A DNA stretch of 64,000 nt, from NCBI GenBank assembly GCA_003226295.1, contig CP029803.1, forward strand, positions 2,547,001-2,611,000, read 5' to 3'. The position numbers and the translations under genes are program-made. How positions within the stretch are numbered: the first letter of the stretch is position 1; each line of letters opens with the position of its first letter. This DNA comes from Candidatus Moanabacter tarae (GTDB lineage: Bacteria > Verrucomicrobiota > Verrucomicrobiia > Opitutales > UBA2987). Shown here piece by piece: positions 1 to 64,000 of this stretch. A model generated the notes under the pieces. The model did no database searches, was not told the origin of the DNA, and saw nothing but the letters and a program-made list of their open reading frames with translations.

Positions 1-1415
1 TACGAATAGAGTCTTTCTCCAGCGAGACTGTAGTTATTATAGTGGCCGCAGCTTCCCGAAATACGGTTGTGCTAGAAATGACGGAATCAGCGCGCAGGGT
101 TGGAATTATGGAGGGTATGCCAATTGCCCAGGCGGTAGCTCGGAGCCCTGAAGTGATTGTTCGATGCCGTTCCAAAGACGCGGAGAGATCGGCAGCAAAA
201 GCCATTTTTACTTATGCCTATACTCTATCTCCTCGGGTTGAAGAAACAGGTAAGGGTATCTGTACAGTTGATCTGAGGGGGGCTTCAGAAGAGTCACTAC
301 TATCACGCGGGGAGGATCTTCTGAGACAGATCGAAGAGGTTGGGTTTAGGGTACAAATTGGATTTTCGGAAACACCTAGGCTAGCTTATTTTGCAGCTTA
401 TCATGCCCGGCCCATTTTGGTGGTTGCCGAGCGAGATCGGAAGGGGTTTCTGAACCAGTTGTCGCTGAGGACAGCAGGAATTTCCGAGAGAATGGCAATG
501 ATTCTGCAACAGTGGGGTATTCGTACCCTGGGGGCCTACAGTGTTTTGCCGCGTGAGGATGTCGGGCACCGCCTGGGAAAAGAGGGTTTAACTCTCTGGG
601 ATGAACTAGCCGGGAGGGAGGAACGGTCTCTGGTCATATCAACGTTGCCAGAGGTATTTGAGGAATCTCTCGAATTGGAGTATGAGATCGAGACGATGGA
701 GCCGCTCCTCTTTATTCTGCGTCGGTTTCTGGAGTCGTTAACCCTTCGTCTGAAGCTGGTTTACATGGTTGTCGGGCTCTTGCGCCTGACTCTCACCTTA
801 TCAAATGGGTCTGTTTATCGTCGGCTTTTCAAGATTTTGGAACCAACACGCAAGGTGGAAACGCTCTTCAGGATGCTCTTTTCTCATCTGGAAAATGTTG
901 GGACGGAATCTCCGATAACTGCTGTATCGATTAAGATAAATCCAGTCTCGCCGCAACTACGCCAGCGTGATCTGTTCGAGACTGCTCTAAAGAATCCACA
1001 GGGATTTTCCGCGACGCTAGCAAAACTGGTTGGGGTGGTTGGTACGGGGCGGGTGGGTACGCCACGGCTCAGTAATACCTACCGGTCCGATTCTTTTTGT
1101 TTGGAGCCCATGCCGGCTGTTCTAAAAGAGGTTGAGGATAATTCTCCCAAAGCAGTTTACGGTTTACCTTTGCGTCGTTTGCGTCCTTCGGTCCCAGCCC
1201 ATGTAAAACTGGAAAATGGGAAACCAAGATTCATATCCAGCCAATTTGTTCGAGGATGCATTACAAAAGAGTTTGGACCGTGGCAGAGTTCGGGTGGTTG
1301 GTGGGAAAAGGAAGGCTGGGCGTGTGAGGAGTGGGATGTAGAATTGGAAAAAGGAGGGCTCTATCAGCTGAGGCGAGAGGATGGGAAATGGTTTGTGGAA
1401 GGAATGTATGATTAG
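1..1415 (+). CDS. imuB: ImuB-type Y-family DNA polymerase homologue (5' end cut by the window)
   Basis: About 470 residues are visible. The frame is open to the first base, so the true start lies upstream of the window and the GTG at 42 is not the start. The part beginning near VVIIVAAASRNTVVLE matches the palm/finger region of Y-family polymerases, followed by the little-finger domain and a C-terminal tail with GPWQSSGGWW, typical of ImuB. Where active Y-family enzymes carry the SIDE-type acidic motif, this protein has GICTVDLRGA. That fits ImuB, a catalytically inactive family member thought to act as a clamp-binding adaptor for the error-prone polymerase DnaE2, which follows 161 bp downstream on the same strand. 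An ImuA/RecA-like partner would be expected upstream, outside the window. I saw no convincing LexA operator in the gap before dnaE2. Confidence 0.85.
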   Translation, partial: RIESFSSETVVIIVAAASRNTVVLEMTESARRVGIMEGMPIAQAVARSPEVIVRCRSKDAERSAAKAIFTYAYTLSPRVEETGKGICTVDLRGASEESLLSRGEDLLRQIEEVGFRVQIGFSETPRLAYFAAYHARPILVVAERDRKGFLNQLSLRTAGISERMAMILQQWGIRTLGAYSVLPREDVGHRLGKEGLTLWDELAGREERSLVISTLPEVFEESLELEYEIETMEPLLFILRRFLESLTLRLKLVYMVVGLLRLTLTLSNGSVYRRLFKILEPTRKVETLFRMLFSHLENVGTESPITAVSIKINPVSPQLRQRDLFETALKNPQGFSATLAKLVGVVGTGRVGTPRLSNTYRSDSFCLEPMPAVLKEVEDNSPKAVYGLPLRRLRPSVPAHVKLENGKPRFISSQFVRGCITKEFGPWQSSGGWWEKEGWACEEWDVELEKGGLYQLRREDGKWFVEGMYD

Positions 1416-1576
1416 TCTGCGAACTTTTTGAACAGCAAAGTCGTAATCGTTCGACACAGCTCGAGACAGATATTTGTTCTGCCAGATTTGAGAAGAAGCT
1501 GATAAGGGGCAGGGGATCAGGAGTTTGCGATAAATGGGCAAGATTGCAAAGGCTAAGGAATAATTAATAATCTGGA

Positions 1577-4500
1577 ATGTCTGCTTATATCGAACTTCAT
1601 GCGCGGAGCGCTTACAGTTTCCTTCGAGGGGCGTCGCGCCCCGAACATCTGGTGGAGGCTTGTGCGGCAGCGGACCTTCCGGCGATGGCATTGTGTGACC
1701 GGGACGGAATTTATGGGGCACCACGGTTTTACGGAGCGGCTCGGGAACATGACATTCGGCCAATTGTAGGGAGCGAATTGACGATGGAGGACGAGAGCGT
1801 TTTACCGGTTTTGGTTGAGAACCGCACCGGGTATCGGAATCTCTGCCGACTTTTGACACGTGCCCAGCTTCGCTCTGCTAAAGGTAAATCCCGTGTGCGT
1901 TGGGCTGATGTGAAATTTTTTTCTGAGGGACTGATTGCCCTAACTGGAGATGAAGAGGGTCCGGTCCATCGAGCGTGGCTGAGGGAGGGTTCTCAAGGTG
2001 CGAGAAATGTCTTAAAGCAGTTGAGTTCGCTTTTCCCTAGCGATAGGCTCTATCTAGAGGTTCAGAGACATCATATACGTGGAGAATCTCATTGGCTGAA
2101 GGTGCAGTTTGATTTGGCGGAGGCTTTTCGCTTGCCCTTACTAGCGACGAATGGTGTTTCGTACGCAGTACCTTCCTCCCGACAAGTACAGGACGTTTTC
2201 ACCTGCCTGCGACACAAAACCGATCTTGATGCGGCGGGGAAGCTCTTAAGTCGAAATAGCGAGCGGTATATAAAGGGAGCAGCGGCTATGACGACGTTGT
2301 TCCGGGATAGGCCGGAGGCAGTCAAAAATACAGTCCGCTTGGCGGAACGATTAGAATTCACCCTGGAGGATCTTGGCTATGAATTTCCCAATTATCCCGT
2401 GCCGGGAGGGGAAACGGTTGATTCTTTTCTTCGCAAGATCGCATGGTTTGGAGCGGAGCAACGCTATGGAAGTCTAACCCCTGAGATCCGCGTCCAAGTA
2501 GAGCATGAATTGAATCTAATCACGAAGTTAGGTTTCAGTGGATACTTTCTAATCGTCTGGGACCTAGTAAATTATTGTCGCGAGAATGACATTATGGTAC
2601 AGGGCCGGGGAAGCGCAGCTAACAGCGCGGTTTGCTACAGTCTAGGTATAACAGCGGTGGATCCAATCGGCGGGAAACTTCTCTTCGAGCGATTTCTGAG
2701 TGAAGGCCGAAAGAGTTGGCCTGATATTGATCTAGACCTGCCGAGTGGCAATCGACGGGAGACTGTGATCCAGGAGGTTTATCGTCGTTATGGCAAGCAT
2801 GGCGCCGCCATGACCTCCAATGTGATCACCTACCGGGGCCGGAGCGCGGTGCGAGAGATTGGTAAAGTCCTCAGTTTATCCCAGGAAGTAATCGATCGTT
2901 TTACCAGTCTTTTTTCTCATCGCGAATTCCCTCATACTCTCGATTTTAAGGATCGGTTGGGTCAGGCGGGCCTGGGAAAGTACCATCCAAGGGTTTCGGC
3001 AATGGCTTCCCTTTATCGGGCGATTTATGGATTGCCGCGGCACTTGGGACAACATTCTGGAGGAATGATTATTTGCCAGGGCGATTTGGCTTCAATTGTG
3101 CCATTGGAGAACGCCTCTATGTCGGGTCGGGTAGTGGCGCAGTGGGACAAGGAAGACTGTGAAAAGATGGGAATTATTAAGGTAGATCTTCTCGGTCTTG
3201 GGATGATGGCGGCGATTCAGGAGGCGCTGGACTTGACCCGACGCCGGGGTCGGCCAGTGGATCTTGCCCATATCTCTAAGGATGATCCAGTTACTTTCGA
3301 GCTTATCCAGAAAGCGGATACGATCGGTGTCTTTCAGATTGAGAGCCGGGCTCAGATTGCGACTCTCCCCCGAATGAAACCGAAGACTTTTTATGATCTT
3401 GTAATCGAGGTAGCTATTATCCGTCCTGGACCGATCCAGGGTAATATGGTGCACCCTTATCTTGATCGTCGAGCGGGACGTGTGCCTATCGAATATATCG
3501 ATGAACGGTTGAAATCGATCCTGGAGCGCACCCTGGGTGTTCCTTTATTTCAGGAACAGATTCTTAAGATAGCGATGGTAATGGCGGATTTTTCAGGTTC
3601 GGAAGCGGAAGAGTTGCGCCGGGCTCTCAGCTTTCATCGTTCACAGGAGGTAGTGGAAAAGGTCCAGATAAAATTGCGCCGGGCGATGGAACAGAAAAAG
3701 GTTTCTCAGAAGGCAATTGAAAAAATTATCTCTGCAGTCAGTTCCTTTGCTCTCTACGGGTTTCCTGAATCACATGCCATCAGTTTTGCCCTCCTCGCCT
3801 ACGGAAGCGCCTACTTAAAAGCACACCACCCGGTAGAATTCTATGTATCGATTCTCAACAATCAACCTATGGGATTTTATTCGGCGGCAACTTTGGTTCA
3901 GGATGCTCGGCGCCATGATATCCGAGTTCGGCCGATTTGCGTGCAAAGGTCTAAATGGTTCTGCACGGTAGAGAGTGATTCCGAGATTCGAATTGGTTTC
4001 TGTCTAATAAAAGGGGTGCGGAGCAATCCAGTTGAAGCGATGATTTCGGAACGTGATAGGCAACAGTTTTCCTCTCTACGGAATTTCCGTGGACGGACAA
4101 TTTTTAATGAAGAGGAGATTCGGGTTCTAGCGAGGACGGGCGCCTTGAACATTTTTACCGATAATCGTCGCCGCGCTCTTTGGGAAGTATCCGAGCCATT
4201 TGATCAGGAAAATCTTTTCAGCACAGCGGAAAACAAATCTAATATGCCCAGCCCTCTCGAGATTATGACCTATATCGAGCGATTGAGGGCGGATTACGAA
4301 GGAGTTGGGCTGACGGGTGGGCCTCATCCGATGAAGTGGATGCGTTCGAACCTAAAGGACTGCTGGAGTGCACAGGAGCTTGAACGGGGTCGCCATGGTC
4401 TGCAGATTAAGATCGCGGGTTGTGTTATTTGTCGCCAACGTCCTGTAACTGCAAAGGGATTTCTCTTCATCAGTCTGGAGGATGAGACAGGGATCTCAAA

Positions 4501-4678
4501 CAGCGTTGTTCCTTCGTGCGTTTTCATGCGTAATCGCTTAACTATTCTTCACGAGTCGTATTTGATCATCGCTGGTAGTCTCCAGAATGTAGATGGGGTA
4601 GCGTGCGTTAAGGCTGAGAGGTTCGAGGCGTTGATGGATCGGCATCTTCCGGAGGGGATGTCTCACGATTTCCATTAG
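1577..4678 (+). CDS. dnaE2: error-prone DNA polymerase III alpha subunit DnaE2 (ImuC)
   Basis: A 1033-residue C-family polymerase, the usual DnaE2 length and shorter than replicative DnaE. The N-terminal PHP domain starts LHARSAYSFLRGAS; the second metal-ligand position of the usual HxH is Arg, so PHP nuclease activity is doubtful. The catalytic aspartates are in PDIDLDLPSG (about residues 381-388) and KVDLLGLG (about 536). A helix-hairpin-helix region and a C-terminal OB fold (about residues 945-1010, beginning KIAGCVICRQRP) follow. The protein performs translesion synthesis together with ImuB, encoded just upstream. The start is the ATG at 1577, chosen because the family N-terminus begins there. 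The gene is probably part of a damage-induced imuA-imuB-dnaE2 cassette. Confidence 0.93.
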   Translation: MSAYIELHARSAYSFLRGASRPEHLVEACAAADLPAMALCDRDGIYGAPRFYGAAREHDIRPIVGSELTMEDESVLPVLVENRTGYRNLCRLLTRAQLRSAKGKSRVRWADVKFFSEGLIALTGDEEGPVHRAWLREGSQGARNVLKQLSSLFPSDRLYLEVQRHHIRGESHWLKVQFDLAEAFRLPLLATNGVSYAVPSSRQVQDVFTCLRHKTDLDAAGKLLSRNSERYIKGAAAMTTLFRDRPEAVKNTVRLAERLEFTLEDLGYEFPNYPVPGGETVDSFLRKIAWFGAEQRYGSLTPEIRVQVEHELNLITKLGFSGYFLIVWDLVNYCRENDIMVQGRGSAANSAVCYSLGITAVDPIGGKLLFERFLSEGRKSWPDIDLDLPSGNRRETVIQEVYRRYGKHGAAMTSNVITYRGRSAVREIGKVLSLSQEVIDRFTSLFSHREFPHTLDFKDRLGQAGLGKYHPRVSAMASLYRAIYGLPRHLGQHSGGMIICQGDLASIVPLENASMSGRVVAQWDKEDCEKMGIIKVDLLGLGMMAAIQEALDLTRRRGRPVDLAHISKDDPVTFELIQKADTIGVFQIESRAQIATLPRMKPKTFYDLVIEVAIIRPGPIQGNMVHPYLDRRAGRVPIEYIDERLKSILERTLGVPLFQEQILKIAMVMADFSGSEAEELRRALSFHRSQEVVEKVQIKLRRAMEQKKVSQKAIEKIISAVSSFALYGFPESHAISFALLAYGSAYLKAHHPVEFYVSILNNQPMGFYSAATLVQDARRHDIRVRPICVQRSKWFCTVESDSEIRIGFCLIKGVRSNPVEAMISERDRQQFSSLRNFRGRTIFNEEEIRVLARTGALNIFTDNRRRALWEVSEPFDQENLFSTAENKSNMPSPLEIMTYIERLRADYEGVGLTGGPHPMKWMRSNLKDCWSAQELERGRHGLQIKIAGCVICRQRPVTAKGFLFISLEDETGISNSVVPSCVFMRNRLTILHESYLIIAGSLQNVDGVACVKAERFEALMDRHLPEGMSHDFH

Positions 4679-4935
4679 ATTTTCGGCGGTAACAGCGTAC
4701 CGGCATCCATGCGGTTTGTATACCTACTAATTAGCGGACAATATTTCATTAGAGCTAGGCGACCCAAAAGAAAGCTTGTTGACGATTTTATTTCGAAATG
4801 TCTGGAAACTTTATATGGAGATCGATTGAAATCACCTGGTTGCGATTTTGAATTATGATAAATATCAGTGGTGGAAAAGGATTGAAGGAAGATCAAGTGC
4901 TTAGAGGAATGATTTTCGAAAATTAGGAACTAGAA

Positions 4936-5742
4936 ATGCTAAAGACAGATATACTCGAACGAATATTTTCAATTGAAGGGAAATGTGCTTTGATTACTGG
5001 CTCAAGTAGTGGAATTGGTCGGGCGCTTGCAGTAGGGTTTGCTCAGGCTGGTGCGCGGGTGGCGGTGCATGGGACACGACAGGAGAAGATCGATGAGACA
5101 TTACGGGTTATCGAGGGGAAGGGGTGCCGTGCAGATGGTTTTCTCGCAGATCTTACTGAGAACGGTGCGCCAAACGATCTGGTTTCACGAGTCTGCGACG
5201 AAATTGGAGGGATTGATATCCTGGTGAACAACGCTGGTATAAATCGAAGAAACCCCATTGACGAGGTTACGGAAGAGGATTACGACCTGATAACCACGGT
5301 CAATCTGCGTAGTGTATTCTTTCTCTGCAAGGCAGTGTATCCGGTTATGTGTAGCCGTGGTGGTGGAAAAATTATCAATACTGGGTCATTGACGACAGTT
5401 CAGGGAATTGCCGGGGTACCGGTTTATGGAATCACAAAGAGCGCTCTTGGGCAGTTTACTAAGACGGCATCGGTGGAGTGGGCGAAGGATAATATCCAGG
5501 TCAATTGCATCGCTCCTGGACTGATTCAGACGCCTCTGACTGAGGCTGGGTTGTTGAATACTCCTTATACTAAAAAATGGCTCCTTGATCGAATACCGTG
5601 CAATCGAGTGGGTCAGCCAGAGGATTTAGTTGGACTGGGATTGCTGTTGGCTTCAGAGGGTTCTTCCTATATTACTGGCCAGACGATTCTTATCGATGGA
5701 GGCTTCACGGCTGGTGGGGATTGGCGTCCGCCTAAGGAATAG
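4936..5742 (+). CDS. short-chain dehydrogenase/reductase, gluconate 5-dehydrogenase/KduD-like
   Basis: A 268-residue classical SDR. It shows the cofactor motif TGSSSGIG (about residues 21-28), the structural NNAG motif, the catalytic Ser in INTGSLTT and the YGITK (YxxxK) pair. The C-terminal TGQTILIDGGF segment is typical of sugar-acid dehydrogenases such as gluconate 5-dehydrogenase or 2-deoxy-D-gluconate 3-dehydrogenase, but SDR substrates cannot be read from sequence. It has its own weak ribosome-binding site (GGAAC before the ATG). It stands alone between dnaE2 and a convergent rRNA methyltransferase. No other sugar-acid genes are adjacent, so the pathway remains open. Confidence 0.85.
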   Translation: MLKTDILERIFSIEGKCALITGSSSGIGRALAVGFAQAGARVAVHGTRQEKIDETLRVIEGKGCRADGFLADLTENGAPNDLVSRVCDEIGGIDILVNNAGINRRNPIDEVTEEDYDLITTVNLRSVFFLCKAVYPVMCSRGGGKIINTGSLTTVQGIAGVPVYGITKSALGQFTKTASVEWAKDNIQVNCIAPGLIQTPLTEAGLLNTPYTKKWLLDRIPCNRVGQPEDLVGLGLLLASEGSSYITGQTILIDGGFTAGGDWRPPKE

Positions 5743-5774
5743 TGGGGGACAGATTGCGCTATTTAAAGTTGATG

Positions 5775-5810
5775 ACGGTCCCGGACCGTGATTAGCAAGA
5801 GATGTCTTGC
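5775..5810. terminator. two small hairpins between convergent genes, possible terminator
   Basis: ACGGTCC-C-GGACCGT (5775-5789) is a perfect 7-bp dyad with a single central base. It is followed by GCAAGA-gatg-TCTTGC (5795-5810). They fill the 74-bp gap between the ends of the SDR gene and the opposing methyltransferase gene, where a bidirectional terminator would sit. No T-run follows on either strand, so intrinsic termination is uncertain. Confidence 0.35.
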
Positions 5811-5816
5811 AGTTCC

Positions 5817-6590
5817 TCAGAGGCGTGCTTGGAGATTAGCTATTCTGTACATTGCGATGGCGGCGGATGCAGATGCATTGAGAGAGTTGATGTGGCCAGC
5901 TTGGGGGATTCGGACAACTTGATCGGCGGAGGCAAGGATGTATCTGCCCACCGATCGGTTTTCGCCACCGATGACGAGGAGAATTTTAGAATCTAATGGA
6001 ACTGACAAATGATTAAGGTCGATATCGCCTTTGGCGTCGAGGGCGATGGTGTGGAAACCAAGTTTTTGAGCTGATATTAGGTAGCGATTTGCGGTGGAGG
6101 TGTAACAAATCTGAAGGTGTTCGGATGCACCGGATGAGGCTTTAACGACGGAAGGGAGAACAGGTGGTACACCCTTGGTAGGAAGAAGAATTCCAGAATA
6201 ACCAAAGGCTTCGGCGCTGCGGAGAATAGCTCCTACATTTTGCGGATCTTCAATATTGTCGAGCAGGATAAGATTGTTTTGCGTGAGCAGTTTTTCGAGA
6301 GGTACGTAAGGGTAGGGTCCTGTCTCAAGCACGATGCTTTGATGTTCTCTCTGGTTACAGAGCTGCTGGAGAAGGCCCCGTTCAGCCGATTCAATAGGTA
6401 TCTTCTTTTGGTCTAAGAGTACGCGGAGTTTTTTGAGCCGAGGATTTCGTGTTTTCGAATCGGCCATATAGGCACGATGGATCGGACGGCGGTTAGCACG
6501 GAGGGCTTCAAAAGCCGGATTGAGGCCATAGAGGAAGTTGCTGTTATGATGTTTCAGGGTACGTGGTAAGCATCTGTTACCTGGACGCAT
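5817..6590 (-). CDS. rlmB: SpoU-family 23S rRNA (guanosine-2'-O-)methyltransferase, RlmB/TrmH type
   Basis: A 257-residue SPOUT methyltransferase with a short N-terminal substrate-binding domain beginning NFLYGLNPAFEAL. The three SpoU motifs follow: NIEDPQNVGAILRSAEAFG, then IGGENRSVG, then RIPQAGHINSLNASASAA, which form the knotted S-adenosylmethionine site. The family methylates the ribose 2'-OH of a guanosine in 23S rRNA or of tRNA. RlmB is the best match because of the N-terminal domain, but the exact target base is inferred. The gene is transcribed alone on the minus strand. The ATG at 6590 is used although the first 18 residues are not family-like, so a later start is possible. Confidence 0.88.
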   Translation of the reverse strand: MRPGNRCLPRTLKHHNSNFLYGLNPAFEALRANRRPIHRAYMADSKTRNPRLKKLRVLLDQKKIPIESAERGLLQQLCNQREHQSIVLETGPYPYVPLEKLLTQNNLILLDNIEDPQNVGAILRSAEAFGYSGILLPTKGVPPVLPSVVKASSGASEHLQICYTSTANRYLISAQKLGFHTIALDAKGDIDLNHLSVPLDSKILLVIGGENRSVGRYILASADQVVRIPQAGHINSLNASASAAIAMYRIANLQARL

Positions 6591-6602
6591 TTATAGATCT
6601 CT

Positions 6603-6669
6603 TAGATTGTGATACTGAAAGATCCCTAAGTAATTCTTGTATAAAGGCCCTTAGAGTCTGGACCCTAAG
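6603..6669. promoter_or_regulatory. repeated CTTAG/CTAAG dyads upstream of rlmB
   Basis: The spacer just upstream of rlmB contains CTTAGAGTC-TG-GACCCTAAG (6650-6669), a dyad with one mismatch. Related half-sites TTAGAT and ATCCCTAAG lie near 6603-6630. Two dyads with the same CCTAAG core in 70 bp could be a protein-binding region for the rlmB promoter. There is no further support. Confidence 0.2.
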
Positions 6670-6835
6670 CAAACTTTATTCATGGCCTTTTTGTTCTAAA
6701 GTTGAAACGAGATTAGGAACGCAATGCTAAAGTATTCTGTCACCGTAAGAATGGTTGTTTGAAAAGGTATAACTAGATATTTCGATGATTTTAGGAATTG
6801 CCTGGGCAAGAAGAGTTTATGAGCGAGCGAGAAGG

Positions 6836-7129
6836 CTACTCTTCCTCAGCTTTATTGCTAGCGGCAATAACTTTTTACATTTCCTCGTAGTGACTAAATT
6901 CTTCGGAGTGGATGCCGCAGCCGCCAGTGAGGGAAGGAACAACGGTAGAGTAGCGATAGATATCCATTTGCGGCACTTGGGCTTTAATGATTTGGAAGTT
7001 TCCATCGGATTCCATTCCCATGATTTGCCCCCTACGCCCGGAGATATCACCCATTACATCACCGAGATTGTGTTCTGGGACTGTCACCTCGATATTGTAG
7101 ATAGGTTCCAAGAGTAAAGGGTTAGCGTT
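6836..7129 (-). pseudogene. fusA: C-terminal remnant of an elongation factor G gene
   Basis: Read on the minus strand from about 7129, the translation matches domain V of EF-G: NPLLLEPIYNIEVTVPE, GDVMGDISGRRGQI, SDGNFQIIKAQVP, IYRYSTV and EEFSHYEEM. The frame then hits a TAA at 6875-6877. The same frame continues as KVIAASNKAEEE and ends at a TAG at 6836-6838, which is how EF-G proteins normally finish after EEMP plus a few residues. About half a dozen residues are missing at the stop. Two normally basic residues are changed (VVPSLTGGCG in place of an RSLTGGRG-type sequence). Nothing upstream matches the GTPase or domains II-IV. This is a dead 3' fragment, left by a lost fusA paralogue or a partial duplication. 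Confidence 0.85.
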
Positions 7130-7407
7130 TATTGGCCACCTCTGTTTCAATACTATCATGACAGGTTTTTAGGCTGAAAATAGTGGGCTCTACATGGTGC
7201 TAGAAAGCACGCACGGATAAGGATTGACCCTGAGATCATCGAAATCAATTCCTTTCTTAAGGAATCCGGTCGGATTAGGACCTATAAAATCTGTTTGCTT
7301 TTAAAACGGGCACGTTCTATGCCTCCCCCTCACAATTCTCTGAATGGTCGTCTAGGAAAGCGGCTTGGTAGTTTTGCACACCTCGAAGAATGGGAGGAAA
7401 TACGAAC

Positions 7408-8076
7408 ATGAAACAAAATACACTCTCAGCTGAGAACAGGACTGAGGCCGGGCGAGGGCCCAGCCGTCGCCTCCGTGCGGCAGGAAAAATTCCCGCGGTT
7501 ATTTACGGAGTGTCGGGGACTCGGAGCTTATCAATTGATGGACCTGGGTTTCGTGCTCTGTGGGCGAAATTGCGTGGAATTTCAGCACTAATCGAGGTTG
7601 TCGAAGAGGGAAGGGAATCGGTTCAATCGCTCATCGAGGAAATACAACGCGACCCGATTACGGATGAAGTCCTTCACATTGATTTCAAGGAGATATCAGC
7701 CGATGTGGAGCTGCAGACCAACATCGGCGTTCGATTTGTCGGAGAATCGGCTGGTGTGAAAAGTGATGGAGCGTTTTTGGACGTGCTTTCCCACGAAGTT
7801 GAAGTGCGCTGCCTGCCGAAAGATTTGCCCGAATTAATCGTTGTCGATGTCTCCGAACTAGAGGTTGGAGACGCTATTCATATCCGCGACTTGAAGTCAA
7901 TCGAAGGGGTCTTGTTTACCGAAGATCGAGACAAGACGATCGTTTCGTGCGTGTTGCCTTCCCTGGTAGAAGAGGAAGAAGGCGTGGACGGGGAAGGATC
8001 GGAACTCAGCGAGGAAGAATCAGAAGGTCAACTCGGCGAAACTTCGGAAGAGAGTGGAGAGGAGAAAGGGACGTAG
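7408..8076 (+). CDS. rplY: 50S ribosomal protein L25/general stress protein Ctc
   Basis: A 222-residue long-form L25 (CTC/TL5). The N-terminal 5S-rRNA-binding beta-barrel (RTEAGRGPSRRLRAAGKIPAVIYG) is followed by the C-terminal beta domain (GVRFVGESAGVK, GDAIHIRDL). A very acidic tail rich in Glu and Ser from about residue 190 ends the protein. It binds the 5S rRNA E-loop in the large subunit. The ATG at 7408 is preferred over the in-frame ATG at 7390, because the GGGAGG ribosome-binding sequence (about 7391-7396) sits between them at proper distance from 7408. It leads the translation/replication block, 216 bp ahead of pth. Confidence 0.93.
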   Translation: MKQNTLSAENRTEAGRGPSRRLRAAGKIPAVIYGVSGTRSLSIDGPGFRALWAKLRGISALIEVVEEGRESVQSLIEEIQRDPITDEVLHIDFKEISADVELQTNIGVRFVGESAGVKSDGAFLDVLSHEVEVRCLPKDLPELIVVDVSELEVGDAIHIRDLKSIEGVLFTEDRDKTIVSCVLPSLVEEEEGVDGEGSELSEEESEGQLGETSEESGEEKGT

Positions 8077-8292
8077 GAGTTCAGAGGGAAGTTGCCTTGT
8101 GCCCTTTGGGTTCTATCGGCTAACTCTTTCAATTTCCGACTTTATACCCCAAGTTATACATCTTGTTCCTCAAGCGTATGCTCCTACGGGTTTTGGTGAG
8201 GACTGTTATTATGAGATTACTGTGCAGTTCGAAACCCCAATAGTAATCAGACAAAAAGGTACAGCACCACCCAACTTTTAGAGGAAGGTTCG

Positions 8293-8889
8293 TTGATTTC
8301 GGTTTCAGTTATTGTGGGACTTGGAAACCCGGGTCTGAGATACCGTTCGACCCGACACAACATTGGGTTTCGAGTGATTGAGGAATTCGGGAAACGGTAT
8401 TCGGTCCGGTGGCGAAGGGATAAGGATTTTGAGGCTCGCAAAGCGGAATTGGTGATGGATTCATCCAGGATATTTCTGTTTAAACCAATGACATATATGA
8501 ATGATAGTGGTCGTGCCCTAGGGGCAATTATAAGATATTTTGGATATAGAGTTGATTCGGTAGTGATTGTCTACGACGATGTGAATATCGAACTAGGAGA
8601 TGCCAAAATTTCGGTTTCTGGTAGCTCTGGGGGACACAATGGGATCGAGAATATTCTAGCTCATATCGGAGATGGATTCCTTCGGTTCCGAATAGGGATT
8701 GGCCCAAAGGAACCTAGGGAGATGGCAATCAAGGATTTTGTCCTCGGAAAATTCACACGAAATGAACAGACTCTTGTTAACAAAAAGATGGAGAATTTTC
8801 AGGAAGGGCTGCAGCTCCTTGTTGACAGTGGGCCAGTCGTGGCCATGAATCAGATAAACAGGCGAACGAAAAAAGGGATTAACGGGTAA
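8293..8889 (+). CDS. pth: peptidyl-tRNA hydrolase
   Basis: A 198-residue Pth that cleaves peptidyl-tRNA released from stalled ribosomes. Motifs: IVGLGNPGLRY, TRHNIGF with the catalytic His, FKPMTYMNDSG, YDDVNIELG and SGGHNGIENI. The start is a TTG at 8293, supported by a GAGGAAGG ribosome-binding site (8281-8288) four bases upstream and by the position of the conserved N-terminus. Its TAA stop overlaps the rpsF ATG by one base, so the two are translationally coupled. Pairing with rplY upstream is a common bacterial arrangement. Confidence 0.95.
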   Translation: MISVSVIVGLGNPGLRYRSTRHNIGFRVIEEFGKRYSVRWRRDKDFEARKAELVMDSSRIFLFKPMTYMNDSGRALGAIIRYFGYRVDSVVIVYDDVNIELGDAKISVSGSSGGHNGIENILAHIGDGFLRFRIGIGPKEPREMAIKDFVLGKFTRNEQTLVNKKMENFQEGLQLLVDSGPVVAMNQINRRTKKGING

Positions 8890-9197
8890 TGAACGAAATT
8901 CTGGATAAACGAAAATATCGTGCCTCCTTCATTCTCGACTCCAGAGGAATTGAGACGCCCGTCGAGACTCAGATTGAGCATCTTACTAAGATCCTTGAGT
9001 CAGTTGGGGGTACAGTTGAGAAGGTGGATAATCTTGGGAAAAAGGACTTTTCAAGGGTAACCGAGCAGGGACATGAAGGAGATGTTTACCTCCATATTTA
9101 TTTTGAGGGTCCCCCAACTGCGACAAAGGAACTTCGGGAAAGCCTTCGTCTTGATAAGGGAGTTAAGAGGGTATATGTGGAAAGAGCCGAAGTTTAG
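8889..9197 (+). CDS. rpsF: 30S ribosomal protein S6
   Basis: A 102-residue S6 with the ferredoxin-like fold: first strand YRASFILDSRG, helix with EHLTKILESVGG, and C-terminal strand VKRVYVERAEV. In the small subunit it pairs with S18. The rpsR gene for S18, usually found between ssb and rplI, is absent here. Translation is coupled to pth through the overlap TAATG. A gap of 93 bp separates it from ssb. Confidence 0.93.
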   Translation: MNEILDKRKYRASFILDSRGIETPVETQIEHLTKILESVGGTVEKVDNLGKKDFSRVTEQGHEGDVYLHIYFEGPPTATKELRESLRLDKGVKRVYVERAEV

Positions 9198-9290
9198 GGA
9201 CCCATTTGATTTTTCGTTTCCGTACATCTGCGGTTCGAATTTTTTTCACGGCAGTGTTATATAGGAAGGCAAATTAAGATCTATTGGGGT

Positions 9291-9758
9291 ATGGCCTCTT
9301 TTAATAAAGTAATTTTGATGGGCAATTTGACGCGGGATCCAGAGCTTCGGGTTACTCCTAGTGGAACTGCGATCTGTAAGATGGGACTGGCAACATCCCG
9401 GACATACACAACGCAGGATGGAAACCAGAGGGAAGAAACCACCTTTGTTGATGTTGATGCCTTCGGCAAACAGGCAGAGGTAATCTCTAAGTACATGGCT
9501 AAGGGCCGACCCATTCTGGTGGAAGGAAGGTTGCGATTTGATCAGTGGGAAACCAACACGGGAGAAAAAAGGAGCAAACTGGGTGTCGTGTTGGAGACCT
9601 TTAGGTTTGTTGGACCGAGAAATACCCAAGAAACCGGGACGTCTTCTTCTCCTACCCCTTACACTGAAGATAATTCACCGCCGCCCAGAGAGGAGCCACA
9701 ATCTGGCAAACCTGATAAGGAAGAGAATTTTGACGATGAAGATGACGTACCGTTCTAG
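9291..9758 (+). CDS. ssb: single-stranded DNA-binding protein
   Basis: A 155-residue SSB. The OB fold spans about residues 1-110 (FNKVILMGNLTRDPELR, then the strand region ending VVLETFRFVG). A disordered, proline/acid-rich linker follows, and the conserved acidic tip DDEDDVPF ends the protein and recruits partner proteins. It protects ssDNA in replication, repair and recombination. The gene lies between rpsF and rplI, 18 bp before the latter, in the usual ribosomal/replication cluster. Confidence 0.96.
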   Translation: MASFNKVILMGNLTRDPELRVTPSGTAICKMGLATSRTYTTQDGNQREETTFVDVDAFGKQAEVISKYMAKGRPILVEGRLRFDQWETNTGEKRSKLGVVLETFRFVGPRNTQETGTSSSPTPYTEDNSPPPREEPQSGKPDKEENFDDEDDVPF

Positions 9759-9776
9759 GCCAAAGAAGGAGTAAAG

Positions 9777-10253
9777 ATGGCAACAGAAGACATACTACTT
9801 TTACAACCACTCAAGGGGTTAGGAGAGGAAGGCGAGCAGATCCGAGTCAAGGCCGGATATGCACGTAACTATCTCCTTCCTCGGAAATTGGCGATTTCGC
9901 CGACAGATTCAAACCGAAAACAGCTTGAGTCATTACGACGAGCACGAGACGAGCGGCTTTCGAGAGAGCTATCAGCAGCTGAGAAGCTGGCTGATCGATT
10001 GAAAGCGGTTCGAATAGCAATTCCGGTAAAAACAGGCCCAGGAGGGAAAGTTTTCGGATCGGTGACAGCGATGGACTTGCAAAAGCGATTAGGTGAGGAG
10101 GAGATAGAACTAAGCAGGAAGCAGTTCACTCTTTATAATCCCGTGAAAAGCTTAGGCCAACATTCGACCAAGATACGAGTCCATCCCGAAATCACAGTCG
10201 ACTTGGAATTCGAAGTTGTTTCGGAAAATCTAATCGAGGAGGATTCTTTCTAA
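9777..10253 (+). CDS. rplI: 50S ribosomal protein L9
   Basis: A 158-residue L9. The N-terminal domain carries DILLLQPLKGLGEEGEQIRV and GYARNYLLPRKLA, followed by the long connecting helix rich in Arg, Glu and Ala (about residues 45-78). The C-terminal domain contains GPGGKVFGSVTAMDL and IRVHPEITVDLEFEV. A strong ribosome-binding site (GAAGGAG) lies 6 bases before the ATG. It follows ssb directly, with no rpsR between them, and precedes dnaB. Confidence 0.95.
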   Translation: MATEDILLLQPLKGLGEEGEQIRVKAGYARNYLLPRKLAISPTDSNRKQLESLRRARDERLSRELSAAEKLADRLKAVRIAIPVKTGPGGKVFGSVTAMDLQKRLGEEEIELSRKQFTLYNPVKSLGQHSTKIRVHPEITVDLEFEVVSENLIEEDSF

Positions 10254-10329
10254 CTTTGAATTTCGGATCAATGTGGCGCTATAATTATCGAACAGTTCTC
10301 CGGAAACCGATTCCTGGGATCTGCGCTGA

Positions 10330-11772
10330 TTGGTGCTAGCTGGAAATAATAGTAAGGTGGCAACCCGCGCAACAGAGAAGGAAAGTGGCATTGGGACCGA
10401 GAATAGGGATATACGGGCGCCCTTATTAGGGCGGTCCACTCCCAACAACATTGAGGCAGAAGAGGGTCTATTAGCATGTTGTATATTCGACGGGGGACAG
10501 GAGACGATGGCTCTTTGCTTAGAAACAGGCTTACGGCCTGAATATTTCTTTAAGCCGACCCATCAGATTCTTTTCAGGATTCTCATAGAACTTTTCGATG
10601 AGAGATCGGAGATAGATGAAATCATCTTAGCCGATCGACTTCAGCGACATAATTTGCTCGACGAAGTGGGGGGGTATAGTGCCATCACTCGTCTCACTAA
10701 CCGCATCGAAACAACGGCACATGCACGCCATTGGCTGGAAATAGTAAGAGAAAAATGTCTTCTTCGGCGATTGATTGGTACTTCGACTGAAATCGTCGAT
10801 CAATGCCATAATGGCCAGACGAGTCTTAATGAATTACTGGAGTCGGCAGAAGAGGAGATTTTCAAGATTAGTCAGGATCGTATCTCTGATTCCGCTCGGC
10901 CTATCAAGGAATCGATCGAATCGGCTAGCGGATTGATTAGTAAGTTGATCGAAGGACGGGGGGAATTAACCGGAGTTCCGACGGGATTTATCGACCTCGA
11001 CCGCATGACCTTTGGGTTGCATGTCCAAGAGATGATCGTGTTGGCCGCACGCCCTTCTTTGGGAAAAACTTCATTAGCTCTGAATATTGCCGAGTCCGCT
11101 GTCCTTCCTGACGGAGGGAAAAAGGCTGCGACTCCGACTCTTTTTTTTAGTTTGGAGATGAGTGCAGACCAGCTTGCTTTTCGGCTGCTCTGCAGTCGAG
11201 CGAGAGTGAATTCTACCAGTATTAGGGAAGGGTTCCCTCCAAAAGGTGCTCAGCAGTCATTGGCTCAGGCAGCCAAGGAATTAAAAGGGGTTCCGCTGTG
11301 GATCGATGACTCGGGACAATTGACAATTTTGGAGATGAGGGCCAAAGCCAGACGAATGGCTGCCAAAACGAATTTAGGATTAGTCGTTATCGATTATTTA
11401 CAGCTTATTACGGGTTCTGATCCGAGAGTGGGCCGGGAGCAACAGATTTCAGAAATCTCTCGTGGGGTCAAAGCGATGGCGAAGGAACTTGATCTTCCCG
11501 TTCTGGTTTTAAGTCAGTTGAATCGGGACACCGAAAGGGAGAAACGTAGGCCACGCCTTTCCGATCTGCGCGAATCGGGTTCAATTGAACAGGATGCAGA
11601 TGTCGTAATGCTACTTTCTAGAGTAGACGATCAAGAGGAGGGTGACAGTGCCACTTCTCAACAGGTCGAATTAACTATTGCCAAGCAACGCAATGGACCC
11701 ATAGGAACTACGACTTTGTCTTTCATTCCGGAATTGACTCGGTTTGAAAACCACTCCGGTCAGTCAATCTGA
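10330..11772 (+). CDS. dnaB: replicative DNA helicase DnaB
   Basis: A roughly 480-residue hexameric 5'-3' helicase. The N-terminal DnaB domain starts PNNIEAEEGLLACCI. The RecA-like motor shows Walker A AARPSLGKTSLALN (about residue 238), Walker B region LVVIDYLQLI, the VLSQLNRDTE motif and DLRESGSIEQDADVV. No intein is present. The start is uncertain: TTG at 10330, GTG at 10333 and GTG at 10357 all lie before the conserved region, and none has a clear ribosome-binding site. The bamA start follows within 4 bases of the stop, suggesting one transcript. Confidence 0.94.
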   Translation: MVLAGNNSKVATRATEKESGIGTENRDIRAPLLGRSTPNNIEAEEGLLACCIFDGGQETMALCLETGLRPEYFFKPTHQILFRILIELFDERSEIDEIILADRLQRHNLLDEVGGYSAITRLTNRIETTAHARHWLEIVREKCLLRRLIGTSTEIVDQCHNGQTSLNELLESAEEEIFKISQDRISDSARPIKESIESASGLISKLIEGRGELTGVPTGFIDLDRMTFGLHVQEMIVLAARPSLGKTSLALNIAESAVLPDGGKKAATPTLFFSLEMSADQLAFRLLCSRARVNSTSIREGFPPKGAQQSLAQAAKELKGVPLWIDDSGQLTILEMRAKARRMAAKTNLGLVVIDYLQLITGSDPRVGREQQISEISRGVKAMAKELDLPVLVLSQLNRDTEREKRRPRLSDLRESGSIEQDADVVMLLSRVDDQEEGDSATSQQVELTIAKQRNGPIGTTTLSFIPELTRFENHSGQSI

Positions 11773-11776
11773 TCAC

Positions 11777-14089
11777 ATGGCCAAACGTATTGTAGCCGCT
11801 TTTTTCCATCTGCTAGTATCTTTCTCCCTAGCACTTCCCCTCTTTGCACAAGAAGAGGGCGAGGTTGTGGAGGAAGTTGAAATCGTATTCAAAGGTGCGC
11901 GCAATGTAAGCGATGAAGCGATGATGGTGCATATTCAGATCAGGGAAGGCATGAGGTACGATCAGAACTTGGTGGATCGTTCTGTTCGGTCTCTTTATCG
12001 GACTGGTCTTTTCGAGACTGTGGAAGCTCGGCACGAGGAGATAAGTGATACCGAGGTAAAGGTAATCTTTGAAGTCCTGTCGAAATATCGCGTGGGACAG
12101 GTTCTCATTAGAGGAGTGAAAAAGGCCCGAGCGAGGCGTTTGCATGAGAAGCTGGAAACAGTTCGTAATGGTGTACTGGATGAGAAAAGGGTCAAAAACG
12201 ATCGTGACGAGCTTTACGAGGATTATCGTGATAAGGGATTTCTGAATGCTGATGTTGACTACAAAATCGAGTACGACATTCCCGACTCAGGATATGGGCG
12301 GGTGACTTACATTATTGATGAAGGGAGCAGGCGAAAAATTCGGTCAGTCCATTTTGAGGGCAACTATGGCGTGAAATCGAAGTTGCTAAGAAAGGAGATG
12401 AAAACAAAGAAACATAATTTCATCTCATGGCTCACAGGTGGCAGCAAATTCAAGGAGGTGACCTTCCAGGAGGATCTGGATAAGCTTCGACGCTTTTACA
12501 AAAACGAAGGCTATCTAGATATCAAAATAGACGAAGCCGATATTTCCCTTGAGTTCCCCAAAAAAAAGGCAATCGAGATCCACATCAAACTGACGGAAGG
12601 TCGTCGTTACCAGGTGGGCAATATCTCGGTTAGCGGGAATGCCCTGTTCACTGAGCGAGATTTGCTAAGCGTTATGGGACTTCGTTCAGGAGATGTCTTT
12701 TCTCCTGAAAAGCTGGATGAGAGCCGCGAGGGGCTGGCAGATTTCTACGGACTAATCGGATATCTGGATACCTTTATCAGGGCGGAAAGGACTCCCAACT
12801 TGAAAACCGGGGATATCGATATCCATTTCAACGTCGACGAGGGAGAGAGAGTCTATGTCGAATCGATCAATATTGAAGGCAATACAAAGACCAAAAGCAT
12901 TGTGATCTTGAGGGAGCTAGCGCTTGCTCCGGGTCAGGTTTTCAACTTAGTGAGGATGAAGAACAGCGAGGCTCGCCTCAAGAATACGCGCTTCTTCGAA
13001 GATGTGAATCTGAGCCCAGAGAGCACCAACATACCAGGGAGGCGCAACCTCAAGATAGCGGTGCGGGAAGGACGTACTGGCCAATTCCAATTCGGGGCAG
13101 GGTTTGGTTCGGTTCGAGGCGGGGTTTTCTTTACCGAGTTTTCACAATCAAATTTTGATTTGTTCAACTGGCGATCGATTTTCCAGGGTGATGGACAGAA
13201 GTTCCGTCTTCGTTTCTCTGTCGGTTCAAGGTCAAGTAGCATAATTATGGCCTATGAGGAGCCTTGGCTCTTTGAGCAACGACTCTCCCTCGGTGTTACC
13301 GTCTTCCGATCAGAAACGGAGTACGATAGTGCTATTTATGACGAACGACGGACTGGCTTTGAAGTTGCTTTGCGCAAGCGTCTATTCCGTCTCTGGGATG
13401 GGACCGTGGCCTATCGACTGGAAAGAGCGGAACTTTTTAATATTATGCCTGATGCTCCTGATTTTATCCATGAAACTGGGAATTTCGTATCTTCAAAGAT
13501 CACCTTTGCTTTCTTGAGAGACACGCGTAACAATATCATCTATACGACCAGGGGGAACAGATTTCTTTTTACAACGGAGTACGCCGGTGTTGGGGGTGAT
13601 GTGGATTACGTGCTTCTTGAAACGCGGTACGCGCACTTCATACCCACCTTTAAGTTTGGCAATCAAAGTATTGCCATTCTGGGCCGAGCTGGGACAATAT
13701 TTGAGACCGGCGATTCTCCAGTTCCATTTGTGGATCGATTCTACCTTGGAGGCCCCGAATCTCTACGTGGGTTCGAATTTCGTGATGTGGGCCCAAAAGA
13801 AGATCGGTATCGAGAGCCGATCGGAGGGAACTCATATGGGTTTGCAAGTGTCGAGTACACGTACGAAGTAGCAGAATCTTTGAGGTTGGCAGTATTCTAT
13901 GATTGGGGCTTTATCAACAAAGCTACGGCGAATTTCAATACGAGCCGAGCTAATTCTAATTTTGGTGTTGGTGTACGAATCATGATGATGAACAATCCAA
14001 TGCGGCTTGATTTAGGAATCCCGTTGACGAGCGACGAATTTAACGACAAAGGAAAACAGTTCAATTTTGCCTTTGGCTCCCGGTTTTAG
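11777..14089 (+). CDS. bamA: outer-membrane protein assembly factor BamA
   Basis: A 770-residue Omp85 protein. A signal peptide (about residues 1-25, ending ALPLFAQ) is followed by POTRA repeats (for example VEIVFKGARNVSDEA, KIRSVHFEGNYGV, YQVGNISVSGNALF and VYVESINIEGNTKTK) and a C-terminal beta-barrel. The barrel carries the loop-6 motif GGPESLRGFEF and a terminal Phe (GSRF) typical of outer-membrane barrels. It inserts and folds outer-membrane proteins. The ATG at 11777 is chosen over an in-frame start at 11744 because the signal peptide begins there and it lies just after the dnaB stop. The periplasmic chaperone gene skp and lpxD follow. Confidence 0.94.
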   Translation: MAKRIVAAFFHLLVSFSLALPLFAQEEGEVVEEVEIVFKGARNVSDEAMMVHIQIREGMRYDQNLVDRSVRSLYRTGLFETVEARHEEISDTEVKVIFEVLSKYRVGQVLIRGVKKARARRLHEKLETVRNGVLDEKRVKNDRDELYEDYRDKGFLNADVDYKIEYDIPDSGYGRVTYIIDEGSRRKIRSVHFEGNYGVKSKLLRKEMKTKKHNFISWLTGGSKFKEVTFQEDLDKLRRFYKNEGYLDIKIDEADISLEFPKKKAIEIHIKLTEGRRYQVGNISVSGNALFTERDLLSVMGLRSGDVFSPEKLDESREGLADFYGLIGYLDTFIRAERTPNLKTGDIDIHFNVDEGERVYVESINIEGNTKTKSIVILRELALAPGQVFNLVRMKNSEARLKNTRFFEDVNLSPESTNIPGRRNLKIAVREGRTGQFQFGAGFGSVRGGVFFTEFSQSNFDLFNWRSIFQGDGQKFRLRFSVGSRSSSIIMAYEEPWLFEQRLSLGVTVFRSETEYDSAIYDERRTGFEVALRKRLFRLWDGTVAYRLERAELFNIMPDAPDFIHETGNFVSSKITFAFLRDTRNNIIYTTRGNRFLFTTEYAGVGGDVDYVLLETRYAHFIPTFKFGNQSIAILGRAGTIFETGDSPVPFVDRFYLGGPESLRGFEFRDVGPKEDRYREPIGGNSYGFASVEYTYEVAESLRLAVFYDWGFINKATANFNTSRANSNFGVGVRIMMMNNPMRLDLGIPLTSDEFNDKGKQFNFAFGSRF

Positions 14090-14132
14090 CCATTAGGCAG
14101 GAAGAAAATAACATCCCTAATTCTCGGTGAAA

Positions 14133-14711
14133 ATGAAAAGATCAATTGTTTATTTAGCAGCAGTTACGGTCCTGATGCCCTTTCTCCAGGGGCAGGAGGT
14201 TAATATTGCAACGGTGGATATGACCCGCCTCTATACGGAGTACTACAAGACCAAAGAGGCCAACGATAAGATCCAGGATAGTATCGAACAGGCTCGGATC
14301 GATGCTGAAGAGTTGGTCCAAGATGGGCAGGACCTGGTGGAAGAGTACAATGAGATATTGGAGAGAGCTAAAAACCCAGCCTTGACTGAGGAGGCCCAAA
14401 TAAAGGCTCAGCAAGATGCAGAGGATCAATTGAGAGTAATCCAGGAGAAGCAACAGGAACTGGATCAGTTCAGAGTCGCGACTCAAAGATCTCTCCAACA
14501 GCGGCAGCAGACGTATCGGGATCTCTTTATGGATGAGATCAAGAGCATGGCCATGGACGTGGCGAGGGAGGCAAATAGTAATCTTCTGCTCGATACTTCT
14601 GGAGAGACCGCGGTAGGTATCCCGAGTATTCTTTACTCTAGCGCTGATTGGGATATCACGGAAGAGGTTCTGAGCCGTATCAATGAGGAAGCGCCGGAGG
14701 ACGAAGGCTGA
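14133..14711 (+). CDS. skp: periplasmic chaperone Skp/OmpH family
   Basis: A 192-residue protein with a signal peptide (MKRSIVYLAAVTVLMPFLQG) and the OmpH/Skp strand NIATVDMTRLYTEYYK. A long coiled-coil hairpin rich in Glu and Gln (about residues 40-130) follows. Skp trimers carry unfolded outer-membrane proteins across the periplasm to BamA, encoded 43 bp upstream, so the order bamA-skp-lpxD makes functional sense. A GTG at 14127 would add two residues; the ATG at 14133 is preferred. The TGA stop is directly followed by the lpxD GTG. Confidence 0.88.
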   Translation: MKRSIVYLAAVTVLMPFLQGQEVNIATVDMTRLYTEYYKTKEANDKIQDSIEQARIDAEELVQDGQDLVEEYNEILERAKNPALTEEAQIKAQQDAEDQLRVIQEKQQELDQFRVATQRSLQQRQQTYRDLFMDEIKSMAMDVAREANSNLLLDTSGETAVGIPSILYSSADWDITEEVLSRINEEAPEDEG

Positions 14712-15761
14712 GTGCAGATCCGTTTCACGGTCGAGGATATTCTCGAAATACTGAAGGACGGCCGCCGTCGGGGTGTGACCGATCGGGATATAACTGGGAT
14801 CGCTTCGCTTCAGGAAGCGGAGCCAGGTGATCTTTCTTTCTTAGGGAATCGAAAGTACCGGCAGCATGTAGCCGGGTCCAAGGCAACCGTAATCTTAGTG
14901 CCGGAAGATTACGACGGGGAGCCGCGGAAAAACCAGATACTTATTCTTGTCAACGACCCCTCACGGGCCCTGGCATTACTCTGCGAGAGGGTAGAGCGAG
15001 AGCTTAAACCGGATCTGACCCCAGGAGTTGATCCGTGTGCTCGAATAGATCCCTTAGCAGCAGTACATCCTACTGCCCGAATCGGTCCCATGTGTGTCAT
15101 TGAACCACATGTTCTAATAGGAAAAGAGTGTAATCTAGAAGCGCGTGTTTTCGTGGGACGGTACGCTCGTATTGGATCAAATTGCCACTTGAGTTGCGGT
15201 GCTTATGTTGGGCCCTATTGTAGTTTGGGGGAACGAGTTTCGTTAATGCCAGGTGTAGTTATTGGTTCGGATGGTTTTGGGTATGGGGGTAATGATGGAG
15301 CTATTCAAAAAATTCCCCAGATTGGGAATGTTGAATTAGAAGACGATGTGGAGATTGGGGCGAATTCAACAATTGACCGTGCAAGGTTTGGAGAGACTAG
15401 AATCGGGAGAGGAAGTAAGATAGACAACCTTGTTCATATAGCCCACAACGTCAGAATTGGTGAAAATTGCTTGATTGCGGCACAAACTGGGGTTTCTGGT
15501 AGCACGGTTATTGAATCTGGAGTCGAAATAGGGGGTCAGGTGGGTTTAGTTGGACATATCAACATCGGGAAGGAGAGCCAACTTGGCGCTCAGTCAGGAA
15601 TTAGTAAGGACTTACCTCCCGGTAGTAAAGTGACCGGTACCCCGGCTTACTCCTTTCTGGAAGACCGAAGGATTGAAGTCTTGAAGCGTCGCTTGCCGGA
15701 ATTATTTAAAAGAGTATCGAACTTGGAGAACCGGGGAGAAGAGGAGAAAGAGAGCTTATAA
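14712..15761 (+). CDS. lpxD: UDP-3-O-acylglucosamine N-acyltransferase LpxD
   Basis: A 349-residue lipid A biosynthesis enzyme that transfers a 3-hydroxyacyl chain from acyl-ACP to UDP-3-O-acylglucosamine. The N-terminal uridine-binding domain ends near residue 100. A left-handed beta-helix of many hexapeptide repeats follows, with GSDGFGYGG and the catalytic-His segment [15 protein letters not shown]-terminal helix carries [12 protein letters not shown]. The start is a GTG immediately after the skp stop. It implies a lipid A-containing outer membrane, consistent with bamA upstream. Confidence 0.95.
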
Positions 15762-15833
15762 ATACTTCAAGTAAGAAAAAATGGGTTAAATGTTGCAATA
15801 CTCGCTAGACGAGTCCTAACCTGCCGAAGGATC

Positions 15834-16781
15834 ATGCAAGTAGGTGAACTGAGGATATTTGCGGGGAGATCGAATCCGGCGCTGGCTGAGAAAATCTGTG
15901 AGTTCGTGGGATTGAGCTTGGGGTCTATTACCCTAGAGACCTTTCCTGATGGTGAAACTTTCGTAAAGATCAACGAGAACATCCGGGGAAAAGATATTTT
16001 CATAGTTCAATCGACTTGCCCGCCGGCAAATGAGAATATCATGGAGCTTCTAATCATGATCGATGCTGCACGGAGGGCCTCAGCTCAAAGGATTACCGCA
16101 GTTATGCCTTTTTACGGTTACTCGCGGCAGGATCGGAAAGATCAGCCCCGAGTTCCGATTACAGCGAAGCTGATTGCGAATCTTCTGGTTACGGCAGGAG
16201 CGCATCGAGTTTTAACCCTTGATCTTCATGCTCAGCAGATTCAGGGCTTCTTTGATATTCCAGTAGATCATCTCTATGCGTCGCCTGTGTTCTATGAATA
16301 TCTCCGTGCTCTCAAGACTCCGAACCTGGTAGCATTTTCTCCCGATGAGGGGAGTATTAAGATGGCCTCAGCCTATGCCAGCATGCTGGGATGCGGGGTT
16401 GGCTTCGTTAGTAAACAACGAACGAATGCCACGACGGTGGAGGCATTAGAATTGGTTGGGGAAGTGGAAGGTAAAGAGGTCTTAATACTCGACGACATTA
16501 CAGAAACAGCGGGTACTCTTGTAGCCGCTGCTAATCTTCTGAAGGAGAGAGGGGCGACCAGTGTTCGAGCTGCCGTGAGCCACTGTATATTGAGTGATAT
16601 TGCCCACAAGCGACTTAAAGAAGGTCCATTAGATGAACTTATTACGACCGATTCAACACCCGTGGATCCAAGCGGGTTGCCTATCAAGGTCTTGAGTATT
16701 GCTGAACTGATTGGCGAAGCAATTCTCCGAATCAAAAATCATGAGAGTGTGACCAGTCTTTTTAAAGTGAAAGGATTCTAA
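15834..16781 (+). CDS. prs: ribose-phosphate pyrophosphokinase (PRPP synthetase)
   Basis: A 315-residue enzyme making PRPP from ribose 5-phosphate and ATP for nucleotide, His and Trp synthesis. Motifs: FPDGETFVKINENIRG, FYGYSRQDRKDQPR, LDLHAQQIQGFFDIPVDH, FVSKQRT (flexible loop) and the PRPP-binding loop. The loop reads LDDITETAGT, where most family members have DDMIDTAGT; the acidic character is kept. A ribosome-binding AAGG lies just before the ATG. It is 72 bp after lpxD and probably has its own expression. Confidence 0.95.
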   Translation: MQVGELRIFAGRSNPALAEKICEFVGLSLGSITLETFPDGETFVKINENIRGKDIFIVQSTCPPANENIMELLIMIDAARRASAQRITAVMPFYGYSRQDRKDQPRVPITAKLIANLLVTAGAHRVLTLDLHAQQIQGFFDIPVDHLYASPVFYEYLRALKTPNLVAFSPDEGSIKMASAYASMLGCGVGFVSKQRTNATTVEALELVGEVEGKEVLILDDITETAGTLVAAANLLKERGATSVRAAVSHCILSDIAHKRLKEGPLDELITTDSTPVDPSGLPIKVLSIAELIGEAILRIKNHESVTSLFKVKGF

Positions 16782-16825
16782 AATCTTGCAAGGCGAGGTT
16801 TGTTGGAACCTTCTTTATCTTTTAG

Positions 16826-18322
16826 ATGTCCTCTGAATCTGATAACATGCGAAAGTCAATAATTGCTTTCTTGGTAGTCTTTTCAGGCGCTGATTATTTC
16901 CTGCACTCCCTTTTTGCTAGTGAGGTCGAGGAGGTTAAAACGTCGACGAATTTTCCGATTTCAGAAACTCCTTTAGACCGCAGCAACCGGGGTGCCATCG
17001 TTAGTTTTTCTGATGTTTTAGAGAATGTAAATCCAGCCGTTGTTGGCATCTACCCCTCACGGATCGTTCGGGTATCGGATCGGCGCGCGAATCCTTATGA
17101 CGAGCTTCTTCGTCGGTATTTTGGGTTTCCTATCCCCGAAGGTCAGGGCGGTGCAACAGAGGAACGAAAACTTCTCCAGGGAATTGGGTCAGGTGTTATT
17201 ATATCAGATGATGGTTACGTCCTAACTAATCTACATGTTGTAACTGATGAGAGGGGAACACAGGCCGATGAAATCTTGGTAAAATTGACGGATAATCGTG
17301 AATTTTCAGCCGAAGTGGTAGGTAGTGATAAGAGGACGGATGTTGCTGTTCTTAAAATCGATGCAGGAAACCTCCCTTTCCTGGAAATGGCGGATAGTGA
17401 CATGTTACAAGTAGGAGACATAGTCTTTGCCGTCGGGAATCCTCTTGGAGTCGGTCTGACTGTAACCATGGGGATTGTTTCTGCTACGGGACGATCGGAT
17501 TTACATCTACTCGGGCGGGAAGGCTATGAAAATTTCATTCAAACCGATGCTTCTATCAATCCGGGAAATTCCGGCGGACCCTTGGTCGATGCAGGTGGTC
17601 GTTTGGTTGGCATAAACACAGCGATTATTTCTCGCACTGGAGGAAATATAGGAATTGGGTTCGCCATACCGATCACATTAGCGCGTAATATCCTTCTCAA
17701 TTTGATTGACAGTGGGACTGTCAAACGCGGCTTTCTTGGCGTTAATATCCGGGACATGGATCAGGATATGGCTGAGGCCTTTGGTCTTGAGGATACGGAA
17801 GGAGCTTTGGTCGAGGATGCGAAGAATGGCCTTCCAGCCCATGAGGCAGGGATCCGACGCGGAGATGTGATTCTCGAAATCGATAAGAAAAAGATTAGGA
17901 ATGTGGCCGATCTTCGGCTTAACGTTGCTTCCACCTCTCCGGGTACGGACGTAGTAGTCACCGTTATGCGTAACGGTAATAGGATCGACTTTGAAGTCAT
18001 TCTTGGGAATCTAGATGACCCCATGAGTACAGGAGGAGGTTCTACTAACTCAGTTCTCGAAGGGGTTACTCTTCGAGAATTGAATGACTCTCTGCGCGAC
18101 GAGCATAATATCGAAGACAATATCGATGGGCTTGTTGTTGTTTCTTTAGATGTCCGTTCACCCTATTCGGGTGTCTTGCGATTGGGGATGGTTATTGTCG
18201 AGATTAATGACCGTCCCGTCCCTACCTTTGAATCCGCTCAAGGCTACATCCGTAGGGGAGTTAATAAACTTTGGGTATACGATCGCGGAACTTACGGGTT
18301 TGTTGCGGTCAGGATTCGATAG
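16826..18322 (+). CDS. degP: periplasmic Do/DegP-type serine endoprotease
   Basis: A 498-residue HtrA-family protease/chaperone. It has an N-terminal hydrophobic signal (residues about 9-30; the Met at residue 8 is an equally plausible start) and a trypsin-like domain. The triad is His in VLTNLHVV (about 135), Asp in KRTDVAVLKI (about 170) and Ser in NPGNSGGPL (about 247). Two PDZ domains follow; the first starts RGFLGVNIRDM, the second contains LDVRSPYSGVLRLG. It degrades or refolds damaged envelope proteins, fitting its place after the bamA-skp-lpxD group. A perfect 24-bp palindrome begins 25 bp after the stop. Confidence 0.93.
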   Translation: MSSESDNMRKSIIAFLVVFSGADYFLHSLFASEVEEVKTSTNFPISETPLDRSNRGAIVSFSDVLENVNPAVVGIYPSRIVRVSDRRANPYDELLRRYFGFPIPEGQGGATEERKLLQGIGSGVIISDDGYVLTNLHVVTDERGTQADEILVKLTDNREFSAEVVGSDKRTDVAVLKIDAGNLPFLEMADSDMLQVGDIVFAVGNPLGVGLTVTMGIVSATGRSDLHLLGREGYENFIQTDASINPGNSGGPLVDAGGRLVGINTAIISRTGGNIGIGFAIPITLARNILLNLIDSGTVKRGFLGVNIRDMDQDMAEAFGLEDTEGALVEDAKNGLPAHEAGIRRGDVILEIDKKKIRNVADLRLNVASTSPGTDVVVTVMRNGNRIDFEVILGNLDDPMSTGGGSTNSVLEGVTLRELNDSLRDEHNIEDNIDGLVVVSLDVRSPYSGVLRLGMVIVEINDRPVPTFESAQGYIRRGVNKLWVYDRGTYGFVAVRIR

Positions 18323-18346
18323 GTGGTGTGGCGATAGAGAAACGTC

Positions 18347-18370
18347 GTATTAGTCATCGATGACTAATAC
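18347..18370. repeat. perfect 24-bp palindrome downstream of the Deg protease gene
   Basis: The half-site GTATTAGTCATC (18347-18358) is followed without spacer by its exact reverse complement (18359-18370). No T-run follows. It could be a binding site for a dimeric protein or a terminator stem; as RNA the loop would have to open the central ATCGAT. Confidence 0.6.
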
Positions 18371-18628
18371 CCAACCGTGGGATTTTCTGGATGGAGAGGC
18401 GCTACTTTCTAAAACCTTTCACACAGAGTCGACCGTAGTTGATCTGTCAAAATTCTTCCACATCCCAGAAGGAGAAACATCCAGAGATTGGTTTGGCGAG
18501 CTAGTCTTCAAAACTAGAATGTCCTCTATTTCTTCTTGTTACTGACCTACGAAGCCTACATCATTTCATCCGGGTTTGGGACTCGGCGGTTCCCAGATAG
18601 TTGCTGAGAAAGGAGAGAGGTTGATGAT
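18371..18628. other. spacer between the Deg protease gene and the hydratase gene
   Basis: The 306-bp spacer 18323-18628 contains the palindrome and a 61-codon frame starting inside it (18360-18545) that has no ribosome-binding site and resembles nothing I know. The last bases carry AGGAGAG, the ribosome-binding site for the gene at 18629. Confidence 0.5.
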
Positions 18629-19435
18629 ATGACAATTGTAGCTGAAAAACAGAGCAGCTTTAAAAATTTAGCGGCCCGTTTAGGCCGTTCTTGGTTAGAT
18701 GTTTCCACCGTCGACGAGCTAACGCCGATGGAAGTCCCTCGAGATCGAAGCGAAGCCTACTTCATTCAGGATCGTATGGCCGAAGTCATTGGTCAACCAG
18801 TTACGGGCTGGAAGGTCGGAGCGACTAGTGCGAAAGCCCGCGAAAAAGCTGGGATCGATGACTTGATCCCTGGCCGGACGTTCGCTTCGACTACCTATTT
18901 TGGTACCGACCACAAGCTTCCTGGTGATCGATTTCCCAGTGTTGCTGTTGAGGCTGAGTTTGCGTTTTGTCTCAGAGAAGACATTCCCTTACGTGACAGT
19001 CCGTGGGTGGCTTCAGAATTAAGCGAAAAGGTTGATTTTTTCCCTTCTATAGAGATTATTGGTCTCCGCCATCAGCTTCCCAATGAACTTTCGGAGCGCA
19101 AACTTTTCATGAGTATTGCCGATAACGGAGGCGGTGTGGGAGTTGTTTATGGAGATGCCTTTGAAGGATGGAAGGAGATTGATCTTAGGAACCATCATGT
19201 GCACCTACAGGTAGACGATAATCCCCCACAGGAGAATCTATTCGGCGAGATGCGATGTGAACCATTAGAGGCACTGGCTGACACGCTCAATCATCTGGCC
19301 GGTCGTGGTCTCGGATTAAAAACAGGACAGTTTGTTACGACAGGTACAACCACAGCGCCGCCTCCATTGCCAGTGGGATCCCGTTTGCTCGCAGATTTCG
19401 GAGATATTGGAAGCATTTCGGTGTATCTTGGATGA
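18629..19435 (+). CDS. 2-keto-4-pentenoate hydratase-like protein (FAH superfamily)
   Basis: A 268-residue member of the 2-oxopent-4-enoate hydratase/4-oxalocrotonate decarboxylase group. Motifs: TGWKVGATS, VAVEAEFAF with the metal-binding EAE-type acidic pair, a central SIEIIGLRHQ region with acidic ligand, and TGTTTAPPPLPVG near the C-terminus. Enzymes of this fold add water to 2-hydroxypentadienoate in meta-cleavage of aromatics. No ring-cleavage genes are nearby, so the substrate here is unknown. A good ribosome-binding site (AGGAGAG) precedes the ATG. It is convergent with the isomerase gene at 19696. Confidence 0.85.
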   Translation: MTIVAEKQSSFKNLAARLGRSWLDVSTVDELTPMEVPRDRSEAYFIQDRMAEVIGQPVTGWKVGATSAKAREKAGIDDLIPGRTFASTTYFGTDHKLPGDRFPSVAVEAEFAFCLREDIPLRDSPWVASELSEKVDFFPSIEIIGLRHQLPNELSERKLFMSIADNGGGVGVVYGDAFEGWKEIDLRNHHVHLQVDDNPPQENLFGEMRCEPLEALADTLNHLAGRGLGLKTGQFVTTGTTTAPPPLPVGSRLLADFGDIGSISVYLG

Positions 19436-19695
19436 TTCGGTCCTACATTTTTCAACTGCGGCAGCCAATAAAATCGTCAAAATTACTCTAAACAACGATT
19501 CGCGGCTGCTACTGAGGCGGAAAGCGAATTCTAAATCAGCCGGGGCAGAGTTCGTGTGGCCAAATAACTGTCGGGGTGAACAGTGTTCAGATTGCATCCT
19601 TAGGACCAAACCAACCTGGCCCGGTATTTTCATCTCCGTAAACGGATTGGCCGGAAAAAATTCCCTATTGGGTGATTAGGGGGAAACGAGAGGTA

Positions 19696-20472
19696 TTAAG
19701 GTATGAAGTCGGCCCAATGTTCCTTTTTTTGCTGCGGATCGTTGACAAAAAGAAAACGGTCTGAGTCCCTTTCGAATTGCTTGTAAATTGAGACTCCTTT
19801 CTCAATAGAAAAATGGTGATGGGTTGAGGGGGTTTTCTCGGTAAGGTCTTGATGTTTATAACGATCGTTGTGTTCCCACCGAATTCTCCCATCTGCACCG
19901 AATACTGGAAACCAGGAGAGACCTTGATGATTTTGAACACCTTTATAGTTAAATTCGTAATCGCGAACAGCCCAGGCTCCCATAACCAGAACCTTATCCG
20001 GGTCGCTGTTGATTGTAGAGTGAGCCCAGCCTGGGGGGATGATTACGACTTCTCCAGGTCCAGCATGAACAGCAAAACATCTTCCTGGATTATCATTTGC
20101 ATTTTCCTGCATATAAAAGATCGCCTTGCCTTGCCACACCTCGCAAACCTCCGGTGTCGAGCAGCCACTTTGACTCGAGATGGCGTGTACATGGCCCTGA
20201 GAGCGTATTGGTTCATTGCCCATGCGTCCTGTGGAAAAAATCACAGCACCGTAAAGGAGATTTTTCTCCGTGAGTAAGGAATAATGTTCTCTCTTACCAA
20301 TATCCATCGCGATTGCATATACGACCTCGGGTCCGCTACAGGTCGGATCTCTGAGACTCCATCGAATAGAGTTCAGCGTTCTTCGCTCGATAGGGGGAGA
20401 AAGGCAACCGGGTCCAAATTCAAAACCGATTGGATTTACCTTGGGATTAATATCGAAACCAGGGGTATTCAT
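19696..20472 (-). CDS. cupin-type (archaeal-type) glucose-6-phosphate isomerase
   Basis: A 258-residue cupin protein matching the archaeal metal-dependent phosphoglucose isomerase family rather than the large bacterial Pgi. The metal site is visible as GHVHA (two His), EVCEVWQG (Glu) and PPGWAHSTIN (third His, about residue 151). The strand FMNEPI-type segment reads GRMGNEPIRS, and the end of the cupin fold has GAWAVRDYEFNY. It would interconvert glucose 6-phosphate and fructose 6-phosphate. No other glycolytic gene is adjacent. Whether a conventional pgi also exists cannot be judged here. A related sugar-phosphate substrate is possible. Confidence 0.8.
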   Translation of the reverse strand: MNTPGFDINPKVNPIGFEFGPGCLSPPIERRTLNSIRWSLRDPTCSGPEVVYAIAMDIGKREHYSLLTEKNLLYGAVIFSTGRMGNEPIRSQGHVHAISSQSGCSTPEVCEVWQGKAIFYMQENANDNPGRCFAVHAGPGEVVIIPPGWAHSTINSDPDKVLVMGAWAVRDYEFNYKGVQNHQGLSWFPVFGADGRIRWEHNDRYKHQDLTEKTPSTHHHFSIEKGVSIYKQFERDSDRFLFVNDPQQKKEHWADFIP

Positions 20473-20703
20473 GAATCCAGAAAATTATGCAGCATCTAGG
20501 GCAATTCTAAGGATATGGGCAGGAATCCGCAAAAGCAACGTAGAGATATTTTGCATTGATGCCATAGGAATCGAATGGAGTAACTTCTGCCCTCAAGGAG
20601 GGTTAAGAATCCGCATTCGCAAGGATTATTTTGAAATGTATCGTTTCAAGTTCCGGATATCTGGCTAGGTTTAGATGCTGCAAACTCTGTCTTATGAGAA
20701 GAA

Positions 20704-21882
20704 TCAAACCATCACCCGAGCGACTGCCCAAACTGTACCGATCACACTTATCACGGCTGAACAAGGAATCAAAATCGCTTTCCGAAAATGGCGCCATTTC
20801 CGGAACCAACCAAGGATGCTGAAAGCACAAAGAAGCACTCCGATCTGACCAAATTCAACACCAATATTGAAAAAAACGAGAGCACTGATAAATTCCTGTT
20901 TAGGGAGACCGACATCTTTCAGTACTCCCGCGAAACCGAGACCGTGCACGAGTCCAAAAAGCGATATTATCACGAGGCGGCTTGGATTCGGTTTGGCCCT
21001 CGCGATATTTTCAAATCCAATATAGGCGATAGAAAACGCAATGAGTGGTTCAACGACTTTTGCAGGAGGGGTTAAGAAGCCAATAATCCCGAGAGCCAAT
21101 GTGATCGTATGAGCAAAAGTAAAACAGGTTACCTGCGCCAGCAAGGGCCTAAGCTGTACCGAAAACAAAAAGAGTCCTAGAACGAATAGAATATGATCAC
21201 TGCCATATGGCAAAATATGCACAAACCCGAGCTTGAGGTAAATCCAAGCCGAATTTAGCCACTTAACCATAGTGATATCTTTTTCTCTCTCAGTAGGTGT
21301 TGGTGACAGATCTCGGTTTATCGTTACCACTTTTTTCCTCACTGAAAATGGTTGGCTAACTTCGCCCGCTTCTATCCATCTAGTCATAGTGCGTTTCTGT
21401 TGCCTTTCCAGGAAGGTTAAAGCGATTGGGGTTCCAATTGGAAGGTTGGGCATAATCCGGAAACGGAGGTCTTTTCCAGCCGGATTTATTCGTCCCCTCC
21501 AGCGAATACTTGTCATAGGGGCTGCGTAGATTGCCTTGAAATCTTCGAGATTTAGAATAGGGAAATCGACTTGCTTTGTGTCTAGAACGACCTGCTGATT
21601 GTCGCAGGAGAGCTTAACACCCTTTGCTAATGCTCCCTCCAGATTAATCATCCGTTGTTCGTCAGGGGTTTGTGTCAGGTTATAGTAGGCTGTCGGTCCC
21701 CCTACTATTCGGGTCAGATCGACCTTCAACCCCACCTCTACGGTATTTATCTCGGGATCAATAGTGATAAAAACACGCGTCATATTTAGCAGGTGGGCAT
21801 CACTGATGAGTCCTGACGACACGACACAGAAGCTCAGAAAAGCCAACTGGATGAGCGTTCTTTTCAAATTCTTATCTCTCAA
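20704..21882 (-). CDS. HupE/UreJ-like membrane protein with N-terminal exported domain
   Basis: A 392-residue protein. It has a signal peptide (LIQLAFLSFCVVSSGLISDA), then an extracytoplasmic beta-rich domain up to about residue 215. About six transmembrane segments follow, carrying the HupE/UreJ_2 signatures GFVHILPYGSDHILFVLGLF, CFTFAHTITLALG and FGLVHGLGFAGVL. Small HupE/UreJ proteins act in nickel or cobalt uptake; the long version with an exported domain is common but poorly characterised, so a metal role is only suggested by family. The start is a TTG at 21880-21882; the next in-frame ATG would remove the signal peptide. The ribosome-binding site lies in an 18-bp hairpin stem. Confidence 0.8.
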   Translation of the reverse strand: MRDKNLKRTLIQLAFLSFCVVSSGLISDAHLLNMTRVFITIDPEINTVEVGLKVDLTRIVGGPTAYYNLTQTPDEQRMINLEGALAKGVKLSCDNQQVVLDTKQVDFPILNLEDFKAIYAAPMTSIRWRGRINPAGKDLRFRIMPNLPIGTPIALTFLERQQKRTMTRWIEAGEVSQPFSVRKKVVTINRDLSPTPTEREKDITMVKWLNSAWIYLKLGFVHILPYGSDHILFVLGLFLFSVQLRPLLAQVTCFTFAHTITLALGIIGFLTPPAKVVEPLIAFSIAYIGFENIARAKPNPSRLVIISLFGLVHGLGFAGVLKDVGLPKQEFISALVFFNIGVEFGQIGVLLCAFSILGWFRKWRHFRKAILIPCSAVISVIGTVWAVARVMV

Positions 21883-21936
21883 ATTTAATCTTCCGGATCC
21901 TTGACTGATTCCTCAAAAATCCGGAAGATCAAATTT
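21881..21936 (-). promoter_or_regulatory. 18-bp inverted repeat covering the ribosome-binding site of the hupE-like gene
   Basis: Arms 21881-21898 and 21919-21936 are complementary at 17 of 18 positions, separated by 20 bases. In the minus-strand RNA the odd pair is a G-U wobble, so all 18 positions can pair. The downstream arm holds GGAAGA, the likely ribosome-binding site, and the first two bases of the TTG start. The stem would therefore block initiation, or the same DNA may be an operator. Confidence 0.6.
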
Positions 21937-22069
21937 CTTGCGGATTTTAAGCTGACAAGCCCCTTCTGCTGCTAATTGTCTTCTCTCAGAGGTGAAGATT
22001 CCAGTCCTGTTCTCAATCTCGGAATGATCGGATACGGATGCTTGTTTCAATTCAAAAAGGATTCGATAG

Positions 22070-22345
22070 ATGCTGATGCTTCATTGGCATGATATCGTAG
22101 GCTTTTGTGGCATTGCGATGATTCTTGCCGCCTATTTGTTACTTCAGATAGATTTTCTACGAAGCGATAGCCTCGTTTATTCTTTGCTAAATGGCTTGGG
22201 TGCAAGCTGTGTGATTTTTTCCCTGTTTTTCGACTTTAATCTGTCAGCGTTCCTTATGGAAGCATTCTGGGTTATAATCAGCCTTATTGGGATAGTTCGA
22301 TACGTCACGCGTAAGAGACAATCGGGTCTGGAACTTAGAAAATAG
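22070..22345 (+). CDS. small membrane protein, CBU_0592-like family
   Basis: A 91-residue protein with three predicted transmembrane helices (about residues 8-25, 35-55 and 58-78). The pattern WHDIVGFCGIAMILAAYLLL, SLLNGLGASC and SAFLMEAFWVIISLIGI matches small CBU_0592-type proteins of unknown function. It stands alone between the hupE-like gene (divergent) and the convergent DUF454 gene. The function is unknown. Confidence 0.75.
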   Translation: MLMLHWHDIVGFCGIAMILAAYLLLQIDFLRSDSLVYSLLNGLGASCVIFSLFFDFNLSAFLMEAFWVIISLIGIVRYVTRKRQSGLELRK

Positions 22346-22349
22346 GACC

Positions 22350-22733
22350 TCAATTTGAGGCTTTGGAGGATTCTTCTTTAGGTTGCCTGCATACCTTTAT
22401 ACTTGTGACGAAGTAGAGCCCATAGAGCAGCAATGCAGCGGTTAAAGCTCTCAAAAAGAGGCTTTCTAAAATGAGACTAACGGTAGTACCACCGCAGACG
22501 ATGATTGAAGCTATCGCGATGATTTTCGTTTTATACGAAATACATCGGTGTTCCTGCCAATTCCTTAAAAGTGGCCCGTAAGTCGGGTTGCCCAATAACC
22601 ACTTGTGCCATTTTGCTGATGATTTTGCAAAACAGCCTGCAGCAAGTAAGAGGAAAGGAGTGGTTGGGAGAACGGGGAGAAAGAGCCCTAGGGTGGCTAA
22701 TCCGACAAAGAGAAATCCGATCGCCTTATACAT
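22350..22733 (-). CDS. DUF454 (YbaN-like) inner-membrane protein
   Basis: A 127-residue protein with the YbaN/DUF454 hallmark LGLFLPVLPTTPFLLLAAGCFAKSS at the N-terminus, then HKWLLGNPTYGPLLRNW and two further hydrophobic helices near the C-terminus. The family is widespread in bacteria and has no settled function. Its 3' end nearly touches the convergent small membrane gene at 22345. Confidence 0.85.
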   Translation of the reverse strand: MYKAIGFLFVGLATLGLFLPVLPTTPFLLLAAGCFAKSSAKWHKWLLGNPTYGPLLRNWQEHRCISYKTKIIAIASIIVCGGTTVSLILESLFLRALTAALLLYGLYFVTSIKVCRQPKEESSKASN

Positions 22734-22963
22734 TTCTTAATTAGTTGGGATCAATGGGTTCCTCTGCCTTCAGTTTTCTATAATGAGTCTAAGATGCAGA
22801 GGAATTCCATTTTCGCCGGAGGGTTAAGAAGGATGGCATGACACGCAAAATTTATTATTCCTCAGTATCTAAAAAATTTTAGCAGATGGGTTCTTCTTTT
22901 ATTTGCTGGTTCCATGACATTCCTCATCTTTTTTCTCCCATCTGTTTCTTTGAAAGAATTAGG

Positions 22964-23776
22964 CTAACTTCCAGAAAAATTCGGGTTTCGCTTTTCCATA
23001 AACGCCTTTCGACCTTCTTTATAGTCTTCGCTAGCGTAACACTTGTCGTTCAAGTGTTGGCAGAGATTAAGATCACGATCATTTGGATCTTTGCCTATTT
23101 CGGCAACGATTTGTTTAAAAGCCTTTACAGACAGAGGTGCATTTTCGGCGATAGCTTGAGCACACTCGTCCACGGATTGGGCAAGGTCAGTCTTATTTCG
23201 TATGCTATTAATGAGACCCATATCATAGGCTTCTTGGGCGCTAAATTGTCTTGCGGAGAATAGAATCTCTTTGGCTCGGATAGGTCCGACACAATTAACT
23301 AGAGGCCGCAATGATTCATAACTATAGCCAAGGCCCAGCTTGGCGGCGGGAATCCCGAACCGAGCATCTTCAGAGGCCAGCCGTAAGTCACAACAGAGGG
23401 CAACTGCCAATCCACCACCCATGCAGTAACCACCAATTCTTGCAATGGTAGGCTTGGGAATATCAGTAAGTTTTCTATAGGCAAGTGTCATCACCGAGTT
23501 GTAAGCCTCAATCTCACTCGCTAGACTGCGCTTTGCTTCGAATTGGGATATGTCAGCCCCAGAGGAGAATGCTCTTCCTCCTTCACCTGATACTACAATA
23601 ACCTTTACTCTGGAATCGGACTCGAAGTTGTCCATCGCTTGGCTAATACCCCGCCACATTTCTAAAGAAATCGCATTATGCTTCTCGGGCTGGTTAAAAC
23701 CCAAGTAACCAGTATCTTGGTTCTTTTCGACTAAAAGCTTATCAGTTTTTTCCATACTTGTTGGTTTCTTGCTCAT
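22964..23776 (-). CDS. enoyl-CoA hydratase/isomerase family protein
   Basis: A 270-residue crotonase-fold protein. The oxyanion-hole segments AFSSGADISQF and GYCMGGGLAVALCCDLRLA are intact. Of the two catalytic glutamates of true hydratases, the first is replaced: FGIPAAKLGLG stands where PE is expected. The second remains in GPIRAKEIL. The reaction may therefore not be simple hydration; isomerase, decarboxylase or other crotonase activities are possible. The ATG overlaps the stop of the CoA-transferase gene (ATGA), so the two are co-translated and probably act in one acyl-CoA pathway. Confidence 0.88.
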   Translation of the reverse strand: MSKKPTSMEKTDKLLVEKNQDTGYLGFNQPEKHNAISLEMWRGISQAMDNFESDSRVKVIVVSGEGGRAFSSGADISQFEAKRSLASEIEAYNSVMTLAYRKLTDIPKPTIARIGGYCMGGGLAVALCCDLRLASEDARFGIPAAKLGLGYSYESLRPLVNCVGPIRAKEILFSARQFSAQEAYDMGLINSIRNKTDLAQSVDECAQAIAENAPLSVKAFKQIVAEIGKDPNDRDLNLCQHLNDKCYASEDYKEGRKAFMEKRNPNFSGS

Positions 23777-24960
23777 AAAGAATGATCCTCTTTCAGCACA
23801 CTAATTTCTTCGTTTGAGAATCCAAACTCTCGTAAAACATCGGTTGTGTGTTCACCTCTTTCTGGAGCAGGGCGATAGGCTATATTCGCATCTTTTGCTA
23901 AATTTGTTGCGTTACGCACTACTTTGATTTTCCCGAGTAGGTCGTGTTTGACAGGTCGTGACATTTCCAAATGACGCACTTGGGGATCTGCCCACATTTC
24001 GTTGATTTTGTAAATTGGGCCACATGGAACCCCCGCTTCATTCAGCTCCTCAATCCATTCATTGCTACTTTTTTGTAGGAAATACTCGCTGAGTTTTGCG
24101 TTCAATTGTTCTCGATTTTGCGATCTGGCTTCAGAATCGGAGAAATTTGGATGGTCTGGCAGCTCGTTGGCTGACAGTACTGCGCATATTCGCTGCCAGA
24201 TTTGTTCGCTGCCGCTCGCAATGTTGATGTACCCGTCACTAGTCTGGAAAGTTCCCGTAGGGATGATCGTAGGATGATTATTGCCGGCTTGCTCGGGGAC
24301 TTCATTTCCCATTAGCCAACGAGCGGCTTGGAAATCAAGCATTGCGATCTGAGCCTCAAGTAATGATGTATGCACCAATTGCCCTTTCCCGTTTACATTC
24401 CGTTGGAGCAATGCAATCAAAATACCGATTGCTGTATACAAGCCGGCGGCTAGATCTGCAATTGGCACTCCGACTCGTACCGGTCCCTCGCCGGGTAGTC
24501 CGGTAATCGACATCAAGCCTCCCATTCCTTGGGCAATCTGATCTAAACCAGGACGAAATCGGTAGGGCCCGTCTTGGCCAAATCCAGAAACACTGGCGTA
24601 TACAACACGAGGGTTTTCTTTTCGGCACGTGGCGTAATCGATTCCGAGTCGCTCTTTAACTTCGGGTCGAAAGTTTTCGACTATCACATCTGCCTTTTTT
24701 ACTAGGCGCATGAAGGCAGCCCGACCTTGTTCTGTCTTGAGATTCAGCACTAACCCGCGTTTGTTTCGATGCAAATTTTGAAAATCCGGACCGTGGCGTG
24801 GTCCACCCATGCCAACTGAGCTGTCAATCTTCTCGGGAGGCTCGATCTTAATCACGTTTGCTCCCCAGTCCGCCAGCTGCCGCACCGCCGTTGGTCCCGC
24901 TCGCACTCGAGATAGATCGAGGACCGTATATCGGGAAAGGGGGCCTTTTTGATCTTTCAT
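23773..24960 (-). CDS. CaiB/BaiF-family (class III) CoA-transferase
   Basis: A 395-residue protein with family segments YTVLDLSRVRAGP, NVIKIEPPE, FQNLHRNKRGLVLNL, ADVIVENFRPEV, YASVSGFGQDGPY and GVPIADLAAGLYTA, the last holding the Asp that forms the acyl intermediate. Class III enzymes move CoA between carboxylic acids such as oxalate/formate, carnitine/crotonobetaine or succinate/malate-type acids; the acid here is unknown. It is the first gene of a two-gene unit with the crotonase-like gene. It is divergent from the phosphonate-type transporter genes across 139 bp. Confidence 0.9.
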   Translation of the reverse strand: MKDQKGPLSRYTVLDLSRVRAGPTAVRQLADWGANVIKIEPPEKIDSSVGMGGPRHGPDFQNLHRNKRGLVLNLKTEQGRAAFMRLVKKADVIVENFRPEVKERLGIDYATCRKENPRVVYASVSGFGQDGPYRFRPGLDQIAQGMGGLMSITGLPGEGPVRVGVPIADLAAGLYTAIGILIALLQRNVNGKGQLVHTSLLEAQIAMLDFQAARWLMGNEVPEQAGNNHPTIIPTGTFQTSDGYINIASGSEQIWQRICAVLSANELPDHPNFSDSEARSQNREQLNAKLSEYFLQKSSNEWIEELNEAGVPCGPIYKINEMWADPQVRHLEMSRPVKHDLLGKIKVVRNATNLAKDANIAYRPAPERGEHTTDVLREFGFSNEEISVLKEDHSL

Positions 24961-25099
24961 AACCTGTTAACTGTTATGGAGGTTTTCATTTTTATTATCA
25001 TAGAGGTCTTTCATTATCAAAATGTCCCTCTTGGTTTTGGCCGCAACTCGCAAATTTCACGGCTTGCCTTTTTGAAGGTAAAGTACTGAATTTATCCGA

Positions 25100-25981
25100 A
25101 TGAGACACTTAATTATCGTTATGGCGCTATCATTGGCGTGCTTCGGGCCCGCCTGCACAGAGGAGAGTGTGACCAGAGAGTCTATAACTATTGCGCTGAA
25201 ACCCGATAAGAACCCGGACCGATTGATCAAAGAAAAAGCTGCTCTCGAAGTTTACTTGTCGGATGAACTATTACATCCTGTCAAAGTTATTGTTCCCTTA
25301 AGTTCAGCAGTCATTACGACCGGTTTCGCCAATGGAAGCATCGACTTAGGATTCCTGAGTTCCACCGAAGCGGCAAAGGCGATTAATGCGGAAGTAGCTG
25401 ATGTCCTTCTGGCCGGCGAGATCGACGGGAGTACCCACTACCTGAGCTATTGGGTCTCTCTAAAAGAGAATTCGTATTCTAGCATAGAAGAGTTGAGGGG
25501 CAAGCCCATTGCATTTTCAAGTCGTACTAGTACTTCTGGTTTTCTTATTCCCACATGGGATCTATTCAAGAGGAAACTCATAACAGAAGATGAAGGGCCC
25601 GAGGGATTTTTTGGAGAAGGCAATGTGTTCTACGGAGTTGGTTACGTGTCTGCTATCGAGAAGGTTCTTAGCGGTGAAGTCGAAGCCGCCGCAGTAAGTT
25701 ATTACGTAATCGATGAGGACCGTTATCTTACACCGGTTCAGCGCTCGCGACTGAGAATGGTAAGTAGCCAAGGGCCTGTCCCTACCCATACTATATCATG
25801 CAGGCGGACTCTAGATCTATCACTTCGCAATCGGGTAAAGAAAGTTTTGCTCCAAATGAACCAAAATAATTCGAAGCTGCGCGATCTGGTATTCAATTCT
25901 AAACTGGTGGAGGTTGATCCAAAAAAGCATCTCAGAATAAGCCATGAAACGTTGTCGATTGTTTCCCGCATGAAACTCTAG
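25100..25981 (+). CDS. phnD: phosphonate/phosphite-type ABC transporter substrate-binding protein (PhnD-like)
   Basis: A 293-residue periplasmic binding protein with an N-terminal signal (ALSLACFGPAC; Cys 14 or 19 could be lipidated, although neither lipobox is canonical). PhnD-type features are ALKPDKNPDRL, the second-domain loop PIAFSSRTSTSGFLIP and VEAAAVSYYVID. It would capture an oxyanion such as a phosphonate, phosphite or similar ligand for the ATPase and permease encoded next. No C-P lyase or phosphite dehydrogenase gene is present in the window, so the ligand is unknown. Its TAG stop directly abuts the ATG of the ATPase gene. Confidence 0.85.
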   Translation: MRHLIIVMALSLACFGPACTEESVTRESITIALKPDKNPDRLIKEKAALEVYLSDELLHPVKVIVPLSSAVITTGFANGSIDLGFLSSTEAAKAINAEVADVLLAGEIDGSTHYLSYWVSLKENSYSSIEELRGKPIAFSSRTSTSGFLIPTWDLFKRKLITEDEGPEGFFGEGNVFYGVGYVSAIEKVLSGEVEAAAVSYYVIDEDRYLTPVQRSRLRMVSSQGPVPTHTISCRRTLDLSLRNRVKKVLLQMNQNNSKLRDLVFNSKLVEVDPKKHLRISHETLSIVSRMKL

Positions 25982-26716
25982 ATGCAGAAGAACAGAAAAT
26001 CAGTTGAAGAGAAATCTTCGCTGACATTGCATGTCGAATCCTTGGGGATACGCCGAAATGGAAAATGGCTAATTCGAAACCTCAATTTGGAAGTCGATTT
26101 TGCATCTTCTATAGCCATCGTGGGGCCGTCGGGTGTTGGCAAGACTAGTTTTCTCAAATGCCTAGCTGGTGATTTGGAGCCGACTGAAGGGTTTCTCTAT
26201 TATCGAGTTGCTGATGGTACTAGAAAAAAGCCGGAGGAGATCCGGACCCATCTCGGCTTTATCTTCCAAAATCTTAATCTTATTGAAAATGAGTCTGTTT
26301 TGTACAATGTGCTCGTCGGTCGGTTGGGCCGTTATTCCTCCCTTCGAACATTTTTCGGGTTCCCATGTCCCGATAAGCACGATGCATTTGCTATTTTAAA
26401 CGATCTGGGAATCGGGGAGTGCGTGCATAAATGGGTGGCAGAGATCTCAGGAGGAGAGAAGCAAAGAGTAAACGTTGCTAGAGCTTTGTTCCAGGATTCC
26501 TCAATTATATTTGCGGATGAACCTTTGTCGCACTTGGACTCGCAATCTGTTGAGAATGTTCTAACCCGATTCCGAAAGGAAGTTAAGGAGAGAAATAAAA
26601 CTGTTTTCTGCGTCTTGCATGACTCTGATTTCGTCGAATGTTTTGCCGATTTCATTTTGACTTTCAACCAGAAGAACCCTTCAAATTGGACTTTTAAGGA
26701 GGTCTTGTCCAAGTGA
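25982..26716 (+). CDS. phnC: phosphonate-type ABC transporter ATP-binding protein (PhnC-like)
   Basis: A 244-residue ABC ATPase. Walker A is GPSGVGKTSFLKC (about residue 48), the Q-loop LGFIFQNLNLI, the signature ISGGEKQRVNVARAL and Walker B SIIFADEPLSHLD, followed by the H-loop VLHDSDF. The segment ENESVLYNVLVGRLG is characteristic of the PhnC branch. It powers the importer formed with the adjoining binding protein and permease. The start abuts the preceding stop, and the end overlaps the permease start by four bases (GTGA). Confidence 0.9.
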   Translation: MQKNRKSVEEKSSLTLHVESLGIRRNGKWLIRNLNLEVDFASSIAIVGPSGVGKTSFLKCLAGDLEPTEGFLYYRVADGTRKKPEEIRTHLGFIFQNLNLIENESVLYNVLVGRLGRYSSLRTFFGFPCPDKHDAFAILNDLGIGECVHKWVAEISGGEKQRVNVARALFQDSSIIFADEPLSHLDSQSVENVLTRFRKEVKERNKTVFCVLHDSDFVECFADFILTFNQKNPSNWTFKEVLSK

Positions 26717-27558
26717 TTAAATCTAAGCCATTGGCTTCGAAATCTCCCTCTCCGGACTTGCCCGCTCTCAGATGGTTCGAGCGCCTCAACCTCGTTAATG
26801 TTACGTTTCTAATCTTTATCCTCGCAGTTGTATTTTCGAGTACAGTCATCCGCGGATCGGGTAGAGATCTCAACTATTTGGCGAATCTTTACCAGTTCGT
26901 CTCTAACTTCTTCCCGCCCGATTTAACAGTAATGGGCGATTCCCTCGCCTCTTTAGTCGAAACTGTAAAGATAGCCGTAATGGCAACTCTTTTTGCTATT
27001 GTGATTTCGTTTCTCCTTTCGTTGGGTGCATCTCAGAATCTTGCCTCCCGGCCACTTGTTCTCGTCTTTAGAATGTTACTCAATCTTGTTCGCACTCTTC
27101 CGAGTCTTATCTGGGCGCTTATCGCTGTTGCTATTGTGGGTCCTAATCCTCTAGCCGGAGTGATTGGCCTCACTTTTTACAGCATAGGATATCTAGGAAA
27201 ATTCTTTAGCGAAGCTTTTGAATCATGCGATCTTGAGGTGGCAAGATCCCTTCAAATCATGGGAGCCAATTCCTTCCAAGCATTTCAGTACGGACTTTGG
27301 CCTCAGGCTAAGCCCTTGATATGGAGCTACTCGATTTGGATGCTGGAATACAATATTCGATCAGCATCGATCATTGGATATGTTGGTGCAGGGGGTATTG
27401 GGACTCAATTGCAAATCTACCAAGAATTTGGCCAGTGGGACAAGTTTGCTACGGTACTGATCTGCATCCTCGTCGTTGTCACTCTTCTCGATCTCCTCGG
27501 GGAACGGATCCGGCGTTCGGTTACGAAGAAGATCGCTTTTTCACCTTCACGCGACTGA
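26713..27558 (+). CDS. phnE: phosphonate-type ABC transporter permease (PhnE-like)
   Basis: A 281-residue integral membrane protein with about six transmembrane segments and the permease coupling motif region EAFESCDLEVARSLQIMGA. The N-terminal half has VETVKIAVMATLFAIVISF, and the C-terminal part SIIGYVGAGGIGTQLQ is typical of PhnE. The start is a GTG overlapping the ATPase stop. It is the last gene of the transporter operon, followed by hairpins that may terminate transcription. Confidence 0.9.
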   Translation: MIKSKPLASKSPSPDLPALRWFERLNLVNVTFLIFILAVVFSSTVIRGSGRDLNYLANLYQFVSNFFPPDLTVMGDSLASLVETVKIAVMATLFAIVISFLLSLGASQNLASRPLVLVFRMLLNLVRTLPSLIWALIAVAIVGPNPLAGVIGLTFYSIGYLGKFFSEAFESCDLEVARSLQIMGANSFQAFQYGLWPQAKPLIWSYSIWMLEYNIRSASIIGYVGAGGIGTQLQIYQEFGQWDKFATVLICILVVVTLLDLLGERIRRSVTKKIAFSPSRD

Positions 27559-27598
27559 GGATCCTCCTTCGGGTGGGAACCATGTTTTAGAAGGCTGA

Positions 27599-27616
27599 TG
27601 CAATGCCTTCATTGCA
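27599..27616 (+). terminator. hairpin after the transporter operon
   Basis: TGCAATG-cctt-CATTGCA is a perfect 7-bp stem with a 4-base loop, about 40 bp after the permease stop. The following bases are not a T-run, so it is at best a weak intrinsic terminator or a stabilising 3' stem. Confidence 0.35.
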
Positions 27617-27720
27617 ATACTTGTCTTCGCTATCGTGGTTTTGGAAATGTAACCATGTGGGTGCGATTGAATTAAGAATGGTCACAGATGTTCTCTAAAT
27701 TTCGGTAATTAGATATGATT

Positions 27721-27801
27721 ATATGGGATGGGAAACCGTGTTTCTTGCAGGAAGATATTTCAGATGATATCTGAAGTTTAACCTACGGTCCCATTCCATA
27801 T
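27721..27801. repeat. 81-bp structured element between convergent phnE and rarA
   Basis: Outer arms 27721-27739 and 27785-27801 pair over about 17 bp (one G-U in the plus-strand RNA and a two-A bulge). Inside lies a perfect 7-bp hairpin TTCAGAT-gat-ATCTGAA (27759-27775), and a smaller one around TCTTgcaggAAGA may form. It could be a bidirectional terminator, a structured RNA or a small repeat element. No second copy was seen in this window. Confidence 0.5.
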
Positions 27802-27829
27802 CCGCTTGCAATCCGTAATTTTCAATTCC

Positions 27830-29203
27830 TTATTTTTTAACCTCCTCTCCCATCGCCGTTTTAATCTCTTTCCATCGCTTCAGACGGGCTGCAATTTTCA
27901 CTTCAGCCCCAGAATCCTTGGGGAAATAATATTGTTCGGGTCGCTCCATATAACCTTGGACCGATATGGTTTCTGGATAATCGTGGCTGTATTGATACTC
28001 TTTCCCATGCCCTAAGCTCTTACTAATTTTGGTGCTTGCATCTCGAAGATGAAGAGGGACTGACTGCAGCTCCTTTTCTCTAATGGTTTTACCCGCCTTC
28101 CTGAAAGCCGCTGTTGTTGAATTACTCTTCGGGGCTGTTGCCATGTAAACGACGGCATGTGCCAGGTTGAGCTCGCATTCTGGCAGGCCGATATACTCAC
28201 AGGCCTTAAAGGCTGCTATCGCAAGGGGAAGCGCATGAGGATCTGCAAGGCCAATATCTTCAGAAGCCAAGATAGTGATGCGTCGGGCAATAAAACGGGG
28301 ATCTTCGCCTCCTGCTAGCATTTTGGCTAACCAGTAGAGGGAGGCATCTGGGTCGCCCCCTCTCATGCTCTTAATAAACGCGGATGCTGTGTCATAGACT
28401 TCGTCCGTGTCATAGGGGATTTGGCGTTCTCGGGCGAATGCTAAAACTTCTTTTTCCGACAAACAAGCGCCCTCGGGTAGACTCATGACTAGATTCTCTA
28501 AAGCGTTTAGCGCCCGTCGCAAATCACCATCACATAGATCTACCAATGAACGCAATACTCTGTCCTCTGCCGAACATTTGCGCTGCCCGAGTCCTCGATC
28601 GCTATCCATTAACGCAACTTTTACGACCTGAAATGAATGGTCTGCAGAAATAGGCTCAAAGCGAAACAGGTGGCTTCGGCTGAGAAGAGGTGCAATTAGA
28701 TAGAATCCGGGATTATGGGTTGTAGCTCCAATTAACCGGATGTTCCCTTCTTCCACATCCGGAAGTAGAAGGTCCTGTTGGGCTTTGTTAAATCTGTGAA
28801 TCTCGTCGATAAAGAGAATTGTACGATCTTCGGGCCTGCTGCGAGCAAATCTCAGGGTGTCTCTTAGTTCCGCAACATTGGAAATAACCGCGTTAATCCG
28901 TATGAATCGGGTTCTTGATTCCAATGCAATCACCTCAGCCAATGTTGTCTTCCCGCAACCTGGAGGACCGTAAAGGAGGATACTTCCCAGTCTATCTGCC
29001 CTAAGAAGTCGAGGAAGCAGTGCTCCTTCTCCAAGAATGTGATCTTGTCCAATGATTTCGTCCAGCTTACGTGGTCGCATCCTCACGGCCAGCGGCTTGG
29101 GATGAGTCCCTGAGACTGGAGAAGTGTTCTCCTCGAAATCTTTAGCTCGATCTTTCTCCCTGCTTTCTTCATCAAAGAGAAAAGTTTGTTCTTTCTCCTT
29201 CAT
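27830..29203 (-). CDS. rarA: replication-associated recombination protein RarA (MgsA)
   Basis: A 457-residue AAA+ ATPase related to clamp-loader subunits. Features: MRPRKLDEIIGQDHILG, Walker A YGPPGCGKTTLAE, Walker B ILFIDEIHRFNKAQQD, sensor 1 GATTHNP, the SRSHLFRFEP arginine-finger region, and the C-terminal tetramerisation domain with EDIGLADPHAL and YMATAPKSN. It acts at stalled replication forks and gaps. The N-terminus is a short charged tail. It is convergent with the phosphonate-type transporter operon and divergent from thiD. Confidence 0.95.
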   Translation of the reverse strand: MKEKEQTFLFDEESREKDRAKDFEENTSPVSGTHPKPLAVRMRPRKLDEIIGQDHILGEGALLPRLLRADRLGSILLYGPPGCGKTTLAEVIALESRTRFIRINAVISNVAELRDTLRFARSRPEDRTILFIDEIHRFNKAQQDLLLPDVEEGNIRLIGATTHNPGFYLIAPLLSRSHLFRFEPISADHSFQVVKVALMDSDRGLGQRKCSAEDRVLRSLVDLCDGDLRRALNALENLVMSLPEGACLSEKEVLAFARERQIPYDTDEVYDTASAFIKSMRGGDPDASLYWLAKMLAGGEDPRFIARRITILASEDIGLADPHALPLAIAAFKACEYIGLPECELNLAHAVVYMATAPKSNSTTAAFRKAGKTIREKELQSVPLHLRDASTKISKSLGHGKEYQYSHDYPETISVQGYMERPEQYYFPKDSGAEVKIAARLKRWKEIKTAMGEEVKK

Positions 29204-29413
29204 CGCAAAAGGTTCCTCAACCTTTAATAGCGCTAATAATCCTTCTGATCCTCACTATTATGCCGCACAGAGACCTGAAGAGGCAAGGGATGTTTCGATC
29301 CCAAAGTAGAAAAGATTTTGCTACCCCTCTCCTTATCAACTGATAATATGTATCTGAGATCTTTAGAGTTTTCGTGTGTGAAGTCCATATACCTCTTTAT
29401 TTAATTTTCCCAG

Positions 29414-30262
29414 ATGCAGAAGAGATCATTCGAATCATTAAAGCATAGACCAACATCTTCCGAAGTGCCGGTTGTCCTCACTATCGCTGGTTCGGATAGC
29501 GGGGGGGGCGCGGGAATCCAAGCTGACCTCTCGACTTTTGCTGCTTTGAGAGTTTTTGGCACGTGTGCTCTCACCTGCGTGACTGCCCAGAATCCCACCG
29601 GTGTAAAAATGGTAAAGGAGATTGAGGCGGAGATGATTGAAGCGCAACTGACCCAGGTCTCCGACTATTTTGCTATCAAGGCTTTGAAGACCGGAATGCT
29701 TTTTAGTGAGAAGATCATCGATATAGTGGCTAGATTTATTTCTGATCGTCCATCCATACCTGCAGTTATTGATCCAGTCATGGTGGCTTCTAGTGGCGCC
29801 GTCCTGCTCGAAACAAATGCGATTGATGCTCTTAAAAATCTAATTCTTCCCAAGGCAGCGGTCATTACTCCTAACCTGGATGAAGCAAAGGTGTTGCTTG
29901 GAGTGCGACCCTCGGATACCTGCCAAATGAAAAGAGCAGCCAAAACGATTTTCAAAGAATACGGAACTGCAGTCCTGATAAAAGGCGGCCACTTGGACAC
30001 AAAGACTTTAACCGATGTCTTTTTTGACGGCCAAAATGGGATGATAGTCCTAACTTCAAAACGGAACCCAACCATCGACACCCATGGTAGTGGGTGTACT
30101 TTGGCGGCAGCTATTACGGGTTTCCTTGCCAAAGGTTTTACAATCGCGGACGCTGTTCTTTCCGGGCATGCCTATTTGAAGTCTAGTATCGCTGCGCCTC
30201 TTCGTGTAGATGGAAGAGACTATCTCAATCGCATATCCATTGCTAACAATGCAAACTCATAG
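29414..30262 (+). CDS. thiD: hydroxymethylpyrimidine/phosphomethylpyrimidine kinase
   Basis: A 282-residue ribokinase-fold kinase that phosphorylates HMP and HMP-P for thiamine synthesis. Motifs: [54 protein letters not shown] and the anion hole/catalytic [13 protein letters not shown]. No other thiamine gene is adjacent, and I see no TPP-riboswitch motifs in the 210-bp leader. A salvage role is possible. A 363-bp spacer follows. Confidence 0.94.
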
Positions 30263-30625
30263 ACCTCGTTGTTGCTTTAGTTCAGTATGACTTTCTGTAA
30301 TTTGGCTCATTTAGAAACCATCTCCTTCAAGCTGTTAAACCATCGAAAATCTAAATGGAGTCTTGGGCTTCCCATTGTCATTATTCGATACGTCATAATT
30401 CCGACCCTGTTCTCACCCTATTTCTTCGATTTTCGTGATTTGATGCTATTTCAATTAATGGAATTATCTACGACTCGGATTATTATCCCTCCTCCCTTGT
30501 TTCTCATCTTATACTCAAAACCTCTCGCGGATTTAAAGAAAGTCTAGCGTCTGCTGTCCGCTTTCTCTACCTAAACACTTACATTTTCTTGCCATTTACG
30601 GGATGACCATAGCAAAATTTGACCC
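30263..30625. other. 363-bp spacer between thiD and the coiled-coil gene
   Basis: AT-rich sequence. One open frame (30287-30547, 86 codons) lacks a ribosome-binding site and has an unusual composition; I do not regard it as a gene. No hairpin or riboswitch was recognised. Confidence 0.5.
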
Positions 30626-30910
30626 ATGAAAAGTGCTTACGAGTTAGCCATGGAGCGTCTTAAAACTGAGGATCCAAGCGCTTCTAAACCCCTTACCGAT
30701 GGACAGCGTAAAGAGATCCACGAACTCGAGAATCGCTATAAAGCGAAGATTGCGGAAAAAGAGATTTTCCTGAGAAAGCAACTTGAGGAAACGCGCCAAA
30801 AAGGAGATTTACCTGAAGCAGAAAAGATTGAAACTCAGCTTCAGAACGAACGTGCCCGCCTTGAGGAGGAACTGGAAGAAGAGAAGGAAAAAATCCGCAA
30901 TCGGAAATGA
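30626..30910 (+). CDS. small charged coiled-coil protein of unknown function
   Basis: A 94-residue protein that starts [13 protein letters not shown] and continues as a helical, Glu/Lys/Arg-rich coiled coil (about residues 27-94). The pattern [18 protein letters not shown] resembles a small family seen in Verrucomicrobiota-related genomes (from memory, not a search). Its stop overlaps the thyA ATG (ATGA), so it is co-translated with thymidylate synthase and is a real gene. The role is unknown. Confidence 0.8.
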
Positions 30911-31707
30911 AGCAATATTGCGATCTCCTCAGACTTGTTCTCAGCAAGGGGAAGCCTCGCGAGGATCGGACAGGGGTCGGGACTTTCTCGATTTTCGGAG
31001 CCCAGGCTCGGTATGACCTAAAGGATACATTTCCTCTCCTTACCACCAAAAAGCTCCATCTCAAGTCCATTATTTATGAGCTTCTTTGGTTTCTCAAAGG
31101 CGACACCAACCTAGGTTACTTGCACAATCACAAGGTGAAGATTTGGGACGAATGGGCCGACGAAAAAGGAGATCTCGGACGAATTTACGGTGCCCAATGG
31201 TGCGAATGGAAGGCACCTGATGGGCGGTCAATCAATCAGATCGACAAAGTCATCGAGCAAATTAAAAGCGATCCCCAAAGCCGCCGGCATATAGTTTCCG
31301 CCTGGAACGTAGGCGAATTGGATCAGATGGCACTGAATCCCTGCCACGTCCTCTTTCAGTTCTATGTCGACGTTGAGGATCAATCTCTCGGTTGTCAGCT
31401 CTATCAGAGGAGTGCTGATCTCTTTCTGGGAGTCCCTTTCAATATTGCTTCGTATTCGCTTCTGACCATGATGGTTGCTCAGGTCTGTGGACTTAAGCCG
31501 GCTGAATTTGTCCACACTTTCGGAGATCTTCATCTCTATAATAATCATCTCGAGCAAGTTAAGCAGCAGCTAGCCCGTGAGTTCCGTCCCCTTCCGACCA
31601 TGCGGCTTAATCCGAACATAACCGACATTCACGATTTTACTTATGATGATTTTGAGCTTCTTGGTTACGACCCCCACCCAAGTATACGTGCGCCAATAGC
31701 GGTCTAA
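30907..31707 (+). CDS. thyA: thymidylate synthase
   Basis: A 266-residue ThyA that methylates dUMP to dTMP with 5,10-methylenetetrahydrofolate. Motifs: [24 protein letters not shown], the catalytic Cys in [32 protein letters not shown] and the folate-site [15 protein letters not shown]. Start and stop are conserved. It is coupled to the upstream coiled-coil gene and is followed 79 bp later by dihydrofolate reductase, which regenerates the folate used by this reaction. Confidence 0.97.
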
Positions 31708-31786
31708 AATCAATTTTAGTACCTCCTCAGGCAGTGAACAAGGGATCCAATGTAATCGGACTGCCTAATTCTTTGTGTTTAATCTT

Positions 31787-32263
31787 ATGTCTAAACGATT
31801 CAAAGCCATCGCTGCTATGTCCCTCAATCGGGTTATAGGTAAAGATAACGATATCCCCTGGCGAATCCCAGAAGATTGGAAATGGGTTAAACAAAAAACT
31901 AGCGGCCATATTATCGTTATGGGACGTAGGACTTTCGAATCTCTTGACAGAAGACCTCTTCCCAATCGGGAGAATATTGTCGTCAGCCGCACGCTTTCTG
32001 AGACCGAAGGTTTCCAAGTAATCCGTTCTCTCTCAGAGCTCAACGATTTCAAAACGGACAAGGAAATCTGGATATTTGGTGGTGCTAAGATTTATCGGAG
32101 TGCCCTGCCCAAAATCGACGAACTTTTTCTTACCGTTGTCAACCGCGTCGTGGACGGTGACGTGTTCTTTCCAGAATTCGAAGAGGAGTTTGACTTTGAA
32201 GGTTTTGTAAGCATAGAGACTGGTTTTCGGATAAAGCATTACCGACGGAGAACTCTACCTTAG
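31787..32263 (+). CDS. folA: dihydrofolate reductase
   Basis: A 158-residue DHFR that reduces the dihydrofolate made by ThyA. Motifs: AIAAMSLNRVIGKDNDIPW, then PEDWKWVKQKT with the active-site acid, VMGRRTFESL, NIVVSR and WIFGGAKIY. The ATG at 31787 is preferred over the GTG at 31775 because the family N-terminus starts at RFKAIAAMS. It is downstream of thyA on the same strand, a common pairing. Confidence 0.94.
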   Translation: MSKRFKAIAAMSLNRVIGKDNDIPWRIPEDWKWVKQKTSGHIIVMGRRTFESLDRRPLPNRENIVVSRTLSETEGFQVIRSLSELNDFKTDKEIWIFGGAKIYRSALPKIDELFLTVVNRVVDGDVFFPEFEEEFDFEGFVSIETGFRIKHYRRRTLP

Positions 32264-32568
32264 CTGTAACATTTTGACGTCCGATTGAGTTGGAGTCCTC
32301 ATCATTGGAATCGATGCAGAATATTGCCCTTATGTGGGTAGCGCAGTGAAATATTCAGTGAGCAAAACAGGAAGCATCAGAAAATATCATTTAACTGCTA
32401 ATCAACCTTTGAGTCTAGATTGTGACGGTACCCGTCTTTGGGACCTAGGACATCAAGTAGCCACTCTTCCGTCCGTCAGCTAAAGTACTCTGCACCATCA
32501 AGGCTGGATTCAGCCAGTCTCAGATTCGACTAATCGAGGCTTTCCCCATCTGTGTTTACACTGGAAGG
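32264..32568. other. 305-bp spacer between folA and nqrM
   Basis: This lies between convergent genes. It contains a small stem GGCTG-gatt-CAGCC (32502-32515). No gene or recognisable RNA was seen. Confidence 0.4.
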
Positions 32569-32787
32569 CTAGCCGACAGATTGGCTCCAATCGCCTTTTG
32601 CCTCTGGTATTTCCCCGGACTTTCTTCTTACCTCTGTTTCAGAATCAGTGGATCCGTCCCTGCATGCTTCGCAATTGCCCAGGCCCCCACAGCTCCCCTT
32701 GATGCATCGATTTCCGAGTATCACCCCGATCGACATCCCGAGTATCACCAATCCAAATACAAAAAGCGTGATAAGAAAAAGTTTCAT
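32569..32787 (-). CDS. nqrM: Na+-NQR maturation factor NqrM
   Basis: A 72-residue protein with one N-terminal transmembrane helix (FLITLFVFGLVILGMSIGVI) followed by the family signature IKGSCGGLG and two more Cys in CEAC. NqrM is needed to insert the iron centre held by the NqrD and NqrE cysteines. It sits downstream of apbE at the end of the nqr gene group, which supports the call. The C-terminal 28 residues after the Cys cluster are polar and not conserved. Confidence 0.88.
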   Translation of the reverse strand: MKLFLITLFVFGLVILGMSIGVILGNRCIKGSCGGLGNCEACRDGSTDSETEVRRKSGEIPEAKGDWSQSVG

Positions 32788-32990
32788 CTTCTAGAATGAA
32801 ATCTAATATCCTTTCCTATCAATTCGTCAATTCTTAGCCTATTTTTATTAAAGAAACAGTGTGCAGCGGGGCCTATTAGGATATTCGTGATGATACATTG
32901 ACTGGGGTGAGAGTGGTAGAAGCTAAGATGACCATATAATCTCTTTTGAGTATAATTCCTTGTTAACAGGCGACTTAAGAAAGTCGTTCG

Positions 32991-34049
32991 TTACTCTTTC
33001 TTAATCAGATTTCGAAATCTGACTGTCATCTTCTCCTCGAATCCCTCCTCTGTTTTAATGACAAAAAAGGCTGCAAGATCTTTTTGATTCGCCAAAGCAT
33101 ATCCTTCATCTGTTCCTAGAATTAGGAGTGCAGTTGCCCATCCGTCAGCATCCATGCAAGAAGCATCTACCACTGTGACAGAGGCCAACCGGTGGGAGAT
33201 AGGCCGCCCTGTCCTGGGATCGATTTCGTGGGAATAACGTACTTTATCGACCTCAAAATAGTTCCGATAGTCCCCCGATGTGGCTATCGAGCTATTGTCG
33301 AGTTCCACGACTTTCTGAATCTGCTGACTTGCTACCACTGGGCTTTCGATTCCGATACGCCAGACGGAATTGCTTCCTCTTCTGGTGCCTTTAGCCCTCA
33401 TCTCTCCGCCGATGTCTACTAGGAATGCGGTTGTTCCCAAAGAATTAAGCATTTCACTCAACCGATCCACAGCGAAGCCCTTTGCAATAGCAGAAAGATC
33501 GACGTTGAGGTTCGAAAAACTTTTCTTCAGCGCAGGCGGCGAAAGCCTCACCTTCAGATTATCAGATCCAATTGTTGTCATTTTTGCCGCGATTTCTGTG
33601 TCGGTCGGTAAATTGTCTCTCCGACCCAACGGGCCAAATCCCCACAAATTGACCAGTGGGCCTATCGTGATATCAAATGCTCCACTTGATAGATTGTAAA
33701 TATCTATGCCTTTTGAAATCACCTTCGCTGTATCCTCGGAAACTGAGAACCAATCGATTGATTCACTCGAGTTGAAAAGTGAGAGCTCAGAATTCGAAAG
33801 GTAAGTTGACATCTGTTGATTAACTTCATCGAGGATCGCTTCGACTTTCGCTTTGAGTTCCTGTGCGTTGGAATTCAGGGGAAGAGTCGACACCGATACG
33901 CGATAGTAAGTTCCCATTGTCGCCCCGGAGAGGACCATAGGAACCTCATCTCCTCCCATCTGATCTTGCACTGAGCAACCAGAGAATGCAGCAGATAAAC
34001 AAAGAATAAACGTGAGACTAATAGACAACTTTCTATTTCGTGTAATCAT
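32991..34049 (-). CDS. apbE: FAD:protein FMN transferase ApbE (lipoprotein)
   Basis: A 352-residue flavin transferase that links FMN covalently to Thr in NqrB and NqrC. The start at 34049 gives a clean lipoprotein signal (LTFILCLSAAFSGC). Motifs: SGATMGTYYRV, the AIAKGFAVDRL segment, DIGGEMRAKG, SIATSGDYRNYF and HEIDPRTGRPI, followed by DADGWATALLILG with metal-binding Asp. It lies between nqrF and nqrM on the same strand, completing the maturation set for the sodium pump. An in-frame ATG at 34109 would precede the signal peptide and is disfavoured. Confidence 0.94.
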   Translation of the reverse strand: MITRNRKLSISLTFILCLSAAFSGCSVQDQMGGDEVPMVLSGATMGTYYRVSVSTLPLNSNAQELKAKVEAILDEVNQQMSTYLSNSELSLFNSSESIDWFSVSEDTAKVISKGIDIYNLSSGAFDITIGPLVNLWGFGPLGRRDNLPTDTEIAAKMTTIGSDNLKVRLSPPALKKSFSNLNVDLSAIAKGFAVDRLSEMLNSLGTTAFLVDIGGEMRAKGTRRGSNSVWRIGIESPVVASQQIQKVVELDNSSIATSGDYRNYFEVDKVRYSHEIDPRTGRPISHRLASVTVVDASCMDADGWATALLILGTDEGYALANQKDLAAFFVIKTEEGFEEKMTVRFRNLIKKE

Positions 34050-34369
34050 GCCCTTATCTGTTTTTCTGCGAAACTGAATGGGATAAATAACTACTAAACA
34101 GTCCCACAACAGTAAATAGGATGTATGATCAGAAAATGGTTAATTTCTGCTAGCCCGAATCTGAGAAATTCCTTCGATTAGATTAACCTCGGAGTTCCAC
34201 CCGAAGACTGAGAAGCTGAATGCTAGTAGTTAGGATTCTTCGAGCGAGTAATTCATACTTCAAATCGAATTAAAGGATTTCCCCGGGATTATCCTATTTA
34301 CTGGAGGAGTTTGTTAAGGCTACTATGGGCAGCCACCGTTGCGATCAAAAGCCTGTTGCCGAGAAGCTT
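34050..34369. other. 320-bp spacer between nqrF and apbE
   Basis: AT-rich sequence with a short palindrome AGAAGCTTCT (34363-34372) at the end of nqrF. It probably holds the apbE promoter. No gene was seen. Confidence 0.4.
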
Positions 34370-35602
34370 CTAGCTTCCGAAATCGTCAAATAGTATATTC
34401 TCATCTTCGATACCCAAATCATGAAGGAGATTGAGGCAGGCGCTTAACATGGGCGGTGGTCCGCATATATAGTATTCACAGTCTTCTGGAGCAGGATGAT
34501 CTTTCAGATAGTTGTCATAAAGGACCTGGTGAATAAAACCGACGTGGCTCTTCCAGTTATCCTCAGGGAGCGGTTCTGAGAGGGCAGCGTGCCAGGTGAA
34601 ATTCTCGTTTTCTTTCGCTAAAGTATTGAAATCATCCTCATAGAACATCTCCCTCAGACTCCTAGCACCATACCAGAATGTCATTTTCCGGTTGGTGTGA
34701 ATTCTCCTTAGCTGATCGAAGATGTGCGAACGCATTGGCGCCATTCCGGCACCACCACCGATAAAGATCATTTCGGCATTTGTATCCTTAGCAAAAAATT
34801 CGCCAAAGGGTCCTGAGATGGTGACCTCGTCGCCCTCCTTCAAACTGTAAGTATAAGATGACATTATTCCCGGAGGTACGCCTTCAGGTCCGCGAGGTGG
34901 AGGAGTTGCTATCCGGATATTCAACATGATGATACCCTTTTCGTCTGGGTAGTTAGCCATCGAATAGGCCCGCTGGGGACCTCCTTCCTTAACCACAGAC
35001 TTATATCGCCAAATATTAAATTTATCCCAATCCGGCCTGTATTCCTCAGCAATGTTGTAGTCTTTATAGTTTACTTCATAGGGAGGGCATTCTATTTGGA
35101 TAAATCCACCTGCCCGAAAGTCTACATTGTCTCCTTCGGGTAACTCGAGAACTAGCTCACGAATAAAGGTGGCTACGTCTTTGTTAGAGCGTACTTTGCA
35201 TTTCCATTTTTTGACCTCGAATACTTCAGCAGGAACATCTATTTTCATGTCCTGCTTAACTGCAACTTGGCACGAGAGTCGCATTCCCTCCCGTGCTTCC
35301 CGTTTGTTAATGTGTGACAGCTCTGTTGACAGGATGTCGCCACCGCCTTCGTGCACATGAACCTTACACTGGGCGCAGGTACCTCCACCGCCACAAGCTG
35401 AAGAAACAAAGACTCTGTTGTCAGCAAGGACATTAAGGAGCTTTCCTCCCACGGGGGTCGATATTGCTTTCTCAGGATCGTTGTTGATGAGGATGGTGAC
35501 GCTACCAGACGCTACTAGACGCGACTTAGCGATGAGAATAACTACTACCAAGGCAACAACCACGGCGGTAAACATCGTTACTCCTAAGAGAATTTCCTGC
35601 AT
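34370..35602 (-). CDS. nqrF: Na+-translocating NADH:quinone reductase subunit F
   Basis: A 410-residue NADH-oxidising subunit. One N-terminal membrane helix ([16 protein letters not shown]) precedes a 2Fe-2S ferredoxin domain ([12 protein letters not shown] and LSCQVAV, all four Cys present). The FAD site is RAYSMANYP, and the NADH-binding part has [14 protein letters not shown] and YYICGPPPM. Electrons pass from NADH to FAD to 2Fe-2S, then to the NqrD/E iron and the covalent flavins. It is the last structural subunit gene, 123 bp after nqrE. Confidence 0.97.
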
Positions 35603-35725
35603 CAGCTTTTGAATTAGTTAATAAACAGGTTTATCTAAATGGACTGGTCCCGCTTGGTCGGATTGGTCTCCATTCTGTAAGGCTCTCTTCCACTAGTAAT
35701 TAAAACTCCTAATTCTCTTTCTCCA

Positions 35726-36337
35726 CTAGAGTTGGATCCCCGAAAATGCCATAAAAGCAAGGGACATTAGCCCAACTGTTATGAAAGTGATTCCAAGTCC
35801 TCGCAGTCCAAGTGGGATATCGCTATATTTGAGTTTCTCTTGGATTCCCGCCAATGCGCCGATGGCAATTGCCCATCCGAATCCCGTTCCAAACCCAAAG
35901 ACCACGCTTTCTCCCAAATTGTATTCTCGTTCGACCATAAAGAGGGAGCCACCAAGAATAGCACAGTTTACTGTAATCAAAGGCAAAAATATCCCCAATG
36001 CATTATAAAGCGCCGGAAAGAACTTATCGAGGGCCATCTCAAGGATCTGTATCATTGCTGCTATTACCCCAATGTAACAGATAAATCCGAGGAATGACAG
36101 ATCGTATCCATAGATTCCTGCCCAGGCCAATGCATCTTCTTTCAGCAGATAAGTATAAATGACGTTGTTAGTCGGAATTGTAATTGTTTGCACAACAATG
36201 ACTGCAAGCCCAAGTCCAAGCGCCGTATCCACTTTCTTCGAGACTGCGAGGAAAGTGCACATCCCAAGGAAAAAGGCCAAGGCCATGTTTTCCACGAAAA
36301 CCGCGGTAAAGAAAATGCTCAGATAATTTTCTACCAT
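35726..36337 (-). CDS. nqrE: Na+-translocating NADH:quinone reductase subunit E
   Basis: A 203-residue membrane subunit with six helices. The cysteines that share the intramembrane iron centre with NqrD are in [12 protein letters not shown] (about residue 27) and [13 protein letters not shown] (about 120). The N-terminus [20 protein letters not shown] is typical. Its ATG overlaps the stop of a 73-codon frame by 7 bases; in most nqr operons nqrE follows nqrD directly. Confidence 0.97.
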
Positions 36338-36552
36338 AGGTCCTGGCTCACATCGGATTCATTTACGAAGCGCTGCTGGTTTATGTAGATGGCAATCCTA
36401 CCGTAGGGGTGCCCACAGGGTGCCGCCTCTTGATGGTTACTAGTAATTCCCTGTTCGATAGCGGTATTCAGTAGCAGCCGCGAAGGAGCTATTTTCTCGA
36501 GCCTCGACGTAGTTTCCGTCGTGCGGAGACTTGTAGCTATAGTCAGATTCAT
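36331..36552 (-). CDS. possible 73-residue protein encoded between nqrD and nqrE
   Basis: The frame starts with an ATG two bases after the nqrD stop, has GAGGAG eight bases upstream, and ends with a TAG that overlaps the nqrE ATG (CTATGGTAG). This is the layout of a translationally coupled operon gene. The product is polar, has no transmembrane helix or signal, and includes the single-Cys stretch [17 protein letters not shown] recognise no family. A second frame is also open for about 40 codons after nqrD (ending YRYRTGNY), which lowers confidence. The alternative is a 217-bp spacer that happens to be open. Confidence 0.4.
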
Positions 36553-36554
36553 AA

Positions 36555-37178
36555 TCAATTCTCCTCGATTTGCTCTGTCTTCCATCCTCTCAAAATCCAG
36601 ATAAAAAATCCTATAATGAAAAAGGCACTTGGCGGCAAAAGCATCATCCCATTGGACATATACCACCCTCCTTCATTCGAGAGAGGGAGAACAACAAACC
36701 CATAGAGCCGACCCGATCCGAAAAGTTCTCGGAAGATTCCCACGACTATCAGGATCAATCCATAACCTAGACCATTTCCTACCCCATCGAGAAAGCTCGC
36801 CCCAATTGATTCTTTCATTGCGAAAGCTTCGGCCCTACCCATCACTATGCAATTCGTGATAATGAGCCCAACAAAAATGGAGAGCTGCTTGCTGATATCG
36901 TAGGCAAAAGCCTTAAGGAATTGATCGACGATTATAACCAGTGAGGCGATAATTGTCATCTGGCAAATGATTCGGATACTGCTAGGGATGTGTTTCCGGA
37001 TTAGGCTTACGCTGACGTTAGAACCGGCCAAAACAAACACCACCGCGATAGCCATCACAAAAACAGTTTCAAGCTTTGACGTGACCGCCAACGCGGAGCA
37101 GATCCCAAGCACCTGAAGTGCAATCGGGTTGTTGTTAAAAAGCGGATCCAGTAAGACTTTCTTGGGCTTATCAGCCAT
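36555..37178 (-). CDS. nqrD: Na+-translocating NADH:quinone reductase subunit D
   Basis: A 207-residue membrane subunit related to NqrE. The iron-centre cysteines are in [13 protein letters not shown] (about residue 28) and [15 protein letters not shown] (about 112). The start is the ATG at 37178 ([18 protein letters not shown]), which overlaps the end of nqrC by 8 bases; a longer frame to 37229 has no family support. The protein ends ...TEQIEEN at the usual length. Confidence 0.96.
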
Positions 37179-37956
37179 GAGTAACCCTTTCACTGATTCG
37201 CATTTTGGCAAGGAAGGGTCCGAACCCATCTTTTCCCAGCCAGAACTTTAGCAAGTCTCTAACCCCCCGTGCGGTGATTGTAGCGCCGGATAGGCCATCG
37301 ACTTGGAATTGAGCATTAGGGTTATTCGGATTTACCTTCCCTTTCAAAACGGTAATTCGTGTTTCCCATGCTTCATCGAAAGCTAGTTTTCCCTGCCATT
37401 GCGATTTCCAGAGCGGGTTGTCTACTTCTCCGCCCAAACCTGGGGTCTCGCCATGTTCGTAGAATCCAAATCCTCTTATCGTTCTTAGGTCGGCATCGAG
37501 GGCAAGGAATCCATACATTGTGGACCAAAGTCCCTTGCCGTGGACGGGTATGATTAGCTGTTGTAACTGTCCTTCAGGATCCCGTTCCCAATAAACCAAG
37601 GCTAGCTTTGAACGCCTTTTGATCCGTGCTAGATCTGCCTTCCTCTCAATTTGCACACTAGAAGCTGGTCCTTTCGCCGCCTTTCGCTGATCAAAGTTTT
37701 CTGTTATGACTTTATTTGCAAATTCACCTGTTTCTAAATTGACGACTCGGGCTTCAAACCTGCCAAAAAGCTCTTCAATCGATTTCCCCTCCTCAAGTAG
37801 CCCCGCGACTTCTAGAATATTTCTTTTCTTATCCAGAGCCTTGTTGATTTGTTGATTCGTTCTTAGAATCACCGATGCACTGGATACAATCACCGAACAG
37901 GCGATTGAAAGAAGCGCTGCTACCAGGAGCGTTTTTTTGATTGTATCGTTATGCAT
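37171..37956 (-). CDS. nqrC: Na+-translocating NADH:quinone reductase subunit C
   Basis: A 261-residue subunit with one N-terminal membrane helix ([20 protein letters not shown]) and a large periplasmic FMN domain. FMN is attached by ApbE to the Thr of [13 protein letters not shown] (about residue 228). Other conserved segments are [15 protein letters not shown] and [12 protein letters not shown]. The start overlaps nqrB by 8 bases and the end overlaps nqrD, showing tight operon coupling. Confidence 0.96.
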
Positions 37957-39157
37957 TCCTCAATGCTCGCCTCTTAATATGTGTCTTGATAACTAGCTGG
38001 TCAATAATCGGAGCGAATACGTTGCCAAATAGGATAGCAAGCATCATTCCCTCTGCGAATGCTGGATTGATCACGCGAATCAAAATGACTAAAAACCCTA
38101 TGAGGAATCCGTATATCCACTGCCCTAGTGAACTCATTGCTGCTGAAACCGGATCCGTCGCCATAAAAACTAGACCAAAGGCAAATCCTCCCAATACAAG
38201 ATGCCAAATGGGACTCATCTGAAACATCGGATTTGTGTCACTTCCGATTAAGAAGAGTATGGACGACGTAAGCAAAGCGCTAATCAAGACCGCTGACATA
38301 ATGCGCGCAGAACCGACTCCAGTGAGTATGAGCAGTCCCGCTCCAAGCAAACAGGCCAGAGTCGAAGTTTCGCCCATGGAGCCTTGTATCTGACCGATGA
38401 AAGCTTGAGTCCAAGTCATCTGCTGGGTAAGTGGTTCCATTCCTTCCGCCGCCACCAGGCCCAGAGGGGTGGCTCCACTGAACCCATCTACCGCTGTCCA
38501 GACAAAATCCCCACTCATCTGTGCCGGATAAGCGAAGAAGACAAAAGCTCTTGCTGTCAGCGCGGGATTCAGGAAATTCCTTCCCGTGCCACCAAAGATT
38601 TCCTTTCCAACAACCACTCCAAATGTAATTCCCACTGCTACCTGCCAAAGTGGAATAGTAGGGGGTAATGTTAGTGGAAACAATGCGCCTGTTACAAGAA
38701 ATCCTTCGTTCACTTCGTGTTTCCGAATTGAAGCAAAAAGGACTTCCCAAGCGACTCCGACAATGTTGCAAACCAGAAATATTGGAATAAAATAAAGCGC
38801 GCCATGGATAAGGTTCGAAATAAAACTTTCCGCGGCATAGCCGAACCCAAGGGACTCTATCACAACTGCTCTCCAGCCCTCTGCTGACGCTACCCCCATG
38901 CTTGCCATTGCTGAATTCGCCTGGTGCCCGGTGTTGTACATGGCCATGAACATACAGGGCACTAATGCAACAATTACGGTCACCATCATCCGCTTTAAAT
39001 CCATTCCGTCACGCACATGAGATGCCCCCTCTGTCACTTCCCCCGGAGTGTAAAAGAAGGTGTCTATCGCCTCATAGATAGGGTAGAGCTTCTCCAGCTT
39101 TCCACCCTTATCAAACTGCGGATGTAAATTATCTAGTATGTTACGCAGAAACTTCAT
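37949..39157 (-). CDS. nqrB: Na+-translocating NADH:quinone reductase subunit B
   Basis: A 402-residue, roughly ten-helix subunit forming the main sodium and quinone path. Covalent FMN sits on the Thr of [11 protein letters not shown] (about residue 235). Other landmarks are [31 protein letters not shown] and [12 protein letters not shown]. The gene lies 79 bp after nqrA and overlaps nqrC by 8 bases. Confidence 0.97.
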
Positions 39158-39236
39158 GTTCGGCGAAACTCGCTTTATCTATTCCCATTCCTCGATTCAT
39201 TCCCATTTATATTAACCTGCGACTAACATATTCCTT

Positions 39237-40583
39237 TTATCCCTCCAACTCAATCCTTGTCAGATTATTCCTCAAAATTGGTCCATACTCTGTTTTCCCA
39301 GGACAGACAAACGTACATAAAGACAAATCTTCCTCCTCTAGCTCCAGGCATCCGAGTGCTTGGGCCATTTCGGTGTCGCCGACAATTAATGCCCTCAAAA
39401 GGAATGTAGATTCTATATCCAGAGGCATCACTTTTTCGTACATGCCGATCGGTACCATAGTACGCTTACTTCCTTCGGTCGAGGTTGTAAAGGGGAAGAG
39501 CTTTCCTTTCAACAGTGCCGAAATGAAGGTAGGCTTCACAGAAAACTTGTCCAAACCAGGACTCTGCCAGCCTAGGAATACCCGCTCTCGGCCTTCTAGG
39601 AGTGCTGATACTTGAAGATGATACCGGCCGAGAAATGCAAATGGGCCCTCAGCCTTTCGGCCGGATAGAACCGAACCAGATATAATCCGGTTCTGGCCAT
39701 TTTTGAGTTCGGCTGATGTCAAACTATCAGTGCTGGCTCCTAGCCGTGTCTTTATAATGCGTGGTCTTTCAACAACCGGACCCGCCAGAGAAATTATCCT
39801 CTCTACATTGAGTTTCCCAGTGGTGAACAGTGCGCCGATCGCTAGCACGTCCTGGTAGTTAAGAAACCAGTTCGTCTTATTCGCATTCACCGGATCTAGG
39901 AAGTGCATATGTGTTCCCGTCAATCCGGCGGGATGAGGGCCATGGAATTCATGGACATTGATATCACTGAGATCATTTCCATTGAAAGGAATCCCTGCCC
40001 CATGGCAGAGATAGGTATTCCCTTCCGTAAGTTTCGAGACTACCTTGAGCCCGATTGTAAAATCGCTTTCCCGCCCTCGTATAACCACCGCCGGATCGAC
40101 CGCGAGGGGATTCGAGTCCATAGCGTTGACAAAGATAGAATTTGGCTGAGTGTTGGGCGCAGGAACCTTGCTGTAAGGACGGGTTCGTAGTGCTGTCCAA
40201 AGTCCCGAATCAATCAGGTTCTCTTTTACCTGCTCCAATGTCAGATCGGGAATCTGATCATCTGAATAGGACGCAAAAGACTCTGCCTCCTCTCCAGTAA
40301 TATTGATTACCACAGACTGTAGCATTCGCTGCGCTCCCCGGTTAATAGCGACTACCTCGCCATTGGCTGGGGAGGTATATTTCACCCCAGGTGTTTTCTT
40401 ATCGGTGAAAATTACCTGCCCCACTGTCACCGAATCTCCCACAGCAACTTCCATAGTCGGCTTCAAGCCGATAGAGTCTGTCCCGATAAGGGCAACTGAA
40501 CCAACGTCTTTAGACTCGATTAAGGTTTTATCTGGTTCTCCCGTTATAGGAAGATCTAATCCCTTTTTGATTTGGTGTAACAT
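39237..40583 (-). CDS. nqrA: Na+-translocating NADH:quinone reductase subunit A
   Basis: A 448-residue soluble subunit that faces the cytoplasm and helps form the quinone site. It begins [13 protein letters not shown]. It shows the biotinyl-like barrel segment [18 protein letters not shown] and the middle Rossmann-like region with [14 protein letters not shown] and [10 protein letters not shown]. It leads the nqr operon; a promoter-like sequence is visible 30 bases upstream. NqrA-F together couple NADH oxidation to sodium export. Confidence 0.97.
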
Positions 40584-40613
40584 GGAAACTCTTAGAAGAG
40601 GGATTTTAGGCTG

Positions 40614-40642
40614 ATTCTACAAGGAATTCCTCTGATGGCCAA
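40614..40642 (-). promoter_or_regulatory. sigma-70-like promoter for the nqr operon
   Basis: On the minus strand TTGGCC (40637-40642), a 17-bp spacer and TAGAAT (40614-40619) fit the -35/-10 pattern (4/6 and 5/6 matches). It would start transcription about 24 bases before the nqrA ATG. This was found by eye and is not exclusive. Confidence 0.4.
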
Positions 40643-40798
40643 TTTTAGCCGTAAGCAATGCTTTTTTCTGAATAAGCGAATGTTCCCAGTCCAATGTTCG
40701 CATAAAGTTGGATCGGTTAGGAATCGGGGCCCATTCGGCTGCGTTTTTTCTCGTGTCACTCGACTATCTCAATTGAAATTGACTCTGGACCAAAACCT

Positions 40799-40886
40799 GG
40801 AGAGGTGACAGAGCGGCCGATTGTGCACGATTGGAAATCGTGTGGGCCCCAAAAGGGTCCCGCGGGTTCGAATCCCGCCCTCTCCG
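40799..40886 (+). tRNA. tRNA-Ser (anticodon GGA)
   Basis: An 88-base class II tRNA. The acceptor GGAGAGG pairs with CCTCTCC plus discriminator G. The anticodon stem CACGA/TCGTG encloses the loop TTGGAAA (anticodon GGA, reading UCC/UCU). A long variable arm GGGCCCC-aaaa-GGGTCCC and the T-arm GCGGGTTCGAATCCCGC follow. CCA is not encoded. A run of six T starts right after the discriminator and may serve as terminator. It is divergent from nqrA. Confidence 0.95.
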
Positions 40887-41204
40887 TTTTTTCGACTGCT
40901 TTGACCAAGTGACTTTCTTCCCGGTCCCGATGAAGAAAATGGCAACTTGGCTAATGACGCTGTAAAATCCAGACATTTTCCAATTTGTAGGAGCGGACAT
41001 TTTGTCAGCACTTTTGGCACAGCTGAGTGCTTAAATGGAATTGAGTAATCATAAATTTGACCAGAGAGCAGATAACGACCGTAGAATGGATATCCCTAAG
41101 TGGACCGATCGCAATCGAGGGTTATTGTGAAAGGGGGATATTATCTAGCAAGAGAAAATTTGTTAGAGATATAGTGTTTTTATACTAAGGCCGATTTCAC
41201 AGGG
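40887..41204. other. 318-bp spacer after tRNA-Ser
   Basis: AT-rich sequence without a credible gene. No copy of the tRNA 3' end was found here or further on, so there is no visible attachment site. It holds the 3' side of the dioxygenase gene. Confidence 0.4.
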
Positions 41205-42137
41205 TTATGAGGGCTGTTTCTGTTCCTTAAGGACTGAACGGTCGTTCCATTTCCCCATTGGGAACTCTCGGTTATCCGTCGGGGTATTGAGTTTGCGATA
41301 ACGGGGACCCCGTGTCCAGTGGGATTTTCCGTGAAATAGGGTTTTAAGTTGAGGAGGGATTTCTTTCTTAAAGGTATTGCTTAGAGTACCTCTGTCCCAG
41401 TAGGGGAAAAGGGTAGAGCCGTATCCAGTTATGATGATAACTCGTTCGTTGTTGGAACAGATATGTCCAGTGGCGTGAATTAGGGTTTCGCTGAACAGGA
41501 GGGTGGAACCAGCGGGAGCGATCACCTGGTGAATTAGGGAGCGGTCTTGGTAGGCGGCGGCTATGATATCTTCGGTCGGAGCATCAATCTTGTGACTACC
41601 GGCTATGGCTACAGTACCTCCGTCATCGGGCCCGAGATCAGTTAGATTGGTCAAGGTTTTTACGAAATTACAGTGGAAAAGACCATTTTTTGTATGGGTA
41701 CCAAATGGAATGTCCGTACCTCGATGGAATCCGTAAGGGGACGACGCATTTAAATCTTCGTGAGGGATGCGGCTATTGATGTGGGCATTCATTTCTACGA
41801 TTCGCGCTTCTCCTCCGATCAGTTCTTCTGCCATAGAAACCAGAATAGGGTGAGTGGCGTAGGAGGTGACAATAGGATCAGACTCGACAATGTTGGCCAT
41901 GAAATGGTGATGGGGGTCGTTCTTAAGCAAGAACGCTTCATGTCCCCCGGGGCCTGGCGACGAAGACTTAGGTCGTCGAGTCAGTTCATATCGTAGACGG
42001 TAAAGGGACTCCTTAAGCTTTTCCACATCTTCTGGGGCCAGTGTGTCTTGGATGACTACGTAGCCGAATGTGTCCAGATAGTAGCGCTGAGCTGAAGTGA
42101 GAGCAGGGAAGGGGCGCTCAAAGGTTGGAGTCGACAT
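41205..42137 (-). CDS. phytanoyl-CoA dioxygenase (PhyH) family protein
   Basis: A 310-residue Fe(II)/2-oxoglutarate oxygenase-type protein. N-terminal YLDTFGYVVIQDTL is the usual PhyH opening. The core holds YGFHRGTDIPFG (first metal His; the acidic partner could be the Asp three residues later), DDGGTVAIAGSHK and SETLIHATGH (distal His). The ATG at 42137 starts the conserved region; the frame upstream to 42278 is not family-like. PhyH proteins hydroxylate varied small molecules, so the substrate is unknown. It lies downstream of the amidotransferase-like gene on the same strand, 392 bp apart. Confidence 0.8.
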   Translation of the reverse strand: MSTPTFERPFPALTSAQRYYLDTFGYVVIQDTLAPEDVEKLKESLYRLRYELTRRPKSSSPGPGGHEAFLLKNDPHHHFMANIVESDPIVTSYATHPILVSMAEELIGGEARIVEMNAHINSRIPHEDLNASSPYGFHRGTDIPFGTHTKNGLFHCNFVKTLTNLTDLGPDDGGTVAIAGSHKIDAPTEDIIAAAYQDRSLIHQVIAPAGSTLLFSETLIHATGHICSNNERVIIITGYGSTLFPYWDRGTLSNTFKKEIPPQLKTLFHGKSHWTRGPRYRKLNTPTDNREFPMGKWNDRSVLKEQKQPS

Positions 42138-42529
42138 TTCAAACCAACTTGTAGGATGCCATCCCGGAAAAAGGCAAGACGATCCTGCAGGCGAGAGAGA
42201 AAAGTGGTGATTTTTAGGAAGGAGGGATAGGAGAGGGCATATTGGGAGGTCCCTAGAGATGTGTAAATTTCGGTGCAATAGAAGGCCCTAGGAAGTAAGG
42301 GATCAGGAAGGTAATTCGAGACCAAAATTCTAGATCTTTCATCTTAGTTCTTTGTCTATCCCTCATGTTTCTTTTAATTCTGCCGAATTCAAAGGACTTC
42401 TAATCTCGCTTCTTTCCTGTAAGACTTTCCGTGATGCAAACGTCTAAGTCGAGCCTTAGGAGGGCTTCCCGGTTGATCCACGAAGTGCATTCGGTGAGTG
42501 CAGCATCCAATCCTTTTGGGAATCGAATT
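42138..42529. other. 392-bp spacer between the synthetase-like and PhyH genes
   Basis: Part of it is an open extension of the dioxygenase frame with no homology. It probably carries the PhyH promoter. No repeat or RNA was recognised. Confidence 0.4.
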
Positions 42530-44260
42530 CTACTGGTGGCGGATGGCCCTTGAGTCTTCTAAAAGGATTGTATTCATTCTACTGATAATCAATATGCGAA
42601 ATGCCAAGAGATTGTGGTTTAAGCGAGGTGAATATGCGTGATCGAGAACGGCGTTAAGAAGACTCCTTGGCATGATTCTCTTGGCGATGTCTTCAAATAT
42701 AGAAGACTTTAGGGTTTTTGTTCCCATTGCTTGTCGATCTGTTTTCAAGCCCTTCCTCAGGTAGTTAAGAAAACTCGTCGGAAAGAGGTCTCGGGCACAG
42801 CTGGAGGAAAGCTCTTCTCTAAGTATCTCTTCAATATCACTGCTGGCCAACACGTTTCTGGGTGATGCGATTGAAGAACGCGTTGCATATGCTACCTGCG
42901 GTCCAAGTGAACTGACGATCTTCCTGTATAGGAATTTATCAGTTCGGAGATGGTCCGGTTGTCTTCTTACCTCGAGAAGAACTTTCCTGGATAACCAAGG
43001 GTTTACTATTTCCACGTATGGGAGCTTCAGATCGGACAGAGAGGACAATATAGAGGGTAATCGGAATCCGTGATAGAGTTTATCGCGCCATTGGGCCAAG
43101 CTCTCGCCTGGACTACGGAGGAGGTTTTGGGGGAGCTCCTGGTCCGCAAATCCGAACCCCTGGTAGTTTCTTAGATTCGCGAAATCTGTACAGAAAGCGC
43201 ATCCTATGCTATGGCGCACTGTAAGCGGAGAGGAAACTTCTAACCATCCAAAACCCTCGTCACCTCGGATGACTCCTTGAACCCCTGTTTCGAATAACAT
43301 TTTCCAAATTGTGAATCCATCCATATACGCGGAAATATGATCGATGCGACCTTCGCCTAGCGAAAGAAACCTGTTAATTATATTATGTGCAGGTTCCTCA
43401 GATGAATCCGTATGGTAGAACTGGTGGCAGACTTTGAGAGAATGGGCTAGTTTACTTGCAACGTACGCATCAGTTCTCCTAAGGTGTATAGACGATTTTA
43501 AGCCCCATGTGATTGTCTTCAATTCTTCAAGATTTCTGCCAGTTTGCTGAAGCAAAGAGAGAAGGCCTCTGCTGTCGTAACCGCCAGAGAGCGGCAATAT
43601 CCAGGTCGACAAATCCAGTTTCAACGATTCGATTGTTTCGACCATTGCCTCTCTTAACGTACGCTCTTGCTGATTGTCCGACTTGTCCGATATAGTGAAA
43701 TCTGAAGTATTTGATTTGCTCGCGATAGACCATTTTTTCTTATCGAGAAGAACAGCAGAGTCAGGCGGGATGCTATTGAGTTTGCTATGCCATGAAAGGC
43801 AGGGGCCGAGTGAACCGGTGGATAACATCCATGGAATCACCCTTTCATCGAATTCAAAACTGCCTAGTAACATCGTGATCGCTCTCTGCGAGGTCGAAGA
43901 TATGAATATCTCTTGGTCCAGGTAGTACCAGATCGTTCTCGAACCTGCTGGATCGGTTAGGATTTCAAGAGATTCTCCTCCGTTACGGAAGAGGGCAAAT
44001 GAGCCATCAGGGAATGCGCTAGAAGGTTTCCACCAATCGCTATATTCTCCGAAAAGTTTTCCAAGAAGTAAGCTATTACCTTTTTGCAGGATCGAATCAG
44101 TTGGGTTCGTTACACCATATGCAATATCTTCGCGAACTAGGATTTTTGACGGATGAGAGATGATGTTGTCCGGAGTCAATCGATGGCAGATCGTTTCCAG
44201 TCGATTCGCAATGGAGATAGAATTAGGGTAACGGTAGCAGACGTAAATTACCTTAGACAT
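42530..44260 (-). CDS. asparagine-synthase-like protein without glutaminase cysteine
   Basis: A 576-residue protein with the two-domain plan of class B asparagine synthetases. The N-terminal half keeps Ntn-like segments (PDGSFALFR, LTDPAGSRTIWYY, ISSTSQRAITMLLGS, NSIPPDSAVLLD). However, it starts MSKVIYVC instead of MC, so the Cys2 nucleophile that releases ammonia from glutamine is absent. The C-terminal half has the PP-loop LPLSGGYDSRGLLSLL (about residue 225) and the RGDEGFGW acid motif. ATP-dependent activation of a carboxylate is therefore likely, with free ammonia or an internal amine as nucleophile, as in beta-lactam synthetase-like enzymes. The product is unknown. Confidence 0.8.
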   Translation of the reverse strand: MSKVIYVCYRYPNSISIANRLETICHRLTPDNIISHPSKILVREDIAYGVTNPTDSILQKGNSLLLGKLFGEYSDWWKPSSAFPDGSFALFRNGGESLEILTDPAGSRTIWYYLDQEIFISSTSQRAITMLLGSFEFDERVIPWMLSTGSLGPCLSWHSKLNSIPPDSAVLLDKKKWSIASKSNTSDFTISDKSDNQQERTLREAMVETIESLKLDLSTWILPLSGGYDSRGLLSLLQQTGRNLEELKTITWGLKSSIHLRRTDAYVASKLAHSLKVCHQFYHTDSSEEPAHNIINRFLSLGEGRIDHISAYMDGFTIWKMLFETGVQGVIRGDEGFGWLEVSSPLTVRHSIGCAFCTDFANLRNYQGFGFADQELPQNLLRSPGESLAQWRDKLYHGFRLPSILSSLSDLKLPYVEIVNPWLSRKVLLEVRRQPDHLRTDKFLYRKIVSSLGPQVAYATRSSIASPRNVLASSDIEEILREELSSSCARDLFPTSFLNYLRKGLKTDRQAMGTKTLKSSIFEDIAKRIMPRSLLNAVLDHAYSPRLNHNLLAFRILIISRMNTILLEDSRAIRHQ

Positions 44261-44659
44261 CCAGATATTCCCAAAAAATTGCCCGGGTTGTTGCTACATC
44301 GGTTCACCGCAATTCCTCTAATATTTACAGAGGCTTACGTAGAGATGTATTGGATTTCCTTATGCCTTCCGGATTCATCTGATTCCAATTCTATGATCAT
44401 AATCTTTAATCTCTCTCAAAACTTTCTTATTTCTAACTGAAACAAATGATGCTTTACGAAAGGAACCCTTTGCTCCCGGTACAGTTCTACAAATTATAAA
44501 GCAGGGACGGTTGCCAAATGGAAACCCAGCTTGTTCATAACAGTTGAGTGATCGCCCCTAAAATCACGGCTGTATTCAATATGAAACTATAAAAAATTCG
44601 CGATTTATTTCGTAGCCTCGCAATCTTTCAGAAACCTAAATACTGCAGGCAATAACAGA
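44261..44659. other. 399-bp spacer between sucD and the synthetase-like gene
   Basis: AT-rich sequence with no gene, clear hairpin or repeat recognised. It must contain the promoter for the minus-strand synthetase-like gene. Confidence 0.4.
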
Positions 44660-45535
44660 TTAGCCTGGATAAATCTTCAGTAAGGTGTCAGCAATTTCCG
44701 ATGGCGTTTCTGCGACAGCAATGCCGGCATTCTGGAGGGCCTCGACTTTAGCCTGGGCAGTGCCGCTGCCGCCCGAGACGATTGCGCCGGCGTGGCCCAT
44801 GCGTCGGCCTGGAGGGGCCGTCATTCCAGCGATAAAAGCTGCGACTGGCTTATCTACATTTTCCCCGATGAAGGCAGCGGCATCTTCTTCGGCATTCCCA
44901 CCGATTTCACCTATCATAATGATTGCTTCGGTATCGGGATCTTCGTTGAAAAGGCGGAGGGCGTCGGTATGGGTGGTGCCAATGATAGGATCACCACCGA
45001 TGCCTATGCAGGTACTTTGTCCGTGTCCGCGACTGGTAAGTTGCCAGACTGCTTCGTAGGTCAGAGTTCCAGAACGGGAGACCACTCCTATTTTACCGGG
45101 GTGGTGGATGTAACCGGGCATGATACCCATCTTACACTCTCCAGGAGTGATGATACCGGGGCAGTTAGGCCCGATTAGGCGAGTACTGCTTCGAGACAAC
45201 TTTGATTTTATTATCATCATGTCTCGCACTGGTATTCCTTCGGTTATGCAGACCACAAGATCGATGCTTGCATCAATCGCTTCAAGAATGGAGTCGCTTG
45301 CGAATGGGGGGGGTACAAAGATCAGCGATGTGTTAGCGCCTTCCTGGAGAACTGCATCATGAACAGAATCGAATATGGGTATGGAATTGTCAAATTTCTG
45401 CCCCGCCTTTCCTGGGGTGACACCGGCTACGATTGTTGAGGCATATTCGATACACTGACGGGAGTGGAAGGCCCCGGTCTTCCCAGTGATGCCTTGGACA
45501 ACCGCGCGCGTTTCTTTGCTGACCAGAATACTCAT
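44660..45535 (-). CDS. sucD: succinyl-CoA synthetase (ADP/GDP-forming) alpha subunit
   Basis: A 291-residue alpha subunit. It shows the CoA-binding Rossmann region [14 protein letters not shown], the [18 protein letters not shown] segment, and the phosphorylated His in [17 protein letters not shown] (about residue 249). It converts succinyl-CoA to succinate with substrate-level phosphorylation, together with SucC encoded 141 bp upstream. It is the last gene of the minus-strand run. Confidence 0.96.
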
Positions 45536-45676
45536 ATTTAGGGCTTAGGATCCAGGGTGATTGCCTGACAATCAAAATCAGAGGGATCTCTAAAAGTTCT
45601 AGGTAGGTTCTTCTCTGTCATTTCTTTCCCTGTGCCCTTACTAGTCCGCATCCAATCTCTGTTATGGGCAAAGGGC

Positions 45677-46861
45677 TTAGACCGCAACTAATTTGACGAT
45701 CTTGCGTGTGGCCGAACTGAGGCTATCAGCTGGAACGATTTGCAGGCTACTTTTTTCAAGAAGAGCTTTCCCTTGTTTCACGTTGGTTCCCTCGAGTCGG
45801 ACGACAAGAGGAACAGAAATTTTAACAGACTTAGCTGCGGCGATGATACCTTGCGCAATGACATCACATTTTATGATGCCGCCAAAAATATTGACGAGGA
45901 TTCCTTTAACACTCTGATCTGAGAGGATGATCCGAAAAGCTTTTTCAACTTGTTTTTCATCAGCGCTCCCCCCGACGTCGAGAAAGTTTGCTGGGCTTCC
46001 CCCATAGTATTTTATAATGTCCATCGTAGCCATAGCAAGTCCGGCACCGTTCACCATGCATGCTATATTCCCGTCTAATGCGATATAGTTAAGGGAAAAT
46101 TTAGAGGCTTCCACCTCTTTGGCATCCTCTTCATTAAGATCCCGCATTTCGAGAATCTCTGGATGCCGGTAAAGAGCGTTGTCATCGAAACTGATTTTGG
46201 CATCTAGTGCCTGTAGGCTTCCATTCGCATTAGCGATCAGAGGATTGATTTCCACTAGGGAAGCTTCTTTTTCGAAGAAGAGATTATACAGAGAATGGGT
46301 TATTCCGACCATTTGGTGGAAAGAGTCGCCATGGAAGCCAAGTCCTGCAGCTATTTGTCTTGCTTGGAATGCTTGGAGGCCAAGGGCTGGATCAACCATT
46401 ACACGTATAATTTTCTCGGGGGTTTCCGCAGCTATTTTCTCAATCTCAACCCCACCTTCAGTCGATGCAATAATAACTGGTTGAGCTGTGTTTCGATCGA
46501 GAAGGACAGCAATGTAATATTCCTTTTTTATCTCAATGGCTTCGTTGAAGTAAATGGTACCAACGATTTTACCGGATGGACCGGTTTGATGTGTGACAAG
46601 CGTATTGCCGAGCATTCGTACGGCAACTTCTGCAGCTTCGTTCTTGGACGACGTAATGTGTACGCCGCCTTCGAATCCATCTTTAAACTTTCCTTTCCCT
46701 CGACCGCCAGCGTGAATCTGGGCCTTGACCACTACTGGAACGGTGGGAAATTTGCGCAGAGTCTCTTCAATTTTTTCCTGATGGTGAATTGCAATACCTT
46801 TTGGTATCGGTACACCGAAATCTTCGAGGAGGCCTTTAGCCTGATATTCGTGAATATTCAT
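45677..46861 (-). CDS. sucC: succinyl-CoA synthetase beta subunit
   Basis: A 394-residue beta subunit with an ATP-grasp domain. It begins MNIHEYQAKGLLEDFGVPIPKG, then VVKAQIHAGGRGKG, LVEINPLIANANG and ALDAKISFDDNALYRHP. The C-terminal ligase domain contains NFLDVGGSADEKQV and NIFGGIIKCDVIAQGI. It pairs with sucD downstream. Rph lies upstream on the same strand, 25 bp away, so these may share a transcript. Confidence 0.96.
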   Translation of the reverse strand: MNIHEYQAKGLLEDFGVPIPKGIAIHHQEKIEETLRKFPTVPVVVKAQIHAGGRGKGKFKDGFEGGVHITSSKNEAAEVAVRMLGNTLVTHQTGPSGKIVGTIYFNEAIEIKKEYYIAVLLDRNTAQPVIIASTEGGVEIEKIAAETPEKIIRVMVDPALGLQAFQARQIAAGLGFHGDSFHQMVGITHSLYNLFFEKEASLVEINPLIANANGSLQALDAKISFDDNALYRHPEILEMRDLNEEDAKEVEASKFSLNYIALDGNIACMVNGAGLAMATMDIIKYYGGSPANFLDVGGSADEKQVEKAFRIILSDQSVKGILVNIFGGIIKCDVIAQGIIAAAKSVKISVPLVVRLEGTNVKQGKALLEKSSLQIVPADSLSSATRKIVKLVAV

Positions 46862-46886
46862 TCAACAGTTTGAAATAAAATTGTAT

Positions 46887-47630
46887 TTATCGGGCCTGGA
46901 TCACTTTTCTCTGGATTTCAGTGATGCGGCTGATTCCAGTGCCCGCAAGTTCGATCAGTGAATCGAGTTCCTTCTGGGAAAAAGTCGCCTCCTCTCCCGC
47001 TCCTTGGAGTTCCACGAATTTCCCGTTCCCTGTCATGACCACGTTAAAGTCAACTGATGCTCTTTTGTCCTCGGCGTAGTTTAGGTCAAGAAGTGCACTT
47101 CCTTCAACCAGCCCGACGCTGACTCCCGAAACGGAGTCTAGGAAGGGATCTTCTTTTATATTCCCATCCTCTAACAGTTTCTTAGTCGCCAATTTGGCAG
47201 CGACATAAGCTCCGCTTATTGCTGCCGTGCGAGTGCCTCCATCAGCCTGGAGTACATCGCAGTCCAACCAAAGGGTATATCCGGATAGGCTCTTAAGATT
47301 TGCTACGGCCCGAATCGACCTTCCGATCAATCGTTGGATCTCAATCGACCGCCCGTCGATTTTACCTCGAGTACTATCACGGGTTTTTCGACTCAAAGTG
47401 CTGTAAGGAAGCATTGAGTATTCTGCTGTGATCCAACCTCCTCTAACATTCTGATTCATCATCCATTTTGGGAGAGCCTGTTCCATGGTTGCAGCACAGA
47501 TCAGTTGCGTTTTTCCAAAAGAGATGAGGACGGAAGCAGTTGCATTGGGAGCGATCCCAGGAGCAATCGTAACCTGTCGCAATTGATCGTATCGTCGCTG
47601 ATCGGACCTGGAATAAGTGATGGCGGTCAT
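46887..47630 (-). CDS. rph: ribonuclease PH
   Basis: A 247-residue phosphorolytic 3' exoribonuclease for tRNA 3' maturation. Motifs: FGKTQLICAATMEQALPKWM, GGWITAEYSMLPYST, RGKIDGRSIEIQRLIGRSIRA, LDCDVLQADGGTRTAAISGA, and the acidic active-site segment YAEDKRASVDFNVVMTGNG. N- and C-termini are of normal length. It is transcribed toward sucC. Confidence 0.96.
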   Translation of the reverse strand: MTAITYSRSDQRRYDQLRQVTIAPGIAPNATASVLISFGKTQLICAATMEQALPKWMMNQNVRGGWITAEYSMLPYSTLSRKTRDSTRGKIDGRSIEIQRLIGRSIRAVANLKSLSGYTLWLDCDVLQADGGTRTAAISGAYVAAKLATKKLLEDGNIKEDPFLDSVSGVSVGLVEGSALLDLNYAEDKRASVDFNVVMTGNGKFVELQGAGEEATFSQKELDSLIELAGTGISRITEIQRKVIQAR

Positions 47631-47856
47631 GGGATGTGATTACGAATTGCGGTTGGTGCAGTGTTCGGGTTGATGGAAGGGAGCTATTATCTTAAGTTTA
47701 AAAGCGATCTCCGTCCAATTCCTAAAGAAGTACTTTCCCAAGCTCTCTATAGGGTAATCAGGAAGACATAGCATCGCAATTTTGTGGAGGAGTTTCTATT
47801 TTATAATTGTTGGGCTTTGAAATTGACTATGACAAGATTTACGATCGAGTTAACGT

Positions 47857-49935
47857 CTAAGAAACGACAATTTTAGTAGATAATTCCGCAGGGGGATCGA
47901 TCCACTTTTGCTCCTTTTTAATGAGATTAATAAGTCTTTCTACGGCGTCTTCTGCAGGGATGTGGTATTCGACACATTTCTTACCCACGTAAAGGTTGAT
48001 TTTGCCTGGGGCGCCTCCGACGTAACCGAAGTCCGCATCCGCCATTTCTCCTGGACCGTTTACAATGCAACCCATGACTGCGATCGTAACTCCCTTGAGA
48101 TGGTCCGTCATTGACCTCACTTTTTGAGTTGTCGATTGAAGATCGAACAGCGTGCGACCGCAGCTAGGACAAGCAACGTATTCCGTTTTTGAGATTCTCG
48201 CCCGGGCTCCCTGAAGGATATTATAAGCTAATGAGGTTGCCCTGGGCAGATCGGGTTCAAGTTCAACACTAATAATATCTCCGATGCCGTCACAGAGAAG
48301 AGCGCCGGTTAGGATAGCCGCCTCGAGCAGCCGATCGCCAAAATAGCCTCGACAGTCGATACTGTTTTCTTGGGTGTTGCGAATCCATATGGGAGCTTCG
48401 ATTCCAAGTTTAAGGAGATGACTAGCCAAAGCGCGATAGTTGCCAATCGGATGCGTGTTTGGACTTGGAATGGAAACGGTGAAGATAAAATTCGAGGTAC
48501 CTGATTTGGCAAAAAACGGAGCGAAAGCAGGCAAATCATCAGGCTCAATGTCCAGTGCGAGGCGCAGGTTATTCTGTTCGCAGAAATCTGCGTAATCGGC
48601 AAACCGTTTTTTCTCGATGGAAGAAAACCTCGAGCTAATTATGAAGCCATCACATTTGGGCCAATCTACTGCGTTAAGTTCCACTCCGGAAATTTGACTG
48701 TCGATGGAGAGAACCAGAAATGGAACCTTTTTATTAAGGGATTCCGATAAATCCAAAACATCTGCCAGATCTTCGGCAGAGGCAATATCTACAAGTAAAC
48801 CTTCAATCCTCGCTTCCTTTAGTTCCGTGTGGGTACGTTCTACGTCTTCCAGGATTTCCCTAAACCTCGAAGGCGGTTTTCTTGCTGCTACAATCACGCT
48901 AGGAGGTTTATTGGCTCCTACGGAGATTCCCGAGTTGAGCTCGATTGCCCTAGCCTTTCTCCGGGTATAAGAAAACGGATCCACTGGATCTTCGGTCTGT
49001 CCTGATAAGGTTGTTTTGCGGTTCGATTCCCAAAGTCTCCAAGCTTTTTCAGCGAGATCTTTAGCGACTGGTATCTCGTTCACAGGATCTTCGGTAAGCG
49101 AGACCCTAATAGTGTCGCCTAGCCCATCAAAAAGCAGGCCTCCGATTCCGATCGCACTCTTAATGCGAGCATCATCCCCATCTCCGGCTTCTGTAACCCC
49201 TAGATGGAGAGGATAATTCATGCCCTCGGCTGACATTTTAGATACTACCAATCGATAGGCTTCAATCATCACCTTTGGATTGCTGGACTTCATCGACAAG
49301 ATGATATTTTTGAAGCTGTGAGACTCAGCTATACGAATAAATTCAAGGGCTGACTCGACCATTCCTAGAGGTGTATCGCCGTACCGATTCATGATCCGAT
49401 CGGAAAGTGAACCGTGATTAGTTCCTATTCGCATCGATCGGCCCAGGTCCCTACATTTTAAGACAATCGGCGAGAAGTCTTCGTAGAGACGTCCTAGTTC
49501 ATTATCGTATTGTTTATCTGAGTACTCTCGAAGGACAAATTTCTTCTGGTCCGAGTAGTTTCCGGGATTAATTCGTACCTTTTCGACGTGTTCCGCGGCT
49601 TCCATGGCGGCGGATGGAATAAAATGGATGTCGGCAACAAGGGGAACATTCACCCTAGCGAGATGCAGCTGACGTCGAATTTCCTTCAAGGATTTAGCAG
49701 CTGTGATGTTCTGTGCTGTAATTCGCACGATCTCACAGCCAGCTTCAACTAAAGCGATAGTCTGCTTCACAGTAGCGAAAACATCCTGGGTCGGGGTTGT
49801 CGTCATCGACTGGATTCGTATGGGATTATCGCCCCCTATGGAGACGTCTCCGACTGAGACTTCCCTAGAAGTCCTACGCCGGGCGATATACCGTGATGCA
49901 CAATAAGGGGATAAAACTTCTTTCCTACTGGTCAT
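47857..49935 (-). CDS. ispG: 4-hydroxy-3-methylbut-2-enyl diphosphate synthase, long form
   Basis: A 692-residue GcpE/IspG. The TIM barrel begins VGDVSIGGDNPIRIQSMTTT and includes ADIHFIPSAAMEAAEHVEKVRINPGN. A large central insertion (about residues 290-560, the extra domain also seen in chlamydial and plant enzymes) separates it from the 4Fe-4S domain with CPSCGRTLFDL and VMGCIVNGPGEMADADFGYVGG. It reduces MEcPP to HMBPP in the MEP pathway. The start at 49935 overlaps the rseP end by 11 bases; the open frame further upstream is antisense-like extension inside rseP. Dxr of the same pathway lies two genes upstream. Confidence 0.94.
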   Translation of the reverse strand: MTSRKEVLSPYCASRYIARRRTSREVSVGDVSIGGDNPIRIQSMTTTPTQDVFATVKQTIALVEAGCEIVRITAQNITAAKSLKEIRRQLHLARVNVPLVADIHFIPSAAMEAAEHVEKVRINPGNYSDQKKFVLREYSDKQYDNELGRLYEDFSPIVLKCRDLGRSMRIGTNHGSLSDRIMNRYGDTPLGMVESALEFIRIAESHSFKNIILSMKSSNPKVMIEAYRLVVSKMSAEGMNYPLHLGVTEAGDGDDARIKSAIGIGGLLFDGLGDTIRVSLTEDPVNEIPVAKDLAEKAWRLWESNRKTTLSGQTEDPVDPFSYTRRKARAIELNSGISVGANKPPSVIVAARKPPSRFREILEDVERTHTELKEARIEGLLVDIASAEDLADVLDLSESLNKKVPFLVLSIDSQISGVELNAVDWPKCDGFIISSRFSSIEKKRFADYADFCEQNNLRLALDIEPDDLPAFAPFFAKSGTSNFIFTVSIPSPNTHPIGNYRALASHLLKLGIEAPIWIRNTQENSIDCRGYFGDRLLEAAILTGALLCDGIGDIISVELEPDLPRATSLAYNILQGARARISKTEYVACPSCGRTLFDLQSTTQKVRSMTDHLKGVTIAVMGCIVNGPGEMADADFGYVGGAPGKINLYVGKKCVEYHIPAEDAVERLINLIKKEQKWIDPPAELSTKIVVS

Positions 49936-51751
49936 CGAATGGGCTGGAACTTGAGAATACGGGTTTAATGTGGAGTGAATTCTGTAACTCAAACTGGCGT
50001 TCTGCCTTATTATCTCCCTGCCATCTCCTGATGTCGAAGAAACTGACATAGATAATAAGAGAAAAGAGCAGGAGCATGAAAATCCCTTGAGTTCTGACAA
50101 TGACACCTGGAGGGAGTGGTTTACCCCGGATTTTAGCCAGGGTGGCAAAGGCGATATGCCCCCCGTCCAGGACGGGGATAGGGAGGAGATTAAGGATGGC
50201 AAGATTGATGTTTAGAAGGCAGACAAACCAGAGGACGAGCCGGATATCTATCTTCGAAAGCTGATCGATAGCCCTAATAATACCCGGAGGCCCACTCAGA
50301 TTGCGGAATCCAATATCTGACTTCGTGCTGACAAGACTGCCTAGGACTTGGAAAGTTGTTTGGATGATCTCAGTAAACTGTTCAATGGGATTGAGATATA
50401 TGGTCATCTGCCGGCCACCTAGTTGGGCGCCAATCATGGGTCTTTTCTGAGGAGAAATTAGCGATGCAGATGCGGTGCCAAGGATCGCAAAATGTTTGGT
50501 TTCACTTTCCCTTTCAATTATCAGGCTCAAGGTCCCCTCAGGGCTCTCGTTGACTAACTCGACCCAGGATTCAAGAGAAGTGTAAGAACTCCTACTCACG
50601 GATTGAATTCGATCGCCGCTGAATATGCCGGAGAAGACAAGACCGGTTGGGTCATCAAGGTGGTGAACCGTAAGGACGGAGGGAGACGAAGGATTAGCAG
50701 GATCTGCTGGCCTTTCATCCGATCGGTAAATTGGCTGTAGGGTGAGGGTGGCTTCACGCTTTATATCTTTAACAGTCAGTTTTCCTAGTGGCTTGGTGAA
50801 GGCGACGGCCTCTGGTTCAATCGCAGTATCGAATATATCTCCATTTCGGTCGATTGTGAGGACAACACTGCGATCGCCTGTTTCGATCAGATATTCGATA
50901 AAACTTCTAAGCGAAAACATTTTGATGCCGTCAATGGCTAACACCTGGTCATCGATCTTGAGACCTGAGCGGGAAGCCGGTGAATCATCTTCGATTCGTT
51001 TTACGATCAAGGAATGGGCTGGACGAATATCTATTAGTCGGAGGCGTTCACCAGAGGCAGGATTGATTTCTACCAACTGTGGGAACACATCAAGTTTAAA
51101 AATTTTTCCATCTCTTTCTATTGTAAAGACTGCCTTAGGACTTCCCGTATCGTCGCGTCCTGAGCCGGTGATTAGCGTATGGATTAACTCAGAGAAATTC
51201 GAAACCTCTTGGTCATCGATAGCAAGGACCCTATCGCCTGGCCTTAAACCAGCGGCAAAAGCCGGGCCTTCAACCTCGGTGTTTTCATCTAGAGTCAGCG
51301 TTTTGCCAACATGGCCAATTACTGTAGTCTGTGCTTCTTCACTGGATGGTTGACCGACTCCCCAGAGGATGGAAGAGATGACGAAGGCAAAGATAATGTT
51401 GAATACGGCACCCATAACTGAGACGATCAGTTTGTCTGTAAAGGAAATCGGCGGAAGTTCCTCCGCCGATTGGGCGTGTCTCCCTTCAACTGCTCCGAGT
51501 TCAGCTAATTGGGGAAGGGCTACGTAGCCGCCAATTGGGAGGAGAGATATACAATACTCGATTCCACCGCGGTTCCAGGATATTACTTTGGGACCGAAAC
51601 CGATAGAGAATCTTTCAATTTTGAGCCCTCGTCTTTTCGCCGCAAGGAAATGACCAAGCTCGTGGACAAATATAGATCCACCGAAGAGCAGGATTATGAG
51701 AAAAAGTGACCATGTGTTCGCAAATAGTGGCTGTATCACTGCGGGATTCAT
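49925..51751 (-). CDS. rseP: site-2 protease RseP family metalloprotease
   Basis: A 608-residue intramembrane zinc protease, longer than the usual 420-460. The first membrane segment holds FVHELGHFLAAKRRG (HExxH). The second motif LLPIPVLDGGHIAF lies near residue 525. Between them are PDZ-like units, including EGPAFAAGLRPGDRVLAIDD and DSPASRSGLKIDDQVLAIDG, and a further extracytoplasmic region (about 320-420) with DDPTGLVFSGIFSGDRI, probably a third PDZ. It cleaves membrane-bound anti-sigma factors or signal-peptide remnants. It sits between dxr and ispG, 18 bp after the former. Confidence 0.94.
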   Translation of the reverse strand: MNPAVIQPLFANTWSLFLIILLFGGSIFVHELGHFLAAKRRGLKIERFSIGFGPKVISWNRGGIEYCISLLPIGGYVALPQLAELGAVEGRHAQSAEELPPISFTDKLIVSVMGAVFNIIFAFVISSILWGVGQPSSEEAQTTVIGHVGKTLTLDENTEVEGPAFAAGLRPGDRVLAIDDQEVSNFSELIHTLITGSGRDDTGSPKAVFTIERDGKIFKLDVFPQLVEINPASGERLRLIDIRPAHSLIVKRIEDDSPASRSGLKIDDQVLAIDGIKMFSLRSFIEYLIETGDRSVVLTIDRNGDIFDTAIEPEAVAFTKPLGKLTVKDIKREATLTLQPIYRSDERPADPANPSSPSVLTVHHLDDPTGLVFSGIFSGDRIQSVSRSSYTSLESWVELVNESPEGTLSLIIERESETKHFAILGTASASLISPQKRPMIGAQLGGRQMTIYLNPIEQFTEIIQTTFQVLGSLVSTKSDIGFRNLSGPPGIIRAIDQLSKIDIRLVLWFVCLLNINLAILNLLPIPVLDGGHIAFATLAKIRGKPLPPGVIVRTQGIFMLLLFSLIIYVSFFDIRRWQGDNKAERQFELQNSLHIKPVFSSSSPFDDQ

Positions 51752-51769
51752 TTGGACGGAAGTTTCAGA

Positions 51770-52942
51770 TTAGTCCGAGGAAAAACTTAGCACCAGTTCT
51801 CTTCCCAGGGATCGCGCGGCAGAATCAGCGGCGATCACATCATCGAGATTAGCAGGATCCAGGTTTCTTGTCTTTTGTAGCGACTCTTCGATGATCTCAG
51901 CAATCTCGAGATATTTAATGGAGCCGCGCAAAAAAGCAGATACAGCAACTTCGTTTACAGCATTGAACACAGTCGGAGCTATGCCTTCAGCTTCCATCGC
52001 TTCACGCGCTAAACGTAGACAAGGAAATCTGCCGTAATCTGGGGGATGAAATTCGAGCCCCCAAGTTTGGGAAAAGTCGAGAGATTCATCAACTCCCGGC
52101 GCCCTATGGGGGTAAAGTAAAGCATTTTGAATTGCAAATGTCATGGAGGGGGGGGAAAGCTGTGCAATAATGGAACCATCGACAAATTCTACTAATGAAT
52201 GGACGATACTTTGGGGGTGAATGACAACCTCAATTCTCTTTGCCGCATCGCCGAAGAGCCATTTTGCCTCTATAAGTTCCAACCCTTTGTTAGCCATGGT
52301 CGAAGAGTCGACAGTGATTTTAGTACCCATTGACCAATTTGGGTGCTTTGTTGCGTCTGCCGGCCGAATTGACTTCATTTGATCGCGGGTAAAGTTGCGG
52401 AAAGGACCACCGGAGGCGGTAAGGATTATCCTGGCTACTTCACTGGACTTTCTCCCATCAAGGCACTGAAAGATGGCATTGTGTTCGCTGTCAATTGGAA
52501 GAATTTGGGTATTGAATTTCTGGGTTGCTGCGGTGACGAATTTACCCGCCATCACCATCACCTCCTTGCTTGCCAGAGCGATTTCTTTCCCAGCAGAGAT
52601 CGCGGCGAGGCTCGGTTCTAGACCCATAGTCCCGACTATAGCTACGACTACCGTATCGACATCAGGATGAGTTGCGACTTCGTTCAAGCCTTCTATGCCG
52701 CTTCCCAGTGCGACTGAGTTCCCGAATAGTTTTTCTCTTTTAGCTTGGCGGCAAGCAAGGGGATCAAAAATCGCGGCGACTGAGACGTTGAATTCTTTGG
52801 CAATTTCAGCGAGACGCAAAGATCGAGAATTGCCTGCTATGCCCACTAGGCGAAGACGGTCTGGATTTGCGCGAACAACTCGAAGTGTACTAGCTCCGAT
52901 TGATCCAGTTGCACCGAGTAGGGCGATGTTCTTAGGGCGCAT
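51770..52942 (-). CDS. dxr: 1-deoxy-D-xylulose 5-phosphate reductoisomerase
   Basis: A 390-residue NADPH enzyme of the MEP pathway. Motifs: NADPH loop LLGATGSIGASTLRVV, LASKEVMVMAGKFV, LPIDSEHNAIFQCL with metal ligands, TASGGPFRNF, HPNWSMGTKITVDSSTMANKGLELIEA, and HPQSIVHSLVEF. The order cdsA-dxr-rseP is common in bacteria. It is transcribed toward rseP and ispG. Confidence 0.97.
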   Translation of the reverse strand: MRPKNIALLGATGSIGASTLRVVRANPDRLRLVGIAGNSRSLRLAEIAKEFNVSVAAIFDPLACRQAKREKLFGNSVALGSGIEGLNEVATHPDVDTVVVAIVGTMGLEPSLAAISAGKEIALASKEVMVMAGKFVTAATQKFNTQILPIDSEHNAIFQCLDGRKSSEVARIILTASGGPFRNFTRDQMKSIRPADATKHPNWSMGTKITVDSSTMANKGLELIEAKWLFGDAAKRIEVVIHPQSIVHSLVEFVDGSIIAQLSPPSMTFAIQNALLYPHRAPGVDESLDFSQTWGLEFHPPDYGRFPCLRLAREAMEAEGIAPTVFNAVNEVAVSAFLRGSIKYLEIAEIIEESLQKTRNLDPANLDDVIAADSAARSLGRELVLSFSSD

Positions 52943-53110
52943 GATAATGAGTAACTAAAGTATCTTATACATTAATTGCAGAAGAAGAGAATAGGTACCA
53001 CATTGTAGAGAGCGGGAAAACGCAACCGATTACTGGACCTCATCGAATCGTAACGGCCAGAGCAATCTTTTGATTCCCTGATCTAGGTTTTAGTAAGACA
53101 CTCCATATCG

Positions 53111-53161
53111 AGATAAGATAAAGTTGAAACTTAAAGTTCCTTATTTCATGAGGTCTTATCT
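53111..53161. repeat. inverted repeat between cdsA and dxr
   Basis: AGATAAGA (53111-53118) and TCTTATCT (53154-53161) are perfect 8-bp arms flanking a 35-bp A/T-rich loop, 30 bp after the cdsA stop. It could be a terminator stem or an operator of the dxr promoter. Support is weak. Confidence 0.3.
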
Positions 53162-53190
53162 GAATGCTCAAAGCAAATAAGGATCGATTC

Positions 53191-54003
53191 TTAGCTGATC
53201 AAAAAGACTCGAATCAGAACATAGCCGCAGGGAGCACTGATAAGTAGGCTGTCAGCGAGATCGAGGGCACCGCCGATTCCAGGAATAATGGTCCCTGAAT
53301 CTTTCTGGTGCGCCAAGCGTTTCAGGTACGATTGAACGAGATCTGACACAATCGCAGTTGCCGAGATTGGGAAAGCAAGTAGAACAGCAGATGCGGGCGA
53401 GAATAATTGAGGCAGGTGGTTCTTGAATGCGAGAACGTATGTGGCCCCAGCAAGCCCGGATACGACAACCCCCCCGATCGCGCCTTCCCAAGTCTTATTC
53501 GGGCTCGTCTTGGGCGCTATCTTCCTACTGCCAATAGCTTTACCGACGAGTAGACCTCCGACATCGGTAAATTTGGCAGTCAGAATAAGCCAGACAGCAA
53601 GAAGTAAACCTTCTTTTCTGTCAGTCGGTAGATTAAGGGTAAGAACGATAAAGCTTAGAGCGAAAGGAATGCAGAGAATTCCGAAGAGTGTTACGGCTAC
53701 TCTTCTAGTAATTGACGAGCTGCTAAATTCGGCTAGCGCAGTGGAGGCCAGGCAGATGAGAGAAAGAATGATGAAATCTTGGAAGGTTCCGAAATAAGAA
53801 ACGAGAATAAGAACCGTTCCAAGAGCTGCTCCTGGCTGGACGTATCCAGGCCTTCCGGACTTTTCGAGCAGGGTGTAGAATTCAGACTGTGCTAGGATAG
53901 AAAGAGAAACTACCAGAAGAAGTCCGGCAATGGGACCAAACAGGACAAGAACTACTATAATTGTGCTCCAAAGGACCAGGGTACTGAGAACTCTAGGTGT
54001 CAC
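53191..54003 (-). CDS. cdsA: phosphatidate cytidylyltransferase
   Basis: A 270-residue polytopic membrane enzyme making CDP-diacylglycerol from phosphatidate and CTP. It has about seven to eight helices and the C-terminal region SPNKTWEGAIGG, YLKRLAHQKDSG and IIPGIGGALDLADSLL. Compared with the classic family signature, the His of PGHGG is Ile and the Arg of the LDRxD part is Leu, while the metal-binding aspartates remain. The start overlaps the uppS stop by four bases (ATGA). Confidence 0.9.
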   Translation of the reverse strand: MTPRVLSTLVLWSTIIVVLVLFGPIAGLLLVVSLSILAQSEFYTLLEKSGRPGYVQPGAALGTVLILVSYFGTFQDFIILSLICLASTALAEFSSSSITRRVAVTLFGILCIPFALSFIVLTLNLPTDRKEGLLLAVWLILTAKFTDVGGLLVGKAIGSRKIAPKTSPNKTWEGAIGGVVVSGLAGATYVLAFKNHLPQLFSPASAVLLAFPISATAIVSDLVQSYLKRLAHQKDSGTIIPGIGGALDLADSLLISAPCGYVLIRVFLIS

Positions 54004-54746
54004 TTGTTAAGAAGAAGCTCGGGAAGAGAACTTTTCACCTGATCACCCGTCATTCCGAAACGGCGCTCTTTTTTCTTGTAGCTCTTAATGGCTTCCTCGA
54101 AGTCCTTAGGACTGAAGTCGGGCCAGAGTTTTTTGGAAAAAATCCATTCCGCATATGCTCCTTGGAGAAGAAGGAAATTACTCAGACGCGTCTCCCCAGA
54201 GGTTCTGATGATCAGGTCTGGATCTGGTATGTCCCAAGTATAAAGATAGCTAGAAAATCGTTTCCAATTAAGGTCTTTGGGTTGCTCTCTTCCTTCCCTG
54301 GCTGCATCGATATAAGCTTTCACTGCATCAATAATCTCCGAGCGTGAGCCATAGTTTACGGCGAGGACAAATGTCCCCTTAGAGAAGTCTGATGTCTCTT
54401 GTACGGTGTCGCGGAGATTTTTCTGAATATTGGCGGGGAAATCTTCAATTCGTCCAATCACCTTCAGACGTATTTGATGTTGGCGTAACTCTTGGACATG
54501 TCTTTTAAGGAAGTTTTCCAGCAAATTCAGGAGAAGCCCCACCTCTTTTTGTGGCCGAGCCCAATTCTCGGCTGAAAAGGCAAAAGCTGTTAGGTAGTGG
54601 ATTCCGAGGGATTGAGCGCATCGCAGTATACGACGGAGATTTTCAACACCATTTCGGTGTCCTTCATTGCGGGGCAAACCCCTTTTTTGGGCCCACCTCC
54701 CATTCCCATCCATGATGATTCCCACGTGATTGGGTTTGTTCTCCAT
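54000..54746 (-). CDS. uppS: isoprenyl transferase (undecaprenyl diphosphate synthase)
   Basis: A 248-residue cis-prenyltransferase that builds the lipid carrier for peptidoglycan and polysaccharide from farnesyl and isopentenyl diphosphate. Motifs: HVGIIMDGNGRWAQKRG with catalytic Asp 13, GHRNGVENLRRIL, TAFAFSAENWARP and PDLIIRTSGETRLSNFLL, then YAEWIFSKKLWPDF. The ATG at 54746 starts the conserved N-terminus; an in-frame start at 54818 is less likely. It heads the run uppS-cdsA-dxr-rseP-ispG. Confidence 0.96.
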   Translation of the reverse strand: MENKPNHVGIIMDGNGRWAQKRGLPRNEGHRNGVENLRRILRCAQSLGIHYLTAFAFSAENWARPQKEVGLLLNLLENFLKRHVQELRQHQIRLKVIGRIEDFPANIQKNLRDTVQETSDFSKGTFVLAVNYGSRSEIIDAVKAYIDAAREGREQPKDLNWKRFSSYLYTWDIPDPDLIIRTSGETRLSNFLLLQGAYAEWIFSKKLWPDFSPKDFEEAIKSYKKKERRFGMTGDQVKSSLPELLLNK

Positions 54747-55215
54747 GACCGATTCGACCCCCTTCTTCAAAAATAAGTTTTCCTGGAGAGAGTAAAGGAC
54801 TTTTCGTAAAAAGAGCAAAAGGAAAGCGTTGGATCTTATTTAGGTTGGGCAATGTGGTGCTGTACTCTAAGAGGAATAGTGAGGAGAGGGGGGGCCGATT
54901 GAGTTGAGAGTATGTACAATGCGAAAGGGTTCAAACCGAGAACGATTGTAATTTGCCTAATAGTTCGTCAACATACTACTTACCCTTGAAGCGATATAGA
55001 GTTTAAGAAAAAACTGGATGCTTTTGAAGTTCGGGATGGTAGCCAATATCTTCAGATTCATAAGAGGGTTCAAGGGATGGGGATATTTCAGCCTAAAAGG
55101 TTTTTTGGATGTGGCAATTGTAGTCTTCATGATCCAGACTTAAGCAGTCAGGTTTCGAATCACTAGGCTTGCCGAAGTTGGGTTATCGTCGATATTGTTT
55201 CAGTAAAAGGAAGGG
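54747..55215. other. 469-bp divergent spacer between uppS and sufS
   Basis: It contains promoters for both directions. A purine-rich stretch with seven consecutive G lies near 54885-54895. I could not fix a -35/-10 pair or an Fe-S regulator site by eye. No gene was seen. Confidence 0.4.
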
Positions 55216-56469
55216 ATGAGAGAATTAGGGCAAAGCAAAATACTAAATGTTGGAATTGATGTGGAATCAGTTCGGAAGGATTTTCCGATCTTGGATACCA
55301 ACATTGATGGGAAGCCCCTAGTCTACTTAGACAACGCCGGCACGGCGCAAAAGCCGAAGGCGGTAATTCAGCGGGAAACCGAATTCTATACACACCAGAA
55401 TGCGAATATTCATCGGGGAATTCATCGTCTCAGTGAAATTGCTTCGGATGAATATGAGCGAGCCCGGAGAAGGATCGCTAGATTTTTTAATGCGGCTCGG
55501 GCAGAGGAGATCGTCTTCGTCCGAGGGACTACGGAGGGTGTCAATCTCGTAGCGAATTCCTTTGGGCGAAAGTATATTAAGGAAGGGGATCATGTAGTTG
55601 TTTCAATTCTTGAGCACCATTCGAATTTTATCCCTTGGCAGCTGATGGCAGAGGAACGAGGGGCGGTTTTTCAAGTAATCCCTATGGACGATAAAGGGGT
55701 TCTCGATCTTGAAGCATACGAGGCGATGCTTAGTGAACGTACAAAGATTGTAGCCTTGACTCATATCTCGAATGCGATCGGAACGGTAAATCCGGTCAAG
55801 GAGATGATTCAATTAGCGCACGCGAGAGGGATCCCAGTTTTGATCGATGGGGCGCAGTCAACGCCTCATATGAAGGTGGATGTTACCGATCTAGACTGCG
55901 ATTTTTTCGTATTCTCCGGACACAAAGTCTTTGGCCCAACGGGGATCGGAGTTCTTTATGGGAAAGAAAGGTGGCTCGACGAGATGCCGCCTTATCAAGT
56001 AGGGGGCGGAACGATTCGAACGGTGACTGTCGAGAAAACGGAGTTTCTCGATCCACCCGCAAAATTCGAAGGTGGTACTCCAAACATTGGGGGGGCCATC
56101 GGATTAGCAACCGCATTCGACTACATTGAGGAACTGGGTATGGGGAGGATTATGAATTACGAAAATGAGCTGTATTGCTATGCAAGGGAGAAGCTAGGAG
56201 CGCTACCGGATCTAGTTCTGTGGGGTGATGGTTCCGAAATTGCGGCAGTCCTTTCATTTGGAATCGAAGGCGTCCACTCTCACGATATCAGTACTTTCTT
56301 GGATAGCGAAGGTGTTGCCATTCGTGCTGGACATCATTGCGCGAAGCCTCTCATGGGCCGTTTGGGAATACCTGGAACGGCGCGTGCCTCTTTTTGTTTC
56401 TACAATACCAAGGAGGAGATTGACCATCTTGTTGATGGCATCCTCAAAATATCTAAATTTTTCAGCTGA
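55216..56469 (+). CDS. sufS: cysteine desulfurase SufS
   Basis: A 417-residue class V aminotransferase-fold enzyme taking sulfur from cysteine for Fe-S cluster assembly. Motifs: YLDNAGTAQKPKAVI, FVRGTTEGVNLVANS, EHHSNFIPWQLM, DGAQSTPHM, the PLP-binding Lys in FSGHKVFGPTGIG (residue 237) and the persulfide Cys in RAGHHCAKPLM (residue 375). A strong ribosome-binding site (AAGGAAGGG) precedes the ATG. Its TGA stop overlaps the sufU ATG by one base. Confidence 0.95.
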   Translation: MRELGQSKILNVGIDVESVRKDFPILDTNIDGKPLVYLDNAGTAQKPKAVIQRETEFYTHQNANIHRGIHRLSEIASDEYERARRRIARFFNAARAEEIVFVRGTTEGVNLVANSFGRKYIKEGDHVVVSILEHHSNFIPWQLMAEERGAVFQVIPMDDKGVLDLEAYEAMLSERTKIVALTHISNAIGTVNPVKEMIQLAHARGIPVLIDGAQSTPHMKVDVTDLDCDFFVFSGHKVFGPTGIGVLYGKERWLDEMPPYQVGGGTIRTVTVEKTEFLDPPAKFEGGTPNIGGAIGLATAFDYIEELGMGRIMNYENELYCYAREKLGALPDLVLWGDGSEIAAVLSFGIEGVHSHDISTFLDSEGVAIRAGHHCAKPLMGRLGIPGTARASFCFYNTKEEIDHLVDGILKISKFFS

Positions 56470-56918
56470 TGGACGAACTATTCGAACTTTACCAAGAGAT
56501 TATTCTCGATCATAATAAAAGACCGAGGAATTTCCGTCCTATGGTGGAACACACGCATTCAGCAGATGGACAAAACCCTGTTTGTGGGGATGAGATCACT
56601 GTTTATGTGAGGATGAGTGGTGATGCGATCGAAGACATCTCTTTTCAGGGCGAGGGGTGTGCCATCTCAAAAGCTTCCGCCTCGCTTATGACAAGGCAAG
56701 TTAAAGGCATGTCTATCGAAGAGGCAACCGAAGAGTTTAGACGGGTTCAGGGGATGCTAACAGGATCTGAAGGCGTAGCTTTCAGCCTCGAAGAAGCAGG
56801 AGATATTGCTTCGCTTTCAGGGGTGCGCCGGTTCCCTGCACGAGTGAAGTGCGCAACTTTGGCATGGCACGCACTGAAGGCAGCGTTGGAGGGCACTGAA
56901 GCCATCTCGACCGAGTGA
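56469..56918 (+). CDS. sufU: SufU-type sulfur acceptor/Fe-S assembly protein
   Basis: A 149-residue IscU-like protein of the SufU branch. Zinc/sulfur-binding residues are NPVCGDEITVYV, GEGCAISKASASLMT and RVKCATLAWHAL. The insert between the second and third Cys is the SufU hallmark. It accepts sulfur from SufS, encoded immediately upstream with a one-base overlap. Scaffold genes sufBCD are not in this window. Confidence 0.94.
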   Translation: MDELFELYQEIILDHNKRPRNFRPMVEHTHSADGQNPVCGDEITVYVRMSGDAIEDISFQGEGCAISKASASLMTRQVKGMSIEEATEEFRRVQGMLTGSEGVAFSLEEAGDIASLSGVRRFPARVKCATLAWHALKAALEGTEAISTE

Positions 56919-57240
56919 CCCCGAGCTGTTTCTAGCAACTATGGTGATATTGTCTAGTGGGATCTGAGTAAGACTTCCCTTAATGTCTTCCAACCTTGGT
57001 CTAATAAAAATTCAACGGCTGCTAGGGTATAGATGATTCCCAAATCCCTATTTCCAGGATTGGTTTGGTTCTCCTTACGCGATTCCAATGGGAACCCTTT
57101 TACTGTATATAGCTGATTTAGGGTCGTCGGACGACCTTCTCAACACTTCAGTATTTAAAGACAAAGAACACTGGACTCAAGAGAAGCGAATCAAATATCA
57201 CTCAGTTCGTTTTAATTTGTGTGAGGTTCGGAGAGGATGT
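56919..57240. other. 322-bp spacer between convergent sufU and the dapF-like gene
   Basis: It contains GGTCGTC-G-GACGACC (57122-57136), a perfect 7-bp dyad with one central base, the same geometry as the dyad at 5775-5789. No T-run follows. No gene was recognised. Confidence 0.45.
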
Positions 57241-58086
57241 CTAGCAATTGTATCCTAGTGCTTCTTGTGCGAACTCAACTGATCCGATTCGGGTGACAGG
57301 ACCAGTCATTTGGACATCAAATTGGTTAGAAAAATCCAGTTCGAGTTGGCCGCCTGGCATGTGAACAATCAACCTATGGTCGACCGCGCCCATTTTAATG
57401 GCTACTGCTGCGGCGGCACAACTACTGCTCCCCGATGCGAGGGTATAACCGGCGCCTCTTTCCCAAATTTCAATGCGAATATTCTGTCGGTCCAGGATTT
57501 GGAGGAGTTGGACGTTGGTGCGATTAGGGAAAAGGGAATGATTTTCGAGTAATGGGCCAATTAGTTTAGCTTTTGTGGAAGAAATTTCATCGAGAGGCAG
57601 GACGCAATGAGGATTTCCAATGGATGCAGCGTAGAATCTATACGTTTCATTATTTAGTTCGATTATCTCGTCGAGGACTTCACGAGGCGGGCCGCTGACG
57701 GGAATTTTGTCACTTAGGAATGTAACTTTTCCCATATCTACCGTGATCGTACTCCCGCGCTCCTTCACAACACACTTTACGCAACCGCCCGAGGTCATCA
57801 CATTAAACGGCTGAACCGAGACTTTCCCCTTGTCCCAAAGATGGCGAGCGAATATCCTCAGCCCGTTACCACTCTTTTCTGCCTCGCTCCCATCGGGATT
57901 GAAAATTTGCAGTCCGAATTCAGCTTCTTCAGATTGGAGGGGTCCGAAAAGGATTCCGTCAGAACCAATTCCGAAGTTGCGATGACAAATCCGCTCAATT
58001 GTTACCTTAGAGGGGGGGTGTTTCTGAAGGGTAGCGTCCAGGACTAGGTAATCGTTCCCCAGGGCGTGGTACTTTTCAAATTTCAT
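57241..58086 (-). CDS. dapF: diaminopimelate epimerase-like protein with Ser in place of both catalytic Cys
   Basis: A 281-residue DapF-fold protein of normal length. It starts KYHALGNDYLVLD and has SDGILFGP, NPDGSEAEKSGNGLRI and WERGAGYTLASGSSSCAAA. In true DapF the two catalytic Cys lie in CGNG and ACGxG; here they are Ser 72 and Ser 218. The substrate-contact Glu of GAGET is Tyr 214. Asn, GNG and Arg residues that hold the substrate backbone remain. Cys-to-Ser enzymes in this fold are normally poor racemases, so another isomerase activity is possible. The frame is intact and overlaps rnr by 4 bases, so it is expressed, not decayed. Confidence 0.85.
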   Translation of the reverse strand: MKFEKYHALGNDYLVLDATLQKHPPSKVTIERICHRNFGIGSDGILFGPLQSEEAEFGLQIFNPDGSEAEKSGNGLRIFARHLWDKGKVSVQPFNVMTSGGCVKCVVKERGSTITVDMGKVTFLSDKIPVSGPPREVLDEIIELNNETYRFYAASIGNPHCVLPLDEISSTKAKLIGPLLENHSLFPNRTNVQLLQILDRQNIRIEIWERGAGYTLASGSSSCAAAAVAIKMGAVDHRLIVHMPGGQLELDFSNQFDVQMTGPVTRIGSVEFAQEALGYNC

Positions 58087-60353
58087 AATGTGAAATCGAT
58101 CTGCCGTTTAAACCGATCTACTTTCTTTACGTACAGATTTACAGATTGGCCGATTCGATAAGATTTTCCGCTTTTACGTCCGACGAGAGCCGACTCTTTT
58201 TCGCTTAGGAAATAAAAATCTTGAGGTAGATCTGAAGCCTGAACGAATCCATAAGCCATCGAATCCTTAAGTTCCACGAAGAATCCATGATTTCTCACAT
58301 CGGTGATCAGAGCTTCGTAGGATTGATCACCCCGGGTTTTCATTCCAAGTTCGAAATATTCAAGTAGTTTTACCTTAACGGATTCTCTCTCTGCTTCCTT
58401 GCTATTTTGTTGGGTCGACGTGAGATGGCTTGAGATAGAGGAAAGGACTGAGGTCTGGTAATGCTTTATTTTTCGAACAGCTGCAGTGTCAGCGTTTTCA
58501 GAATAGAGATATCGGTCTAAAACTCGATGCGTGATTAGATCGGAGTAACGCCGAATAGGGGAGGTGAAATGGGTATAATAGGTTTTGTTTAAGCCATAGT
58601 GACCGTCCCGGCGATTACGATACGATGCAGGCTTCATGCTGCGCAGAACCTCGATACGGAGAAGGGAATTGAGGGGGTGTGTTTTGATTAGTCGGAGTAG
58701 TTTCACCATTTCCTTGCGATGGGTAAGGTCTCCAACCCTAATCGCGAAGTCCAAAAGATATTCACGAAGTTCCCCGAGCCGGTCCCTTTCCGGCTGGTCG
58801 TGGACTCGGTAAATAAGCGGGATCTTAGAAACTCCAATTTGTTTAGCTATGCTTTCGTTCGCTGCTAGCATGAACTCCTCTATGAGCTGATGGCTCTCAT
58901 CATTTTGGATTTTCTCAATCCGTTCGGTAAAGCCTTTCTTGTCGACTATTAGTTTCACTTCAGTGGAATCGAGTTCAAGACTTCCCTTGTTGGTTCGCTG
59001 TCTGCGCAAGCATCCTGCTATTGCCCAAAGTGATTGGAGGTTTTTTTGGAGGCTGTTTATTTCATCTTTAGTCAAGACTGATAACGGGCGACCCGGCGAA
59101 CCGGTTTGATGTGGGGGAGGGGTCGGAATCCGCATTAGCTGATCGTGGTCGACATTTTTCAGAAGCGCAAGGGTCTGTTTGTAAGTAAGACGCTTGCGAC
59201 TTCGAATCACAGTGTTAGCGAAGGAAGAGGCTTTAAATTGCCCTTTTGAAGAAAAAGTGAGGAAGACGGTTTTTGTCAGACGATCTTCCCCCTCTACTAA
59301 ACTGCAAATCCCGTTGGAGAGAGACTGAGGGAGCATTGGAATCACAGAACCTACAAGATAGGTGGAGTTTCCCCGTTTTTGTGCCTCTCTATCAAGTGCA
59401 GAACCGGGTCTTACATAGGCGCTCACATCCGCGATGTGGACACCAACCATAATATCGCCTGAACCTAATGTCTGAATCGAAAGCGCGTCATCAAAATCCT
59501 TAGCATCATCAGGATCGACGGTAAAAGTGTAAAGTTCACGGAGATCGAGACGGTTCTTAAGGTCTCTCTTTCGGATGGCTAATGGGATTTTCTCACACTC
59601 AGAGATAACGGGATCAGGGAATTCAGGCGCCAAATGATAGTTATTCAGCAGGGCTTCAAATTCTGCTGAAGGGCTGTGGGTTTTGCCGAGAACGCGAACT
59701 ATCTCACCTTCTGGAGAAAGGTGACGATCTTTCCACTCCTTGAGTTCGACGATGACTTTATGATTAACTTTTGGTTTAGGGGACAGGGCGGATCCCTTGG
59801 GGTTAGGTACGAGGAGATCAAAATTAAGTCTGGGATCATCAGGAATTACGTAGAAATAGTGATGGCTTCGTTTTAGAGTACCGGAGACAGTTTTTCTGCC
59901 CCTTTCAATAATCCGAATGACTCTGGCTTGGTCCGGTTCTGGGACCGTAACCCCTTTGTCCTTTCGTCTTACTTGGTAGCTAAACGATCTTTTTGTTCGA
60001 CTATCGATTTGGGCGAATACCCTATCCTTATGCATTGCAACGCCAGTGTCTCTTGCCCGCACACTGAAGACTTTCGTTCTCGAGTTCTCCGATTCTGAAT
60101 CAGGAATAATCGTTGCAGATCCATTTTGTCTGAAATTAATGATCCCGGAAATCAGATTGGCGTCCTTTGGCAGACAGTAACGTCTTTCCCCAATTCGGGC
60201 AATTTGGCCAGAGGCCACAAGCCGGTTTAAACTTCTCTGCAAAGTGCGAAACTGGTGTTTCCCCGAACCTATATTTTCCCCAATTTCTCGGGCATTCATA
60301 GGGACATAGTTTCGGTCACCTAGGAGATTAAAAATGACGTTTTCGTTAAACAT
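58083..60353 (-). CDS. rnr: ribonuclease R (RNB-family 3'-5' exoribonuclease)
   Basis: A 756-residue RNase R. An N-terminal helix-turn-helix (YVPMNAREIGENIG) and cold-shock domains precede the RNB catalytic domain with FTVDPDDAKDFDDALS (metal-binding Asp cluster), VGVHIADVSAYV, MLPQSLSNGICSLVEGEDR and HYGLNKTYYTHFTSPIRRYSDL. The C-terminal S1 domain (ALITDVRNHGFFVEL to the end) is last. It degrades structured RNA. It overlaps the dapF-like gene by ATGA and lies 75 bp after the phosphatase gene. Confidence 0.95.
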   Translation of the reverse strand: MFNENVIFNLLGDRNYVPMNAREIGENIGSGKHQFRTLQRSLNRLVASGQIARIGERRYCLPKDANLISGIINFRQNGSATIIPDSESENSRTKVFSVRARDTGVAMHKDRVFAQIDSRTKRSFSYQVRRKDKGVTVPEPDQARVIRIIERGRKTVSGTLKRSHHYFYVIPDDPRLNFDLLVPNPKGSALSPKPKVNHKVIVELKEWKDRHLSPEGEIVRVLGKTHSPSAEFEALLNNYHLAPEFPDPVISECEKIPLAIRKRDLKNRLDLRELYTFTVDPDDAKDFDDALSIQTLGSGDIMVGVHIADVSAYVRPGSALDREAQKRGNSTYLVGSVIPMLPQSLSNGICSLVEGEDRLTKTVFLTFSSKGQFKASSFANTVIRSRKRLTYKQTLALLKNVDHDQLMRIPTPPPHQTGSPGRPLSVLTKDEINSLQKNLQSLWAIAGCLRRQRTNKGSLELDSTEVKLIVDKKGFTERIEKIQNDESHQLIEEFMLAANESIAKQIGVSKIPLIYRVHDQPERDRLGELREYLLDFAIRVGDLTHRKEMVKLLRLIKTHPLNSLLRIEVLRSMKPASYRNRRDGHYGLNKTYYTHFTSPIRRYSDLITHRVLDRYLYSENADTAAVRKIKHYQTSVLSSISSHLTSTQQNSKEAERESVKVKLLEYFELGMKTRGDQSYEALITDVRNHGFFVELKDSMAYGFVQASDLPQDFYFLSEKESALVGRKSGKSYRIGQSVNLYVKKVDRFKRQIDFTL

Positions 60354-60428
60354 GATCTATGAAATTTGTAATCCTCGTGACCCACTGCTTGGGTCGGCTA
60401 GTCGGTATCCGAGATCGGAAAATTGAAT

Positions 60429-60929
60429 TCACTTATTTTCGGGGAGAGTTTCTACGAGGTTTCGCAGGTAGCTGACGACGCTGGGAATTGCTTCTACCAG
60501 ATCGTCACGGCAGTTTTCGTAGGCGTTCAAACTTTTGCCGTACGGATCTGCAATTTCCATTTGTCTTACAGAGGGTAATTTCTCCCGAAATAGGATGATT
60601 GGAATATCGAGTTCTCCGAAAATCTGATTGAGGAGATATCGGTGCATTTCCGTCATACAAAGTAAAACAATCGATGCGTCGACCAACTCTCTAGTTATTT
60701 TCCGGCTCCTATGATTACCCAAATCCAGACCAACCTTCTGAAGAGCTTGAATAGAGTTCACTGATGCTGCATTGCCATCACCGGCCGAAATCCCTGTAGA
60801 TATGACTTGGAGGGATGATAAGGGGCTCTTTTCTTTTGCCAAGGCGTGACCAAGAAGTTTTTCAGCCATTGGGCTACGACACACATTGCCCGTGCATACG
60901 CAGCTGACGAAGTTGGCTAGAATTGGCAT
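60429..60929 (-). CDS. low-molecular-weight protein-tyrosine-phosphatase family protein
   Basis: A 166-residue phosphatase with the P-loop VCTGNVCRSPMAEKL (catalytic Cys about residue 12 and Arg about 18) and the general-acid region IADPYGKS (DP) near residue 130. In YwlE-type arginine phosphatases the residue before the second Cys is Thr; here it is Val (NVCRS), which points to phosphotyrosine or another substrate. It is upstream of rnr on the same strand. Confidence 0.88.
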   Translation of the reverse strand: MPILANFVSCVCTGNVCRSPMAEKLLGHALAKEKSPLSSLQVISTGISAGDGNAASVNSIQALQKVGLDLGNHRSRKITRELVDASIVLLCMTEMHRYLLNQIFGELDIPIILFREKLPSVRQMEIADPYGKSLNAYENCRDDLVEAIPSVVSYLRNLVETLPENK

Positions 60930-61379
60930 TCTCTGGTGTTTCTGAATCGAATCTTAGTCGATCTGGTTTTGACCCCCGTCTCTAATATCGACGGCATTGT
61001 CGCTGCCTACTATCATTTAAAGATGATTAATAGTTTGTGATGCGAGAGTTAAAGTTCTACAATCGAAAGTCCAGGAATCTGGCACTCCCAATCGAACTTG
61101 TAAAGTAACAATAATGCTGATCGCTTGCTGTGGGGTCGGGTCAGGAAAGTGTATCATTACTGGCGAAAGCAGTAGACATTCGGGGCCATTTAAATTTCGC
61201 TATTAGAGCAATTGGATTTTCATCGATGCTTTTTATTCTTTGGATGTTAATAGTCAGATAAGTCCTTCAATTAATTGAAAAAATCAGTTGCAGTATGAAA
61301 TATTGACTCGTTCGACACGATGTCACATTGAATTTTCAAATGTTGAAATTTTGGTCTGTGAGACCCAAAAATTCCTAGT
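60930..61379. other. 450-bp divergent spacer between the phosphatase gene and mpl
   Basis: AT-rich sequence. TTGACT (61304-61309) is a good -35-like hexamer, but no strong -10 follows at 16-18 bp. A bulged stem (GGTCT-gtg-AGACC with T/A flanks, about 61350-61373) lies directly before the mpl ATG, which lacks a clear ribosome-binding site. No gene was seen. Confidence 0.4.
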
Positions 61380-62831
61380 ATGAGATTCTATTTCATTGGG
61401 ATCTGTGGTGTTGCAATGGGCAATGCCGCGGTTTTGTTGAGTCGACTGGGACATACGGTTTCTGGGGTTGACGCTGGAACCTATCCGCCAATGTCGGAAT
61501 TGCTGAGGGAAGCTGGGATAAAGACTTTCGAAGGTTACGAAGAAGGAAGATTGAAAGAAGAAAATCCCGATTGGGTGGTGATTGGAAACACAATATCGCG
61601 AGGAAATTCTGAAGTTGAGTGGCTCCTTGAATCTAGAAGATTTCCTATTTTGTCCTTGCCGGAACTGCTCCAAAAGTTCGTTCTCCGAGCGCGTTTCAAT
61701 ATTGTGGTTGCGGGAACGCATGGTAAAACGACAACAACTGCCCTGACTACGTTTATTCTACGAGAAAACGGAACGAGGGCTGGCTACTTTGTAGGCGGAG
61801 TCCCATACGATCTTCCATTTGGAGCTGATTTCGGCGAAGGGAATGCACCTTTTGTAATTGAGGGTGATGAGTACGATTCAGCTTTCTTCGATAAAAGAAG
61901 TAAGTTTGTTCACTACGAGCCTAGTATCGTGGTAATTAACAACTTGGAGTTCGATCACTGTGACATATTTGGGAACTTGAGTGATGTGCAGAAAAGTTTT
62001 TCCCACCTTTTACGTTTGGTCCCACGTTCCGGCTATGTACTCCTTAATGGCGACGATCCGAATGTTCAGGCTCTTTTGCCTATTGACTGGACCCGAATTT
62101 TGACCGTTGGGGTGGGGAAAGAATGTGATCTGAGGATAACTAATTTTGAGGAAAAGGGTAGGAAATCAGAATTCAGGCTAAGTTGGAGAGGAAAAGAATG
62201 GCAATCGCTGAGCATGTCCCAAGGCGGTCTCTTTAATGCGCGGAATACTGCTATGGCCGCGCTTGCGGCAGGACTTGCACTCTATCCAAATGATCCGATG
62301 CGTATCAGCCTGAGTTCGGTTGCGTACTTTTCCGGAGTAAAACGACGCCAAGAGGTTCTTTTTACGGATGAGACAGTAACCGTTATCGAAGATTTCGGTC
62401 ATCATCCGACAGCCATTGGTCAGACCCTTGATTATCTAAAATCGAGATATCAGGATAAGCATCTTGTTGCATGCTTCGAACCTCGAAGCAATACATCTAA
62501 AAGAAACATCTTTCAGGACGAGTTTGCTGATGCTTTTTCTAATGCAGATCGGGTTTTGATCGGCCCTTTGCACCGTGCATCTCTAATTCCCGAGAGAGAG
62601 CGTCTAGACACTCTACATCTTGCGAAAATTTTGGAGAAAAGAGGTGTCTCTGCAGTCGCATTTGAGGGAAACCCAGCTTTGCTGGAGACACTGTTGGCAT
62701 ATTTGCAATCCGAGGTGAAACAGAGCTATGTAGTATGTTTTTTCACAAACGGATCTTTTGATGGAATCGTTAAGGAGTTGGTTTCGAGACTTACATCAGG
62801 AGACTCGCTATTTCTTAGACGTCCAGGCTAG
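61380..62831 (+). CDS. mpl: UDP-N-acetylmuramate:L-alanyl-gamma-D-glutamyl-meso-diaminopimelate ligase
   Basis: A 483-residue Mur-ligase-fold protein that recycles murein tripeptide onto UDP-MurNAc. Features: FIGICGVAMGNAAVLL, the ATP loop VVAGTHGKTTTTAL, VIEGDEYDSAFFDKRSKFVHY and NLEFDHCDIFG, then FSGVKRRQEVLF and EDFGHHPTAI. The segment GDEYDSAFFDKRSKF separates Mpl from MurC. It implies meso-diaminopimelate in the wall, relevant to the odd DapF homologue nearby. Confidence 0.93.
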   Translation: MRFYFIGICGVAMGNAAVLLSRLGHTVSGVDAGTYPPMSELLREAGIKTFEGYEEGRLKEENPDWVVIGNTISRGNSEVEWLLESRRFPILSLPELLQKFVLRARFNIVVAGTHGKTTTTALTTFILRENGTRAGYFVGGVPYDLPFGADFGEGNAPFVIEGDEYDSAFFDKRSKFVHYEPSIVVINNLEFDHCDIFGNLSDVQKSFSHLLRLVPRSGYVLLNGDDPNVQALLPIDWTRILTVGVGKECDLRITNFEEKGRKSEFRLSWRGKEWQSLSMSQGGLFNARNTAMAALAAGLALYPNDPMRISLSSVAYFSGVKRRQEVLFTDETVTVIEDFGHHPTAIGQTLDYLKSRYQDKHLVACFEPRSNTSKRNIFQDEFADAFSNADRVLIGPLHRASLIPERERLDTLHLAKILEKRGVSAVAFEGNPALLETLLAYLQSEVKQSYVVCFFTNGSFDGIVKELVSRLTSGDSLFLRRPG

Positions 62832-62914
62832 GTATCGCCGTAAGTCTGGTCTCTTTAGAAGTGCCAGCAAAGACCATTTTTCGGTTAATCCAAAAAATTC
62901 CCTAGGTGTGAATC

Positions 62915-63076
62915 ATGGGGTTAAGGACAATACTAAGCGCTCTTAAGATTGTACTCAGCCTTGTAAATTTATTATATTCATACTTCCTTTTAATACTGCT
63001 AATCTCTATTGGAATAAAGAGGCCCGATTTAAAGTCTCCTTTGCGGGTAGTGTCGTCTCGATTACTGAGAGGGTAG
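62915..63076 (+). CDS. possible 53-residue single-span membrane protein
   Basis: ATG at 62915 with AGGTG six bases upstream, ending at TAG 63074-63076. The translation has a basic N-terminus (MGLRTILSALK), one strongly hydrophobic stretch (VLSLVNLLYSYFLLILLISI) and a basic tail (RRPDLK-like IKRPDLK, SSRLLRG). This is the shape of a small inner-membrane protein. I recognise no family. It lies in the 360-bp spacer between mpl and the recombinase gene and could be chance. Confidence 0.35.
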   Translation: MGLRTILSALKIVLSLVNLLYSYFLLILLISIGIKRPDLKSPLRVVSSRLLRG

Positions 63077-63191
63077 GTGTTTAAAGGATTCTGAGATAGT
63101 TCATGTCGTTTTGCTTCAAGGCTCAAGTATGGGGTATCTTAATACCAGTAATTCATTCTCTACACTTTGGTAAATACCGGAGAGTTCTAAT

Positions 63192-64000
63192 ATGCATATT
63201 TTTGAAGAAGCAATTGAGAGGTTTTTGGTCTATCTAGATTTAGAAAAAGGAGCATCTCTTAATACAATCGAATCTTATGGGTCTGATCTAAGACAGTGCG
63301 TACACTACCTGCAGAAGCAGGGATGTTATAGTTGGGCATCGATCGAGACAGAAACACTTGCCTCTTGGATAGGATGGATGACTTCCCAGGGATATGCAGT
63401 TTCAAGCGTTGCAAGAAAGCTAACATCGGTCAGGATGCTCGCTCGGTACCTGGTTAGAGAAGGAGAGCTAAAGAATGACTTCACGGAGCTAGCAGAGGGG
63501 CCGCGTGGGCATCGGAGACTTCCTGCCATCTTGACGACCGAAGAAGTTAAAAGACTCCTAGAAGCGCCTTCCCAGCGAACCGCACAGGGAGTTCGTGACC
63601 GTGCCATTATGGAGCTTTGTTACAGTAGTGGGCTTCGGGTATCCGAGGCTTCATCTCTTTACCTGCAGGATTTTGATGGGGAGAGTGGGATGCTTAGAGT
63701 CGTTTCGGGGAAGGGAGGGAAAGAGCGAGTTTTACCGGTTGGACGTAAGGCGATTGATGCGATCGATGCTTATTTGATTTCTGGAAGACCAAAATTAGTA
63801 AAGGCCAATACTGGGAGTGCACTTTTCCTTAGTACGAGAGGACGGCCCATTTCCCGGAAAACCATTTGGCATTCAATTAGAGTTTATGCTACTAAGGCAG
63901 GTATCGAAAAACCAGTTAAGCCTCATGTCCTGAGGCATTCCTTCGCTTCTCACCTCCTTAGTGGGGGCGCAGACCTGCGTTCTATTCAAGAAATGTTAGG
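63192..64000 (+). CDS. xerD: tyrosine recombinase XerC/XerD (3' end cut by the window)
   Basis: 269 residues are visible and the frame is open to the last base. The N-terminal core-binding domain starts EEAIERFLVYLDLEKGAS. The catalytic domain shows LCYSSGLRVSEASSL (first Arg), VSGKGGKERVLPVG (Lys) and PHVLRHSFASHLLSGG (HxxR). The final His and the nucleophilic Tyr would lie just beyond the end. Family members resolve chromosome dimers at dif. The call XerD rather than XerC rests on overall similarity and is tentative. GGAG lies nine bases before the ATG. Confidence 0.92.
   Translation, partial: MHIFEEAIERFLVYLDLEKGASLNTIESYGSDLRQCVHYLQKQGCYSWASIETETLASWIGWMTSQGYAVSSVARKLTSVRMLARYLVREGELKNDFTELAEGPRGHRRLPAILTTEEVKRLLEAPSQRTAQGVRDRAIMELCYSSGLRVSEASSLYLQDFDGESGMLRVVSGKGGKERVLPVGRKAIDAIDAYLISGRPKLVKANTGSALFLSTRGRPISRKTIWHSIRVYATKAGIEKPVKPHVLRHSFASHLLSGGADLRSIQEML

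Follow-up and report, generated by a model that had tools for sequence, protein, structure and literature searches.

A Cys-less AsnB-like synthetase of 'Candidatus Moanabacter tarae' whose relatives mostly lie near glycosyltransferase genes

Results

Organization of the locus

The genome of 'Candidatus Moanabacter tarae' (G000) consists of a single contig of 2,633,965 bases, for which 2,237 coding sequences are given in the available part of PMC6256433. In the 64-kb stretch of this contig analyzed here (the window), the genes encoding an AsnB-like synthetase (P0001) and a PhyH-family protein (P0002) lie next to a tRNA gene and are flanked by nqrA and sucD (Table 1). A first-pass annotation had described a 576-residue protein with an intact PP-loop and no N-terminal Cys, a PhyH-type gene next on the strand, large spacers, an adjoining tRNA gene, and nqr and suc genes on the two sides, and the present analysis agrees with it on each of these points. 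The gaps at the pair are 317, 392, and 399 bases long, the second being the one between the two genes.

Table 1. Features of the locus, with positions in the 64-kb window
Feature	Position	Strand	Basis or remark
nqrA	39237-40583		Flanks the pair; named by eye
tRNA-Ser(GGA)	40798..40887	+	
P0002, PhyH-family protein, 310 aa	41205..42137	-	ORF, PF05721
Gap separating P0001 and P0002, 392 bases	42138..42529	.	
P0001, Cys-less AsnB-like synthetase, 576 aa	42530..44260	-	ORF, NCBIfam similarity, relatives, fold
Lys442 of P0001, candidate catalytic Lys	42935..42937	-	Invariant in 20/20 aligned sequences; role proposed by analogy
GDE of P0001, residues 333-335	43256..43264	-	Aligns with the canonical AsnB GDE loop; G and D invariant in 20 aligned sequences, E in 18
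PP-loop SGGYDS of P0001, residues 225-230, ATP site	43571..43588	-	S, G, G, Y, and D invariant in 20/20 aligned sequences, last S in 19/20
sucD	44660-45535		Flanks the pair; named by eye

Residue 2 of P0001 is Ser, not Cys. A longer form hiding a Cys is excluded because the 11 codons between the ATG and the upstream in-frame stop contain no start codon. For P0002, an alternative reading of 357 aa begins at an upstream TTG. Both were confirmed to be genuine genes that had been read correctly. The numbers of sites from promoter and terminator scans were close to those in shuffled sequences (7 versus 5.9 and 4 versus 4.0, respectively).

Insertion of the pair at the tRNA gene was also considered. 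The 3′ end of tRNA-Ser, searched for with up to 3 mismatches, occurred once in the 64 kb, in the tRNA itself. No integrase was recognized by eye in the interval, where none of the ORFs apart from the two genes looks credible. The third-position G+C content of the pair resembles that of the neighbors and thus gives no sign of recent transfer. On these three grounds, a tRNA-integrated island was rejected. In the region 40700-45000, the longest direct repeats were 23 bases at 74–78% identity, and one exact repeat of 14 bases was found.

Comparison of the nqrA-sucD interval did not bear out the idea that the pair interrupts conserved nqr and suc blocks. In two genomes of the same family (G001 and G002), nqrA and sucD are on different contigs, nqrA being beside a MoaB-like gene and sucD beside CheA-like or cysN-like genes (names by eye); the G003 genome is fragmented. 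The downstream neighbor of sucD differs in all six relatives read (L019, L021, and L023-L026), and nqrA was found in four of 35 genomes, G000 included. Thus, no ancestral nqrA-sucD unit that could have been interrupted was seen.

Database matches and predicted structure of P0001

P0001 scored 14.6 bits against the Pfam Asn_synthase model (PF00733), below the cut-off of 21, and a PF00733 search of its own genome at E 1e-3 returned no match; annotation based on this model would therefore miss it. Eight of the 10 other members of the family described below that were scanned singly cleared the cut-off, with 22–33 bits over 60–90 residues. Against NCBIfam models, P0001 gave 38.1 bits with NF033561 (E 7.3e-10, cut-off 300) and 23.6 bits with TIGR01536 for AsnB (E 2.3e-5, cut-off 267.1), neither of which reaches its cut-off, and none of the 10 other members scanned singly cleared any NCBIfam cut-off. 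For P0001 and nine of these 10, the strongest NCBIfam match was the lasso-peptide macrolactam cyclase model, not a sugar enzyme. With the Pfam score below its cut-off, the assignment of P0001 rests on NCBIfam similarity, relatives, and fold.

The AlphaFold model of P0001 had a pLDDT of 89.9 and a pTM of 0.91, with residues 514-518 as the sole segment below 50. The top-ranking Foldseek matches, with E values of 4e-15 to 1e-14, were carbapenam synthetase, beta-lactam synthetase, TsnB9, and AsnB. VIA-align ranked TsnB9 (7ylz; Z 25.4, rmsd 3.5, 494 residues aligned) and AsnB (1ct9_D; Z 24.3, rmsd 3.5, 424 aligned) highest, followed by beta-lactam synthetase (Z 22.7–23.3), human asparagine synthetase (22.1–22.5), and carbapenam synthetase (21.0). 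These superfamily matches, with Z 21–25 over 395–494 residues, were well separated from the next one listed (10.7). The structural alignment with AsnB begins at residue 2 of the model, opposite residue 1 of AsnB. A profile-profile alignment with canonical AsnB was confined to residues 81-338 (probability 95.5, E 1.5e-8) and left the first 80 residues unaligned by sequence.

The model thus predicts the two-domain fold of the AsnB/beta-lactam-synthetase superfamily with a PP-loop ATP site, in line with the earlier view of P0001 as a Cys-less enzyme of this type, and the PP-loop is present in all 21 family members. TsnB9, a hydroxyamidotransferase whose pathway we take to be that of trichostatin, matched over nearly the full length but shares 12% identity with P0001. 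The predicted fold is that of the whole superfamily and alone would not choose among its chemistries.

Relatives and conserved residues

A pattern search derived from a small mixed alignment was run on a collection of 84,980 species genomes and yielded 20 loci, of which 18 were essentially full-length at 34–46% identity and the other two were weak. Because only DNA fitting two peptide patterns was picked up, the 18 relatives are not a census. Their hosts are Sphingobacteriales, Pseudozobellia, Methylobacter, a gammaproteobacterium, two Chromohalobacter, Roseovarius, two Myxococcales, and nine Acidobacteriota, mostly Geothrix; they span four phyla, none of them that of 'Candidatus Moanabacter tarae' (five phyla when its own is counted). 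One locus (L027) carries three tandem copies of the synthetase gene. With P0001 as the sole query, no relatives were detected among genome contigs, viral contigs, and phages, and one haloarchaeal plasmid gene was found at 23.5% identity. Phage and plasmid searches with other family members gave no matches; in all, three queries were run against the 50,697 phage records, and none found a relative. A scan of 2.9 million viral contigs returned one full-length relative, 38% identical to P0001 over 581 columns.

The family alignment comprised P0001 and 19 copies from 17 loci (all of the 18 but L042), and motifs were counted over 21 members, namely these 20 sequences and the phage copy. Two canonical AsnB proteins, L015 and a second AsnB in the L030 cluster, served as controls. 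Cys at position 2 was found in none of the 21 members, which have Ser (19) or Ala (2), whereas both controls have Cys2. Likewise, the NGEIYN-, RGPD-, and SDTE-type motifs were each absent from all 21 members and present in both controls; a loose RL[SA][IV] pattern was seen in three members. GDE.F was found in 19 of 21 members, the two exceptions being tandem copies of L027, and R332, W252, H279, D307, R439, and K442 were invariant across the 20 aligned sequences. By analogy with AsnB and beta-lactam synthetase, K442 is a candidate for the catalytic Lys. Ser2 could in principle serve as an N-terminal nucleophile; two members have Ala instead.

The phylogenetic tree grouped the 21 family members in a single clade (100/100), separate from two distant outgroup proteins. 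The placement of P0001 within the clade was not settled and the program warned of long branches, so no donor is named. P0001 belongs to a distinct, coherent family for which no specific model was found, and none of the passages retrieved in literature searches linking AsnB-like enzymes to surface sugars, lasso cyclases, exopolysaccharide, or phage tails describes it.

Among 372 genomes sampled from the order, P0001 was the sole clear member, by both single-protein and profile searches; the other 371 gave weak partial matches only (three in the former search and two in the latter). The 386 others drawn from the phylum, a sample overlapping that of the order, gave one weak match only. Since it is the only clear member in the order sample, the synthetase was probably acquired horizontally as a lone copy. 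The patchy distribution thus supports part of the earlier suggestion of an acquired module, namely acquisition of the synthetase, and not a tRNA-targeted island.

Genes surrounding the relatives

A GT4 glycosyltransferase profile was built from eight Pfam-confirmed genes of five loci. A GT4 gene was found within the flank (up to 8 kb) at 14 of the 18 relatives, five of which match by construction and nine independently. This fits the first-pass annotation, which had named polysaccharide-cluster homologues for comparison. No GT4 gene was found in the flanks of L028, L029, L031 (a 3.1-kb contig), and L032, in the 64-kb window, or at the phage locus, and no glycan gene was recognized by eye near P0001. 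At seven Acidobacteriota loci (L036, L038-L041, L043, and L044), the synthetase gene and the GT4 gene before it share 13 bases. Pfam scans of 26 selected neighbors of L027, L030, L033, L035, and L038 identified polysaccharide export proteins, Polysacc_synt- and MurJ-type flippases, UDP-sugar dehydrogenase, NeuB, DegT aminotransferase, O-antigen ligase, and sugar transferases. The weak relatives from the phylum (L014, L016, and L017) and from a haloarchaeal plasmid (L018) have glycosyltransferase-like ORFs next to them (by eye) or an annotated flippase nearby.

In the viral contig, the synthetase gene is preceded, in order, by genes encoding a Dit protein, a prophage-endopeptidase tail protein, a 56-aa ORF, and a 991-aa protein with tail-fibre matches, and is followed by genes encoding a 141-aa protein, a holin, and an M15-type endolysin. 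All of these, from Dit through endolysin, are on one strand; an FtsK/SpoIIIE-like gene on the other strand and a partition gene are located farther out. The phage, whose DNA is low in G+C, carries the copy in its tail-to-lysis region. Spread of the family by phages does not follow from one viral contig.

The PhyH-family neighbor

P0002 scored 53 bits against PF05721 (cut-off 22) and is a genuine PhyH-family protein. Its nearest solved relatives are 4xcb (E 5.8e-13), which we take to be HygX, an oxidase of aminoglycoside biosynthesis, and 4xc9 (E 9e-13), both oxidases. It is 24–26% identical to its three best paralogues and does not show the HxD metal motif, having HRG where seven of 10 aligned paralogues have HQD; the other three also lack Asp in this column. 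At E 1e-3, 84 PhyH matches were found in its own genome, corresponding to 3.75% of the 2,237 genes, and by simple arithmetic the chance of a PhyH gene being one of two flanking genes is therefore about 7%.

A PhyH profile was made from 12 loci of the same genome (L002, the window's own PhyH gene, to L013, the last with a wrongly chosen ORF). At E 1, it recovered its own training members and had no match among 1327 ORFs of L014-L046. None of the 18 synthetase relatives has a PhyH gene in the flank (up to 8 kb). The Pfam PhyH model gave 15 matches in the genomes of seven of these 18, many of which are drafts. The matches are on contigs of different length from those of the synthetase loci, except in Methylobacter, where the match is about 1.7 Mb away from the synthetase gene. 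P0002 is most likely one of a large number of local paralogues, independent of P0001 and adjoining it by chance. Co-occurrence elsewhere, named beforehand as a test of the suggested pairing, was thus not seen at the 18 relatives examined.

Discussion

We propose, with a probability of about 0.5, that P0001 is a synthetase that uses ATP to form amides. The carboxylate on which it acts would probably belong to a surface polymer or a precursor of one, and an amine or ammonia would take the place of glutamine. The protein would be an enzyme of the AsnB/beta-lactam-synthetase fold that has lost its glutaminase. Judging from the fold and the conserved residues, the PP-loop in the C-terminal half would bind ATP and the enzyme would adenylate the carboxylate, which an amine-bearing co-substrate or free ammonia would then attack to give an amide. 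An amine or ammonia is favored over glutamine because the Cys and the glutamine-site motifs are absent. P0001 shares the two-domain fold, the PP-loop, and the GDE loop with AsnB, but differs from it in lacking Cys2 and these motifs and in scoring far below the TIGR01536 cut-off. Most of the relatives found are in glycan clusters and one is in a phage tail-to-lysis region, which makes a surface polysaccharide, the sugar precursor of such a polysaccharide, or some other envelope polymer the most likely carrier of the carboxylate. The window's copy would act apart from any local glycan cluster, and the PhyH gene would play an independent part. The missing GT4 gene in the 64 kb around P0001 and in the flanks of four of the 18 relatives counts against a surface substrate, as does the fact that the strongest NCBIfam match of P0001 and of most other members scanned is to a lasso-peptide cyclase.

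P0001 could also act on the envelope by another reaction, in which uronic acid or peptidoglycan diaminopimelate carboxylates are amidated by free ammonia, or by that of a separate glutaminase, to give a primary amide. Amidotransferases of the WbpS/WbqG/PGN_1234 type use glutamine. AsnB-type enzymes make such amides: in the available part of PMC7468200, WbpS is given as making a uronamide and WbpS, WbqG, and PGN_1234 are tied to surface sugar pathways, and a title cited by PMC4033162 links AsnB1 to the amidation of meso-DAP. The phage copy, close to holin and endolysin genes, would also suit a primary amide. However, the same part of PMC7468200 calls these uronamide synthases amidotransferases and gives TIGR03108 as the WbpS-type model, which was not listed in the NCBIfam scans of P0001 (E up to 5), the 20 aligned sequences (E up to 0.01), or the 10 members scanned singly; HMMER filters may drop weak matches. 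Location in a surface-glycan cluster, as for WbpS, is not shared by the window's copy, while GT4 genes are near 14 of 18 relatives. We regard a primary amide as an unlikely product.

It is more doubtful that P0001 makes a small molecule unconnected with the cell surface by closing an amide within one molecule (a lactam), in the manner of beta-lactam and carbapenam synthetases. Both of these synthetases are AsnB relatives without glutaminase activity, and the hallmarks of beta-lactam synthetase are lactam formation and a Tyr-Glu catalytic dyad. They have the predicted fold of P0001 (Z 21–23) and were placed first, narrowly, by Foldseek, and four relatives and the window's copy have no GT4 gene in the stretch examined. 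On the other hand, their identity to P0001 is 12–15%, TsnB9 and AsnB matched at least as well in VIA-align, most relatives found lie near glycosyltransferase genes, and no other biosynthetic gene was recognized by eye beside P0001.

That the synthetase and PhyH genes together make up a modification module, as suggested in the first-pass annotation, appears very unlikely. The two genes are adjacent on the same strand, and the nearest solved relatives of P0002 are oxidases, but the gap between the genes is 392 bases, no PhyH match was found in the flanks of the 18 relatives, none of the matches in their genomes is near the synthetase gene, and a PhyH neighbor is expected by chance at about 7%. 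It is highly improbable that P0001 cyclizes a short ribosomal precursor as a lasso-type peptide macrolactam cyclase: the albusnodin/ikarugamycin-family model NF033561 is the best NCBIfam match of P0001 and is matched by all 20 aligned sequences (best E 1.5e-13), but P0001 and ten other members (17–50 bits) are far below its cut-off, the leader peptidase PF13471 had no match at E 1e-3 in G000 (nine candidates scored), and no lasso genes were noticed by eye in the neighborhoods.

The case of this window corrects a tempting story of a module, in that a large local expansion of PhyH genes can yield such an adjacency by chance. Attachment of amines to surface carboxylates changes charge, immune or phage recognition, and lysin sensitivity, and to our knowledge enzymes making secondary amides on polysaccharides are poorly known. 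Amide formation on surface carboxylates by P0001 may, tentatively, be extended to a discrete glutaminase-less family that makes secondary amides on cell-surface polymers, for example by linking amino acids or amino sugars to uronic acids. Such a family would cross phyla and also be phage-borne, modifying the host envelope or the receptor-binding apparatus of the virion. Members of the family of P0001 occur in named Geothrix, Chromohalobacter, and Methylobacter strains and in one phage contig.

PhyH-family proteins

The host genome (G000, 2.63 Mb) contained 84 matches to the PhyH family (PF05721; E up to 1e-3), corresponding to nearly 4% of its genes. When 273 genomes from the order were surveyed for first-look candidates, of which about 10 were scored per genome, 109 such candidates came up in G016, a 2.1-Mb genome from a family other than that of the host, and 14–23 in the sister genus. 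In P0002, the PhyH-family protein of the window, and in three paralogues from G000, the HxD iron motif lacked its Asp at the aligned place, and the alignment showed HRG, HGG, HSG, and HCA instead.

Coordinates of the features described
Feature	Location	Positions
Window	G000	C1:2547001-2611000
P0002, PhyH family	Window	41205-42137 (-)
Three tandem synthetase-family members	Polysaccharide cluster	L027:8001-14317
Full-length synthetase-family member	Phage contig IMGVR_UViG_3300011497_000002	L050:10001-11713

Synthetase family and asparagine supply

The phage member of the Cys-less AsnB-like synthetase family was located between a tail-fibre-like gene and holin/endolysin genes. Two of the three tandem copies at L027 carried Val in place of Glu in the GDE loop, a substitution that suggests altered or non-catalytic paralogues. 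A whole-genome search of G000 with PF00733 yielded no match to asparagine synthetase at E 1e-3; asparagine is presumably supplied by another route in this organism.

Follow-up and report, generated by a model that had tools for sequence, protein, structure and literature searches.

Diaminopimelate epimerase (DapF), an enzyme of cell-wall and lysine synthesis and an antibiotic target, is a standard example of two-base catalysis by a thiol/thiolate pair; DapL delivers its LL-DAP, and Ddh makes meso-DAP directly, bypassing DapF. In the Cys/Cys enzymes, a lowered pKa of the thiols is believed to result from helix dipoles, and Glu208 of the H. influenzae enzyme binds the substrate (PMC12039745). 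Single Cys-to-Ser mutants of the related PddB have less than 0.1% activity (PMC8225329) and those of HisR have greatly reduced activity (PMC11602996), which makes a plain swap of cysteine for serine insufficient. A search of the open-access literature yielded no description of a naturally occurring Ser/Ser DapF, most subscription papers lying outside that scope. Such a protein is encoded in the window, i.e., the 64,000-nucleotide stretch of the Candidatus Moanabacter tarae contig CP029803.1 analyzed here, and we hold it reasonably probable that its gene encodes the cell’s LL-/meso-DAP epimerase, representing a distinct Ser/Ser DapF subfamily in which serine hydroxyls act as the acid/base pair.

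The window gene (Table 1) is full-length according to both the open reading frame list and the family profiles, and its product scores above the cut-offs of TIGR00652, the DapF family (245.4 bits; cut-off 114.65), and PF01678, of which it has two copies (183.7 bits; cut-off 34.7). The AlphaFold model (pLDDT 96.1) displays the two-domain DapF fold over its full length, matching Anabaena DapF (9mro) with a VIA Z of 38.4 (rmsd 1.7 over 272 residues) and H. influenzae DapF (1gqz) with a VIA Z of 34.6. The fold match to the proline racemase/hydroxyproline epimerase group is lower (Z of at most 28, 11–16% identity), and membership of the proline racemase/hydroxyproline epimerase or dehydratase family was rejected, PF01678 being the only family above its Pfam cut-off; a bifunctional DapF/glutamate racemase of the kind known from Chlamydia (NF038284) was rejected as well, at 66.4 bits against a cut-off of 350.

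Table 1. Positions within the window of the Ser/Ser dapF gene, its discussed codons, and two nearby genes.
Feature	Positions	Strand	Remarks
dapF, Ser/Ser diaminopimelate epimerase (DapF family), 281 aa	57241..58086	-	ORF, TIGR00652, PF01678, AlphaFold model
Ser72 (codon AGT)	57871..57873	-	Aligns with H. influenzae catalytic Cys73; at the N-terminal end of helix 73-85
Ser218 (codon TCG)	57433..57435	-	Aligns with H. influenzae catalytic Cys217; adjacent to helix 219-231
Lys71 (codon AAG)	57874..57876	-	Clade-specific, beside Ser72; Cys/Cys enzymes have Met, Gln, or Leu
Tyr214 (codon TAT)	57445..57447	-	Clade-specific, at the variable GAG[E/V/I] position
Glu209, substrate-binding	57460..57462	-	Equals E208 of H. 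influenzae; identical in all 61 sequences of alignment A2
rnr (RNase R), upstream gene	58083..60353	-	Stop overlaps dapF start by 4 nt
mpl-like muropeptide ligase	61380..62831	+	Best family TIGR01081, 338 bits, below cut-off 388.7

The two catalytic cysteines expected of a DapF (the PROSITE signature includes Cys) are both replaced by serine, as the initial annotation had recognized: Ser72 and Ser218 align with Cys73 and Cys217 of the H. influenzae enzyme, and also with the Cys pair of 9mro, and in the model they occupy the N-termini of helices 73–85 and 219–231, as the thiols do in Cys/Cys enzymes. Tyr214, on the other hand, had been mistaken for a replacement of the substrate-binding Glu, which is in fact the E of “ER” and is kept as Glu209; Tyr214 stands where GAGE has its Glu, a site taken by E, V, or I in Cys/Cys enzymes, the crystallized cyanobacterial Cys/Cys DapF likewise having V or I there. 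The H. influenzae substrate residues N11, N64, N157, N190, E208, and R209 are conserved as N11, N63, N158, N191, E209, and R210 in the window protein, in which N74 is kept too, and a substrate shell so conserved suggests that the substrate is still DAP.

The coupling to rnr was confirmed together with the full-length frame (281 aa), the rnr stop and the dapF start sharing a 4-nt ATGA overlap; as a clue to dapF function it is weak, since rnr lies close upstream in 8 of 80 loci only and the rnr-dapF neighborhood is thus not general. Elsewhere in the window (49925-54818, minus strand), genes for an undecaprenyl diphosphate synthase, a CdsA-like CTP transferase, a DXP reductoisomerase, and an M50 protease with PDZ domains are clustered.

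Judging by the sequences compared, Ser/Ser DapF is a widespread and overlooked branch of diaminopimelate epimerase, and the initial impression that such a branch recurs among proteins annotated as DapF turned out to be right. A phylum survey, in which 388 genomes were searched and 89 sequences were fetched and inspected, yielded (window protein included) 60 Ser-type sequences, all S72/Y214/S218, and 30 others, all Cys/Cys; Lys71, Ser72, Tyr214, Ser218, and Ser221 are present in 60/60 of the former versus 0/30 of the latter, and Tyr6, Ile78, Phe79, Gln193, Glu206, and further residues switch between the two types too. At least 580 related loci emerged from a scan of public genomes, and the best 80 of them, which were inspected, are all Ser/Ser and labeled as Verrucomicrobiota, Planctomycetota, “Deltaproteobacteria”/Desulfobacteraceae, Pseudomonadota, Chloroflexota, Armatimonadota, Cyanobacteriota, and BRC1/Sumerlaeota; the clade would accordingly span about eight phyla, with single labels possibly wrong because many of the loci come from metagenome bins. 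In a tree calculated with the catalytic segments removed, the Ser/Tyr/Ser sequences made up one clade (SH-aLRT 100) on a long branch.

A sequencing error behind the serines is excluded, since TCG is two changes away from any Cys codon (TGC/TGT) and Ser is found at both sites in all 139 clade loci inspected, a few of which are the same genome fetched twice. A pseudogene or decayed copy is rejected in view of the full-length frame and strict Ser/Ser conservation. The earlier suspicion that the changes had been selected was right. Two divergent relatives from reduced genomes were also seen: L281 (G454, a 1-Mb genome; 1111-1791), which has Ser72/Cys218 with Met71 and Arg214 and whose branch is too long for placement in the tree, and L283 (G451, an approximately 1-Mb genome; 1501-1758), which is incomplete near a contig end and has Ser72 with Ile71; both are possible intermediates or reversions.

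No PF01678 gene other than the window dapF occurs in the genome, a single contig of 2.63 Mb (98% complete), a search for a Cys/Cys DapF elsewhere on this contig having returned none. DapL is present (556 bits), and a search of the contig did not find Ddh, on which ground a Ddh bypass in this genome was rejected; the gene thereby occupies the DapF slot of the pathway. The genome’s MurE (L137) shows DNSR at the substrate motif where relatives have DNPR, the meso-DAP motif, with the Arg kept, and a LysA-like decarboxylase scores 261 bits, below its family cut-off of 298.

The distribution across the order was followed in 332 genomes at least 90% complete. With the window protein as the query, 304 of them had a DapF match and 28 had none; for about 28 of the 304, the match was a distant one only (E 1e-14 to 1e-24), and the 13 of these that were read (G224, G290, G311, and ten more) are all Cys/Cys. 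Since nearly every genome of the order has a single DapF match, either Ser-type or Cys-type, with both together only in G638 (a 240-contig bin) among the order genomes checked, the two types substitute for each other. One genus of another family holds both, with Ser/Ser in G023 and Cys/Cys in G093 and G187, all three having DapL, and the incoming Cys genes of the latter two branch at separate places in the tree. Ddh, in turn, is present in 11 of the 28 DapF-less genomes versus 10 of the 304 that have DapF (Fisher p=4e-8, a value made too small by the shared phylogeny of the genomes), with G305, G646, and G647 included among the 11 on account of their absence from the match list. At least four lineages (family f8 and genera g21, g9, and g256) show losses of DapF accompanied by Ddh: G518 of g9 lost DapF, its sisters G080 and G519 having DapF plus Ddh, and G642 of g256 lost it, G641 having both. 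A Ser/Ser protein that supplies meso-DAP would be expected to leave just such an exchange of Ser for Cys types and such Ddh-linked losses. In G284, G436, G498, G560, G590, G603, G619, and G622 of the order, searches for PF01678 genes and for Ddh both came back empty, G284 having DapL and MurE nonetheless, and either assembly gaps or an unknown meso-DAP route would account for such genomes.

Gene order and cultured relatives add to this. Ser/Ser dapF is followed by dapA and dapB in three loci (L160, L177, and L220), and a fourth (L232) runs aspartate kinase (lysC, recognized by eye), dapB, dapA, and Ser/Ser dapF. GC/MS showed DAP to be present in Lacunisphaera limnophila IG16b and Opitutus terrae PB90-1 (chromosomes of 4,199,284 and 5,957,605 bp, respectively), and sacculi were isolated from IG16b, for which TLC showed no DL-DAP and the GC/MS amount, given without stereochemistry, was about 10-fold below that of E. 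coli (Rast et al., PMC5303756). Genomes G275 and G099, which we infer to be IG16b and PB90-1, respectively, each have a single DapF of the Ser/Ser type; Ddh was not found in G275, and a Ddh-like gene (312 bits) is present in G099. A Ser/Ser DapF is also relevant to the long-standing debate over whether peptidoglycan with DAP is made by subdivision 4 Verrucomicrobia.

Taken as a genome comparison, these data make it very probable that the window gene product, by its predicted activity, does the job of a DAP epimerase. The initial annotation had rightly posed a choice between an enzyme working without thiols and the existence of another epimerase; the former is favored by the gene being the sole one of the DapF fold in its genome and by the mutual replacement of the two types.

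As to how such an enzyme might work, the hydroxyls of Ser72 and Ser218, at the N-termini of two facing helices, would take and return the alpha-proton, with the co-switching Lys71, Tyr214, Tyr6, Gln193, Glu206, and Ser221 retuning the site for hydroxyl chemistry, so that hydroxyls alone, or one hydroxyl aided by Lys or Tyr, might replace the thiolates. Lys71, Tyr214, and the pocket residues are the obvious candidates for compensating the lost thiols. Ser/Ser acid-base catalysis appears the most likely mechanism, and that the serines form the acid/base pair is, in itself, somewhat probable. The main rival is a DAP epimerase whose serines are bystanders, the proton being transferred by Lys71, Tyr214, another residue, or a cofactor: Lys71 and Tyr214 are invariant (60/60) and switch together with the serines, the pKa of serine is far above that of a thiol (as argued in PMC8225329), and a chlamydial DapF depends on PLP when acting as a glutamate racemase (PMC5885031). 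We nevertheless think it unlikely, as Ser72 and Ser218 are invariant in the inspected clade and placed at helix N-termini, where Ala or Gly could have served for bystanders; L281 and L283, which have Ser72 without Lys71, also speak against it, as does position 71 making no ligand hydrogen bond in Cys/Cys structures (PMC12039745). The fuller proposal is given an even chance: a natural cofactor-independent two-base epimerase working on a Ser-Ser pair, with Lys71/Tyr214 as a co-evolved second shell that probably activates it, would be distributed over some eight phyla and provide many hosts with their only known source of meso-DAP.

That the replacement of Cys by Ser marks a changed reaction, as had initially been supposed, seems quite improbable. 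The Ser/Ser protein would then catalyze another amino-acid racemization, an elimination, or glutamate racemization, with an unrelated enzyme epimerizing DAP; HisR and DcsC are indeed DapF-like proteins with a changed substrate, and Ser/Ser is found beside Cys/Cys DapF in some cyanobacteria (G394 and G400 among the double-type genomes, which also include G388, G392, and G402), Armatimonadota, one Planctomycetota, one Desulfobacteraceae, and G638, where the Ser/Ser protein may have another role. What speaks against a changed reaction is the exchange with Cys/Cys DapF, the Ddh-linked loss, and the dapA/dapB neighborhood in the four loci. The MurI glutamate racemase was not found in the window’s own genome (G000), which would suit glutamate racemization, but nor was it found in most Ser-type and Cys-type relatives tested, its absence being unlinked to type (the Cys-type G224, G290, G311, G093, and G187 also go without it). 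MurI is present in those g21 genomes from which DapF was lost. In Aphanothece (L184) and Westiellopsis (L208), both of which have Ser/Ser and Cys/Cys DapF, the neighbors of the Ser/Ser gene point to no pathway.

An inactive DapF retained for a structural or regulatory role, e.g., for binding RppH as E. coli DapF does (PDB 6d13), would agree with the near-inactivity of Cys-to-Ser mutants of Cys/Cys enzymes, but is very improbable given the whole conserved substrate shell, the lack of any other DapF in a genome that has DapL, a LysA-like gene, and MurE, and the fact that most Ser/Ser genomes, across several phyla, have no DapF besides the Ser/Ser protein.

Should Ser/Ser DapF be a working epimerase, it would challenge the textbook thiol mechanism: hydroxyls could help to abstract an unactivated alpha-proton without a cofactor, thiolates would be dispensable, and the DapF fold would offer a direct test of pKa tuning. 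Such enzymes would also form a class naturally insensitive to aziridine and other thiol-directed DapF inhibitors, and the annotation of hundreds of genomes would be put right.

Compared with known systems, the window protein shares with DapF (TIGR00652; H. influenzae, E. coli, Anabaena) the fold, the substrate residues, the place in the pathway, and, in some genomes, the neighborhood, whereas it differs in its Ser/Ser pair, the Lys before the first Ser, the Tyr four before the second, an identity of about 35%, and its separate clade. The crystallized H. influenzae DapF mutants C73S and C217S (2q9h and 2q9j; Z 34.3 and 33.6) closely resemble it in fold and have Ser at one of the same two positions, but are laboratory single mutants, whereas the window protein is a natural double replacement with co-varying neighbors. 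The O-ureidoserine racemase DcsC (7vdy) and the histidine racemases HisR and CntK have the same fold and belong to the same cofactor-independent two-base class; HisR and CntK, however, are Cys/Cys and act on a substrate other than DAP, and the sequence match to 7vdy is far weaker than that to a true DapF (E 1e-32 vs. 8e-55). A hydroxyl replacing a thiol without any cofactor is also seen in the E. coli Asp/Glu racemase EcL-DER, which has Thr for one catalytic Cys, although, unlike the window protein, it belongs to another superfamily, has only one of its two Cys replaced, and catalyzes an irreversible reaction (PMC8142540).
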